This document shows, piece after piece, positions 1 through 51,705 of a stretch of DNA of 51,705 bases. The position numbers and the translations under genes were made by a program. The notes below the pieces were generated by a model. The model was not told the DNA's origin. It searched no databases and saw nothing but the letters and a program-made list of their open reading frames with translations. Each line of letters opens with the position of its first letter. Position 1 is the stretch's first letter. Source of the DNA: Vasconcelosia minhoensis LEGE 07310 (GTDB taxonomy: Bacteria; Cyanobacteriota; Cyanobacteriia; Phormidesmidales; Phormidesmidaceae); contig NZ_JADEXG010000035.1 of the NCBI RefSeq assembly GCF_015207255.1, forward strand, positions 1-51,705, given 5' to 3'.

Positions 1-486
1 GCCCCGCCGACTGCTGCGTCGCCGCCTGCCCCCGCTCAGACTCAGACAACGCAGACGACTGCGCCGCCCACCCAACCCCCGCCCGCCTTTGACACACCAG
101 CAGCGCGATCGCAGCTCTCCGGCAGCTTCGGCAACCTATCGGGCGCGCTGCCTATTGAAGTTAGACCCGCCGCTTTGCCTAATCCGCAGAAGCCGTTTTT
201 CTTTCAGCCAGACGCCAGTGGCCAGGTTACTAATAACTCGCCTCGATTAGATAAAATTGCCGGAATGCAGTTGCTCAACGATCGGCGGCCAGATGAGATC
301 ATCCCAGAAGCATTACAGGCTGCGGCCAACAGCCAGCTTACTTTAAATGAAGTCGGTGACTACGGCAGCGGCAGACTCTATCAGCTCGTTGCTGATGACG
401 GCACCGAGGCCGGTTTCTTGAACATTGTCCCTGGTGGGGGTGGCATCTCCACACTTTTAGTACTTTGGGAAAGCGATCCCCGCTAA
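1..486 (+). CDS. C-terminal part of a proline-rich envelope-type protein (left-truncated)
   Basis: The reading frame is open from the first base to the TAA at 484-486, giving 161 residues of a longer protein. The first 35 or so residues are a low-complexity run of Pro, Ala, Thr and Gln, typical of a periplasm-spanning linker. The last 100 residues look folded and end in GFLNIVPGGGGISTLLVLW. The gene is 41 bases upstream of a second proline-rich protein with a TonB-like tail, so the two probably form an operon. I do not recognise the C-terminal domain. A role as a cell-envelope partner of the next gene is inference from layout and composition. A TTG at 175 could be mistaken for a start, but the frame continues upstream of it. 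Confidence 0.75.
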   Translation, partial: APPTAASPPAPAQTQTTQTTAPPTQPPPAFDTPAARSQLSGSFGNLSGALPIEVRPAALPNPQKPFFFQPDASGQVTNNSPRLDKIAGMQLLNDRRPDEIIPEALQAAANSQLTLNEVGDYGSGRLYQLVADDGTEAGFLNIVPGGGGISTLLVLWESDPR

Positions 487-527
487 TCGCCCAGTGCTGC
501 ACAGCTAAACGCTAAACGATAGAGCCC

Positions 528-1517
528 ATGAAATTCATCGATCTGCTTCGCCCCATGCTACTGCTCTCGGTAGGGCTGCACGTCCTGCTGCTGCTACTGC
601 CCCTGGGCAGAGCCGACGAAACGGTTCCCGCCACTGACGATGGGGCAGCGCCCGAGCCCGAACTCTTTGCGGCGGCAGAGTCCGAGGATATAGAAGAGAC
701 GACGGAAACCGAGCTGGAGACGCCCCCGCCAGCCGCACCGCCGCCCGCGACTGTGGCCGGTCAGCCGAGGCAGTCTCCCCGCACCGTCGCGGCTGCTATG
801 CCCAGGCGTCAGCCTGCCGCCCAAACCACTCCGCCCCAGACAGCCCAACCAGAAGCGGCGGCAACGGCTGAGGGCTCAGTCCCTGATCTCTCAACTCCAG
901 TCTCAGCACCCGACCCAAGTCCTTCCCCAGCGCCCCAGGCTAGAGCATCGGAGCCTGCCCCCCCCGACCCGGAAGCTTCGGCTGCCCCTGAGCAGCAGGC
1001 TTACGTCACTCCAAAGGTGCCCAAGGCCCTGGAAGAGCTGCTGGCTTACTTCACTCAGGCCCTTAGCTATGATTCAGAAAACACGTCTGACGAGGCAACT
1101 CAGACAGCCCAGGCCGACTGGCGCGAAGCGAGCCGCGCCGCCCTGGAAGTCGATCAGCTCAATGTCCAAACCTTAGAGCCGCCTGTCCGGCTCAGCTACC
1201 CGATTGAAAATCCTCAGGAAATTCGGCGATCGCTCCAGGCCTGCCTGCCCCAGACGCCCCATACCGCTGAGGTTGGCGTGCTATTCGACGATACTGGCAA
1301 GGCGACGCCAACGCTGCTCGGCAGCACGGGCTACAGCGCCTTAGATAAGGAGGCCCTCGCCCTGGTCACAGCTCGCATGAATCGCTTAGAAAATCCCGAG
1401 GCCCGAGCCTACCTGGTCAAGGTCGAAGTCCGCTATGACCGGGAGAGCTGCGCTAGCCTGGCAGAGCTGGCTCCACCCGCGAGCGATCAGTCAGAATCTC
1501 GTATCCGTCCTCAGTGA
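528..1517 (+). CDS. TonB-like energy transducer / proline-rich envelope protein
   Basis: The 329-residue protein has one N-terminal membrane segment (about residues 8-27, rich in Leu), then about 130 residues rich in Pro, Ala, Glu and Thr. The C-terminal domain contains [20 protein letters not shown] and LDKEALALV, which resembles the TonB C-terminal fold. This is the architecture of TonB-type proteins, which couple inner-membrane energy to outer-membrane receptors. No ExbB/ExbD or receptor gene is in view, so the transport role is inferred. The ATG at 528 follows the upstream proline-rich gene closely. The last 65 bases overlap, on the opposite strand, the 3' end of the methionine aminopeptidase gene. 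Confidence 0.7.
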
Positions 1518-2298
1518 CCAAAACGGTGTGCTCAAACTGGGCAGAGAGGGAGCGGTCCAGGGTGACGACGGTCCAGCGATCGCGCAGGGTGCGCGTATGC
1601 CGCGTCCCCGCGTTCAGGATCGGCTCAATCGCCAGCGTCATCCCTGGCTGGAGCTTGACATTGGGCAGCTCATGGGTGCGAAAGTTGAAAACCGAGGGAG
1701 CCTCGTGCAGATTGCGCCCGACGCCGTGGCCGGTAAACTCCTCGACAATGGTATAGCCGCTAGCCTTGACTGAGTCTTCGATTGCTCCGGCTACGTCTAG
1801 CAGTCCGTTGCCCGGCCTGACTTCGGCAATCCCGGCATAGAGCGCCTGCTCAGCAGCCTGCATCAGCTTTTCAGCCTCGGGTCGCACCTGGCCCACCGCG
1901 ATCGTAATGCAGGAGTCGCCGTGAAAGCCGTTGAAGTAGGCCCCGGTATCGACCTTGAGCAGGTCGCCGGTTCGCAGCACCTTGCGCTTGCGCGGAATCC
2001 CATGGACAACCTCGTCGTTAACGCAGGCGCAGATCGAAGCTGGGAAGCCATGATAGCCCTTGAAGCTCGGCGTCGCCCCCAGCGCCCGAATTCGCCCTTC
2101 GGCGTAGTCGTCCAGGTCAGCAGTGGTCATGCCCGGCGCGGTCATAGTAGAAATTTCCTGCAGTACCGTCGCCACAATCCGGGCGGCCTGCCGCATGGTC
2201 TCAATTTCGCTGGACGACTTGAGCTCGACGCCCTGACTGCGCGCTCCCAGTATCGGACCGAGCGCAGCCTTCGACAGCAGGTTGGCAAATAGGTTCAT
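1453..2298 (-). CDS. map: Methionine aminopeptidase, type I
   Basis: This enzyme removes the initiator methionine from nascent cytosolic proteins. The 281-residue protein has the pita-bread metalloprotease core. The five metal ligands are visible: Asp in KVDTGAYF, Asp in FHGDSC, His in TGHGVG, Glu in LAIEP and Glu in QFEHTVL. A short N-terminal extension (residues 1-30) precedes the core. The ATG at 2298 has no obvious Shine-Dalgarno sequence, since a run of T precedes it. The end of the gene, coding for [13 protein letters not shown] and a short tail, is antisense to the last 65 bases of the TonB-like gene, so the two converge with a true coding overlap. Confidence 0.95.
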
Positions 2299-2446
2299 AG
2301 GGAAAAAAAGTCAGGGCTTTTCAATGGTAGCGCCTGAAACAGCTTGCCAGAAAATGGCCAGAAAAAGTTGTGTTTTGCGGTCAATCTCTATCACTTTTGG
2401 CTTTTTATGTCGTATTATTAGAGACTGTGTGCTTTTTAAGGGCTGT

Positions 2447-2809
2447 ATGAACGCTGAAGCAATTATCCGCTCGATCGAGGCGGAGCAAATTAAAGACGAC
2501 CTGCCCCAAATCTATGTTGGGGATACCGTCCGGGTGGGCGTTCGGATTGTCGAAGGCGGCAAAGAGCGAGTTCAGCCCTACGAAGGGACCGTCATTGCCA
2601 TGCGCAACGGCGGCATCAACGAAAGCATTACCGTGCGTAAGATCTTTCAGGGCGTTGGGGTCGAGCGAGTCTTTTTACTCCATGCGCCTCGGGTTGCTAG
2701 TATTAAGGTGCTCCGTCGCGGTAAAGCCCGCCGGGCTAAGCTTTACTATTTGCGCGATCGCGTCGGTAAAGCGACCCGCCTGAAGCAGCGCTTCGACCGC
2801 CCGCTTTAG
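2447..2809 (+). CDS. rplS: 50S ribosomal protein L19
   Basis: L19 lies at the interface of the 30S and 50S subunits. The 120-residue product contains [20 protein letters not shown], the family hallmark, followed by [17 protein letters not shown] and a basic C-terminus ending KQRFDRPL. An in-frame extension back to 2282 exists. I reject it because L19 proteins begin close to the [11 protein letters not shown] segment and the extension has no family resemblance. The gene is divergent from map and sits 46 bases before tRNA-Trp, so readthrough into the trnW-secE-nusG block is possible. Confidence 0.95.
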
Positions 2810-2855
2810 CCCAGTTTATGGGTCTGGTTTAGAGGGAGGGTCTTCGCCGAGCCAT

Positions 2856-2928
2856 GCGTCCTTAGTTCAGTTGGTAGAACGTCGGTCTCCAAAACCGAAT
2901 GTCGGGGGTTCGAGTCCTCCAGGACGCG
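2856..2928 (+). tRNA. trnW: tRNA-Trp (CCA)
   Basis: The cloverleaf folds cleanly. The 7-bp acceptor stem GCGTCCT/AGGACGC is at 2856-2862 and 2921-2927. The D arm contains AGTTGGTA. The anticodon stem TCGGT/ACCGA encloses the loop CTCCAAA, with anticodon CCA at 2889-2891. The T arm GGGGG-TTCGAGT-CCTCC is present and the discriminator base is G2928. CCA is not encoded. tRNA-Trp directly ahead of secE-nusG is a familiar bacterial arrangement. Confidence 0.97.
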
Positions 2929-3124
2929 CTTTCCCCAGCTAAGCCCTGCCCAGGACAATGCCCCCAAGAATGCCCAATGGCAAGGCCTGAACCAACTTAT
3001 CTTCAGGTATTGCTATTTTGGGACTGGATCAATGCTCGGCCGGACAAAACCGTCGCTAGCTCATTTTGATAGGCGCTGGCGATCCTCAGCAATACCAGAC
3101 CGGTGCAGTCAAGGAATGTGAACC
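2929..3124 (+). other. Spacer between trnW and secE
   Basis: This 196-base stretch carries no open frame I would call. It must hold the 3' processing site of tRNA-Trp and probably a promoter or readthrough region for secE-nusG-rplKA. I do not see a convincing -35/-10 pair or a terminator hairpin in it. Confidence 0.4.
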
Positions 3125-3370
3125 GTGGTTAAAAAAGACGCTAAGCAGGAAAAGATAGACAAAAAGCCGGTCCCTCAGGATGCTTCCGGTGGGTTCAACG
3201 CTGGCGAGTTTATCAGCGGAACTCGAGAAGAGCTAGGCAAGGTGATCTGGCCGTCTCGGCAGCAGCTGATCAGCGAGTCAGCGGCGGTGATCCTCATGGT
3301 CAGCCTCTCTGCCACCATCATCTATTTGGTGGACAAGCTCTTTAGCCTGATTTCTAGGCAAATATTTTAG
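3125..3370 (+). CDS. secE: Preprotein translocase subunit SecE
   Basis: SecE is the essential small subunit of the SecYEG channel in the cytoplasmic and thylakoid membranes. The 81-residue product has a charged N-terminal tail rich in Lys. The conserved amphipathic motif GTREELGKVIWPSRQQL follows, then a single C-terminal membrane segment (about residues 56-76), as expected for the short one-span bacterial type. The start codon is GTG at 3125, and no better in-frame start lies upstream. The position between trnW and nusG supports the call. Confidence 0.93.
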   Translation: MVKKDAKQEKIDKKPVPQDASGGFNAGEFISGTREELGKVIWPSRQQLISESAAVILMVSLSATIIYLVDKLFSLISRQIF

Positions 3371-3400
3371 AAGAGCAGATATTTTAGGATAAGTATTCCC

Positions 3401-4036
3401 ATGACTTACGCATCCGACGAATCCAACTACGACGCGCCGGAAGAGCTAGAAGATAGCCCAGCCGAGGGCCGGTCTCGGTCTCGCTGGTACGCGGTACAGG
3501 TCGCCTCGGGCTGCGAAAAGCGGGTCAAGCTGAATCTACAGCAGCGAATTAAGACCCTCGACGTGGCCAACCGGATTTTTGATATCGAAATTCCCCAGAC
3601 TCCGGCGGTGAAGCTGCGCAAAGATGGCTCCCGCCAGAATGTCGAGGAAAAGGTATTCCCGGGCTACGTGCTGGTGCGAATGCTGCTAGACGACGATGTC
3701 TGGCAGGTGGTGAAGAATACGCCCCACGTGATTAACTTTGTTGGGGCTGAGCAGCGGCGCAGCACCGGCCGCGGTCGCGGTCATGTCAAGCCGATGCCGC
3801 TGAGCCCGGGCGAAGTCAAGCGAATCTTTAAGCAGTCCCAAGAGCAAAAGCCCGTCGTCAAGGTAGACATGGCCCCCGGTGACAAAATTATGGTGCTTTC
3901 GGGGCCGTTTAAAGACTTTGAGGGCGAAGTCATCGAGGTCAGCCCAGAGCGGAGTAAGCTCAAGGCGCTGCTGTCTATCTTTGGTCGCGACACGCCTGTC
4001 GAACTGGAGTTTAATCAAGTGGAAAAAGAGAGTTAA
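3401..4036 (+). CDS. nusG: Transcription termination/antitermination protein NusG
   Basis: NusG binds RNA polymerase and modulates pausing, Rho action and coupling to ribosomes. The 211-residue protein starts with an acidic, poorly conserved stretch. The NGN domain follows from about residue 28 (WYAVQVASGCEKRVKLNL) and includes the signature VFPGYVLVRM. The C-terminal KOW domain contains PGDKIMVLSGPFKDFEGEV. The gene sits 30 bases after secE and 3 bases before rplK, so secE, nusG, rplK and rplA look like one transcription unit. Confidence 0.96.
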   Translation: MTYASDESNYDAPEELEDSPAEGRSRSRWYAVQVASGCEKRVKLNLQQRIKTLDVANRIFDIEIPQTPAVKLRKDGSRQNVEEKVFPGYVLVRMLLDDDVWQVVKNTPHVINFVGAEQRRSTGRGRGHVKPMPLSPGEVKRIFKQSQEQKPVVKVDMAPGDKIMVLSGPFKDFEGEVIEVSPERSKLKALLSIFGRDTPVELEFNQVEKES

Positions 4037-4039
4037 TTA

Positions 4040-4465
4040 ATGGCTAAGAAGGTTGTTGCGCTGATCAAACTAGCGATCCCAGCGGGTAAGGCCAACCCGG
4101 CCCCGCCGATCGGCCCGGCCCTGGGTCAGCACGGGGTCAACATCATGGCGTTCTGTAAAGACTACAACGCCAGAACCGCTGAGAAAGTCGGCCTGATTGT
4201 CCCGGTTGAAATTTCGGTATTTGAAGACCGAAGCTTCACCTTTGTGCTCAAGACGCCCCCGGCGTCGGTGCTGATCAAAAAGGCGGCGGGCATCGAGAAG
4301 GGATCGGGCGAACCCCGCTCGGTCAAAGTCGGCTCGATCACGCGGGATCAGCTGCGGGAAATTGCCGAAACCAAAATGCCCGACCTCAACGCCAATGACG
4401 TTGACGCGGCAATGAACATCATCGCCGGGACAGCCCGCAATATGGGCGTGACGGTGGCTGACTAA
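4040..4465 (+). CDS. rplK: 50S ribosomal protein L11
   Basis: L11 forms the base of the ribosomal stalk and binds 23S rRNA in the GTPase-associated centre. The 141-residue sequence has the N-terminal signature [20 protein letters not shown] and the C-terminal RNA-binding domain with [20 protein letters not shown]. Its length is normal for bacteria. The ATG is three bases after the nusG stop, which suggests translational coupling. rplA follows after a 55-base gap. Confidence 0.97.
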
Positions 4466-4520
4466 GTAAACCTTAATTGGGGGAGAGGCTCAGCTTCGCA
4501 ATTGACCCCAGGAGTTAAAA

Positions 4521-5237
4521 ATGGCAAAACTATCCAAGCGGATGCAGGCTCTGCATCAAAAAGTTGAAGACCGGCTGTATGAGCCGATGGAAGCGCTCGC
4601 CCTGCTGAAGGAAACCGCCACAGCTAAATTTCCCGAGTCGGCAGAGGCCCATATCCGGCTGGGCATCGACCCTAAGTACACTGACCAGCAGCTGCGGACC
4701 ACGGTGGCTCTGCCCAAAGGGACAGGTCAGGAAGTGCGCGTGGCGGTAATTGCCCGGGGTGAGAAGGTAACCGAAGCAACTGAGGCGGGTGCCGATCTGT
4801 CTGGCTCCGAAGAGCTGATTGACGAAATCCAGAAGGGCATGATGGATTTTGACGTGCTGGTCGCGACCCCCGACATGATGCCCAAGGTCGCTAAGCTCGG
4901 TCGGATGCTGGGTCCCCGCGGTCTGATGCCTTCGCCCAAGGGTGGCACGGTGACCTTTGACCTAGCCCAGGCGGTGCAAGACTTCAAAGCCGGTAAGCTG
5001 GAGTTCCGAGCTGACCGCACCGGGATTGTTCATGTTATGTTTGGTAAGGCAACTTTTCCGGCAGAAGACCTGCTGGTGAATTTGAAAGCCCTGCAGGAAA
5101 CCATCGACCGTAACCGGCCCGCCGGTGCCAAGGGTCGCTACTGGCGTACCGTGGCGGTTTCTGCGACGATGGGGCCAGCCATTCGGCTCGATGTCTCCGC
5201 CCTGAGAGACCTGAAGCTGTCCGAAATAGCAGCCTAA
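4521..5237 (+). CDS. rplA: 50S ribosomal protein L1
   Basis: L1 binds the mobile L1 stalk of 23S rRNA and in many bacteria represses its own operon by binding mRNA. The 238-residue product contains the family signature around [16 protein letters not shown] and the RNA-contact region [14 protein letters not shown]. The start is preceded by AGGAG at 4511-4515. It ends the first half of the ribosomal block. A 302-base leader separates it from rplJ. Confidence 0.97.
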
Positions 5238-5364
5238 GCCAAACTCACGCTCAAATTACTTCGATTACTTTAAGGAAGCCGCCTAACGCCCAACTTCGCT
5301 ACAGCTGAATAAGCAGCCATAGACAGCAGGAGCGATAAGCTTAATCACCTGCCGAGGTTTGCAA

Positions 5365-5535
5365 AAACTGTGGTTTCTCCACGGGCGTTTAGGAAGCGTT
5401 GGTTATCTTTCCTGATCGCATTTTGCACCGCCTCGGCCTCCCTGCCGGGGCGGTGCTGTTTTAGGGCTAATTCAGAGCTATTCCAAAAGGCGGCAAACGC
5501 TTTCCAACTGAACCCAAGCCATAAGGAGGTGAAAT
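5365..5535 (+). promoter_or_regulatory. L10-type ribosomal protein leader upstream of rplJ
   Basis: The 302-base gap between rplA and rplJ holds no supportable gene. Many bacteria have here a structured leader that binds the L10(L12)4 complex and feeds back on rplJL. A strong hairpin at 5425-5456 followed by a T-rich tail lies in the middle. A perfect ribosome-binding site AAGGAGGTGA (5522-5531) sits just before the rplJ start. Position and architecture support the call. I could not verify the kink-turn consensus by eye, and the boundaries are approximate. Confidence 0.6.
5425..5462 (+). terminator. Attenuator-type hairpin in the rplJ leader
   Basis: GCACCGCC (5425-5432) pairs perfectly with GGCGGTGC (5449-5456). 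Further pairs CGG/CCG extend the stem to about 12 bp around an 8-base loop. TGTTTT follows immediately. This is the shape of an intrinsic terminator placed ahead of rplJ, so it can either end the upstream transcript or act as an L10-controlled attenuator. Confidence 0.65.
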
Positions 5536-5539
5536 CGAT

Positions 5540-6100
5540 ATGGGGAGAACGTTAGAAAACAAAAAGGAGATTGTGTCTGAGCTCAAGGACAGCCTGAGCC
5601 GGTCGCAGTTAGCCCTGGTGGTGGACTACAAAGGTCTGTCGGTGGCTGAGATTAGCGATTTGCGCGATCGCTTACGGCCCAACGGCGCCACCTGCAAAAT
5701 CGCCAAAAACACGCTGATGCGAATTGCGGTTGACGGCGATGACACCTGGCAGCCGGTAACTCAGTTCCTCCAGGGCTCATCTGCCCTGGTTTTAATTGAG
5801 GAGGACTTTGGCGGCGCGATCAAAGCCTACCAGGGGTTCCAAAAAGACCGCAAAAAGACCGAACTGCGCGGTGGCGTCATGGAGGGCCGCGCCCTCAACC
5901 AGGACGACATCAAGGCGATTACCGAGCTGCCGACGAAGGAAGAGCTGATTGCTCAAATCGCCGGACTGCTCAAGGCCAACACCACCAAGATTGCGGTGGG
6001 TCTAAACGCGGTACCGACCAAGCTGGCCGTGGGCCTGAAGGAAGTGCCCAGCTCGCTGACGCGGGCAATCAAGGCCGTTTCAGAGCAGGAGCAAAGCTAG
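5540..6100 (+). CDS. rplJ: 50S ribosomal protein L10
   Basis: L10 anchors the L7/L12 dimers on the ribosome stalk. The 186-residue protein has the usual N-terminal region (ALVVDYKGLSVAEISDLRDR, then CKIAKNTLMRIA). It is slightly longer than many bacterial L10 proteins because of its C-terminal tail. That tail holds a short imperfect repeat, KIAVGLNAVPTK then KLAVGLKEVPSS, in the helical region that binds L7/L12 dimers. AAGGAGGTGA eight bases upstream fixes the start at 5540. rplL follows in the same transcript. Confidence 0.96.
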   Translation: MGRTLENKKEIVSELKDSLSRSQLALVVDYKGLSVAEISDLRDRLRPNGATCKIAKNTLMRIAVDGDDTWQPVTQFLQGSSALVLIEEDFGGAIKAYQGFQKDRKKTELRGGVMEGRALNQDDIKAITELPTKEELIAQIAGLLKANTTKIAVGLNAVPTKLAVGLKEVPSSLTRAIKAVSEQEQS

Positions 6101-6178
6101 GGCTATCGACTCTATCCCCCTGCCTGGACAATTCATTTCACACCCGTCTACCAATCAAACCCATTCACGGAGAAACCT

Positions 6179-6583
6179 ATGTCTACTGCAACTGACGAAA
6201 TTTTGGAAAAGCTCAAGACCCTCTCACTGCTAGAGGCGTCTGAGCTAGTTAAGCAAATTGAAGAAGCCTTTGGCGTCGATGCTTCTGCCCCCGCGGGCGG
6301 CGGCATGATGATGATGCCTGGCGCCATGCCCGGCGGTGGCGGCGGTGACGCGGCTGAGCCAGAAGAGGAAAAGACCGAGTTTGACGTCGTGCTCGACGAC
6401 TTTGGCGGTAATAAGATTGCCGTCCTCAAGGTGGTGCGGACGCTGACCGGCCTGGGCCTGAAAGAAGCCAAGACAATGGTGGAGTCGGCCCCGACCACGG
6501 TGAAAGAAGCCGTGGCCAAAGACGCGGCTGAAGATGCTAAAAAGCAGCTTGAAGAGGCCGGTGCTAAGGTCTCGATCAAATAG
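6179..6583 (+). CDS. rplL: 50S ribosomal protein L7/L12
   Basis: L7/L12 is the multicopy stalk protein that recruits translation GTPases. The 134-residue product has an N-terminal dimerisation helix ([20 protein letters not shown]). A flexible hinge unusually rich in Gly and Met (residues about 39-60) follows. The conserved C-terminal domain contains [20 protein letters not shown] and [12 protein letters not shown]. rpoB does not follow, in keeping with cyanobacteria, where rpoBC is elsewhere. Confidence 0.97.
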
Positions 6584-6601
6584 CCAATAGCGCCTATATG
6601 G

Positions 6602-6626
6602 GGGTGCGTTGCGCGCTAACGCACCC
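6602..6626. terminator. Hairpin between the convergent rplL and HugZ-like genes
   Basis: GGGTGCGTT (6602-6610) and AACGCACCC (6618-6626) form a perfect 9-bp stem with a 7-base loop. It lies exactly between rplL and the stop codon of the minus-strand gene. There is no T-run on either side, so it may be a transcript-stabilising or bidirectional pause structure instead of a classic intrinsic terminator. Confidence 0.55.
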
Positions 6627-7114
6627 TAGCCTTGCTTGGGCGGCAGCAGCGTTCCCAGATTGCTGGGGTCAACCTCATAGGCCGCGCCAAAGCCGAGGAC
6701 AAAGCGTCCCGACCGGGCCTGAAGCTGAAAGATTTGAAAATCTGCCAGGCCCCTGAAGAGCTGAATAATATTGCCAAAGCGGGCTTCAAACTGGTCGGCA
6801 ATCTGATTCCACTGGGCACTCTCTGGCATGACTGGGGCCGCATCGCAGCTATAGCTGAGGCGGCGGCGGGCAAAGATCTGCGTCGTCTGAACTTCGTCTT
6901 CGAGGAAGAGAACGCTGGCGATGCCGGACGTCTTCAGGTTCTCGGTATGGGCAGAGAGACCGCTGATATAGATGTAGAAATTGCGATCGCGATCCATCAC
7001 AAAAGGCGCATAGCTGGCCTGGGGCTGCCCCGCCTTGACCGTACTGAGAAAAATGCTCTGAAACTGCTGCGGGAAATTTTGATAGGTCTCGACTGCGGTT
7101 TCGAAGGGGATCAT
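6626..7114 (-). CDS. HugZ-like / pyridoxamine 5'-phosphate oxidase-fold protein
   Basis: The 162-residue product resembles the HugZ branch of the split-barrel FMN-binding superfamily, some members of which degrade haem. Supporting segments are the opening barrel strand IFLSTVKAGQPQASYAPFVM, the dimer-contact stretch FYIYISGLSAHTENLKTSG, and VLFLEDEVQTTQIFARRRLSY. The C-terminal part FQIFQLQARSGRFVLGFGAAYEV matches the terminal barrel strands. Haem or FMN binding is inferred from fold only. The gene reads convergently with rplL and lies 18 bases after the methyltransferase, so the two may be co-transcribed. Confidence 0.75.
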   Translation of the reverse strand: MIPFETAVETYQNFPQQFQSIFLSTVKAGQPQASYAPFVMDRDRNFYIYISGLSAHTENLKTSGIASVLFLEDEVQTTQIFARRRLSYSCDAAPVMPESAQWNQIADQFEARFGNIIQLFRGLADFQIFQLQARSGRFVLGFGAAYEVDPSNLGTLLPPKQG

Positions 7115-7132
7115 CGTCTAGCTACCAATGGT

Positions 7133-7804
7133 CTAGTCGGGGGCCGGTTGCTTCGCCAACTTCTTAGCTAACTTCTTAGCCAACTTCTTAGATTGTATGA
7201 CCTGTAGGCTACCGCCTGCATAGAGCTGCTGCCGCTCGACCTGAAAGCCCAATTCACCCAGGCTAGCGGTCAAATCGGTTTGAAGCAGCTGCCAGGCCGT
7301 CTCGGTCTCAAACAGCCAGAGAAAAGCCGCCAGCCCCGGCCAAAATAGCGGATTCGTGGGCCGGTGAAAGTCAATCAGAGCGAAGTAGCCGCCGGGTTTC
7401 AACACCCGCCAGACTTCCTTAAAAATGTCGCGCCGCTGCTGCGGGGCCATCTCGTGCATCGCCACGCTGGTGTGGACGATGTCGAATTGCTCGGATGGAA
7501 GGGGCATATCCTCGGCCCAACCCTGCACGTAGGCAGCCTCGGGGACGTTCTGCCGGGCTCGCTCCAGCGATCGCGGTGAGGCATCCAGCCCCGTTACCCG
7601 GCGGCTGCGCTGGACTAAAAATTGGGTGGTCTGGCCGCTGCCACAGCAGAGATCGAGTACCTGAGTTTCAGCCTCGATCGGCAAACCGGCTAGCGCCAGC
7701 TGGCGAAACCGGGCTTCGCCGCCAACGCTGAGGGCAGAAAGACCCGCGATCGCGTCATACAGCCACTGGTAGCGATAGCTGAGCGGGCGCAAAAAAGTAG
7801 CCAT
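7133..7804 (-). CDS. SAM-dependent methyltransferase, class I
   Basis: The 223-residue enzyme has the Rossmann methyltransferase motif I VLDLCCGSGQTT (about residue 49), motif II VTGLDASPRSLE, and post-motif regions DIVHTSVAMHEM and RVLKPGGYFALIDFHRP. The substrate cannot be told, although the layout resembles UbiE/MenG-type small-molecule methyltransferases. The C-terminus ends in a lysine-rich repeat in which KKLA occurs three times. The repeat comes from a short tandem duplication in the DNA (about 7152-7190). The gene is divergent from groEL. Confidence 0.82.
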   Translation of the reverse strand: MATFLRPLSYRYQWLYDAIAGLSALSVGGEARFRQLALAGLPIEAETQVLDLCCGSGQTTQFLVQRSRRVTGLDASPRSLERARQNVPEAAYVQGWAEDMPLPSEQFDIVHTSVAMHEMAPQQRRDIFKEVWRVLKPGGYFALIDFHRPTNPLFWPGLAAFLWLFETETAWQLLQTDLTASLGELGFQVERQQLYAGGSLQVIQSKKLAKKLAKKLAKQPAPD

Positions 7805-7860
7805 GAGGATCGGTTATCGCGACTTCAAAAGAGCTATTCCTAAAAGATACTCTGATTGAG

Positions 7861-7887
7861 TTAGCACTCCACGGCAGAGAGTGCTAG
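7861..7887 (+). promoter_or_regulatory. CIRCE operator (HrcA binding site)
   Basis: TTAGCACTC (7861-7869) and GAGTGCTAG (7879-7887) are separated by exactly 9 bases. This matches the CIRCE consensus TTAGCACTC-N9-GAGTGCTAA except for the last base. HrcA represses chaperonin genes through this site and releases on heat stress. It lies 37 bases ahead of the groEL start, in the 5' UTR or promoter. Confidence 0.95.
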
Positions 7888-7915
7888 ATTTTTGATTGCA
7901 CATGCAAATTGGTGA

Positions 7916-9595
<1,680 letters not shown>

Positions 9596-9651
9596 CGCCC
9601 TGCGGTTCAGTCCGTGATATCGATCAAAAGCTCATCGCTCAATAGACATCA

Positions 9652-9690
9652 TTAAGGTGCGGTTCTTGGCAGAGCCGTGCCTTAATTTTT
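9652..9690 (+). terminator. Intrinsic terminator of groEL
   Basis: TTAAGG (9652-9657) pairs with CCTTAA (9680-9685). The inner arms continue the stem to about 15 bp with a few G-T wobbles, around the loop TGGC. TTTTT (9686-9690) follows at once. Confidence 0.85.
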
Positions 9691-9757
9691 AGGGCATGTT
9701 TTTGGCCAGTAAAAGCGCTATGTTAGTTAGTATATAATTACTATCTGGGGGCAACCT

Positions 9758-10258
9758 TTGATTGAGACAAAAACGGAGCTGAGTGCAGTACGCCTGTCTC
9801 AGTCAGAATTGGCCCAGCGAATTTTAGCGATGGCGCAAACCGGCGTCTATCGAGAGTCGCTGTTTGAAACCTTTCGGCCAATGGCAACCAAGCGTCAGAT
9901 CAAAGCCGCGATCGCGCTGACCAAGCAATTCGGCCTCCACTCGAACCCCACCCTCCGAGATCCCGATCTGGGCACCTACTACCAGGTCGATCCCCAAAAG
10001 TACGAGTCATTTCAGCAAGCTCTCAAGTCATCGGCCTTTCATGACCAAGAAGATGTTGCCCAGCGAATCACTCAGATCACCCAGGCCCTACGAACGATGT
10101 TAGCCGTGTCAGGAGGAAGCGCGATCGCGCTCACCTTACTAGGCAGCTGGCAGATTCTCTTCGGCCATTCTGAAACGGGTGTTCTCTGGTGGACTGGCGC
10201 GCTCTGCGCTGGCGGAATTTGGGCTTTGCAAAACGCGATCGCCAAGCGTCTGCTATAA
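9758..10258 (+). CDS. Hypothetical protein with two C-terminal membrane segments
   Basis: I do not recognise this 166-residue protein as a named family. The first 110 residues are soluble, with helical segments (SQSELAQRILAMAQTGVYRESLFE and KRQIKAAIALTKQFGLH). Two hydrophobic spans follow near residues 113-133 and 140-157. The start is probably TTG at 9758, with GGGGG six bases upstream. An ATG at 9830 is an alternative that would lose the first helix. The gene stands alone between the groEL terminator and a patch of decayed genes. Confidence 0.65.
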   Translation: MIETKTELSAVRLSQSELAQRILAMAQTGVYRESLFETFRPMATKRQIKAAIALTKQFGLHSNPTLRDPDLGTYYQVDPQKYESFQQALKSSAFHDQEDVAQRITQITQALRTMLAVSGGSAIALTLLGSWQILFGHSETGVLWWTGALCAGGIWALQNAIAKRLL

Positions 10259-10380
10259 AAGTTGAATTTTGCGATCGCGCTGGACACACCTACGAATCCT
10301 TAGTGCTGCTTCCAGAGCAAATTATGATCCTGCATTTTGAGCCAGCCGCTGAGGATTCAACTGAAATCTACATAGAGTAG
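10252..10380 (+). pseudogene. C-terminal remnant of a DUF4926-like small protein
   Basis: The frame ending at the TAG 10378-10380 encodes KVEFCDRAGHTY and, a little further on, PEQIMILHFEPA. This resembles the conserved C-terminal half of DUF4926 proteins (VEF.D..G.TYA...L...QLM.LH.EP). The N-terminal half of the family is absent. The fragment begins at the stop codon of the previous gene, with no start codon or ribosome-binding site of its own. It looks like a truncated relic. Full DUF4926 proteins are small and often sit in accessory or toxin-antitoxin-like gene pairs. The family call is from memory of its motif. Confidence 0.45.
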
Positions 10381-10428
10381 CGATGGTTTTTGATTATTAA
10401 CCTATGCTCTGAAGCAATCCGATCAGCG

Positions 10429-10847
10429 CTATTGAAAAATTTGAAGAACGGGGCCACTGAATCCAGGAAGCAGCGGGGAGCTGAGTCTGTCATCTTCTAG
10501 AAGAGTGCCGATGAGCTGAAGCTGACTGTCATTGCGGCGATAGACCTCTACACTTTTCCATCAACGCCATTTTCCAGCCGCTCTTTGCTCACCCAAACAA
10601 CGTCGGGGATGACGGCATCATTTGGGCTGAAAATGACGCCTGGCGTCTGGAAGGGTTTGCCAAGCTGGGTCTGCCGCGACCCGCTTTCTAGCTCACAATG
10701 AATGTTACCCCCAGCGCTCTGATGACGAAGATGGGGAGCCCGGATCATAAACAGCTCTCCGTCAATAATTTCGTAGCGTTTCCATCCCCCGTCATCGGGC
10801 ATGGCATCGAGATCGCGGGTTGTCCAGCGGAGGGAATTGGCAACCAT
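10429..10847 (-). pseudogene. Uma2-family nuclease-like gene with internal deletion and frameshift
   Basis: The first 99 codons encode a good Uma2 (DUF820) N-terminal half: MPDDGGWKRYEIIDGELFMI, then APHLRHQ and a strand ending IPDVVWVSKERLE. The frame stops at 10548. In another frame the DNA downstream (about 10534 to 10429) encodes VEVYRRNDSQLQLIGTLL and SPLLPGFSGPVLQIF, which is the standard Uma2 C-terminus. The roughly 60-residue middle, which includes the PD-(D/E)XK segment normally reading like PDLVVEVLSPS, is missing. The gene is therefore a pseudogene created by an internal deletion. Uma2 genes are numerous and fast-decaying in cyanobacteria. Confidence 0.82.
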
Positions 10848-10924
10848 TGGCTATCGTTGAGCGGATGGTTTAAGTCTAGCCAATTATAGATCGCATAGTT
10901 TGCTTAGAGCTCGGTATACCAGGG

Positions 10925-11368
10925 CTAGGGCAGGGCGAAGCTGGCGACTCGGATAGTCAACTCTCCCGTGTGGGGGTCGTGGTCGAAGACAAAGCTGCCC
11001 TGCTTGCGTTCGCTAGCCGAGAGGAAGTCAATTTGCTGCTCGCCGGCTTCGTCGTCGGCTTCAGCCAGGTGGAGGCGGGCTCGAACCTGAACCGCTCTAA
11101 CAATTTGACCGCCCGTATTCTGAATGGTGAAGGGCACATAGTAGCGGCTGTCGGTGAAGCGAACTGATTCGGTTGTGATTTGGAACGCGGGCGGGCGATC
11201 GCGGCTAACCTGCCAGTCATAGATCACCAGCCCGATGACGGTCACCAGGACAGCCGTCGTGATGGCCAAGGTAAGCCATTCTGCTAGCGATCGCGGTGAC
11301 TGCACCCCTAGATCATCTATCGCTTCATCCTTCACAGCTGGTTCAGAAAACTTTGCCCCTTCGCTCAT
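10925..11368 (-). CDS. TIGR02588 family membrane-anchored protein
   Basis: The 147-residue protein has a short cytoplasmic N-terminus and one membrane span (about residues 31-50, LTLAITTAVLVTVIGLVIYD). Its extracytoplasmic beta-rich domain contains YYVPFTIQNTGGQIVRAVQV. It matches my recollection of TIGR02588, a family of unknown function almost always beside TIGR02587. The ATG overlaps the stop of the upstream TIGR02587 gene by four bases (ATGA), so translation is coupled. The partnership suggests a membrane complex, but no activity is known to me. Confidence 0.75.
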   Translation of the reverse strand: MSEGAKFSEPAVKDEAIDDLGVQSPRSLAEWLTLAITTAVLVTVIGLVIYDWQVSRDRPPAFQITTESVRFTDSRYYVPFTIQNTGGQIVRAVQVRARLHLAEADDEAGEQQIDFLSASERKQGSFVFDHDPHTGELTIRVASFALP

Positions 11369-12225
11369 ATCAGCAGTCTACCTGCCGCGCCGCCGACCGA
11401 GGCCGGTAGCCCCAGTACCAGGGTATCGCCCAGCCATTCCTGCCAGGGTTCCTGAAAATTCAGCTGTTGAAAAAAGATCAGCATCAGCATTGACGCCAGC
11501 AGGACGACTAGATAGGTCACCAGCGTTTCACTCAGCGGGCTGAGCAGCAAGCCCCGCTGCTGCCGTTCGCTGCGGTCGGTAAACCCTGACGCAAACACAA
11601 TAGAGTAGGAGAGCAGCAGCGAAGCCGCCACAATCAACAGCAGCCACAGCGGCGGCAGGGCCGAGGCAATCAGCTGAATCTCTTCAGTCGGGGCAATGCT
11701 AAAGGCAATCAGGATGGCTCCAATCAGCGTTGCGTCGATGTCGATCAGCGTATCGCGCAGGCTGATCAGGGTAGGCGAGGTAAATCGCTGCGGCAGGCTG
11801 ACCCGGCGGCGATTTCGGTTGGGCCGGGTCAGGGTCGAGCGGGCCAAAGTCACCCCGAGGGAAAACGGCACGCTTTCAAACACCAGCTTCCCCAGCGCCT
11901 CAGTCATCGGCGTTACCAGCGTAATCCGTCGCAGTAAAACCAGCGCCAGCAGGGCGCAGATCATCCCGATCCCCAGCGCCTCGATGCTCTCCAGTACCGC
12001 TTCCAACGGTCGCAGCTGTAGCGTCCGCCGAAAGCCCTCAATCTGTGTCAGCAGCAGCACGATGATGAAAGTCGTCCCCAGCACAATCAGCAGCAGCGGC
12101 GCTTCCGTTGATGAGCCAATCGACCAAATCTCTAGCGTATAGAGCAGCGGAACGCCAAACAAAAAGCTGCCCGCTGCTCCCCGCAGAATGGCTCGCAGCT
12201 CGGTCATCCAGATATTGGCTTCCAT
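11365..12225 (-). CDS. TIGR02587 family integral membrane protein
   Basis: The 286-residue protein has about seven hydrophobic spans, beginning with GAAGSFLFGVPLLYTLEIW and ending LVLGLPASVGGAAGRLLI. The family is conserved but uncharacterised. I chose the ATG at 12225 over an in-frame start at 12309. The longer form would overlap the DUF3288 gene out of frame, whereas the 12225 start leaves a 7-base gap and has GGAG upstream. The gene is the centre of a DUF3288-TIGR02587-TIGR02588 cluster. Confidence 0.78.
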   Translation of the reverse strand: MEANIWMTELRAILRGAAGSFLFGVPLLYTLEIWSIGSSTEAPLLLIVLGTTFIIVLLLTQIEGFRRTLQLRPLEAVLESIEALGIGMICALLALVLLRRITLVTPMTEALGKLVFESVPFSLGVTLARSTLTRPNRNRRRVSLPQRFTSPTLISLRDTLIDIDATLIGAILIAFSIAPTEEIQLIASALPPLWLLLIVAASLLLSYSIVFASGFTDRSERQQRGLLLSPLSETLVTYLVVLLASMLMLIFFQQLNFQEPWQEWLGDTLVLGLPASVGGAAGRLLI

Positions 12226-12232
12226 CGACGGG

Positions 12233-12517
12233 CTAGCTCCAATCTTCTCCCTTAGTCCGGCTAGCCTTGTAGATCGTCTGGATTTGATGAATCTGACGGG
12301 TTTGCTCAAACAGCTCCGCCTCGGTCAGATTCCAGCGCTCTAGCACCTTGTCCAGGTCAGCCTGGATGTCGCGAGCGCCGGGAAAGCCGTCATAGCGAAT
12401 CCGCATCCGAGCCAACTCAGCCCGATTAAAGTCAGTCGGCTCAGCCGCCAGCAGGCCATTCGCCGTATCGCGGTCTTTTTTGTACTGCGGATGCTGCTGC
12501 TCCTTCCCTTCTGCCAT
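12233..12517 (-). CDS. DUF3288 family protein
   Basis: The 94-residue soluble protein starts with a charged segment (EGKEQQHPQYKKDRDTA) and contains the family core AELARMRIRYDGFPGARDIQ followed by LDKVLERWNLTEAELFEQTRQIH. It ends in EDWS. DUF3288 is restricted essentially to cyanobacteria and plastid relatives and has no known function. Its stop lies 7 bases ahead of the TIGR02587 start, so the three genes are likely one operon. Confidence 0.8.
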   Translation of the reverse strand: MAEGKEQQHPQYKKDRDTANGLLAAEPTDFNRAELARMRIRYDGFPGARDIQADLDKVLERWNLTEAELFEQTRQIHQIQTIYKASRTKGEDWS

Positions 12518-12595
12518 AGGATCTCCAACGAATATTCTGTCTATAAGAACCTACCGTATACCAGCGCTGGCCGACTCGCTTAACTTCTGCTTTGA

Positions 12596-12883
12596 CTAGG
12601 CAATGGGAGGCTTGCCGTACTTAGTAAATAAATCGTTCAGCGCCTCGCCGAGCAGCGCCTGAACGCTGGTGTCTTCTTCCAGCGAAATCAGCTTGAGCTG
12701 CTTTGAAACTTCGGGTTCAAAATGGCCGGTGATCGCTTTCTTACCGGCTCGACTGGGAGCCTGGTAAGGCTTTTGCTCAGCTGACTCGGAAGCTTCGGAC
12801 TGTCCTGGAACCTTGCCCGCAGCCTCAGGTCGAGCCTTACTTTCCGACCGCGGCGCTGCGGCTGAATTAGATTTCTTAGCCAT
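12596..12883 (-). CDS. Ribbon-helix-helix (antitoxin/ParG-like) DNA-binding protein
   Basis: The 95-residue protein has a disordered, Ser-, Ala- and Lys-rich N-terminus of about 48 residues. A C-terminal module follows: KKAITGHFEPEVSKQLKLIS, then TSVQALLGEALNDLFTKYGK. This beta strand-helix-helix pattern is the ribbon-helix-helix fold of small antitoxins and plasmid partition partners. No toxin or ParA gene is adjacent. A palindrome (12895-12920) lies directly upstream of the start, so autoregulation is likely. It reads toward the DUF3288 operon with a 78-base gap and may be transcribed with it. Confidence 0.7.
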   Translation of the reverse strand: MAKKSNSAAAPRSESKARPEAAGKVPGQSEASESAEQKPYQAPSRAGKKAITGHFEPEVSKQLKLISLEEDTSVQALLGEALNDLFTKYGKPPIA

Positions 12884-13418
12884 CGTTCACCAACATGTCT
12901 ACATGCCTGTATCTAGACATTATTGCACGCTCGTCTGGCAGTTCACTCAGTAGGGCGTCGGCTGGCATAATCCTGCCCACTTGGCGATACAGAGCCCGAT
13001 GAAGGCCAGCGACCATAGGTATATTCACCTAAATTTCGAAAAAAGTCCCAAAAAGCGCAAAATAAAGCCCTAAATGTATACATGCCTACTTGTCATATTG
13101 TAATTATGCAGGCATGATAGACCTATGCACCGAACAGGCTCTTCAAGAGACCGGTGCCATACCCTTCAGCTTCAGCTTCACCTATGAACTTCTGCCAGCT
13201 CTATACGCAGCTCTACGAAAACGTCCCAACCTTTTCCAACGTCTGTTTGTTTTCACTGAGCATTACCTCTACCTGGACAATTTGCCTGACCCTGGTGCAC
13301 TTCCTTCACTAGGTCGCGCTCTAAGTTTGAGGTCATCCAATTCATGAACTGCTCTCAATGCTTTAGCCGGGTCACGTTCATCAGTAAATTAGAAGGATTC
13401 CCTTCATTCTGATTTCTG
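12884..13418. other. Intergenic region with three CATGCCT elements and a doubtful small frame
   Basis: This 535-base gap between divergent genes holds the RHH operator palindrome, two further CATGCCT elements (13081-13087 and inverted 13110-13116) and an AT-rich stretch at 13021-13080. A frame from ATG 13114 to 13347 (77 residues, IDLCTEQALQETG to LSLRSSNS) overlaps the third element. It has no ribosome-binding site that convinces me and I do not recognise it. The promoter of dacB must also lie here, but I see no clear -35/-10. Confidence 0.45.
12895..12920 (-). promoter_or_regulatory. Operator-like palindrome upstream of the RHH gene
   Basis: ATGTCTA (12895-12901) and TAGACAT (12914-12920) form a perfect 7-bp inverted repeat around 12 bases that include CATGCCT. 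It starts 12 bases before the RHH start codon. An AATAAT-like -10 lies just upstream on the minus strand. Related elements occur at 13075-13087 and, inverted, at 13110-13122. Confidence 0.5.
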
Positions 13419-14903
13419 ATGACAGCGTCATTTTTCATCTCTCCTCGGCTCAAGGCCCAAGTCAAAGTTAGCCTGGCTGGTCTAGCGAGTGGCTTTGCCA
13501 TGCTTACTGCAACGCTGCCCGCGATCGCGTATTGCCGTGCCGACCTGCCCGAGCGCATCGACGCGATCGCGGCTAATCCCGCCCTACAGTCCGCCCGACT
13601 GGGCCTGTTAGTAGAAATTCAAGCCCAGAATGCCGACCAGCGGCGGGTCATTTACGCTCGGGATCAGGATCGATACTTCCTGCCGGCCTCTACGCTGAAG
13701 CTGCTGACTACGGCAGCAGCCCTCCAGCAGCTAGGTCCAGACTTTCGCATCCGCACCTCTATCTATGGCACCGAAGCGGCTGGGATCGCTTCGCTCTATG
13801 TGGTGGGCCGAGGCGACCCGACCTTTACCACAGCGGAGCTGGACGAACTCATCCAGCAGCTCCAGCAGCGGGGTATTCAGCGAGTCAGCAACCTGACGGG
13901 GATCGATACCTACTTTCCGGGCCGAACGGTAAACGCCCACTGGGAATGGGAGGACGTGCAGGCAGGCTACGGTGCGCCGGTCAACAGCCTGATTTTGAAT
14001 CAGAACGAGCTAGGGCTGACGGTTTTTCCGCAGCAAATCGGCCAGCCGCTGCGGGTCGAATGGGACAATCCCCAGCGGGCTGGACGCTGGCAAATTGACA
14101 ACTATTCACTCACGGTAGGCGCGGGCGAGCCGGAATTTGTCGATATTGGCCGAGACATCGGCCAGCCCCTCCTCAAGGTTTACGGTCATCTGATTGCGGG
14201 GGCCGAGCCTGAGACCACCACGATCGCGATTACCAATCCTGGAGCATACTTCCTCCAGCAGTTTCAGCAGCAGCTCCAGCGCCAGAATATTGCCGCCGTC
14301 AGCGGCGTGCTGAGCCCTCTGTCCCTACCTGCGGATGTGACTGAACTCGCCGCCGTAGAGTCGCCGCCGCTGTCGGATTGGCTCACACAGATTAACCAGC
14401 TCAGCGTCAACCTCCACGCCGAGGCCCTGCTGAAGTCGCTGGGGTTGGCCACCGCTGAAACGCCCCCCGATGACGCGACCGAAGCTGGGATCGCGGCGGT
14501 TAAAGCGATTTTGGAACCGATGGGGATCGCGCCGGAGAGCTTTGTGATGGTCGATGGCTCTGGGCTGTCTCGCCACAACCTGACCACGCCCCAGGCCCTG
14601 GTCGATACCCTCCAGGCAATGGCCTACGCCCCGGAGGCCGAACGCTACCGCCGCTCCCTCGCGATCGCGGGCGTCAACGGCACCTTGCGCAATCGGTTTC
14701 GCGGCACAATGGTAGAGGGCCAGCTGCAAGGGAAAACCGGCCTGGTCAGCGGCAATTATGCCCTGGTGGGATACCTCAATCCGCCGCAGCATCCGCCCGT
14801 AGTGTTTAGTCTGTTTGTCAACAATGCCGCCCAGAGCGGCAGGGCAATTCGAGCGCTGATGGACGAGATGGTTTTAGAAATTGCTCAACTCAACGACTGC
14901 TGA
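13419..14903 (+). CDS. dacB: D-alanyl-D-alanine carboxypeptidase/endopeptidase (PBP4, S13 family)
   Basis: This penicillin-binding protein trims or cleaves peptide cross-links of peptidoglycan in the periplasm. The 494-residue protein has an N-terminal signal sequence (hydrophobic core around residues 17-37). It carries the three active-site motifs: SxxK at Ser91 (STLK), SxN in the segment QLSVNLHAE, and KTG in GKTGLVSGN. The VDGSGLSRHNLTTP segment is also typical. A sensor kinase gene begins 11 bases after the stop, so the two are very likely co-transcribed. Confidence 0.93.
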   Translation: MTASFFISPRLKAQVKVSLAGLASGFAMLTATLPAIAYCRADLPERIDAIAANPALQSARLGLLVEIQAQNADQRRVIYARDQDRYFLPASTLKLLTTAAALQQLGPDFRIRTSIYGTEAAGIASLYVVGRGDPTFTTAELDELIQQLQQRGIQRVSNLTGIDTYFPGRTVNAHWEWEDVQAGYGAPVNSLILNQNELGLTVFPQQIGQPLRVEWDNPQRAGRWQIDNYSLTVGAGEPEFVDIGRDIGQPLLKVYGHLIAGAEPETTTIAITNPGAYFLQQFQQQLQRQNIAAVSGVLSPLSLPADVTELAAVESPPLSDWLTQINQLSVNLHAEALLKSLGLATAETPPDDATEAGIAAVKAILEPMGIAPESFVMVDGSGLSRHNLTTPQALVDTLQAMAYAPEAERYRRSLAIAGVNGTLRNRFRGTMVEGQLQGKTGLVSGNYALVGYLNPPQHPPVVFSLFVNNAAQSGRAIRALMDEMVLEIAQLNDC

Positions 14904-14914
14904 TCTCCCAGCCT

Positions 14915-16261
14915 ATGTTTCAGACGACCCGCCGCCGACTGGCGCTCTGGTATACGGCAGTGACCGCAGTGCTACTGCTGCTATTTGCTAGCGGCGTCTA
15001 CTTTTACGTCCGCACTACCCTGATTGAGCGGGTGGACGATACCCTCAACCATGTGGTTGAGGTGGTGCAGCGATCGCTGGTGATCGAGCCGGGTGAGCCT
15101 GGCAGCCGGGTGCTAACCGCCGTGGGGGGTTTAGAGCCGCCGCTGCGGGTCAACGTAGCAGATAGCTTTCGCAGCAGTACGGCATCAGCAGAGGACGATC
15201 ATATTGACCTGGAGTGGTTTGCTCCCACCGGCGAGCGGCTGTGGACGACCTTTAGCCAACCGCCAGCCCTACCGCTACACCTGAACCCAGATGGCGAAAC
15301 CGTTCACCTTTCCAAGCAGCGCGTGCTGCGACAGGTGACCCAGCGCATTCAGTCAGGCAACCAGATTTTGGGCTACCTGCGGGTGAGCCATCCCTGGTTT
15401 GAGGTGACCAAGCCCAGCCAGAAGCTAATCGTCGATCTGGGCATTGGGATTGGCCTGGGGATCATGACGGTTGCGTTTATCGGCTGGCTGCTCTCGGGGC
15501 TCGCGATCGCGCCGGTGCGAGACTCCTACCAGCAGCTGAAGCAGTTTACCGCCGACGCTTCCCACGAGCTGCGCAACCCCATTGCGGTCATTCAAACCAA
15601 CGTACAGGTGGCCCTGAGCGATCCCGAGCCCGACGCCCAGTTCCAGCATAGCCAGCTCCAGGTCATCGAACGACTCACCCGGCGGCTGGGCAGACTGGTA
15701 GACGACCTGCTTTTCCTAGCCCGGCAGGAAAGCGGCCTAGTACCCCTACAGCCCGGGCCGGTGCGCCTGGCTCAGCTGCTGGCTGAAGTGGTTGAAGAAC
15801 AGCAAGCCCTGGCGCAGGAAAAAAATCTAACGTTGAAAATTACCAGAGCTGCAAACGATACGTCCTCCACCGGCGACTGGACCGTCATCGGCGATCGCGA
15901 CCAGCTCACCCGCCTGCTCACTAACCTAGTCGCCAACGCCCTGCAATACACCCCCACCGAGGGCACCGTCACCGTCCGCCTAGAACCCGCCAAGCATCAG
16001 GGCCATCCCAGCTGCCGGGTAACTGTCCAAGATACCGGCATTGGCATTGCCCCGGAAGAGCTAGCCCAGGTCTTCAACCGCTTCTATCGGGCCGATCCCG
16101 CCCGCAGTCGTCGGGCAGCAGCCGGCGGCTCCGGGCTAGGACTCGCGATCGCCAAAGTTATCACCGACAATCATCAGGGCCAGATCACCCTCAGCAGCCA
16201 ACCCAACCAGGGCACCACCGCCACAGTCCTGCTTCCCACAAAAAAAAGCCCTACCCCCTAA
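14915..16261 (+). CDS. Sensor histidine kinase (RppB-like), no adjacent regulator
   Basis: The 448-residue membrane kinase has a first span (about 14-30) and a periplasmic sensor region of about 145 residues. A second span lies near 176-200 and runs straight into the HisKA domain. The phosphorylated His is H217 in DASHELRNP. ATP-binding boxes follow: LTNLVANALQYTP (N), DTGIGIAPEEL (G1), FNRFYRADPARSR (F) and GSGLGLAIAKV (G2). Neither neighbour is a response regulator, since dacB is upstream and a convergent RodZ-like gene follows. Linkage with dacB suggests an envelope-related signal, which is inference. Confidence 0.88.
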   Translation: MFQTTRRRLALWYTAVTAVLLLLFASGVYFYVRTTLIERVDDTLNHVVEVVQRSLVIEPGEPGSRVLTAVGGLEPPLRVNVADSFRSSTASAEDDHIDLEWFAPTGERLWTTFSQPPALPLHLNPDGETVHLSKQRVLRQVTQRIQSGNQILGYLRVSHPWFEVTKPSQKLIVDLGIGIGLGIMTVAFIGWLLSGLAIAPVRDSYQQLKQFTADASHELRNPIAVIQTNVQVALSDPEPDAQFQHSQLQVIERLTRRLGRLVDDLLFLARQESGLVPLQPGPVRLAQLLAEVVEEQQALAQEKNLTLKITRAANDTSSTGDWTVIGDRDQLTRLLTNLVANALQYTPTEGTVTVRLEPAKHQGHPSCRVTVQDTGIGIAPEELAQVFNRFYRADPARSRRAAAGGSGLGLAIAKVITDNHQGQITLSSQPNQGTTATVLLPTKKSPTP

Positions 16262-16280
16262 CCCTTCACTCTCTACCCCC

Positions 16281-17066
16281 TCACGGCGTCATACTCACCT
16301 CATTCACCTGACCAAACGTCCGCTCCGCCACCGTTCCCGGTTCGCCCATCGGCTGAGGCTGAGCTGTTCCATCTGAAAGCATGACTCCCCCGGCATTTCC
16401 CGCTCTCACGGTCAGCGATTGGTTTGCAGCCCAGCTGCGCGACTCGCCCGGCTGGAGAATTCCCTGAAACTCGATATCACCGTCCGAGACGATCCTGACC
16501 CAGGACTGATCGGTTAGCTTGAGTTCAACTCGAATGGGGCTAGGCGGGTCTTCGGCTTTTAACGGCTGGGCTGGGGGCTGACTTGGAGGCGACGTTTGCG
16601 TTTTGGGCATCAGCTGCTCTACGGCTTCCGGGTCCAGAATTGGCAGCGCAGCGGTTTCCGGAGCAGCACTGCGCAAAAAGTAGGACAGCCCGCTGACCGC
16701 AGCCAGAATCAGCAGCACATAGGCCCCATAGAGATGGACTGGCCGCAGTTGGGCCGCGGGCAAAGTCCAGGAACGCTTCACGGGTAGTCGCTTGGGCTGA
16801 GGAAAATACTGGCCTGCTAGCGTCTCGCCATCTAAACCCAACGCTTCGCCATAGCGACGGAGCAAGGCCCTAACATAGATGGGTTCAGGCAGCTGAGCGC
16901 GATCTCCCGCTTCCATGGCGACCAGCAGTGACTTACGAATTAGGGTAAGTTCGCTAATTGTGTCCAAGGATTTAGCCTGGGCCTGTCGAGTTTGTTGTAG
17001 GGTGCGTCCAAGTGCTAGGAGCTGTTCTGGCTGTAGCTGCTCAGTTGGACGGGGGGGATGTTTCAT
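16281..17066 (-). CDS. RodZ-like helix-turn-helix membrane protein (DUF4115)
   Basis: The 261-residue protein has a cytoplasmic HTH_25-type domain (residues 15-90, with LGRTLQQTRQAQAKSLDTIS and YVRALLRRYGEALGLD). A basic stretch and one membrane span (about 112-132, YGAYVLLILAAVSGLSYFL) follow. After a proline-rich linker comes a periplasmic DUF4115 domain (DQSWVRIVSDGDIEFQGILQPGES). RodZ proteins link MreB to the elongation machinery. Cyanobacterial versions vary, and mreB is not in view. It converges with the sensor kinase gene. Confidence 0.8.
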   Translation of the reverse strand: MKHPPRPTEQLQPEQLLALGRTLQQTRQAQAKSLDTISELTLIRKSLLVAMEAGDRAQLPEPIYVRALLRRYGEALGLDGETLAGQYFPQPKRLPVKRSWTLPAAQLRPVHLYGAYVLLILAAVSGLSYFLRSAAPETAALPILDPEAVEQLMPKTQTSPPSQPPAQPLKAEDPPSPIRVELKLTDQSWVRIVSDGDIEFQGILQPGESRSWAANQSLTVRAGNAGGVMLSDGTAQPQPMGEPGTVAERTFGQVNEVSMTP

Positions 17067-17162
17067 TACCTAAGAACTAAAACCGGTAAAAGTGAATCGT
17101 TCAGCCTGAGTGCTATCTGGCCCTGATGGTCCGGCCGGGCAGTCAGGCTGCTAGTCTTCGGG

Positions 17163-17906
17163 CTAGTAGGGGCAGCTAGTGGCTCGCTTCAGAGCCTCAA
17201 TTTCCGAAGGCTGCAAACAGCGATATTGCCCAACGGGTAGCCGAGCGAGCCGGAGCGGACCGATGGCTACACGGTGTAGCTGAGTAACGGGATGGCCCAA
17301 AGCCTCGGCAGTCCGGCGAATCTGTCGATTGCGCCCTTCCCAAAGGGTGACTTCTAACAGCGTCTGATGGGGGCTTGGCTGCTGAAGTACCCTAACCTTG
17401 GCAGGTAGCGTTTTTTGTCCCGATAGGACTATACCGCGACACCACTGACGGAGGCTAGCCTGAGTCGGATATCCCTTCACAGTCACCTGATAGGTCTTGG
17501 CGATGTGATGCCGGGGGTGAGTCAGCTGGTGGGTGAGCTCACCATCATTGGTCAATAGCAGGGCTCCCGTCGAATCAGTATCTAGCCGACCAACCGGGTG
17601 CAAGCCCTGACCCTGACGCCATTCAGCCGCTAAACAGTCAAGCACAGTCGTCCTACCCTGGGGGTCTTGGCAGGTAGAAACTACCCCTAACGGTTTATGT
17701 AGTAGAAAGTAAGCAGATTCAGGTCGTCCAATTGTTGCTAGCGCAACGCCATCGACTTGAACCAGGTCGACGCTTGGATCGGCGCTTTGTCCGAGATTTG
17801 CAATCGCGCCATTAACCGTTACCCTTTTCTCTCGAATCAGCTGTTCGGCCTGACGGCGGGATGCAATCCCCCACTGAGACAGAAGCTTTTGAAGCCTTTC
17901 AGTCAT
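17163..17906 (-). CDS. Pseudouridine synthase, RsuA/RluB/E/F family
   Basis: The enzyme isomerises a specific uridine in rRNA. The 247-residue protein has an N-terminal S4 RNA-binding domain (ERLQKLLSQWGIASRRQAEQ). The catalytic domain has its Asp in HPVGRLDTDSTGALLLTNDG and a C-terminal GRNRQIRRTAEALGHPV motif. Length and motif order suit RluB-type enzymes acting on 23S rRNA, but the target cannot be decided from sequence. It follows the RodZ-like gene on the same strand, upstream by about 100 bases. Confidence 0.9.
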   Translation of the reverse strand: MTERLQKLLSQWGIASRRQAEQLIREKRVTVNGAIANLGQSADPSVDLVQVDGVALATIGRPESAYFLLHKPLGVVSTCQDPQGRTTVLDCLAAEWRQGQGLHPVGRLDTDSTGALLLTNDGELTHQLTHPRHHIAKTYQVTVKGYPTQASLRQWCRGIVLSGQKTLPAKVRVLQQPSPHQTLLEVTLWEGRNRQIRRTAEALGHPVTQLHRVAIGPLRLARLPVGQYRCLQPSEIEALKRATSCPY

Positions 17907-18013
17907 GGTCCGTTACTCAACTGGCAAGCTTACCCCAACAGGACGCTATACCAGCTTAGATTGTGCCTGTTGATCAACTGCCTACTCAATACTAATCAGT
18001 ATCAATAAGTCAA

Positions 18014-19426
18014 TCAGGGCGCAATTGACTTCAACCGATTCCCAGGTATCCATACCTTGAGCCATCCGCCGCCGGTATCAGGATGATTTTGGGCCTCAAC
18101 CCAACCCTGATGAGCGCTCACGATCCGTCGCACGATGGCTAAGCCTAGCCCTGTACCGCCAGCAGTTCCCAATTCCTGAGCCGATTTCTCGCTGTCGGCG
18201 CGGCTGCGAGCCGGATCGGAACGATAGAACCGTTCAAACACATGGGGCAAATCTTGCTCTAAAAATCCACCGCCCTGGTCGATTACCTCAAATAGAATGG
18301 CCGGCAGAGCCGCTCTTTCACCATCCTCAGTCCGAGCTTTCAAACGATCGCTAGCGGAAGCATTGCCGGCATCGTTTTCAGGCGCATAGCAGGTTAGATC
18401 AAGCCTCAGCTGCACGCGAATCGTCTGCTGCGCTGGGCTATACTTGACCGCATTATTAAGCAGGTTAAAAAAAACTCGGTGCATCAGCCCCGGATTGACC
18501 TGCGCAATCAGCTGCGGCGGTCCGCTATAGACAAACTCTACTTGCTTCAGTAGCGCCAGTGGTTCCAGGCTCTGGCAAGCATTTTGAATCAGTGGCACCA
18601 GGTCGGCGTCACTGTCATCATCATCGAGCTGACCCTGCTGCTCTAGCTGGCTCAGGCTGAGCACATCATCGACGAGCTGACCCAGCCGTACGACCTCTTT
18701 GATCAGACGCTCAACCCAATGTTTGAGGGAGTCATCAACCCGACCTTGCAGCGTCTCTGCAACTAAACGGATCGAGGTGAGGGGCGTTTTTAACTCATGG
18801 GCAACGTCTGACAGCCAGCGATCGCGCTGCTGAGCCTGCGCGATCGCGTCCTGCCGGGGTTCTAAAAAAATGCCGACCTGCCCTTCTGGCAGCGGAATCC
18901 CGCACCCCCGAATCGGATAGGCTGGTCGCTCAGAGACGTTGTAGGGATCGGGCGAAATGGAATAAAACGTCCAGGCTAGCTGACAGACCGTCTGAGTTTG
19001 GCGGGTGCGCTCCACCAGCTGGTCAAGCTCATAGGAGCGGGCCAGGGCCAGCAGCAGTCGGGGATACTGCTGGTCGATTTGCGAGTCAATGTCTAAGATC
19101 TTTTGCGCCTGGAGATTACACCAAAGCAGCTGATTTTCTCCATTCACCTGGAGGTAGCCCAGCGGCGCAAACTTCATCACCAGACGGAAGTCGTCAATCT
19201 GCTGATGAAGCGTCTCAGTCTTAGCGCGTTGACTCAGGATAGCGCTGGAAAGCTGAAATTCGTAAGGCAATTCCGGCGACGCAGCATCGGTATTTTGGAT
19301 CTTACTCAACATCAACCTGAGCCGGGCGTTATAGCGCTGACGCAACAGCCAGAGCAAGGCTAGTCCGACGCACAGCCCAATCACAAACCCAATCACGTGA
19401 GCGGCCCCCTGTACTGCCAACAGCAT
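18014..19426 (-). CDS. PAS sensor histidine kinase, SphS/PhoR-like
   Basis: The 470-residue kinase starts with a membrane segment (residues 8-28) and has a PAS-like domain at about 75-190 (RLVMKFAPLGYLQVNGENQL). The HisKA His is H210 in SDVAHELKTPLTSIRLVAET. A HATPase_c domain follows, with NNAVKYSP, VIDQGGGF, FERFYRSDPARS and GTGLGLAIV. This layout and the phrase RWLSDVAHELKTPLTS resemble SphS, the cyanobacterial phosphate-starvation kinase. SphS and SphR are often unlinked, which would explain the lack of a regulator here. I give no symbol because other PAS kinases share the plan. Confidence 0.8.
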   Translation of the reverse strand: MLLAVQGAAHVIGFVIGLCVGLALLWLLRQRYNARLRLMLSKIQNTDAASPELPYEFQLSSAILSQRAKTETLHQQIDDFRLVMKFAPLGYLQVNGENQLLWCNLQAQKILDIDSQIDQQYPRLLLALARSYELDQLVERTRQTQTVCQLAWTFYSISPDPYNVSERPAYPIRGCGIPLPEGQVGIFLEPRQDAIAQAQQRDRWLSDVAHELKTPLTSIRLVAETLQGRVDDSLKHWVERLIKEVVRLGQLVDDVLSLSQLEQQGQLDDDDSDADLVPLIQNACQSLEPLALLKQVEFVYSGPPQLIAQVNPGLMHRVFFNLLNNAVKYSPAQQTIRVQLRLDLTCYAPENDAGNASASDRLKARTEDGERAALPAILFEVIDQGGGFLEQDLPHVFERFYRSDPARSRADSEKSAQELGTAGGTGLGLAIVRRIVSAHQGWVEAQNHPDTGGGWLKVWIPGNRLKSIAP

Positions 19427-19509
19427 AGCACCCCAAAAAAAACACCCCCAAAAAGGCGGTGCTTAAAAAGGTTAGGATCAAGGATTTAATAAGATGCACA
19501 ACTCCCGAG

Positions 19510-19591
19510 CCCTCATCCCCAACCCTTCTCCCGGGGGAGAAGGGGGCCGGATCTAGCTCCCTCTCCCCCGGGGAGAGGGCCGGGGTGAGGG
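19510..19591. repeat. Dispersed palindromic repeat of the CCCTCATCCCC...GGGGTGAGGG type
   Basis: The 82-base unit starts CCCTCATCCCCAACCC and ends GGGCCGGGGTGAGGG. It contains two nested hairpins (CTTCTCCC/GGGAGAAG and CCTCTCCC/GGGAGAGG). It lies in noncoding DNA between the SphS-like kinase and the DUF4278 gene. Repeats of this kind are common between genes in cyanobacteria and other bacteria and translate as TPALSPGER-like peptides, which explains a spurious antisense frame across it. This is the only copy I see in the window. Confidence 0.75.
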
Positions 19592-19672
19592 CCGCGAGAC
19601 ATGCACAAATGGTCAAGTTATTTAATTCTCGATCCTTAATGCTAAGACGTAAACAGTCTGAGAACGAATTGG

Positions 19673-19846
19673 CTAATGGACTTCTGCACCTCGGTACTTA
19701 AGCCCCGCCGGATGCGGTTGAGCCGCATTGACGGCCCGTCGCAGCGGATAGGTCGCACCCCGATAATGGCCAACTGCGCCGGTCTCTATCACCTGGGCAG
19801 ATGCAGGGGTAGCTTGGTATTGAATTCCACGATAAGACAGGTTCAT
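19673..19846 (-). CDS. DUF4278 domain small protein
   Basis: The 57-residue product begins MNLSYRGIQYQATP, has the central GHYRGATYPLRR and ends LKYRGAEVH. These are the repeated YRG motifs of DUF4278, a family of short cyanobacterial proteins of unknown role. I chose the third clustered ATG (19846) because the GAGG ribosome-binding site is 8 bases away from it and only 2 bases from the upstream ATG at 19852. About 265 bases with no gene lie between it and the next gene at 20112. Confidence 0.75.
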   Translation of the reverse strand: MNLSYRGIQYQATPASAQVIETGAVGHYRGATYPLRRAVNAAQPHPAGLKYRGAEVH

Positions 19847-20111
19847 AATCATCGCCTCTGATAACAATATGGGGTGAATGAGGCGCGTTCCTTCGGGCGG
19901 GTTCCTTGAGGAAAGCCCCTACTTCCGTCTCCCTCCTAGAAGCTGTAGCTGACTAAAAAGAAGATGAACGATTTATTTCTGTATCTATTGTTACCAATTT
20001 TTCTCAAAATGTCAATACCTGCCTTTATTTTTTAGAGTCCAAACAGGTTAAGGATCTGAGCCGACGGTAGCGGCTGAATTTGGGCTGAGATACAGGCTTG
20101 GTCAGGCTCGC

Positions 20112-21254
20112 TCATGCCGGAAAATTCTCAGACTGCGCCGAATGCTTCAGCTCCGGCGCAGAGAATTTCCAACGCTGCTGCACAGAAAGGCTCCGAGCCG
20201 CCATCATGGCTTGAAACAGCGGTGTTGGCAGGGCCTGCTCAACCGGCCAGACACCCGGCTGCTGGAGCTGCCCGCTCAAAATTAGCTGGGCCAGGCTGCC
20301 GGTACCATGCCCAGCGGCGCGGGCCGTGTCTGGATGTTCAAAGGTGCAGAGGTAGTCCGCTGGGCGGCCATCTTGAATTCCCGCGATCGCGACCCGCATG
20401 GCGATCCCGGTCTGGCTAAAGCGGTCGGTGACTCGGGTCATTTGGTAGCTGACCTGGGAGAGAAACTCAATCACAGTCGGACTCTTCAGCCAGGCTTTGG
20501 GCAGCCGGTGAGCGACCAGCCAGGTGAGATGGTTGTAGTAATCGGGCACAGAGCCGAACTTGGTGACCCAAGTCTGCACCTGGGGAAAGGTCTCGGCCAG
20601 CGTCAGCGCCTCTACCGTATTGAACCAGTAGACACCGCCCTGACCATAGCGAGGGAACTCCAAGACCTGCCGCTGGCTGTAGGGCGAGATCGACTGCCAC
20701 TCGCCATTGATCTTGCTGAAAAAAGGTGTCTGGAGCTCAATGAAAGTCGTACGCATGACCGTGACGCCCGCACCTCCCGAACCGGCAACCAGGTAGCTAA
20801 GATGAACCGACTCGGCCTGGTCAAACTGCTCAATCCCCAGCCGCACCAGACTGCCCGAGATGCCCGGAAAGATGCCGGTGCTGACAACTGCGGTAACACC
20901 AGCCGTCTGGGCCAACCCTCGGTAGGTCAGGGCCTGGCGCACGTGGTCAGGGCTGTCGGCGACGTCGAGGTAGGCGATCTTCTGAGCAATGCAGGTCTGG
21001 AGCACGTGATGGTTGCGATCGCGGAACGGACCGGCGCAGTGAATCACCAGGTCGTGAGCCGCGATCGCAGCTTCTACCGCCGCCTCATCGGCCAGCGGCA
21101 GAGACAGATAGCGCTGTCGAGATTGGAGCTTAAACCCGGGCTGGGCTCGGCGACCGGTTAAAGTCAGAGCCGCATCGGTATGAGCTAGCAGATCAGCCGC
21201 GATCGCACGGCCAATCCGACCGCTGCCACCAATCACTAAAACCTGCTGGGTCAA
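20112..21254 (-). CDS. Saccharopine dehydrogenase-like NAD(P)-binding oxidoreductase
   Basis: The 380-residue protein has an N-terminal Rossmann fold with VLVIGGSGRIGRAIAADLL. HDLVIHCAGPFRDRNHHVL and AYLDVADSPDH follow, as in the saccharopine dehydrogenase/trans-acting enoyl reductase superfamily. The C-terminal half (VYWFNTVEALTLAETFP, TFEHPDTARAAGHGTG) completes the family plan. The substrate is unknown. The start codon is TTG at 21254, whose TTGA overlaps the TGA stop of the peroxiredoxin gene, so translation is coupled to it. A redox or lipid-modifying role is possible but not shown. Confidence 0.75.
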   Translation of the reverse strand: MTQQVLVIGGSGRIGRAIAADLLAHTDAALTLTGRRAQPGFKLQSRQRYLSLPLADEAAVEAAIAAHDLVIHCAGPFRDRNHHVLQTCIAQKIAYLDVADSPDHVRQALTYRGLAQTAGVTAVVSTGIFPGISGSLVRLGIEQFDQAESVHLSYLVAGSGGAGVTVMRTTFIELQTPFFSKINGEWQSISPYSQRQVLEFPRYGQGGVYWFNTVEALTLAETFPQVQTWVTKFGSVPDYYNHLTWLVAHRLPKAWLKSPTVIEFLSQVSYQMTRVTDRFSQTGIAMRVAIAGIQDGRPADYLCTFEHPDTARAAGHGTGSLAQLILSGQLQQPGVWPVEQALPTPLFQAMMAARSLSVQQRWKFSAPELKHSAQSENFPA

Positions 21255-21688
21255 AGGGCCAGTTCAGAAAGTACGTCAGTGGCGTGGGTGTCGGTCTTGA
21301 CGCTGTCATAGACCTTTTGAATCACGCCTTTTTCATCAATCACAAAGGTAACCCGCTTAGAATGGCCATCACCGTCTACGTCGTAGGCCTGGCTGAGGGA
21401 ACCATCGGTATCGACAATTAGCGGAAAGGGTAGATTGAACTTATTTTTGAATGCCTGGTGAGACGCCTCATCATCCTGACTGACGCCCAGCACGACGGCA
21501 TCCTTATCTGTGTACTGGTCATAGGCATCGCGGAAGCTACAGGCTTCTTTAGTACAGCCAGGCGTATCGTCCTTGGGATAAAAATAGAGAACGACGACTT
21601 TCCCTTCGTAGTCGGACAGCGTAATCGGCTTGCCGGTGTCGTCCTTAGCAGTAAAGTTGGGAGCGGTGATTCCTGCTGAGAGTGCCAT
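21251..21688 (-). CDS. bcp: Peroxiredoxin Q / bacterioferritin comigratory protein
   Basis: This thiol peroxidase reduces hydrogen peroxide and organic hydroperoxides using thioredoxin. The 145-residue protein has the PrxQ signature DDTPGCTKEACSFRD. The peroxidatic Cys is in PGC and the resolving Cys lies five residues later. YFYPKDD and the conserved VDTDGSLSQAYDV segment are also present. The ATG at 21688 is preferred over a TTG six bases earlier because AGGA is correctly spaced from the ATG. The stop overlaps the start of the oxidoreductase gene. Confidence 0.94.
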   Translation of the reverse strand: MALSAGITAPNFTAKDDTGKPITLSDYEGKVVVLYFYPKDDTPGCTKEACSFRDAYDQYTDKDAVVLGVSQDDEASHQAFKNKFNLPFPLIVDTDGSLSQAYDVDGDGHSKRVTFVIDEKGVIQKVYDSVKTDTHATDVLSELAL

Positions 21689-21874
21689 AGTCAATTCCTA
21701 AAACGGTTTACAGCGCTTAAGTCGCTACCGATTTTAGCATCGGGCGTCGTCCGGCTGACCCTTGCTAAGGTTGGGTTTCCCCAAACAAAGTTAGGGTTCT
21801 CCCGAGGCCAAGCTGTAATTACCGGATACCGATTTGTCGGCCGGACTTCGTTTGACGTTACTGGAGGCAATCAG

Positions 21875-22147
21875 TTAGTCCCGGCTGATCAGCTTACAGA
21901 AGCGGCTGATTTCGCCCTCGGTTTCTTCCTGGTACAGAAAGGCCAGATTGCTTTCCTCAAACGTCTTAAAGAAATCTTCCCAGGTGATCGCGCCTAGGGT
22001 TTCACTGTCCCCCTGAGGAAACTCAATCCGCAGCAGGCCGGGATCGCCGTCTTCCGCCGTACTTTTTACCGTAGCCGGATGGCCATTACGCGCCTCGACC
22101 CACTGCTTGATAGTGGCGTGGTCGGTAGTGGTTTTAGAGCTAGACAT
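21875..22147 (-). CDS. Conserved small hypothetical protein
   Basis: The 90-residue acidic protein starts MSSSKTTTDHATIKQWVEAR and contains GHPATVKSTAEDGDPGLLRI and SNLAFLYQEETEGE, ending FCKLISRD. I recognise it as a widespread bacterial small-protein type, sometimes mislabelled as a glucan-branching enzyme. It is far too short for that enzyme and has no catalytic motif of it. No membrane segment or signal is visible. It stands alone, 181 bases upstream of bcp on the same strand. Confidence 0.75.
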   Translation of the reverse strand: MSSSKTTTDHATIKQWVEARNGHPATVKSTAEDGDPGLLRIEFPQGDSETLGAITWEDFFKTFEESNLAFLYQEETEGEISRFCKLISRD

Positions 22148-22391
22148 GGTTATAGAGGGAATATATAGAGTATTCAGAGACGGAACGCCTAGATGAGCTG
22201 AAAACGCCCATTGTAGCCGCCTATTGCAACCGTAGGTAAATTTGAGCCATCAGACGTCCATCTGAAGTTAGAAGGGCTGATCACCCATAGCCGTCAGGGC
22301 GGCCAGCTGCGATCGCGGCTAGCTGCCTCTGCTGCCAGAGGTCAGACTCTGCTATTCTCTTAGACTGAGCGCCCCCTTATCCCTATATTCC

Positions 22392-22718
22392 ATGCTATCT
22401 CCGTCCTATTACCTCCTTCGCTCTAGAGCCAGCGGCCAGTACCTCGCCGCGCATCCAGAACAGAAATCAGAAACAGTTCCAGAAAGTTCTAGGCCGCCAG
22501 AGCCGTCTCCCGCCACCGGCTTTCTGCTGCTGTTTTCGACCGACTACGACGCCCTCAGCTACCTCAATCACCATGCCACTGAGGTCGCCAACCAGTTTGG
22601 GGTGGAGGCGATCGCCCGCAGTCAGCTCAAGTCGCTGATCAATCGCTGGAGTTTTACCGGGGTCAGCATTGTCACCGACCCGCTGGTGCCGCTGGTGGAT
22701 TTTTTAGAAGTGTCCTAA
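22392..22718 (+). CDS. Conserved cyanobacterial hypothetical protein
   Basis: The 108-residue soluble protein opens SPSYYLLRSRASGQYLAAHP, passes through a short proline-rich stretch, and then has FLLLFSTDYDALSYLNHHA and RWSFTGVSIVTDPLVPLVDF. The end segments look conserved in pattern with small cyanobacterial proteins I have seen, but I cannot give a family name or function. No transmembrane segment. It is convergent with the ABC permease gene. Confidence 0.65.
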   Translation: MLSPSYYLLRSRASGQYLAAHPEQKSETVPESSRPPEPSPATGFLLLFSTDYDALSYLNHHATEVANQFGVEAIARSQLKSLINRWSFTGVSIVTDPLVPLVDFLEVS

Positions 22719-22752
22719 ACGCACTATTCCTGAGCGTGCGATCGCGCCCGGC

Positions 22753-23805
22753 CTAATTCATCTTCGACAGCCTGATTCGCGGGTCTACGAAAGAAAGCGC
22801 CAGGTCAGCCAGCAGATTGCCCACAATCAGCATTACCGCGCCGATTACCAGGCTCGCCATCACCAGATACAGATCCTGCGACTGCACCGCCTGCAGGGTC
22901 AGCTGCCCCAGCCCAGGCCAGCTGAAGTAGGTTTCGACGATAAAGGAACCGCTGAGTAAGGCCGAGAACTCAAACCCCAGCAGCGTAATTAGCGGGTTGA
23001 TCGCATTGCGCAGCGCGTGGACGTAGATCACCCGGTCTTCCGGCAGTCCCTTGGCCCGCGCCGTTTGAATATAGTCCTGCCGCAGCACGTCGAGCAGCTG
23101 GCCGCGCATCAGCCGCTGTAGGCCAGCAAAGCTGGTAATGCTCAGGGCCAGGGTCGGCAAGATTAGGTGCCAGGCCACATCTAGAATTTGGCCCAGCCAG
23201 TTGAGGTCTTCGTGGTTAATGCTAGTGCGCCCGGCGACGGGAAACAGCGGCGCGGTAAGCTGGGCAAAAAACAGCAGCAGCAGCCCGGTAATGATGGTCG
23301 GAAACCCTTGCCCAATGTAGCTAAGGACCCGCAGCAGCCGGTCCGTCAGCTGATTTTGCCGCACCGCGCTGACAATTCCTAGCGGAATCGCGATCGCCCA
23401 GGTCGCCAGAATCGACGTAATCGACAGCAGCAGCGTATTGGGCACCCGCTCCCAGAGAATTTCCAGGGCCGGTCGCTGGTAGGCAAAGCTCATGCCAAAG
23501 TTGAACCGGGTGACCACCTGCACCAGCCAGCGCCAGTACTGCTGCCATACCGGCAGGTTCAGCCCAAACTGCTGCTCCAGCTGCTCCAGCGTCTCGGGTG
23601 AGATCTGCGGATTTTGCCGCTGGGCCGAGAGAAAGTCGCCCGGGGCCAGCTGAATCACGAAAAAGCTTAGGGCCGAAGCCAGCAGCAGGGTCAGCAGCGC
23701 CTGCAAAACACGCTTAATGATATAGAGCGACGTCTCGCTGGTCAGCAAATCGTGCAGTCTGCTGAAGGGAGAGGCGAGTTTGGGGGTATCTGGCGTAGTA
23801 ACCAT
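22753..23805 (-). CDS. ABC transporter permease, DppB/OppB type
   Basis: This is one of the two membrane subunits of an oligopeptide/nickel-type importer. The roughly 350-residue protein has the N-terminal span RVLQALLTLLLASALSFFVI and the characteristic FVIQLAPGDFL segment. The BPD_transp core ends in the EAA-like loop DYIQTARAKGLPEDRVIYVHALRNA. About six spans are visible. No partner permease, ATPase or binding protein is adjacent, so the complex is scattered or the permease is orphan. I use the ATG at 23805; a TTG at 23826 would add seven residues. Confidence 0.88.
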   Translation of the reverse strand: MVTTPDTPKLASPFSRLHDLLTSETSLYIIKRVLQALLTLLLASALSFFVIQLAPGDFLSAQRQNPQISPETLEQLEQQFGLNLPVWQQYWRWLVQVVTRFNFGMSFAYQRPALEILWERVPNTLLLSITSILATWAIAIPLGIVSAVRQNQLTDRLLRVLSYIGQGFPTIITGLLLLFFAQLTAPLFPVAGRTSINHEDLNWLGQILDVAWHLILPTLALSITSFAGLQRLMRGQLLDVLRQDYIQTARAKGLPEDRVIYVHALRNAINPLITLLGFEFSALLSGSFIVETYFSWPGLGQLTLQAVQSQDLYLVMASLVIGAVMLIVGNLLADLALSFVDPRIRLSKMN

Positions 23806-23846
23806 CGACGAATTATTCCAAGACAATAAAAACTCACGCTTGGCGC

Positions 23847-24362
23847 TTAATACACCACAAGAGACGAAACGGACGCCTGACCCGGCAGCTTTTGCCGGCC
23901 CTGCAAGCCAGCCAGCTCAATCACAAAGCTAAACCCGGCAATCTCTGCCCCCATTTGCTGAATCAGCTGCGCCGTGGCTGCCGCCGTTCCGCCCGTCGCT
24001 AGCAGGTCATCGACAATGAGCACCCGGCTGCCGGCGGTGAAGGCGTCCTGATGGACCTCTAGCCGATCCTGACCGTATTCCAGATCGTAGGAAATAGCAT
24101 GGACAGGGGCAGGCAGCTTACCCGACTTACGCACGGGCGCGAAGCTCTTGCCTAGCTTGTAGGCGAGGGGCATGCCGAAAATGAAGCCGCGCGACTCGAT
24201 ACCGACAATCACATCGGGAGCCAGCTCAGTCGCTTTTGCCGCCATTTGATCAAGGGTGTAGCTAAGCCCTTCGGAGTTTTTAAGCAGCGTGGTAATGTCG
24301 CGATACATGATCCCCGGCTTGGGAAAGTCGGGAACGTCTCGAATCAGCGCCTTTAGATCCAT
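23847..24362 (-). CDS. apt: Adenine phosphoribosyltransferase
   Basis: The enzyme salvages adenine with PRPP to give AMP in the cytosol. The 171-residue protein starts [24 protein letters not shown]. It has the [17 protein letters not shown] segment and the PRPP-binding loop [16 protein letters not shown], and ends SSLVVY. The ATG at 24362 is preferred over the preceding TTG. It lies 41 bases downstream of the permease's start region on the same strand, and no shared function is evident. Confidence 0.95.
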
Positions 24363-24425
24363 CAATCAAACCCAGCAGGGCAACCGCAGCCCATAACGCT
24401 AGCCATCTTAGCAGGAGTTTTATGG

Positions 24426-25613
24426 CTAGCGCTCAGGCAGACTGCGCGAGAGACTTTCAAACCAGCCCTTGCGCCAGAAATAGGTGGTGAGGCCAAGCGC
24501 GATCGCGATCATCACCGCCCAGCAGATTGGGTAGCCCCAGTAGGCATCGAGTTCGGGCATATTCCAAGGCGACACCTGCGGATTGAAGTTCATCCCATAG
24601 ACGCCGACGATGAAGGTGAGGGGGATGAAAATCGACGAAATCACCGTCAGCGTCTTCATCACCTCGTTCATCCGGTTGCTGACCGAGGAGAGATAGACGT
24701 CCATCAGGTTGGCGGTCAGCTCACGGTAGGTTTCGACGATATCGAGGACCTGCACCGCATGGTCGTAGCAGTCTTGCAGGTACACCTTCACCTCCGGACG
24801 AATCAGGTCGCTGCTGTCGCGAATCAGGGTGCTGATGGCATTGCGCTGGGGCCAGATCGAGCGCCGCAGGCCCATCAGGTCGCGCCGCACCTGGTAGATC
24901 CGCTGCACCGTTTGACGGGTGGGATTAAAAATCACCTCGTCTTCCAGGGATTCGATCAGCTCGCCATAGTCCTCCAGCACCGGGAAGTAGGCATCCATAA
25001 TCGTATCCAGCAGCGTATAGGCCAGATAGTCTGCACCCTGAGCGCGAATCGTCCCCTGGTTAAACCGAATTCGGTTGCGCACCGGGTCAAAGCAGTCAAT
25101 ATCCAGCTCTTCTTGCACCGTCAGTAGGTAGTTCGGCCCTAGGACGAAGCTCACCTGCTCGTTGATAAAGCCCGCTTCATTACCCGCTTCACTCGGCTTG
25201 GGCATTACCATTCGGGCAATAATCACCAGCTGGTCGTCGTAGTACTCCACCTTGGGCCGCTGCGGCACGTTGACCACGTCTTCTAGCACCAGCGGATGCA
25301 GCTTAAAGACCTCGCCTAGGTGCCGCAGCATCGGCTCGTTGCCCAGGCCCTGAAAGTCGATCCAGGAAATTGAGTGTGACTTGAGAAAAGGCTTGCAGTC
25401 CTCCGGCGTTTTTAGCTCCCGTCGAATCGCCGAGCTAGCCGTATAGTCAATCAGCGTCAGCTCCGGCGGCGAAGCATCTTCCTCGATTACCAGGGTGCCA
25501 GGAGCAGTCCCAATCTCGTCATAATGGTAGTCCCAATGGCGGCGTTCGTCCTCATGCTCGGCCATGCCATCGACTCGCTCGGCTGGAATTAAGGTTGGGT
25601 TCTGGCTAGTCAA
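24426..25613 (-). CDS. corA: Magnesium/cobalt transporter CorA
   Basis: CorA is a homopentameric channel for Mg2+ and Co2+ in the cytoplasmic membrane. The 395-residue protein has a large N-terminal cytosolic domain (WIDFQGLGNEPMLRHLGEVF, LVLEDVVNVPQRPKVEYYDD). The long stalk helix leads to the first span and the selectivity motif in VYGMNFNP. A second span follows, with a basic cytosolic end (YFWRKGWFES). The start seems to be TTG at 25613 with GAGG upstream; an ATG at 25565 is an alternative. It is divergent from the M23-like gene. No M-box riboswitch is visible in the 64-base gap. Confidence 0.93.
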   Translation of the reverse strand: MTSQNPTLIPAERVDGMAEHEDERRHWDYHYDEIGTAPGTLVIEEDASPPELTLIDYTASSAIRRELKTPEDCKPFLKSHSISWIDFQGLGNEPMLRHLGEVFKLHPLVLEDVVNVPQRPKVEYYDDQLVIIARMVMPKPSEAGNEAGFINEQVSFVLGPNYLLTVQEELDIDCFDPVRNRIRFNQGTIRAQGADYLAYTLLDTIMDAYFPVLEDYGELIESLEDEVIFNPTRQTVQRIYQVRRDLMGLRRSIWPQRNAISTLIRDSSDLIRPEVKVYLQDCYDHAVQVLDIVETYRELTANLMDVYLSSVSNRMNEVMKTLTVISSIFIPLTFIVGVYGMNFNPQVSPWNMPELDAYWGYPICWAVMIAIALGLTTYFWRKGWFESLSRSLPER

Positions 25614-25677
25614 CAGGGCTACCTCGCAATATATTGATGCTTAGAATTTATGCTTAAGAAATTTTATCGGCTGCGCT

Positions 25678-26475
25678 GTGACTTCTGATCTCCCCTCCTA
25701 CCAGCTGCCCCAATTCGCCGCTAAACAGCGCTGCACGGTAACGGTAACCCAGATCGGCTGGCTGGGCAGCCGGGCGGCGGCGGCCAAGGCGGACTGCGGC
25801 AGCATTTCTGAGCTGCTGGAGAAAATTGGTCGAGGCGAGCTGACGGTGGTTTCAACGGCGCTCTTGTCCCAGCCGGTTTCCCCCCGTCGGCAGGAAATCT
25901 CGTCTCTATTCCGGCCTCTACTCCGGCTGATCCTAATGGGAATCGGCGCAGCCCTGATTCTAGCCCTGCTACTCTATATTGCCGATCGGCTGCTGCCCCA
26001 AGCCGCTAGGATAGACCCGGCTGCCGTCAAAACCCCCGCCGTCGGCGACATTGTGGCTGGATTTGAAATTACCGACGACTACCACATCCGCCCCTTCCAT
26101 CCCGTCACCGGTGTGGCCAACGTGCCCCACAATGGCGTAGACGTCGCTACCCCAATCGGCACCCCGGTCTATGCCGTCGGCCAGACCGGGGATCGGGTGA
26201 CGGTGGACTGCTGGTGGGACGTGGACGGCGGCGGCTGGGTAGCAGACCAGAGCGCCGCATCCTACCCAGGATATGTCTTTCAGTCGCTACACCTGTCTGA
26301 GAACGGCTGTCAGTCAGGACAGGCTCAGGCGGGAGACGAGATCGCATATACCGGCAACAGCGGCCTGGGCACCGGCGAGCACTACGACTTTCGGGTCAAG
26401 ATCAGCGGCGCCTACGTGCCGCCGGGAGAAATCTATTTGGAATCGGCCCTGACCGGTAAGCCACCCCGCCAGTAG
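25678..26475 (+). CDS. M23-type peptidase-like membrane protein with altered HxH motif
   Basis: The 265-residue protein has a cytosolic N-terminal domain (about 75 residues) and one membrane span (about 81-102, RLILMGIGAALILALLLYIA). The extracytoplasmic domain resembles M23 lysostaphin-type endopeptidases. The HxxxD pair is visible in PHNGVDVATPIGTPVYAV, and FQSLHLSENG and GDEIAYTGNSGLGTGEHYDF follow the fold. The usual HLH of M23 enzymes reads HYD, so one Zn2+ ligand position is Asp. It may be a variant peptidase or a non-catalytic regulator. The start codon is GTG at 25678, and no upstream alternative exists. Confidence 0.75.
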   Translation: MTSDLPSYQLPQFAAKQRCTVTVTQIGWLGSRAAAAKADCGSISELLEKIGRGELTVVSTALLSQPVSPRRQEISSLFRPLLRLILMGIGAALILALLLYIADRLLPQAARIDPAAVKTPAVGDIVAGFEITDDYHIRPFHPVTGVANVPHNGVDVATPIGTPVYAVGQTGDRVTVDCWWDVDGGGWVADQSAASYPGYVFQSLHLSENGCQSGQAQAGDEIAYTGNSGLGTGEHYDFRVKISGAYVPPGEIYLESALTGKPPRQ

Positions 26476-26780
26476 TTTCTAGTCATCCTCAGCAAGTCAC
26501 CGAGCTCATTGCTCCTTGAGGCAAAGGTTCGTAGTGATGACAACAGCAGCCTCAAATCGAGTTCGGTACTTTGGCACCAGGTTTAAATCTCATCTGGGTG
26601 ACCTTAAGAGAAAATCAGCTCCCCCAGCGAGTCAGACCCATTTTGCTGTAACATTTGATTATAAAAATTTATATTCTGACATATTCATCTACCTGCGGTC
26701 GGATCAACAGACGAGCTTGGTGTGTCAGAATGGTTGCGGTTTTGCCAACTCGTCAGGAAATTTTGGAGTAGGCCCAATTC
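26476..26780 (+). other. Noncoding region upstream of ndhF
   Basis: This 305-base gap carries no gene I can support. A frame from 26516 runs into ndhF out of phase and lacks any family resemblance. An AT-rich stretch at about 26650-26690 is the likeliest promoter zone for ndhF-ndhD. I do not find a clean -35/-10 pair. Confidence 0.4.
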
Positions 26781-28850
26781 ATGGAATCCGTAGAGGCTAT
26801 CTATCAATACGCCTGGCTCATACCCACGCTTCCCCTTATGGGAGCAATGGTGGTGGGCCTCGGGCTAATCAGCTACAACGACGCGACTAACCGGCTGAGA
26901 AAGCCCACTGCTGCCTTTATTGTGACGTTGCTGGGGGCCGCCATGGCGCTCTCGTTCGCGCTGCTCTACAGTCAGGTGCAGGGGCACGAGGCTTATCACT
27001 ATTTATTTGAATGGGTATCGGTTGGCGATTTTCACCTGTCGATGGGCTATGTGATCGACCCGATTACCGCCCTGATGCTGGTGATTGTCACGACTGTGGC
27101 CTTTTTGGTCATGGTCTACACCGACGGCTATATGGCCCATGACCCTGGCTATGTTCGCTTTTATGCCTATTTGAGTCTATTCAGCTCCTCTATGCTGGGT
27201 CTGGTAGTCAGCCCTAATCTGCTCCAAGTTTACGTTTTCTGGGAGCTGGTGGGGATGTGCTCCTATCTGCTGATTGGTTTTTGGTATGACCGCAAACCCG
27301 CCGCTGACGCCTGTCAGAAAGCCTTTGTGACGAACCGGGTGGGCGACTTTGGCCTGCTGCTGGGAATGATTGGCCTGTTCTGGGCGACCGGCACCTTTGA
27401 GTTTGAGCTGATGGGCGACCGGCTGAGTCAGCTGGTTGAGCTGGGGATGATCCCCGGCGCACTAGCGGCGCTGTTTGCCATTCTGGTCTTTATGGGGCCG
27501 GTGGCCAAGTCGGCCCAGTTCCCGCTGCATGTGTGGCTGCCCGACGCGATGGAAGGCCCCACCCCGATTTCGGCTCTGATCCACGCGGCTACGATGGTGG
27601 CTGCGGGCGTCTTTCTGATTGCCCGGATGTATCCCGTATTCGAGGATATCCCGACGGCGATGAGCGTGATTGCCTGGACGGGCGCGATTACCGCCTTCCT
27701 CGGCGCTTCGATCGCGATTACGCAGAACGATATTAAGAAGGGGCTAGCCTTTTCAACCATGTCCCAGCTGGGCTACATGGTGATGGCGATGGGCGTCGGT
27801 GCCTACAGCGCTGGCCTGTTCCACCTGATGACCCATGCCTACTTCAAGGCCATGCTGTTCCTAGGCTCGGGCTCAGTGATCCACGGTATGGAAGAAGTGG
27901 TCGGCCACGACCCGGCCCTGGCCCAGGATATGCGGCTGATGGGCGGCCTGCGCAAGTATATGCCGATTACGGCGATTACCTTTTTGGTGGGAACGCTGGC
28001 GATTTCTGGCCTGCCGCCCTTTGCCGGGTTCTGGTCCAAGGACGAGATTCTGGGCTCAGTATTTGCAGTCAATCCGGCCCTCTGGGCGATTGGCTGGCTG
28101 ACGGCGGGGATCACGTCCTTCTATATGTTCCGAATGTATTTCTCAACCTTCGAAGGCGAGTTTCGCGGTACGGACAAGGGGATTCAAAAGCAGCTGAAGC
28201 ACGAGCAGTTTCAGCGCATGGGTATGTCCCTCGGACCGGGGGCGATGAGCACCCAGGAGCTGGCCCTGGAGGAAGAAACCGATCACGGCCACCATGCCGA
28301 GAAGCCCCACGAGTCCGCCCTGTCGATGACCCTGCCGCTGATAGCGCTGGCGATTCCCTCGCTGCTGATTGGCCTAGTGGGGACGCCTTTTGCCAACTAT
28401 TTTGAAGCCTTTATCCACCCGCCCGGTGAGGTGGTAACAGTGGCCGAGCTGGCCGAGGCGTTTGAACTCAGCGAATTTGTCCGAATGGCAGGGCTGTCAG
28501 TGGCGATCTCTGTCGTCGGCATCATCGTAGCGGTGCTGATGTACCGGACGCGGCAGATTAGTGCTAGCGCGATCGCGGCCAAAATTCCCTTCTTCTACCA
28601 GCTCTCGCTCAACAAGTGGTACATCGACGACCTCTACGAAGTCCTCTTCGTCCAGGGCAGCCGCAATATAGCTAAGCAGGTGCTCGAAATCGACACCCGA
28701 ATTGTCGATGGCGTCGTCAACCTGGCGGGCTTCGTCACCCTGATTACCGGCGAAGGGCTGAAATATTTTGAAACCGGTCGGGCTCAGTTCTATGCGCTGA
28801 TCATCTTTGGCGCAGTCATCGGCCTGGTGGTCGCCTCGGGGATCACCTAA
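26781..28850 (+). CDS. ndhF: NDH-1 subunit 5 (NdhF1)
   Basis: NdhF is a proton-pumping antiporter-like subunit of the photosynthetic NDH-1 complex in the thylakoid membrane. It acts in respiration and cyclic electron flow. The 689-residue protein has multiple spans, the conserved core LHVWLPDAMEGPTPISALIH with its key Lys and His residues, NDIKKGLAFSTMSQLGYM, and the SGLPPFAGFWSKDEIL loop. The long C-terminal region includes the lateral helix and last span typical of subunit 5. The pairing with ndhD and close similarity to the NdhF1 type argue against the CO2-uptake NdhF3/F4 forms. ndhD follows after 57 bases. Confidence 0.96.
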   Translation: MESVEAIYQYAWLIPTLPLMGAMVVGLGLISYNDATNRLRKPTAAFIVTLLGAAMALSFALLYSQVQGHEAYHYLFEWVSVGDFHLSMGYVIDPITALMLVIVTTVAFLVMVYTDGYMAHDPGYVRFYAYLSLFSSSMLGLVVSPNLLQVYVFWELVGMCSYLLIGFWYDRKPAADACQKAFVTNRVGDFGLLLGMIGLFWATGTFEFELMGDRLSQLVELGMIPGALAALFAILVFMGPVAKSAQFPLHVWLPDAMEGPTPISALIHAATMVAAGVFLIARMYPVFEDIPTAMSVIAWTGAITAFLGASIAITQNDIKKGLAFSTMSQLGYMVMAMGVGAYSAGLFHLMTHAYFKAMLFLGSGSVIHGMEEVVGHDPALAQDMRLMGGLRKYMPITAITFLVGTLAISGLPPFAGFWSKDEILGSVFAVNPALWAIGWLTAGITSFYMFRMYFSTFEGEFRGTDKGIQKQLKHEQFQRMGMSLGPGAMSTQELALEEETDHGHHAEKPHESALSMTLPLIALAIPSLLIGLVGTPFANYFEAFIHPPGEVVTVAELAEAFELSEFVRMAGLSVAISVVGIIVAVLMYRTRQISASAIAAKIPFFYQLSLNKWYIDDLYEVLFVQGSRNIAKQVLEIDTRIVDGVVNLAGFVTLITGEGLKYFETGRAQFYALIIFGAVIGLVVASGIT

Positions 28851-28907
28851 GTTTTTTGTAAATCGGCGCTTTGAGTTAATCCGCCGCGCTATCACCGCTG
28901 TATTTTT

Positions 28908-30485
28908 ATGGACACCGCTCAATTTCCCTGGCTGACGACAATCATTCTCTTTCCGTTCTTAGCCGCTTTTGCTATCCCCTTTATTCCTGACCGAGAAGGG
29001 AAAACCATTCGCTGGTATGCGCTAACCGTCGGTCTGATTGACTTTGCGCTGATTATCTACGCCTTTGTCACCCAGTATGACATTCACAGCTCGGGTATGC
29101 AGCTGGTGGAGAGCTACACCTGGGTGCCGGCCCTCGACCTGAAATGGTCAGTGGGCGTAGATGGTCTGTCGATGCCGCTGGTGATGCTGACCGGCTTTAT
29201 CACCACCCTGGCGATTCTGGCCTCCTGGCCGGTGACGCTGAAGCCGCGGCTGTTTTACTTCCTGATGCTGGCGATGTACGCAGGGCAGATTGGCGTGTTT
29301 GCCGTGCAGGATATGCTGCTGTTCTTCCTGATGTGGGAGCTGGAGCTGCTGCCGGTCTACCTGCTGCTGTCGATCTGGGGCGGCAAGCGGCGGCTCTACG
29401 CGGCGACGAAGTTTATTCTCTATACCGCGGGCGGTTCGCTGTTTATCCTGGTGGCGGCGCTGGCGATGGCCTTCTACGGCGATACGGTCACTTTTGACAT
29501 GCGATCGCTGATGGCGAAGGATTTTCCGATCAATCTACAGCTGCTGCTCTACGGCGGCTTTTTGATTGCCTACGCGGTAAAGCTGCCGATTTTTCCGCTG
29601 CATACCTGGCTGCCCGACGCCCACGGCGAAGCGACTGCGCCGGTACATATGCTGCTGGCGGGCATTCTGCTGAAGATGGGCGGCTATGCGATCATCCGCA
29701 TGAACGTGGAAATGCTGCCCGAGGCCCATGCCCGGTTCGCGCCGATCTTAGTCATTTTTGGCGTGGTAAACATTATCTACGCCGCCCTGACCTCCTTTGC
29801 CCAGCGCAATCTCAAGCGTAAGATTGCCTATTCATCGATCTCCCATATGGGCTTTGTGCTGATTGGCCTGGCTTCTTTTACCAACCTGGGGCTGAGCGGC
29901 GCGGTGCTGCAAATGGTCTCCCACGGTCTGATTGGGGCAAGCCTGTTCTTCCTGGTGGGGGCCACCTACGATCGCACCCATACGCTAATCCTGAGTGAAA
30001 TGGGCGGCGTTGGCAAAAAGATGCCGAAGATTTTTGCCATGTTTACCACCTGCTCGATGGCGTCTCTGGCGCTGCCAGGAATGAGCGGCTTTGTAGCGGA
30101 GCTAATGGTGTTTGTCGGGTTTGCTACCAGCGATGCCTACAGCTTTAGCTTTAAGCTGATTATTTTAGCGCTGATGGCAGTAGGGGTTATCCTCACGCCG
30201 ATCTATCTGCTCTCGATGCTGCGGGAGATTTTCTACGGTCCCGAAAATCAAGAGCTGACCTCCCATGAGGTGCTGGTCGATGCGGAACCGCGCGAGGTAT
30301 TTATCATTGCCTGCCTGCTGATTCCGATTATTGGCTTTGGCTTCTACCCGAAGCTGCTGACGCAGATCTACGATGCCAAAACGGTACAGCTAACCGAGCA
30401 GCTGCGTGCAGAATCCTTTTTAGTCGCGGAGACGGTTGAGCCGCCGCTGGCTCTAGTGGGAAGAGCACCCAAAATCGGTGAATAG
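28908..30485 (+). CDS. ndhD: NDH-1 subunit 4 (NdhD1)
   Basis: NdhD is the second antiporter-like proton-pumping subunit of the NDH-1 membrane arm. The 525-residue protein has about 14 spans, [20 protein letters not shown] near the start, [20 protein letters not shown]-like loops, [20 protein letters not shown], and [20 protein letters not shown]. These are subunit 4 hallmarks. With ndhF it forms the core pair of the NDH-1L respiratory/cyclic complex. Confidence 0.96.
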
Positions 30486-30496
30486 AAATTTTTCGG

Positions 30497-30542
30497 CTTG
30501 ACAAAAGCTGAATATTTCTCTATTTCTATACAGTCTGTCAAG
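30497..30542 (+). promoter_or_regulatory. Possible promoter/inverted repeat between ndhD and ftsW
   Basis: CTTGACA (30497-30503) and TGTCAAG (30536-30542) are perfect inverted copies separated by 32 bases. The first contains a consensus -35 hexamer TTGACA. The hexamer 17 bases downstream, TATTTC, is only a weak -10. This could be an ftsW promoter, an operator, or chance. Confidence 0.3.
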
Positions 30543-30554
30543 TAGGGCTGACCT

Positions 30555-31895
30555 TTGAATCGTCTAAATCGTCGCTTTGCGGGTGCTGTTTCTTTCTTTT
30601 CTATTCAGGACTGGGCGTTAGAAGCTCGGCTGCTGCGCTGGCTGACGATGCTGTGGCTGTCAGTAGGTCTAGTCGTCCTGTTCTCAGCGTCTTATCCAGT
30701 TGCTAACGCTGAGACTGGAGACGGGGCTCGCTACTTCAAAATCCAGCTGCTCTATATTTTAGTGGGGCTGCTGCTGTCGCGGTGGGTCACCCGGCATCCG
30801 CTACGGCATCTAATCCGGCTATCGGGGATTGCCCTGCTGGTCTCTATGTCCATGATTCTGGCGACTCATATCCCCGGCTTAGGCGTCTCTGTCAACGGGG
30901 CGACGCGCTGGCTGCCGCTAGGGCCGTTTTTGCTCCAGCCGTCTGAGCTGATGAAGCCCTTTCTGGTGCTGCACGGAGCGCAGCTTTTTGGCCGCTGGCA
31001 TCGGCTGTCGCTGCGGCGGCGGCTGTCCTGGCTGGGTATCTATGCGACGGGGCTGGCGCTGATTCTGACGCAGCCTAACTTGAGTACGACAGCGGTTTGT
31101 GGCACGACGCTTTGGCTGATTGCGCTGGCGGCGGGACTGCCCTACAGTCAGCTGCTGCTGACGGCCTTTAGCGGCCTGTTGGCAGCACTTATCAGCGTCA
31201 GCCTCAAGTCCTATCAGCGCGATCGCATTGTCTCTTTTCTCAATCCCTGGGCCGATGCTGACGGCAACGGCTATCAGCTGATCCAGAGTCTGCTGGCGGT
31301 GGGGTCCGGCGGCACCTGGGGCAGCGGCTATGGACTATCGCAGCAAAAGCTATTTTTTCTGCCGATTCAGTATACCGACTTTATCTTTTCGGTCTATGCC
31401 GAAGAATTTGGTTTTGTCGGCAGCGTCATGCTGCTGATCTTTCTGGCGGTCTACAGCACGGTGACGCTGGTGGTGGCGCTGCGAGCTAAACAGCCAATTC
31501 ATCGCCTGGTTGCAATCGGCTGTATGGTGCTGCTGGTGGGGCAGTCGCTGGTCAACATTGGCGTGGCGATTGGGGCACTGCCGACGACCGGTCTGCCCTT
31601 TCCGCTGATGAGCTATGGCGGCAGCTCGATGATTGCCAGCCTGGTGACGGCGGGCATTTTGATCCGCGTCGCGCGCGAGTCAAAGGAGTCGGAAGTGATA
31701 AAGCTACCCCTGCTACTACCGCAGCGGTCTTCTTCCACATCCCCCACGACCTCTCCGGATTCGCCCTCAGCGGTATCGCCGAAGCTGTCCCCAGAGTCAG
31801 ATTCATCTCCAGCACCGGCTCCAGCTGCCCGGCGCCGGCGCCGCCAGAAGCGATCCGAAGCCGCAACAGGCAAGCCCTCTCCGGTCCAGACCTAG
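30555..31895 (+). CDS. ftsW: Septal peptidoglycan polymerase FtsW
   Basis: FtsW is the SEDS-family glycosyltransferase that polymerises septal peptidoglycan with a class B PBP. The 446-residue protein has ten expected spans. Family motifs are NGATRWLPLGPFLLQPSELM, QKLFFLPIQYTDFIFSVYAE (with the catalytic Asp in TDF) and LPFPLMSYGGSSM. A Ser/Pro-rich cytosolic tail of about 60 residues, ending in a basic patch, follows the last span. The start is TTG at 30555 with AGGG upstream. ccdA follows 77 bases later, an order I have seen in other cyanobacteria. Confidence 0.93.
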   Translation: MNRLNRRFAGAVSFFSIQDWALEARLLRWLTMLWLSVGLVVLFSASYPVANAETGDGARYFKIQLLYILVGLLLSRWVTRHPLRHLIRLSGIALLVSMSMILATHIPGLGVSVNGATRWLPLGPFLLQPSELMKPFLVLHGAQLFGRWHRLSLRRRLSWLGIYATGLALILTQPNLSTTAVCGTTLWLIALAAGLPYSQLLLTAFSGLLAALISVSLKSYQRDRIVSFLNPWADADGNGYQLIQSLLAVGSGGTWGSGYGLSQQKLFFLPIQYTDFIFSVYAEEFGFVGSVMLLIFLAVYSTVTLVVALRAKQPIHRLVAIGCMVLLVGQSLVNIGVAIGALPTTGLPFPLMSYGGSSMIASLVTAGILIRVARESKESEVIKLPLLLPQRSSSTSPTTSPDSPSAVSPKLSPESDSSPAPAPAARRRRRQKRSEAATGKPSPVQT

Positions 31896-31972
31896 GTCTC
31901 CTTTAAGGACAGTTAATGAGAGACGGTTAATCATTCGATACAATTGAATAGACCCAAAGCCCAAGGTAGCCC

Positions 31973-32713
31973 ATGTGGGATCGGCTTCAGATCTTTCTCT
32001 ACGACCTCAGTCAGAGTGCAAACGGTTGGGTAGAAGGTCAGCTAGGGCAGCTGTCGCCGATCAGCATCGGCGTGATTGCGCTAGCCGGGCTGCTGACCAG
32101 CCTCACCCCCTGTATGCTATCCATACTGCCGATTACGATTGGCTACATGGGCAGCTACGAGATTAAGGACCGCTGGCAGGCCGCCGGGCAGTCTATGTGG
32201 TTTGCCTTTGGCCTGGCGACGACGCTAGCCGGGCTGGGGATCGCCGCCAGCAGTCTGGGCTGGGTATATGGCCAGATTGGGATTGGGCTGCCAATTGTGG
32301 TGAGCGCGATCGCAATCCTCATGGGTCTGAACCTGCTGGAAGCATTGCCGCTGCCGCCGCTGCCCGCCTTCACCGATATTGATTTCTTACAGAACGATAT
32401 TCCCCGCTCAATTAAGTCCTACCTGCTGGGCCTGACCTTTGGCCTGGTGGCTTCCCCCTGTAGCACGCCGGTCCTGGCAACGCTGCTGGCCTGGGTAGGG
32501 CAAAAAGGCGATCCTGTCCTAGGCAGCTCGCTGCTGCTGGCCTACGCGCTGGGCTATGTCGCGCCGCTGGTGGTGGCTGGCATTTTTACCGCGTCAATCA
32601 AACAATTTTTGTCGATTCGTAAATGGTCGGGGTGGATTTCGCCGGTGAGCGGAGTGCTGCTGATTGGGTTTGGGGTTTTCTCGCTGGTGTCGCGGCTGGG
32701 GGCGGTGGTTTAG
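31973..32713 (+). CDS. ccdA: Cytochrome c biogenesis protein CcdA
   Basis: CcdA carries reducing equivalents across the thylakoid or cytoplasmic membrane to keep apocytochrome c thiols reduced for haem ligation. The 246-residue protein has about six spans and two conserved redox Cys, in LTSLTPCMLSILP and in LVASPCSTPVLATLL. It is followed by ccs1 after 100 bases, and the pair forms part of the System II maturation route for cytochromes f and c6. Confidence 0.95.
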   Translation: MWDRLQIFLYDLSQSANGWVEGQLGQLSPISIGVIALAGLLTSLTPCMLSILPITIGYMGSYEIKDRWQAAGQSMWFAFGLATTLAGLGIAASSLGWVYGQIGIGLPIVVSAIAILMGLNLLEALPLPPLPAFTDIDFLQNDIPRSIKSYLLGLTFGLVASPCSTPVLATLLAWVGQKGDPVLGSSLLLAYALGYVAPLVVAGIFTASIKQFLSIRKWSGWISPVSGVLLIGFGVFSLVSRLGAVV

Positions 32714-32813
32714 GGTAGATGGGTGAAGGGTGGATGGGTAGGGGCATGGTCCCCATGCCCTCATAGGGTTAGGTGCGGAGGATTGGGTTGAAGAGGGTCT
32801 AAGTAGGTAAAGC

Positions 32814-34193
32814 ATGGATGGGTTGACTGGGGTGAGGCGGTATTTTCGAAAGGATTTGGTGCCTTTGCTGGCAGATTTGCGGCTGGCGATTGTGCTGCTG
32901 CTTGCGATCGCGGTTTTTAGCGTTAGCGGTACCGTGATTGAGCAGGGGCAATCGCTGTCGTATTATCAGACCAACTATCCTGAGGAGCCTGCCCTGTTTG
33001 GCTTTCTCAGCTGGAAAGTGCTGCTGACGCTGGGGCTGGACCATGTTTACCGCACCTGGTGGTTTCTGTCGCTGCTGATTCTGTTTGGGGCTAGCCTGAC
33101 CGCCTGCACCTTTACCCGCCAGATTACGGCGCTGCGCTGGTTTTCTCGCACCTGGAATTTCTATAGCAAACCGCGCCAGTTTGAGAAAATGGCCCTGAGT
33201 ACGGAGCTGAGTCAGGGATCGCTCGACCAGCTCACGCCGCTATTGGAACAGCGCCGCTATCGGATTTTTCGGCGGGATGATTCGCTCTATGCGCATAAGG
33301 GGCTGGTCGGGCGGATTGGCCCGATTGTCGTCCATGCCAGTATGCTGCTGATTTTGCTGGGGGCGATGTGGGGGGCAATGACTGGCTTCTTTGCCCAGGA
33401 GATGGTGCCCAGCGGCCAGACCTTTCAGATTCGCAACATCTTTGACGCAGGACCCTGGGCAGCGGCACAGATTCCCAAGGACTGGTCCGTCCACGTCAAT
33501 CGCTTCTGGATTGACTATACGCCCGAGGGCCGGATTGAACAGTTTTATTCTGACCTCTCCGTGCTCGACCGACAGGGCGAAGAAGTCAAACGCAAAACCA
33601 TTTGGGTAAATCAGCCGCTGCGCTATGGTCGGGTGACGCTCTATCAGGCTGACTGGGCCGTTGCGGCGGTGCGGGTGCGGATCAACAATAGCCCAACTTT
33701 TCAGCTACCGATGGCTGAACTCGAAGCCCAGGGCGGCAGGCTCTGGGGCACCTGGGTGCCGACTAAGCCCGACCTGAGTGCAGGCGTTTCTCTAGTCGCT
33801 AGAGACTTGCAGGGAACGCTGCTGGTCTATGGCCAAACGGGGGAGCTGATCTCGACCGTGCGAGCAGGGATGGCGACTGAGGTCAATGGCGTCAACCTGA
33901 TTGTCGAAGACTTAATCGGCAGCACCGGCCTGCAAATCAAGGCCGACCCGGGAATTCCGCTGGTCTATACCGGCTTCGGTTTACTCATGGTCGGCGTGAT
34001 GATGAGCTATGTCTCACACTCCCAGGTCTGGGCGCTGCAGGTGGGCGAACGGCTCTATGTCGGCGGTCGAACCAATCGAGCCCAGGTCAGCTTTGAACGA
34101 GAATTCGTCGGCATCCTGGATCGGCTGACTGACGATACCGATGAGAGCCTGAAGTTAACTCCTCGGGAAGACGTGCCAGCCGTTGTTGACTGA
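32814..34193 (+). CDS. ccs1: Cytochrome c biogenesis protein Ccs1 (ResB/CcsB)
   Basis: Ccs1 acts with CcsA in System II haem attachment to c-type apocytochromes on the lumenal side. The 459-residue protein has N-terminal spans ([20 protein letters not shown], then [19 protein letters not shown]) and a third span at about residue 165 ([19 protein letters not shown]) with its conserved His. A large lumenal domain ([20 protein letters not shown]) and a last span near residue 386 complete it. ccsA is not in this window. Confidence 0.95.
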
Positions 34194-34229
34194 TAGAGTT
34201 CAAATCAACAAAGTTTTATTGGCACTAAA

Positions 34230-34769
34230 ATGTTTTTTAATGGCTGGAACGCTCTGCTGCAAACGCTAGTAGTCGGCGTCATAGGTTACATCACCATCGT
34301 GGTCTTGCTGCGCGTCTCGGGCAAGCGAACGCTGTCTAAGTGGAATGCCTTTGACTTTGTCGTTACGATTGCCTACGGCTCTATCTTGGCTAGTATGCTG
34401 GTATCGGGTAGCGTTTCTGTACTCCAAGGAATTTTGGCGTTTGCTCTACTGACCTTGTTTCAATTTTCGATTACCTGGCTTGCGGTACAGTCAGACCAGT
34501 TTACTCGATGGATTAAGGCCGAACCGACTCTGCTGCTCTATCAGGGAAAATTTCAGTACGATGCACTCAGACGCGAGCGAGTAACCGAAGGCGAAGTCCT
34601 CGCTGCCCTGCGGGCTAACGGCAGTGCCCTGATCGATGACGTTGAAGCTGTCGTTTTAGAGACTGATGGCGGCTTCAGCGTGATTCAACAAGTTCCGGAC
34701 GGCATAGCGACGGCGCTAAGCGATGTTAGGGGCTATCCGCATCGCGCAGCCGCCCAGAGACAAAGGTAA
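34230..34769 (+). CDS. DUF421 (YetF-type) membrane protein
   Basis: The 179-residue protein has about three N-terminal spans and the DUF421 signatures RVSGKRTLSKWNAFDFVVTI and AYGSILASMLV. A C-terminal cytosolic domain follows, with LLLYQGKFQYDALRRERVTE and LETDGGFSVIQ. Such proteins are small conserved membrane proteins of unclear function, linked to spore resistance in Bacillus. It sits 36 bases after ccs1 and ends convergently with the anti-sigma gene. Confidence 0.85.
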   Translation: MFFNGWNALLQTLVVGVIGYITIVVLLRVSGKRTLSKWNAFDFVVTIAYGSILASMLVSGSVSVLQGILAFALLTLFQFSITWLAVQSDQFTRWIKAEPTLLLYQGKFQYDALRRERVTEGEVLAALRANGSALIDDVEAVVLETDGGFSVIQQVPDGIATALSDVRGYPHRAAAQRQR

Positions 34770-34793
34770 AACGCGAGCTTGAGATGCCTTTGA

Positions 34794-35636
34794 CTAGCCA
34801 GCCGGAAGACTCTGCATCACTAAGGTGCCCCGGGGGCGGGGCGGCGCGTCCACGGACTCAGCCGTGATCAGAAACTGAGTGACCGCCGCTGGATCGGCTG
34901 CGGGCGGTAGGGGAATTTCCTGTGGCAGAAGGCGGCTATCGGCGTCGGTCTCAAACTGTCCGTAGAGCAGGGGGGGCTGGTCAGGGACGAGTCCCCAAAT
35001 TCGATAGACCTGTCCTGCTGGCAGGGCGGGCAAATCCTGCACGGTCACAATCGTGGCCTGCTGCTCGGGCGCAATTGTAATACTGCCGCTGGCTTCAGCC
35101 CTATTCACCGTTCCGGCTAGGGTAAAGACTCGCGGCGGGGCTGGCGCAGTTGCGATCGCAATTTCCGCTTCTTCTAGCTGCTGCTCTAGACTAGCAATCA
35201 CCTCCGCCGCTTCCTGCACCTGGTTCCGCAGTCGCAAATCGTCGATCAGCAATGCGATCAAAGCTGCCGCCGCTAGGCTGCCCAGCCCTAGCCACCAGCC
35301 CTTCTGCGGTGACGCAAGCGACTGAGAGGCAGGCTGCGCCGTGGCAGATGGCCGAACCGAAACCTCGGCAGTCGGCGGGGGAACAATCGACAGGCTAGGT
35401 GAGGCGTTTTCTTGAGGAGTGGCCCGGACCGCCGCCAAAAGGGACGCACGCAGCTCTGGCGGCGGCTCTACGGCGGGCGCCTGCTCAGAGGCAAAGGCAA
35501 CCGTTTGCTGGAGTTCCTTGATTTCGTTCGTCAGTTCGGGGTGCGATCGCAAAATTTCCTCCCACTCCTGTCTTTCCTCAGCATCCAAATCGCCAAGGAC
35601 ATAGCCTGCCATCAGCTCATTCCAGCGTTCCACCAT
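34794..35636 (-). CDS. Anti-sigma factor, RskA-like, without a zinc motif
   Basis: The 280-residue protein is paired with the ECF sigma gene. It has an N-terminal cytosolic domain (MAGYVLGDLDAEERQEWEEI), a proline-rich linker and one span (about 114-132, LGLGSLAAAALIALLIDD). A coiled-coil stretch (residues about 135-160) leads to a periplasmic RskA domain (LPALPAGQVYRIWGLVPDQP). No Cys exists in the protein, so the HxxxCxxC zinc motif is absent. The ATG at 35636 overlaps the sigma stop (TGATG) with AGGAG upstream. It presumably sequesters the sigma factor until an envelope signal triggers proteolysis. Confidence 0.85.
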   Translation of the reverse strand: MVERWNELMAGYVLGDLDAEERQEWEEILRSHPELTNEIKELQQTVAFASEQAPAVEPPPELRASLLAAVRATPQENASPSLSIVPPPTAEVSVRPSATAQPASQSLASPQKGWWLGLGSLAAAALIALLIDDLRLRNQVQEAAEVIASLEQQLEEAEIAIATAPAPPRVFTLAGTVNRAEASGSITIAPEQQATIVTVQDLPALPAGQVYRIWGLVPDQPPLLYGQFETDADSRLLPQEIPLPPAADPAAVTQFLITAESVDAPPRPRGTLVMQSLPAG

Positions 35637-36202
35637 CACAGAAACTCCTGTAAATGACGGCGCAGCTTCAGCAGCCCCTGCCGCGAGCGGCTTTTCACCG
35701 TTCCCAGGGGAATGGCGAGCTGCTGGGCAATCTGAGACTGGCTGAGACCGTTGAAATAGGCCAGCTCCAGCACCTGGCGTTCGGCTTCGGGAATCTGCGT
35801 CAGCGCCTCAGTCATCGCCTGAGCCTGCTCTGAGCGAGATAGCCCCTCCAGCCCGTCGAGGGCAGGTATCGTCTGGTCATCGGTATCGGCTCGCTGCCAG
35901 CGCTGTCGAAACTTCCGCTGCCGCCCGTGGGTGCGCAGCCGGTCGATGGCGCGCGATCGCGTCAGCATCAGCAAAAAATTTTTAAATGTTCCCCTAGTCG
36001 GGTCGTAGGTGGAGCGATGCCACAAATTCAAAAATACGTCCTGGGTCAGATCGGCGGCCTCATCGGGGGAAGCCAGCACCCTCAGCGACATGCCATAGAC
36101 CGAAGCCGCATAGCGATCGTACAGCTCGCCCAAAGCTTCCACATTCCCTGACTTGAGGGCGTTGAAAAGCTCAGTGTCTGATGGCAACGATCCGAGGGAC
36201 AT
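35636..36202 (-). CDS. ECF RNA polymerase sigma factor, SigK-like
   Basis: The 188-residue protein has sigma region 2 (LYDRYAASVYGMSLRVLASP, ADLTQDVFLNLWHRS, and a -10 recognition helix in FKNFLLMLTRSRAIDRLR) and sigma region 4 (IPEAERQVLELAYFNGLSQS, then IPLGTVKSRSRQGLLKLRRH). It lacks regions 1 and 3, as expected for ECF group sigma factors. The translationally coupled anti-sigma gene downstream confirms the pair. The target genes cannot be inferred from this window. Confidence 0.93.
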   Translation of the reverse strand: MSLGSLPSDTELFNALKSGNVEALGELYDRYAASVYGMSLRVLASPDEAADLTQDVFLNLWHRSTYDPTRGTFKNFLLMLTRSRAIDRLRTHGRQRKFRQRWQRADTDDQTIPALDGLEGLSRSEQAQAMTEALTQIPEAERQVLELAYFNGLSQSQIAQQLAIPLGTVKSRSRQGLLKLRRHLQEFL

Positions 36203-36382
36203 GTCTCTAGGCGATTGGGTCCGCGACTTGGGTCCGCCCGGCGGCAGCTGACCTCTTCAAAAAAATAGCTGATCGGTTAGCTGATCGATATAGGCAGTCA
36301 ATCCAGCCTGCTAACGTCCGCAATTTTCAGCGGCTAGCCAACGCGATAAGGTGTTCCTAGTGACTTATCATACCATCCACCC

Positions 36383-37357
36383 ATGCCATTCAATTTTGCA
36401 TCGATGCCTATGGGCTGCGGCACCTGGGCCTGGGGCAACCGCCTGCTCTGGGGTTACGACTCCCAGATGGATGAGCAGCTTCAGGCCGTCTTCAACCGCT
36501 GCGTCAGCGCTGGCGTCACCCTTTTTGATACCGGCGATTCCTACGGCACTGGCAAATTAAAAGGCCGCAGCGAGCAGCTGCTAGGCCGATTTGCGCAGGA
36601 CTACAGCGGCCCCAATCATGACCAAATCTGCATTGCGACGAAGCTGGCGGCCTACCCCTGGCGGCTAACCCGCGGGTCGATGGTCTCCGCCTGTCAGGCT
36701 TCGGCTGAGCGCATCGGCAGGCCGGTCGATTTAGCGCAGATGCACTGGTCTACGGCTAACTATGCGCCCTGGCAGGAAGGCCCGCTCTTAGACGGCCTGG
36801 CCGACCTCTACGAGCAGGGTCAGGTACAGGGCATCGGGCTGTCAAATTTTGGCCCAAAGCGGCTAAAGCTGGCTCACGAACGACTGGCTGAGCGGGGTAT
36901 CCCGATCGCAACGCTCCAGGTTCAATATTCGCTGCTATCAACCTATCCAATCGCGGAACTTGAACTCAGGCCGCTGTGCGAGCAGCTGGGAATTCGGCTG
37001 ATTGCCTACAGCCCCCTCTGTCTAGGACTGTTGACGGGCAAATACAGCGATCGGTCAGACTTACCGGGCGGTCTGCGGGGTCTGCTTTTTCGTTGGCTGC
37101 TGCCGGGCATTCAGCCGCTGCTAGACTGCCTCCAGGAAGTTGCCCAGTTTCGCAATAAAACACCGGCCCAGGTGGCCCTGAACTGGTGTATCTGCAAGGG
37201 CACAATGCCTATTCCCGGGGCAAAGACGCTCCAGCAGGCCGAGCAGAACCTGGGAGCCCTGGGCTGGCAGCTCAGCGAGGGTGAGTTGTTGGAACTCGAT
37301 CGCGCCACCGCTCACTCAGATCGAGAAATGATCCAAAACATCTTCCAAACCCGCTAG
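36383..37357 (+). CDS. Aldo/keto reductase
   Basis: The 324-residue TIM-barrel enzyme has the NADPH-dependent oxidoreductase features SMPMGCGTWAWGNRLLWGYD, VTLFDTGDSYGTGKLKGRSE (catalytic Asp and Tyr), the Lys in CIATKLAAYPWRLT, and the His in LAQMHWS. GIGLSNFGPKRL and IPIPGAK-like (MPIPGAKTLQQAEQNLGALG) cofactor segments follow. The substrate is unknown. The broken Rpn gene starts 14 bases after its stop. Confidence 0.9.
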   Translation: MPFNFASMPMGCGTWAWGNRLLWGYDSQMDEQLQAVFNRCVSAGVTLFDTGDSYGTGKLKGRSEQLLGRFAQDYSGPNHDQICIATKLAAYPWRLTRGSMVSACQASAERIGRPVDLAQMHWSTANYAPWQEGPLLDGLADLYEQGQVQGIGLSNFGPKRLKLAHERLAERGIPIATLQVQYSLLSTYPIAELELRPLCEQLGIRLIAYSPLCLGLLTGKYSDRSDLPGGLRGLLFRWLLPGIQPLLDCLQEVAQFRNKTPAQVALNWCICKGTMPIPGAKTLQQAEQNLGALGWQLSEGELLELDRATAHSDREMIQNIFQTR

Positions 37358-37371
37358 CAGGCCACCGATTG

Positions 37372-38248
37372 ATGCGGCGAGATTCCATCTTTTACCATCT
37401 GTTTCAACAGTCACCCGAACTACTGTTCGAGCTGTTGGACAATCCGCCAGCCAACGCTCAGGACTACCGATTTGATGCCGTTGCGGTCAAAGAACCCAGG
37501 TTCGAAATTGACGGCGTGTTCCTGCCGCCAGAGTCGGAGTCACCAGGCGTGGTCTATTTCTGCGTTGGCGTAGCCTGCCGAAGGCATAGTTCAGCTGCAA
37601 AAGGACGAGCAGCTGTATGAGCGGCTGTTTGGCGAATTGTTTCTGTATTTTTATCGCAACCGCGATCGCTTTAGCGACTGGCAAGCCGTAGTCATCTATC
37701 CCTCGCGAACAACCGAGCAGCGTCAGACCCATCCTTACCGCGCACTGCTGGAATGCGAGCAGATGAATCGAGTCTACCTGGATGAGCTAGGCGAGATTGA
37801 CCAGCTGCCGCTAAACCTAGCGCTGATAGCGCTAACCATGATTGATGAAGCAGATGCGCCAGAGGCTGCCAGGAATCTGCTGGCCCGTTCTCAGCGAGAA
37901 AACCAGCCCCCACCGATGAATCGAGCCATAATGGATATGGTCACGACAATCATGGTGTACAAGTTTACCCATCTGAGTCAGCGAGAGGTTGAGGAAATGC
38001 TGGGAGTAAGGCTACAAGAAACTCGGGTATATCAAGAAGTTAGAGCAGAAGGTGAGGAGTTTGGTCGGCGGGATGAGGCAACATCGTTCGTCCTACGGTT
38101 GCTTACTCGTAAACTGGGCGAAGTTTCCGAAGCAGCGCAATCGCAGATCAACGACTTATCACTCCCTCAGCTAGAGTCTCTAGGAGAAGCATTACTAGAT
38201 TTCACGAGCCCGGACGACCTGGCAACGTGGCTAGCAGCGCAGGAATAG
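37372..38248 (+). pseudogene. Rpn/DUF2887-family nuclease-like gene broken by a 23-nt insertion
   Basis: The N-terminal part (MRRDSIFYHLFQQSPELLFE, YRFDAVAVKEPRFEIDGVFL) and, in another frame, the remainder (FLYFYRNRDRFSDWQAVVIY, then HPYRALLECEQMNRVYLDEL and MDMVTTIMVYKFTHLSQREV) together make a complete Rpn/PD-(D/E)XK-type protein of about 285 residues. The family normally continues GVVYFCE-VQLQKDEQLYERL. Here a 23-base element sits between the codons for Cys and Val and shifts the frame, and the first frame stops at 37618-37620. Removing the element and restoring one base rejoins the frames, so the inactivation looks recent. Confidence 0.85.
37565..37587 (+). repeat. Small dispersed repeat-like insertion (23 nt)
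   Basis: The segment starts TTGGCGTAGCC and ends GAAGGCAT, and it includes the short hairpin GCCT-GCCGA-AGGC. It interrupts an otherwise intact reading frame. Its sequence resembles the GCGTAGCCTGCCGAAGGC-type very small dispersed repeats known from filamentous cyanobacteria. No second copy is visible in the window, so mobility rests on family knowledge. Confidence 0.7.
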
Positions 38249-38389
38249 CGAGTCATGAATGATTTGGATAAACCTAGTAAAGGCGCTGAGTTTCTTACTT
38301 CACAGGAGCAATAAGCGATAGATGCTGTGCATGAAATTAACGAAGTCGCCGTTTTTCAAAATTCAAACCAGTCTACGATGTGACTGATT

Positions 38390-38641
38390 ATGCGAATTAT
38401 TTCAGAGGACGAGTTCAGGTCAGAAGTGAAGCCTATTTTAGATAGTGTATTTGCGAGTTCCAATGAGTGGGGTGAAGTATTTACGACTAATATAGACCGC
38501 CAGAAGATTTTGTATCCCCTCGATGATTCGGATGATCTAAACGTAGAACTTTTAGAAGCGATCATAGTTGCAGCAATTCAAGCTGGAGACAAAGGATGCT
38601 ATTTATCGGAAATTTGGAGACACCACAAACACAATGATTGA
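38390..38641 (+). CDS. Hypothetical small acidic protein
   Basis: The 83-residue product (MRIISEDEFRSEVKPILDSV, then LNVELLEAIIVAAIQAGDKG and CYLSEIWRHHKHND) has no membrane segment or motif I can name. The composition is soluble and slightly acidic, and the base composition is more AT-rich than the flanking genes, which may point to acquired DNA. It follows the broken Rpn gene and a short interrupted frame at 38255-38383, and converges with the ATP-grasp gene. Confidence 0.5.
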   Translation: MRIISEDEFRSEVKPILDSVFASSNEWGEVFTTNIDRQKILYPLDDSDDLNVELLEAIIVAAIQAGDKGCYLSEIWRHHKHND

Positions 38642-38655
38642 AGTGGACCCCAAAG

Positions 38656-40062
38656 CTAAGACCCTAGAATCCAGGTATCCTTGCTGCCACCGCCCTGGGT
38701 TGAATTCACAACCAGGCTACCTTCGGTCAGCGCCACGCGGGTGAGGCCGCCGGGGTGGACGTGGATGTCGTCTCCCTGATGCAGGATGTAGGGCCGGAGG
38801 TCGGTGTGACGGCCTGCTGGGCTGTCGTCAATAAAAGTGGGAATCTGCGATAGGTAGACAGTGGGCTGAGCCATATAGCCCCTGGGGTCTTGCTTAATCC
38901 GCTCGGCAAAATCGGCTCGTTCAGACTGGCTGGCGTTGGGGCCGACCAGCATTCCCTTGCCGCCTTCTTCGCTGGCAGACTTGACGACCAGCTGGTCGAG
39001 ATGATCCAGCACGTAGGACCGGTCCGAGTCGCGCCAGCAGAGATAGGTGGGGACGTTCGGCAGCTTGGGCGATTCGTCTAGGTAGTAGCGAATCATGTCG
39101 GGGACGCAGGCATAGATTACCTTGTCGTCTGCGATGCCGGTGCCCATGGCGTTGGCTAGAGTCAGGCGGCCCTGCTGGCAGAGGTCGATAATGCCCTCCA
39201 GTCCCGAGTCGTAGCCGTCCAGGCTGATTCGGTTGATCAGCTGCGTATCGCCGCGACGGTAGATGATGTCGATTGGCTTCAGCCCCTGGGGCGTTTGGCG
39301 CTGGAGGCAACCGTCTACCAGGGTTAACGCTTCCGGTTCCACTAGAGCCGCGCCGGTCTGCTTGGCCAGCATGGCATGTTCAGAATAGGCCGACTCGTCT
39401 GGGCCGGGGGTGAGCACCGCGATCGCGCCATCCCCCAGCTGCCGCAGCGTCCGCTCCAAAACCTGACCGTAGGTCTCCACCGGCTCGATCTCATACTGCG
39501 CTAGCAGCCCGGGCAACACCCGCTGCATTGCCTGGCGGTTTTTGAGCACATAGGCAATCCCCGAAGGCACCCGCAGGTTGTCTTCCAGCACATGCCACTG
39601 ACCTTCGCGATCGCGAATCAGATCCGTCCCGCTGATATGACACCAGATGCCCTTAGGCGGCTTCATCCCCATGCAGCCGGGCAAAAAACCCACCGCCGAC
39701 TCCACGATTTCTCGCGGAATCACCCCATCCTTGACAATTTTCTGCTCACCATAGATATCGGCACAAAACTGATTGAGCGCCATCACCCGCTGCTTTAAAC
39801 CCGCCGTCAGGGTTTCCCACACCGGGGCGGCAATCATTCGCGGCAGGATATCAAACGGCAGCACCCGCTCTTCACCGTCGAAGGTAAAGGTCGCCCCCAG
39901 CTCCTCCAGCACCTGCTGCGCTTTGGCCTGAGCCTGTAGGGCGGCTTCCGGCGGCTGTTCGCGAAACCACTGGAGCAAAGGCTCAACCACTGCCCGGGGC
40001 TGACCCGCCGCCGCAAAATACTCGTCGTAGAATTTCTGGGGGGCATAGGCATCAAAAAGCAT
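38656..40062 (-). CDS. Circularly permuted ATP-grasp protein (DUF404/DUF407)
   Basis: The 468-residue protein has the conserved opening FYDEYFAAAGQPRAVVEPLL and the segments GIWCHISGTDLIRDREGQWH, VLEDNLRVPSGIAYVLKNRQ and IYRRGDTQLINRISLDGYDS. VVKSASEEGGKGMLVGPNAS supplies the Gly-rich ATP-binding loop, and the C-terminus reads LRPYILHQGDDIHVHPGGLT. This is the type 2 circularly permuted ATP-grasp family, thought to make peptide bonds. It often lies with an alpha-E protein and a transglutaminase-like gene, but neither is adjacent here. Confidence 0.92.
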   Translation of the reverse strand: MLFDAYAPQKFYDEYFAAAGQPRAVVEPLLQWFREQPPEAALQAQAKAQQVLEELGATFTFDGEERVLPFDILPRMIAAPVWETLTAGLKQRVMALNQFCADIYGEQKIVKDGVIPREIVESAVGFLPGCMGMKPPKGIWCHISGTDLIRDREGQWHVLEDNLRVPSGIAYVLKNRQAMQRVLPGLLAQYEIEPVETYGQVLERTLRQLGDGAIAVLTPGPDESAYSEHAMLAKQTGAALVEPEALTLVDGCLQRQTPQGLKPIDIIYRRGDTQLINRISLDGYDSGLEGIIDLCQQGRLTLANAMGTGIADDKVIYACVPDMIRYYLDESPKLPNVPTYLCWRDSDRSYVLDHLDQLVVKSASEEGGKGMLVGPNASQSERADFAERIKQDPRGYMAQPTVYLSQIPTFIDDSPAGRHTDLRPYILHQGDDIHVHPGGLTRVALTEGSLVVNSTQGGGSKDTWILGS

Positions 40063-40157
40063 CGGTTAACCCTATACGGTCGTTTCGGTGTAATTCTACG
40101 ACATCCCTCAGGGGGAATCTACACCTGAAGTTTACAGAACCCTTTGACATAATCAAA

Positions 40158-40505
40158 ATGTCAGCTCGAGAGAGAAAGATGAGAAAAACATTTTTGCTGC
40201 ACCAGTTTCAGAATGCCTATCGCCAGGCCATTCGAAATTCTAAGTATCGGTGGTTAGTTGTGCTGGGAACGCTGCTGTACCTGGTCAGCCCCATCGACAT
40301 CTCTCCAGACGTGATTCCCCTGATTGGTTGGGTAGATGATGGCCTGATAGCCACGCTGCTATTGACGGAAGTCAGCCAAATCGTGACCGAGTCACTCAAG
40401 TCTAAAAAAGGTTCGGCAGCGGCTTCTAGTGCTAGGACAACTCCCGAACAAGAAGCTGAACAGATTGGCCAAGTTATCGATGTAGAGGCTGTTTCAGTCG
40501 GCTAG
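40158..40505 (+). CDS. DUF1232 (YkvA-like) membrane protein
   Basis: The 115-residue protein contains the DUF1232 core WLVVLGTLLYLVSPIDISPD followed by VIPLIGWVDDGLIATLLLTE, with one or two short hydrophobic segments. Function is unknown. The ATG at 40158 is used. An internal ATG at 40179 has a purine-rich GAGAGAAAG just ahead and could be the real start. The alanine-rich gene follows 68 bases later and ends at a strong terminator, so the two may be one transcript. Confidence 0.75.
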   Translation: MSARERKMRKTFLLHQFQNAYRQAIRNSKYRWLVVLGTLLYLVSPIDISPDVIPLIGWVDDGLIATLLLTEVSQIVTESLKSKKGSAAASSARTTPEQEAEQIGQVIDVEAVSVG

Positions 40506-40573
40506 TCGGAGAAACTTTTACCCGCCGCATCTCTATTAGCAACAAAATCTTAACCAACAACAGGAGACAGATC

Positions 40574-41155
40574 ATGTCTAACTATCTAGAACAGGCACAG
40601 GCCGAACAGACCGAGCAGGTAGAAACTTCCGAGAACATGAAAAAGCTGAAGGAAGAAGCCGGTTTGCGGTCTCGCCGGATTGGCAAGATCCTTCGCACCG
40701 CTTTTACGGAGACGGCTGCCGAGCTCAAAGCGGGCACAACGGTGCTCAGTCCGGTAGCCAAAGAACTGACCAAAACAGCGGCAGAGAATATCAAGCAAAC
40801 GAGTCAGGCTGCCGTCAGCGAAGTTAACCAGTCCTGGGTAGAAGAAGAGGCCTCCCAGGAAACGCCCGACCGAATTCAGGCGCTATTTCGAGCGATCGCG
40901 AGAATCTTCAAAGAGAGCTGGCTGCCCAAAGCGCAAACCCAGGCTAGCGGATTTGACGAGTCTTTGAAAGCACGCTATGGCGATCGCTATGGCGCGGTTA
41001 AGCAGCGGTGGAACGGCTTCAAAGCCTGGTATGCCAAGGCCGCAGAAAAAGAAATCAATTCGGTGAAGTCGGCCATGTCTAAACCGGCCACTGCTCAGCC
41101 GAGCGAGACGGCGATGACGGTAGATACCGCCGCTACCGAAATTGAGATTTCATAG
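40574..41155 (+). CDS. Hypothetical Ala/Glu/Lys-rich helical protein
   Basis: The 193-residue protein is almost wholly predicted helical, with heptad-like Ala and Lys runs (LRSRRIGKILRTAFTETAAE, ELTKTAAENIKQTSQAAVSE). It has a conserved-looking centre (RIQALFRAIARIFKESWLPK) and KQRWNGFKAWYAKAAEKEIN near its end. No signal or full membrane span is present, but the amphipathic helices could sit on a membrane. CAGGAG upstream supports the start. I do not recognise a named family. It ends 31 bases before an intrinsic terminator. Confidence 0.65.
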   Translation: MSNYLEQAQAEQTEQVETSENMKKLKEEAGLRSRRIGKILRTAFTETAAELKAGTTVLSPVAKELTKTAAENIKQTSQAAVSEVNQSWVEEEASQETPDRIQALFRAIARIFKESWLPKAQTQASGFDESLKARYGDRYGAVKQRWNGFKAWYAKAAEKEINSVKSAMSKPATAQPSETAMTVDTAATEIEIS

Positions 41156-41186
41156 TCCGCTGGGCTATGGGCTGTTAGTTCATGCC

Positions 41187-41219
41187 GTGGGGGATACGAC
41201 TCGTATCCCCCACTTTTTT
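41187..41219 (+). terminator. Intrinsic terminator downstream of the Ala-rich gene
   Basis: GTGGGGGATA (41187-41196) pairs with TATCCCCCAC (41204-41213), and the inner CGA/TCG can extend the stem. TTTTTT follows at 41214-41219. Confidence 0.92.
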
Positions 41220-41232
41220 ATGGGTTCTTCCG

Positions 41233-42150
41233 TCAGAATTCGCGTATCTCAGCTGACCCTAGTCCCTGTTCGGATAGCCAGTCCAAAATTAGCGCATTCA
41301 CGACTTCGGGCCGCTCATCGTGGGGGCAGTGGCCCGTATTGTCGATGGTTTGAAACGTAACTGCGCGTTCCGGGTCGGCTGCCAACGCCTGGTAGAGGCC
41401 AGCCGCCGTGAGCGGTGTCCAGGGGTCGCGATCGCCCCAAAGTATCAGCAGCGGCTGTTGCACCTGGGGTAGCAGCTCGGCGGGCCGGGGGCCGGGGGGC
41501 GCAGTCAGCACTGAGGCAAACACCTGCTGCGCGCCGGGCTGGCTAGCGGGCTGGTAGAGCAGGTCCACCAGCTCTTCGGTAATCGCCTCACGGTTGGCAT
41601 AGACCTGCCGCAGCGAGCCGCGAATTCTGCGCTTCTGCCGTACCTGGTTGAACAGGAACGGCCCGACGACTTTGGAACTCACCAGGCGAGAAAATAGTCC
41701 CATTACCGTTCGCATTGCCCCTGGCAAATCTTCTGGCCGATGGTTGAGGCTAGCCGCGCAGTTGAGCAAAACGCCGCCCGCAGCGGTTTCGGGAAAGTGG
41801 GCCAGGGTCATCAGCGTCATCAGCCCGCCGATCGAGTTGCCGACAAACACCGCAGGCTGCCGAATATGGGCCTGCCAAAAGTCGTGAATCAGCTGCTCCC
41901 ACAGCTCCATGGCGTAGTCAATCGCGGGCTTATCTGAATCGCCAAAGCCCAGCAGGTCTAACGCATAGACGCGGTATCCCGCCGCCGCCAGGATGGGAAT
42001 ATTTTTGCGCCAGTGGCCCAGCGCAGCGCCAAAGCCGTGGAGCAAGACCAGCGGCTGTCCCTGTCCCTGGACGGCATAGCGGATGCTGTAGCCGCGCCAG
42101 GTCCAGGTTTGCTTTTCGATGGCGCTGGGCAGCGTCAGTTGAACGGTCAT
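41233..42150 (-). CDS. Alpha/beta hydrolase
   Basis: The 305-residue protein has the catalytic triad in context: nucleophile Ser in VFVGNSIGGLMTLM, Asp in ILWGDRDPWTPLTA and His in DNTGHCPHDERPEVV. The oxyanion segment is VLLHGFGAALGHWRKNIP. It resembles the plant and cyanobacterial haloalkane-dehalogenase/pheophytinase-like branch, but the substrate is unknown. I start at ATG 42150 because the upstream TTG adds only MGRLG. It converges with the terminator of the preceding plus-strand gene. Confidence 0.88.
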   Translation of the reverse strand: MTVQLTLPSAIEKQTWTWRGYSIRYAVQGQGQPLVLLHGFGAALGHWRKNIPILAAAGYRVYALDLLGFGDSDKPAIDYAMELWEQLIHDFWQAHIRQPAVFVGNSIGGLMTLMTLAHFPETAAGGVLLNCAASLNHRPEDLPGAMRTVMGLFSRLVSSKVVGPFLFNQVRQKRRIRGSLRQVYANREAITEELVDLLYQPASQPGAQQVFASVLTAPPGPRPAELLPQVQQPLLILWGDRDPWTPLTAAGLYQALAADPERAVTFQTIDNTGHCPHDERPEVVNALILDWLSEQGLGSAEIREF

Positions 42151-42230
42151 TCCAAGTCGTCCCAAGTCGTCTATGAGCGGATTATTCCATCATAGAAGTT
42201 TTCCGCTGGGATCGGGCACTAGGGACTGGT

Positions 42231-43058
42231 TTAAGTTCTGCACCCGGACTGCTGAAGGAAGCTGTCTAGCCAGCTATTAGAGTCCGGCGGCAGCGGCGGC
42301 AGGGGATCGCGCTGATAGTCGATTTGGCTATCGAAGCTGGCGCGATCGCACACCCGGTCGAGCAGCTGCTTTAGATCTATCTCGATACTGCCATCGGTTC
42401 CTTGCAGCGGCAGCGGAAATACTGGAATAGGCTCCTGCACATCCCAGGTATACAGAGCTGCCTTGGGACGCTGTTCGCTGCGGCTAACCAGAATGCGGTA
42501 ATCGCTATCGCCGTAAGGATTGTAAATGACCGTTGGCTCCCAGCTGCGCAGCAGATCGATTTCAACCAGGTGCGTCGAGCTGGCAATGATCGCCTCACGG
42601 TAATGTTCGTAGACCTGTCGGCCCCGCCCCGCTCGTTTTTTGGCCGGAGACAGTATCTCTACCCGCGTTACCGGGTTCTGGGTGTTTAGATCAACGATCT
42701 CCAGAGACAATTCTGCCACTTCTTGAGGCACGGGTACCAGCACATCGATGGGTTGAAAAGGCCGCTCCGGTTGGGAACATTCCACCGCGGGGAGACCGTC
42801 ATAGTAGCTATCGTCTGTAGCAGGACTATCGAGTGCAGCAGTGTCAGGGCGGCGGACTGACACTGCTTCGACAATGCCTACCATCAGGGCATCTTCACCG
42901 CTGACTCGATAGTTTTGAGATTTGATCACCACCTGATATGGCTCAAGCAGCTTTCTGCGTAGGTCTTCAGCCAGCGCATAGATAAGTTCCTGGTGCAGCT
43001 CGTGCCACCGGTCAGGATGCTCTAAATAGGGATTCATACCAGGAAAAGCAGCGGGCAT
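42231..43058 (-). CDS. DUF4058 family protein
   Basis: The 275-residue protein opens MPAAFPGMNPYLEHPDRWHE, the standard start of DUF4058, and continues with LIYALAEDLRRKLLEPYQVV, VTRVEILSPAKKRAGRGRQV and HLVEIDLLR. The LSP/EID region resembles PD-(D/E)XK nuclease folds, but nuclease activity is speculative. The start at 43058 has AGG in range. Longer in-frame options to 43139 lack family similarity. Such genes are abundant and of unknown role in cyanobacteria. Confidence 0.85.
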   Translation of the reverse strand: MPAAFPGMNPYLEHPDRWHELHQELIYALAEDLRRKLLEPYQVVIKSQNYRVSGEDALMVGIVEAVSVRRPDTAALDSPATDDSYYDGLPAVECSQPERPFQPIDVLVPVPQEVAELSLEIVDLNTQNPVTRVEILSPAKKRAGRGRQVYEHYREAIIASSTHLVEIDLLRSWEPTVIYNPYGDSDYRILVSRSEQRPKAALYTWDVQEPIPVFPLPLQGTDGSIEIDLKQLLDRVCDRASFDSQIDYQRDPLPPLPPDSNSWLDSFLQQSGCRT

Positions 43059-43449
43059 CGCAGCGCCTATCGTGAAATTTTTATCTGCCAATGACTCTAT
43101 GCGCATACTGAGGCCCATACTGAAACGGGCAGGTATCAAAACTATCCTTTCCCTATTAAAGCCCAGGATTGAATAAACTCAGTAGGGCAGCTGGGCAAGC
43201 TTTTTGAGGATTTAACACGAGCTTTAAACAAGCGCCTGCTGGCTTCAAAGTGGGCGACCTTGTCAACTTTCAGTGAATTAAGCGCTCAGGAAAAACTAAA
43301 AAGCGGCTATTGACTTGAGCAGCCCCAGCGGCAAATCCGATAAAAACTCCAAAAACCGGGCGGCTTTGCGGCAACTATATAGTCCAGGCCATAGAAAATA
43401 GTAGGATTTTCAGCTATTTTGAAATCGGAAAACACGTCCCAACGACAGA
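43059..43449 (+). other. Noncoding region between DUF4058 and treS
   Basis: This 391-base divergent spacer holds no gene I can support. The 3' part (about 43300-43440) should carry the treS promoter, and the 5' part that of DUF4058. Near-consensus pieces such as TTGACT at 43308 are present without a well-spaced -10. No clear operator or repeat is visible. Confidence 0.4.
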
Positions 43450-46845
<3,396 letters not shown>

Positions 46846-46898
46846 GCAGGCTCAAATCTCTGATAAATCATCAGATAAATCAATGGGCCTAAATCAAG

Positions 46899-46953
46899 GG
46901 GCCACAGTGCTTGGAAGGTGAACAATACGCTCTCAGCACTGTGGCCCATTTTT
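46899..46953 (+). terminator. Intrinsic terminator of the treS fusion gene
   Basis: GGGCCACAGTGCT (46899-46911) and AGCACTGTGGCCC (46935-46947) form a perfect 13-bp stem around a 23-base loop. TTTTT follows from 46949 to 46953. Confidence 0.85.
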
Positions 46954-47001
46954 CAGCTGCTATAGAATTCAGTCCCCAAATTTAGAGTTCTGCCTTCAGG
47001 A

Positions 47002-47169
47002 CTAGGCGTTCTTCAGCAAATGCTTAACCAGATTGTCCTTCACCATCATCTGACGCATAACTTCAACGACATACTCCTGAGCCTGCTCTACGCTCAGGAC
47101 TTTGACCTGGTCGCGCAGGACCTGCAGCTTGAATTCCTGCTCAAGGGTTAGCTTTCCGGGCATATCCAT
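47002..47169 (-). CDS. nblA: Phycobilisome degradation protein NblA
   Basis: NblA is the adaptor that binds phycobiliproteins and brings Clp protease to dismantle phycobilisomes during nutrient starvation. The 55-residue protein reads MDMPGKLTLEQEFKLQVLRD, then SVEQAQEYVVEVMRQMMVKD, and ends NLVKHLLKNA. The LxLEQEFxL start, QAQEY and the C-terminal NLxxHLLK are NblA family features, and its length is right. The start at 47169 has GGAGAGG five bases upstream. The gene is short and easily missed. An upstream promoter (47268-47296) fits starvation control. Confidence 0.93.
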   Translation of the reverse strand: MDMPGKLTLEQEFKLQVLRDQVKVLSVEQAQEYVVEVMRQMMVKDNLVKHLLKNA

Positions 47170-47267
47170 GATGTCCTCTCCTTTAGATGTAACAGTTCAC
47201 TTAAATCGTCAGCGTTGCAATGGGCATACCGCTGAAAACGTCAAACATATAAACTCAATTGTAATAA

Positions 47268-47296
47268 ATTTTAACTGCGGCCTTCCGGTTTGTCAA
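47268..47296 (-). promoter_or_regulatory. Sigma70-type promoter of nblA
   Basis: On the minus strand TTGACA (47296-47291) is followed after exactly 17 bases by TAAAAT (47273-47268). This gives a full -35 and a five-of-six -10. A transcript starting near 47261 would have a 5' UTR of about 92 bases. A second TTGACA lies seven bases further upstream. Confidence 0.75.
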
Positions 47297-47320
47297 CTTG
47301 TCAAGCGTTAATTAATCAAA

Positions 47321-47334
47321 GTAACAAAAGTTAA
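47321..47334. promoter_or_regulatory. NtcA-box-like site upstream of nblA
   Basis: GTA (47321-47323), eight bases, then TAA (47332-47334) differs from the NtcA consensus GTA-N8-TAC by one base. It is centred about 66 bases upstream of the predicted nblA start site. NtcA controls nblA in several cyanobacteria. A single mismatch means this remains tentative. Confidence 0.3.
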
Positions 47335-47495
47335 CATAAAAACGGTTAGCCATGTACATTCCCGTTGAAATATTCATGCTGGTCCCTAGAGAATACCCAA
47401 TAGGTATGAATACTCATAATTTAAACGATTCGGCTATGGCTGCCCTATGTCTTGAGGGATACTTTTGCACCTGCGCTAGCGGGGCGGTATATGCC

Positions 47496-47538
47496 AAAAA
47501 GCAGAGGGCTGACTCATTGAGTCAGCCCTCTGCTTTTT
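47496..47538. terminator. Bidirectional terminator downstream of csbD
   Basis: GCAGAGGGCTGACTCA (47501-47516) pairs perfectly with TGAGTCAGCCCTCTGC (47518-47533). TTTTT follows on the plus strand (47534-47538), and AAAAA (47496-47500) supplies a T-run on the minus strand. It ends the minus-strand csbD transcript and blocks readthrough toward nblA. Confidence 0.92.
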
Positions 47539-47571
47539 CAGCTTTCTAGCTGAGTTCTCTCGTTTCGAGCG

Positions 47572-47760
47572 CTATGCCTGGTCGATGCCCTTCTTCAGCT
47601 CGTCTTTTACATCTTCGGCAGCATGCTGGACTTCGGCTTCAGCCTGTTTAGCTTGCCCCTCAGCCTTATCTTTCGGATCGCCGGTTACTTCACCAACCGC
47701 TTCCTGCACCTTGCCTTCAATGTTTTTAGCGGTTGCGTCTACTCTGTCGTCTAATCCCAT
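47572..47760 (-). CDS. CsbD family stress-related protein
   Basis: The 62-residue protein reads MGLDDRVDATAKNIEGKVQE, then AVGEVTGDPKDKAEGQAKQA, and ends in an acidic amphipathic helix with DVKDELKKGIDQA. This is the classic CsbD pattern of a small, helical, abundant protein induced by general stress. The ATG at 47760 is favoured over two starts just upstream because GAGG is 8 bases away. AGTATA at 47810-47815 could be its -10 (TATACT on the minus strand). Confidence 0.85.
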   Translation of the reverse strand: MGLDDRVDATAKNIEGKVQEAVGEVTGDPKDKAEGQAKQAEAEVQHAAEDVKDELKKGIDQA

Positions 47761-48086
47761 GACCATCACCTCAAAATGTTCATAGCCTACAGTAACCAGT
47801 ATACTTTCGAGCTACCGAGGCTGCACGCTTTATGAAGGCTGCTGACCAATAATTCAAGGTTTCGTAACTCACCGTTAGCTAATTTCTCGCTGAGGGTATG
47901 GGCTGGAGCCACAGTCTGCACATAAAAGTGAAATGGGGATGAAAAGGACGTCTCTCAATGGCTACATTATTTAGATATTTCCCTAGTCAGATGCTGAGGC
48001 TCGTATAGCTTCCTATGGTGATTCTGTCTTTCTGCCCAAACCTTCTTGTCTAGTCTACGGCTGACGATAACCTCACAGGAATAAAC
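47761..48086 (+). other. Noncoding region between csbD and the permease gene
   Basis: This 326-base divergent spacer holds a plausible csbD promoter region at its left and the permease promoter at its right. A 16-codon frame beginning ATG 47958 has a weak ribosome-binding site and no support. I see no other motif. Confidence 0.4.
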
Positions 48087-49298
48087 ATGGACTTCTTGCA
48101 GACCTACAGCGAAGCGGCGCTGACCTCTCTAGGATACTTTTGGAAAGCGCTTTGGGCTTTTGTGCTGGGGTACATCGTCAGCAGCATGATTCAGGTATTT
48201 GTCACCCGCGATCGCATGCAGAAAGCCATGGGTGAGGCGGGTAAAGGCAGTGTCGCCTTGGGAACATTCTTTGGCTTTATTTCAAGCTCCTGTAGCTTTG
48301 CGGCGCTGTCTACAACCAAGTCGCTGTTCAAAAAGGGGGCTGGGTTTATTCCCGCGATCGCGTTCCTGCTGGCGTCTACCAATCTGGTGATTGAGCTAGG
48401 CATCATTATTGCGGTATTTCTGGGCTGGCAGTTTGTCGTGGGCGAGTATGTCGGCGGCGTCCTACTGATTTTGTTCGCTTGGCTGTTTGTCAAAGCAACC
48501 CGGCCCAGAAATCTGATTCGGCAAGCGCGTAAACGTTTACGCGAGGAAGAGGGAGAAAACCAGAGTGACGGCAGCGATACGGACTGGAAGGAGAAAATCC
48601 AGAGCAAGGAAGGCTGGCAGCAGGTAGCCCAGAAGTATTTTATGGAATGGGGAATGGTTTGGAAGGACGTCACCGTCGGGTTTACTATCGCGGGAATTAT
48701 CTCGGCCTTTGTACCCCAAGCTTTTTTCCAAACGCTCTTCATTGGAGCAGGTGAGGGAAACAATCCTAGCTTTCTAGCGCTGTTAGAAAATATTGTCGTC
48801 GGCCCCGTTGCAGCCTTCTTTACCTTTATCGGCTCAATGGGCAATATTCCGCTGGCGGCAGTACTCTACGGCAACGGCGTCAGCTTTGCTGGCGTAATGG
48901 CCTTCATTTTTAGCGACCTGGTGGTTTTTCCCGTCATTCGGGTGAATGCGAAATACTATGGCTGGAAAATGGCCCTTTATATTTTGGCTTTGCTGTTTGC
49001 TTCGCTCATCGCGACCTCCCTTGTTTTACACTATGGATTCTCTCTATTAGGGCTGCTGCCCCAGAGTGCCAGCGGCGGCGGCCAGAGCGATCGCTTTGCC
49101 ATTGATTACACCTTCTTTCTCAACCTCGCCTTTCTAGCCCTGAGCGGTGTTCTAGCCTGGCTACGCTTTGGGGGTGAAAGCGAGAGCCATCATCACCATG
49201 GGGGTGGGCAAAGCGTAATTGAGACAGTTCTATTTTGGCTGGCAATCGTGGCATACGTCTGGCTAGCAGGCGGGCTGATTGTTTCTTTCATCAATTAA
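48087..49298 (+). CDS. Permease of the ArsP/DUF318 family with a His-rich loop
   Basis: The 403-residue membrane protein has about eight to ten spans. Its two halves carry the family motifs SSSCSFAALSTTKSLFKKGA (with Cys69) and FTFIGSMGNIPLAAVLYGNG. A charged cytosolic loop lies between them (residues about 150-185). Near the C-terminus the stretch ESESHHHHGGGQ is a potential metal-binding segment before the last span. Members export trivalent organoarsenicals (ArsP) or have unknown substrates. No ars genes are nearby, so the substrate is open. Its 3' end overlaps the next minus-strand gene by 8 bases. Confidence 0.83.
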   Translation: MDFLQTYSEAALTSLGYFWKALWAFVLGYIVSSMIQVFVTRDRMQKAMGEAGKGSVALGTFFGFISSSCSFAALSTTKSLFKKGAGFIPAIAFLLASTNLVIELGIIIAVFLGWQFVVGEYVGGVLLILFAWLFVKATRPRNLIRQARKRLREEEGENQSDGSDTDWKEKIQSKEGWQQVAQKYFMEWGMVWKDVTVGFTIAGIISAFVPQAFFQTLFIGAGEGNNPSFLALLENIVVGPVAAFFTFIGSMGNIPLAAVLYGNGVSFAGVMAFIFSDLVVFPVIRVNAKYYGWKMALYILALLFASLIATSLVLHYGFSLLGLLPQSASGGGQSDRFAIDYTFFLNLAFLALSGVLAWLRFGGESESHHHHGGGQSVIETVLFWLAIVAYVWLAGGLIVSFIN

Positions 49299-49653
49299 TC
49301 GGTAGCCCACTGCTTGAGTAAATTAGCGCCTGCCAGGTCGCAATCCCAACGATACCGTCGCGAGGTAGCCCAAAATAGGACTGAAACTCCCCTACCGCCT
49401 GCTGCGACTCGATACCATACTGACCATCGACTTCTCCGTTATAAAACCCTGCTGCCAATAGAGTTTGTTGCACATCGGCAACGGGTTGGCCAGAGCTGCC
49501 GGGTTTGAGCGTGGGAACCGCGTCTGTTGCCACGTCGGCACTGAGCCCGCGGTCCGACCGCGGGCGGGCTATTGCGTAGCCGGGTGAGGATATCATCAGG
49601 AGCGCTGCCGTGGCGATCGCGGATTCAACTAAGCCGTCTTTAACCAAAACCAT
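49291..49653 (-). CDS. Secreted peptidoglycan-binding domain protein
   Basis: The 120-residue protein has an N-terminal signal-like segment (residues 8-28, ending around SPGYAIA) and a short linker. A single PG_binding_1 domain follows (LKPGSSGQPVADVQQTLLAA, then FYNGEVDGQYGIESQQAVGE, and RDGIVGIATWQALIY). It probably binds cell wall in the periplasm and has no catalytic domain. It converges with and overlaps the permease gene by 8 bases. Confidence 0.85.
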   Translation of the reverse strand: MVLVKDGLVESAIATAALLMISSPGYAIARPRSDRGLSADVATDAVPTLKPGSSGQPVADVQQTLLAAGFYNGEVDGQYGIESQQAVGEFQSYFGLPRDGIVGIATWQALIYSSSGLPIN

Positions 49654-49682
49654 AGAGCAAACCCTTGAAACAATAAGTCGAT

Positions 49683-49728
49683 CCTCAAGAGCGATAGGGA
49701 TAGGTTTGGGTAGCTACCGCTCTTGAGG
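49683..49728. repeat. Intergenic inverted repeat
   Basis: CCTCAAGAGCG (49683-49693) and CGCTCTTGAGG (49718-49728) are a perfect 11-bp inverted repeat around 24 bases. It lies between two minus-strand genes. Neither flank has a T-run, so it may be a processing or regulatory structure instead of an intrinsic terminator. Confidence 0.6.
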
Positions 49729-49774
49729 GTATGAGCCTTGTGAGAACGAACAAACAGGCGGGCTTTAAGCCAAA

Positions 49775-50212
49775 CTAATTTTGAAAGATTGGGTCATGTA
49801 GGTTGCGTAGGTGAAACGCTTTATAGCGTTTCTGTGCCAGATGAGCCAGGGCGATTTCGCCGATTCCCTGATGCACCAGCTCTCGAATCTTTGCCTGTTG
49901 CGAACCGATCAGAAGCTGCTCCCGTTCTGGGGATAGCGGCCGCTGTAGGATGATATAGACGCCGTGTGTGCGCTGGAGAACATACTTAACCAGCCGCTGT
50001 CTGAGCGGCTCCGATGAGAACAGATAGCGATAAGGGTAGTAGGGACGATTTGCTAATGCCGTCTCGATCTCGTCAGTCGTCACCTGTTCAGTTAGATTGA
50101 TAACTTCGCGATCGCTTGCCGCACGCATGTTGTTCTCATCTACTTTCTCGACATGCGGTTGAGTGGAGCAAGGGATACCCGCTAACATATGGGTCAGATC
50201 CTGCTTTAGCAT
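49775..50212 (-). CDS. Hypothetical protein
   Basis: The 145-residue protein has no membrane segment. The N-terminal third is poorly structured (TQPHVEKVDENNMRAASDRE), and the rest is a compact basic domain with PYYPYRYLFSSEPLRQRLVK, HGVYIILQRPLSPEREQLLI and IGEIALAHLAQKRYKAFHLR. The start at 50212 has GGAG nine bases upstream. ATG 50218 and a TTG at 50263 are weaker options. I do not recognise a family. The central and C-terminal domain resembles small DNA-contact or chorismate-lyase-type folds only vaguely, so I give no function. Confidence 0.6.
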   Translation of the reverse strand: MLKQDLTHMLAGIPCSTQPHVEKVDENNMRAASDREVINLTEQVTTDEIETALANRPYYPYRYLFSSEPLRQRLVKYVLQRTHGVYIILQRPLSPEREQLLIGSQQAKIRELVHQGIGEIALAHLAQKRYKAFHLRNLHDPIFQN

Positions 50213-50477
50213 CTGCATTAACTCCGGATAGAAACAGTTCAATGGTCTTAAGCTAACGAGCAAAAGTAAAAAACTTGGAAAGGGGTCAATATCAAAGACG
50301 ATAGAAATACCTAAACCTCCCTAAGAAAAAAGGGTTTAGCGTTATTGAGTCGCTCCCATTCGCATTGTTTCCATTGCTGAAATCTCACTTTGGGCTACCC
50401 TATGGGAGATTAACCCCAACCCTTCGATATCATCGAACCCAAACGCTGTCTAATCTCTCCAGAGGCCAGCCGCTGCC

Positions 50478-51161
50478 ATGAGACTTTTGATCGTCGAGGA
50501 CGACGAGCGTATCGCCGATGCGCTGCTAGAAGATCTGACCGATCAGCACCATACCGTCGATGTAGTCTATGATGGCAGGGACGGCTGGGACTATGCGGCA
50601 ACGGGCTGTTACGACCTGATTTTGCTCGATCTGATGCTGCCGCAGATGGATGGGATTGAGCTCTGCCAGCGGCTGCGGCGGGCGGGCGACCAGACCCCCA
50701 TTCTGATGCTGACGGCCCGGGATACGATTAGCGATCGCGTCCTAGGGCTGGACGCCGGGGCCGACGACTATCTCGTTAAACCCTTTCACCTCCAGGAACT
50801 GGCGGCACGAGTGCGAGCGCTGCTGCGGCGCGGCGACCTAAGTACGCCACCGATTCTCTGCTGGGCAGAGCTGCGCCTCGACCCCAGCTGCTGTGAGGTC
50901 ACCTATCGGCAGCAGCCGATTGAACTGAGCCCGAAAGAATACAGCCTGCTCGAATTTTTTCTGCGCCACAGCCGTCAGGTCTTTAGCCGGGGACAGCTGC
51001 TAGAGCGGCTGTGGGCCTTTGACAATATGCCGGATGAATCTACCGTCAAGGTGCATGTCCAGAGCCTTCGTCAGAAGCTGAGCGCGGCGGGCGCGCCTAA
51101 GGATTTAATTGAGACCGTCTACGGCCTGGGCTATCGGCTCAAGCAGCTCGAAAATGCGTAA
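50478..51161 (+). CDS. Response regulator, OmpR/PhoB family (RppA-like)
   Basis: The 227-residue protein has an N-terminal receiver with the acidic pair D8/D9, phosphoacceptor D51 (LILLDLMLPQMDG) and the Lys in DDYLVKPFHLQE. A C-terminal winged helix ends in VKVHVQSLRQKL and ETVYGLGYRL. The sensor kinase gene overlaps its last 8 bases (ATGCGTAA), so the pair is coupled. It resembles the cyanobacterial RppA/NrsR group that responds to redox or metals. The input here is unknown. Confidence 0.94.
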   Translation: MRLLIVEDDERIADALLEDLTDQHHTVDVVYDGRDGWDYAATGCYDLILLDLMLPQMDGIELCQRLRRAGDQTPILMLTARDTISDRVLGLDAGADDYLVKPFHLQELAARVRALLRRGDLSTPPILCWAELRLDPSCCEVTYRQQPIELSPKEYSLLEFFLRHSRQVFSRGQLLERLWAFDNMPDESTVKVHVQSLRQKLSAAGAPKDLIETVYGLGYRLKQLENA

Positions 51162-51705
51162 AAAGTTAGAAAGCGGTTCGAAAGATTCCATCTTCAGCGG
51201 TCTGCGCTGGCAGCTGCTGGGCTACCAGCTCTCGGTGATGGCGACGATTTTAGCCCTGGCAGGGCTGGGGGTGTACCTCTTCTTTTGGCGCAGCCTCTAC
51301 CGTCAGCTCGACGACAAGCTGCTGACCTTGGCCCAGTCGGCCACACTCGCTGTAGGCGAAGTTGAAGCGGCGGGCGAAGTCTATCTCAACCAGCTTGATG
51401 AAGTTCCCTGGCGGGATATTTTTAACCGCGATCGCCAGAGCCTGGAGTGGTTTGATGCCCAAGGTGAGCTTTTGGCCAAGCGCGGTTCGATTAGCCTCAG
51501 CGCCCCACCCCAGGTCGGCTCAGCCACCCTGCAAGCGGCCCAGCCGATTCGCACCCTGACCATTGCCGTGTTTGAAGACGACCCCGATGCGCCGACCAAG
51601 GCCTTCAGAGGCTATGTCCGAGCTAGCCAGAGCACTCAAGACCTGAGGGAGACCCAGGAACAGCTTCAGCAGGGGCTACTGCTGGGGGGCAGTCTGGCCC
51701 TGGGG
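51154..51705 (+). CDS. Sensor histidine kinase, N-terminal part (right-truncated)
   Basis: The frame is open from ATG 51154 to the window end, giving 184 residues. A cytosolic basic start is followed by one span (about 26-44, YQLSVMATILALAGLGVYLF) and an extracytoplasmic sensor domain that includes the segments DEVPWRDIFNRDRQSLEWF and TLTIAVFEDDPDAPTKAFRG. The sequence ends in what is probably the second span (LLLGGSLALG). The kinase core lies beyond the window. The 8-base overlap with the regulator gene and RppB-like layout make it the cognate kinase. Confidence 0.88.
   Translation, partial: MRKKLESGSKDSIFSGLRWQLLGYQLSVMATILALAGLGVYLFFWRSLYRQLDDKLLTLAQSATLAVGEVEAAGEVYLNQLDEVPWRDIFNRDRQSLEWFDAQGELLAKRGSISLSAPPQVGSATLQAAQPIRTLTIAVFEDDPDAPTKAFRGYVRASQSTQDLRETQEQLQQGLLLGGSLALG

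Follow-up and report, generated by a model that had tools for sequence, protein, structure and literature searches.

A small dispersed-repeat element at the predicted catalytic glutamate codon of a cyanobacterial Rpn-type gene

In the genome of Vasconcelosia minhoensis LEGE 07310, a gene of the DUF2887 family is broken by 23 nucleotides that stand in the place of a single A, the middle base of a conserved glutamate codon. We consider it probable that this is a recent, recurrent and site-preferring insertion of an element of the small dispersed repeat (SDR) class at the predicted catalytic codon, which would inactivate the nuclease. An interruption of this gene by a very small repeat had already been noticed in a sequence-only reading; what is new is that the same base is occupied repeatedly in the gene family and that the codon is the predicted catalytic one. 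Throughout, the window is the whole stretch of DNA that was analysed, 51,705 nt of contig NZ_JADEXG010000035.1. All coordinates are window positions, and all features lie on the + strand.

The host gene and its interruption

Two open frames, 37372..37563 and 37589..38248, are the halves of a single protein with a DUF2887 and a DUF4351 domain. The 5' part (codons 1-64, last residues ...GVVYFC) matches positions 1-62 of PF11103 with E 1.8e-23 and is 88% identical to a paralogue. The 3' part begins VQLQKDEQLYERL, resumes with VQLQKDEQ... and carries the rest of DUF2887 (PF11103 positions 64-200, E 3.6e-45) together with DUF4351 (PF14261, E 3.8e-22). It has 219 open codons, in agreement with the earlier remark that the rest of the frame is undamaged. 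An uninterrupted paralogue matches DUF2887 with E 2e-77 and the TIGR01784 Rpn family with E 2e-23, above the cut-off. By sequence family the host gene is a member of the Rpn (recombination-promoting nuclease) group, as the domain matches in the fragments and in the paralogue bear out for the Rpn/DUF2887 assignment made before. PADLOC returned no match, and DUF2887 is not mentioned in the Rpn literature that we searched.

The site is empty in two paralogues of this genome: C97, with 80% DNA identity, and C12, with 70%. Both read FC-E-VQFQ, with the Glu encoded as GAG or GAA, and at this place the window has G-[TTGGCGTAGCCTGCCGAAGGCAT]-A. Alignment with paralogues L007 and L008 shows that the first base of the split codon GA(A/G), the G at 37564..37564, and its third base, the A at 37588..37588, are kept; the element lacking in the paralogues, TTGGCGTAGCCTGCCGAAGGCAT, occupies 37565..37587 and replaces one A. 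The net gain of 22 nt shifts the frame, and the product ends after 82 residues at a frame-0 stop TGA (37618..37620). The precise break of 23 bases proposed from the sequence is exact in its boundaries, but the net change is 22 nt and one target base is lost. The sequence-only reading had also named an objection to itself, namely that orthologues might carry the same bases in frame. The objection does not apply, since the orthologues that have these bases carry them out of frame. We likewise rejected a natural in-frame sequence: the paralogues are without the element and the interrupted genes are frameshifted.

Sequence and structure of the element

The general form of the element is a tandem of hairpins, SGC-GNA-GCS followed by TGCC-GNA-GGCA. 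In the window the mini-hairpins are GGC-GTA-GCC (37567..37575) and TGCC-GAA-GGCA (37576..37586), each with a GNA triloop. Elsewhere the first stem occurs as CGC/GCG, GGC/GCC or AGC/GCT and the second as TGCC/GGCA, TGTC/GACA, TCTC/GAGA, TACC/GGTA or TCCC/GGGA; common types are over-counted, part of the material having been fetched with near-consensus patterns, and the alternative stems are independent of that. These are compensatory types, and the N positions of both loops take all four letters. A search that fixed just the letters of the loops and a brief GT(T/A) lead, with free stems, returned 217 matches, 54 of them with both stems complete; with different letters in the loops, none of the 88 control matches had them. 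Taken by itself, the element is not computed to fold more stably than its shuffles, so the case for a conserved two-hairpin structure is made by stem covariation, not by folding energy. In DNA, GNA mini-hairpins have extraordinary stability, with melting temperatures as high as 78 C (PMC4686876). This stability suggests an intermediate of single-stranded DNA.

Copies in this and other genomes

Pattern searches of the contigs covered the window's own genome. They gave no further copy at up to 3 mismatches. A gapped pattern found one extra match, C2:8168, whose unrelated surroundings make it look like chance, and the family-wide pattern found one degenerate match only, on C24. In the 84,980-genome GTDB collection the exact 21-mer core is present in 5 contigs, four of them labelled as cyanobacteria (Cyanosarcina twice, Thermosynechococcaceae and Dolichospermum) and one as Gracilibacteria. 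The latter, L030 (JAAUUT010000082.1), has the exact cyanobacterial 21-mer and may be a mis-binned cyanobacterial contig. The element family is common in the Nostocaceae, which is our reading of a family group in which one genome and Dolichospermum sp. LEGE 00240 have a locus in common; there are 42 places in G358, 35 in G495 and 26 in G450. A chance likeness was rejected: shuffles of the window give 0.09 expected occurrences of the 18-mer core at up to 3 mismatches, and reversed-pattern controls of the element searches gave zero matches. The resemblance to very small dispersed repeats of cyanobacteria seen in the first reading holds for the family, which is dispersed in many cyanobacteria, with copies found in relatives, but not for the genome of the window, which has one good copy.

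Non-coding copies lie in heptamer arrays (AATTACG, TTTTGAA, TTTTGAC), where the element is preceded by YG and the A that would come next is absent. Copies are also found within HIP1, in GCG^ATCGC contexts.

Some further copies deserve mention for their surroundings. At the contig end of a Thermosynechococcaceae MAG (L029, about 6034-6111) the exact element sits in the anticodon loop of a tRNA-like gene, which has an anticodon arm like that of tRNA-Asn and a second small element in its T loop. This gene belongs to a degenerate tRNA array and adjoins an intact tRNA-Asn and tRNA-Gly. Some members of the element family, such as those at G450:C29:74506-74567 and comparable Nostocaceae positions, seemingly lie in frame within coding sequence, e.g. 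KFVFAKRVGDKNLQ.

Repeated occupation of one codon

The element is present at the identical base of 13 DUF2887 genes in eleven genomes including that of the window, most of these genomes having been found with patterns built for the FC^E site in searches covering 386 genomes from the phylum, 388 from the class and 217 from the family read as Nostocaceae. Besides the window, the genomes are G026, G043, G079, G100, G358, G442, G444, G450 (three genes), G495 and G555. The first case, L015 in G026, is from another family and came from a gene-wide DNA similarity search of relatives, in which the insert itself helped the match. All interrupted genes carry the element in coding-strand orientation, with a frameshift of +22 in all but the decayed G079 copy. 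The downstream frame is complete in most of them; it is lost in the L072/L090 gene, and L045 is decayed. A further decayed DUF2887 gene, L161 (G079:C1:4743500-4744700), has several small elements and heptamer repeats away from the FC^E codon.

On a 53-gene tree, the 12 interrupted genes are spread over at least 11 places. The 11 changes that this requires are each imposed by well-supported branches, a count that does not separate gains from losses. The tree neighbours of most interrupted genes are element-free, and the window gene stands with an uninterrupted paralogue (support 97/91). We favour gains over losses because the non-coding heptamer arrays follow the identical junction rule, with the element after YG and the next A lost.

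As controls we took two comparably conserved YG^AR codons elsewhere in these genes. For YERL there was no gene-fitting match in 217 genomes. For QKDE there were four imperfect matches, and the two best, both in G512, were checked and lie outside such genes. The FC^E codon gave ten matches in the same 217 genomes. The frequency of insertion elsewhere in DUF2887 genes is judged from 14 genomes and these two control codons. No plasmid or viral copies of the interrupted gene were found. As far as can be told, the site has been occupied repeatedly and independently, and the element would thus have a strong site preference.

Source of the inserted copies

Five genomes (G000, G026, G043, G442 and G450) allow copies in DUF2887 genes to be compared with copies elsewhere. 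By counts read by eye, the GGC/GCC stem is found in 7/7 of the former and in 1/29 of the latter (p about 1e-6; 2e-5 if G450 is counted once), and the resident copies have CGC/GCG or related stems. Given this mismatch, the resident pool is probably not the source of the copies in DUF2887 genes. In these five genomes they would either have travelled between Rpn-type genes or have arrived from outside. In G358, G495 and G555, the copy in the DUF2887 gene is of the resident stem type. Almost no other copies of the element exist in G026, G442 and the genome of the window, so there the donor must be external.

The predicted catalytic codon, selection and a possible internal start

In RpnA, the substitution E82A abolishes activity, and the residues around it form the pattern D63...E82-x-Q84 (PMC5350276). 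D47, E65 and Q67 are invariant in 17 genes and fit this pattern. The split codon is accordingly predicted to encode the catalytic Glu, aligned with RpnA E82 in the motif ExQ. An AlphaFold2 model (pLDDT 79) has best PDB matches that include the PD-(D/E)XK nucleases Can2, Nt.BspD6I and EndoMS; they are weak, with E above 0.05.

Comparison of interrupted genes with their closest relatives gives dN/dS of 0.08-0.14 where it can be computed, and the ratio of nonsynonymous to synonymous changes is 0.62 on interrupted branches versus 0.60 on others (p 0.87). Such similar ratios mean either that the insertions are very recent relative to the branches or that the genes still work. Recent insertion is the simpler reading because of the frameshift.

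Part of the gene could remain productive. RpnS, a small protein made from an internal start, has been linked to DUF4351 (PMC10327210). In nearly all genes there is a conserved in-frame internal Shine-Dalgarno sequence with an ATG about 135 codons past the insertion site. In the window the Shine-Dalgarno-like AGAGGT (37984..37989) precedes the in-frame ATG of a possible RpnS-like protein of 83 aa, 37997..38248, which includes DUF4351 and is intact. The Glu codon that forms this internal signal is GAG in 42/42 genes, versus 27% over all Glu codons there. This conservation suggests an RpnS-like gene within a gene in cyanobacterial DUF2887 genes, and the small protein could survive the insertion. 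An internal start directly after the element (GGAGGCATG in some copies) was also considered; it is unlikely, as the spacing is only one base.

A possible mechanism

The following course of events can be suggested. A small dispersed-repeat element would have inserted recently into the DUF2887 gene, replacing the middle A of the Glu codon of E-x-Q. The nuclease (RpnL) would be truncated, and the downstream frame could still yield the RpnS-like DUF4351 protein. The tandem GNA mini-hairpins would fold in single-stranded DNA, on the lagging strand or in intermediates of transformation or repair. Copying or joining of the folded hairpins would then take place behind YG, at the cost of the A that follows.

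A hairpin at the target was considered as the reason for the choice of site and dropped. The empty sites of dispersed copies do fold better than re-paired flanks (1/300 shuffles were as good), but a direct test of arm complementarity gave nothing, and in local hairpin formation the FC^E codon of DUF2887 genes is no outlier among YGA sites (mean rank 0.40).

A bolder proposal is that of a homing-like selfish unit of 22 nt, which would spread between Rpn-type genes via the catalytic Glu codon, without co-conversion of the flanks, by means of its mini-hairpins in DNA and an enzyme of the host, perhaps a nuclease or a polymerase. We put it forward because the stem type of the copies in the gene family differs from that of the resident pool, and we hold it to be doubtful. 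If true, this would be, to our knowledge, the smallest site-specific mobile element. The element is in any case a candidate for a place among the smallest site-seeking mobile elements.

Alternative explanations

Could the element have spread with no mobility of its own, by short-tract gene conversion between DUF2887 genes and horizontal transfer of interrupted alleles? The identical element in three divergent genes of G450, two of which have about 21 nt in common just upstream, is what such a process would leave behind, and so is the uniform stem type of the gene-family copies in the five genomes (GGC/GCC in 7/7 versus 1/29 of the resident ones). However, the flanks of interrupted genes show no excess similarity at 4, 8 or 15 codons (p 0.43-0.75), and the bases beside the element differ. 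In its third base the split codon has A or G, in most cases agreeing with the closest relatives, so that conversion tracts would need to stop at the element. The lack of a flank excess and the kin-like third base lead us to prefer insertion in place; conversion, which the flank test does not support, is retained as an unlikely rival. A little less likely still is ordinary disruption by a dispersed repeat with a weak preference for YGA, the shared site being mostly an effect of the search combined with dispensable multi-copy genes. It is true that site-specific patterns were used to find the genomes and that Rpn-type genes are accessory and numerous, with up to about 30 matches per genome. Against this stand the two other YG^AR codons, of which YERL has no gene-fitting match and QKDE four imperfect ones, the two checked lying outside such genes, where FC^E has ten, and the three genes of G450, which are interrupted at the same base with no small-gap pair of fragments elsewhere. 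L015, moreover, was met in a search with the whole gene, though the insert aided that match.

Another suggestion would be that the element is old and tolerated, passed by translational bypass, +1 frameshifting or removal from the RNA, and has been precisely lost several times. The intact downstream frame of most interrupted genes, under constraint equal to that of uninterrupted ones, is in keeping with this, and the element opens with the Val codon GTT and is followed by GTN, which would permit a hop. Yet in most copies takeoff and landing codons do not agree, and a hop would omit the predicted catalytic Glu. The loss of the downstream frame in the L072/L090 gene and the decay of L045 also speak against tolerance, and the junction rule shared with the non-coding heptamer arrays indicates that the junction was made by insertion. 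We regard this explanation as very improbable, and recent, recurrent insertion as the preferred reading.

Comparison with known elements

The SDR families of Nostoc punctiforme, described by Elhai et al. 2008 (Genome Res 18:1484), are reportedly 21-27 nt long, form hairpins with compensatory changes, have copies within heptamer arrays and HIP1, and are said to show apparent recent mobility. They, and SDR5 in particular, are the nearest known class and have in common with the present element the size class, the hairpins, the setting in heptamer arrays and HIP1, the occurrence in cyanobacteria and a seemingly recent mobility. By unit size, dispersal, compensatory structure and embedding in heptamers and HIP1, the element is of the SDR class, being set beside SDRs by description, not by sequence. 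It differs in that one codon of one gene family is occupied repeatedly and that in several genomes it is found almost only there. PMC4390886 places SDR5 within HIP1. The palindromic elements of Rickettsia (RPE) are short palindromes within coding genes and RNA genes; they measure 105-146 bp and are in frame (PMC2229807). The present element, in contrast, adds 22 nt net and shifts the frame.

Other systems resemble the element in single features. REP/REPIN sequences, which are associated with RAYT transposases and are mainly extragenic, are also short dispersed hairpin units. The bypass elements of T4 gene 60 and of yeast mitochondria (byps) are short hairpin inserts in an otherwise open coding frame; here the candidate codons, GTT and GTA/GTG/GTT, match inconsistently, and the paralogues work without the element. 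Homing introns and inteins are repeatedly found at a single conserved active-site codon within a gene family, but the present unit of 22 nt has no coding capacity and no known splicing or endonuclease.

Implications

Filled and empty forms of one exact site across many strains, with a defined junction rule, make the movement of bacterial units of about 22 nt testable. The published view of the movement reportedly favours RNA, whereas the GNA mini-hairpins point to a single-stranded DNA intermediate. For the family of Rpn-type genes, the insertion may be a way in which the gene of a toxic nuclease loses the toxin and yet keeps a possible internal antitoxin gene.
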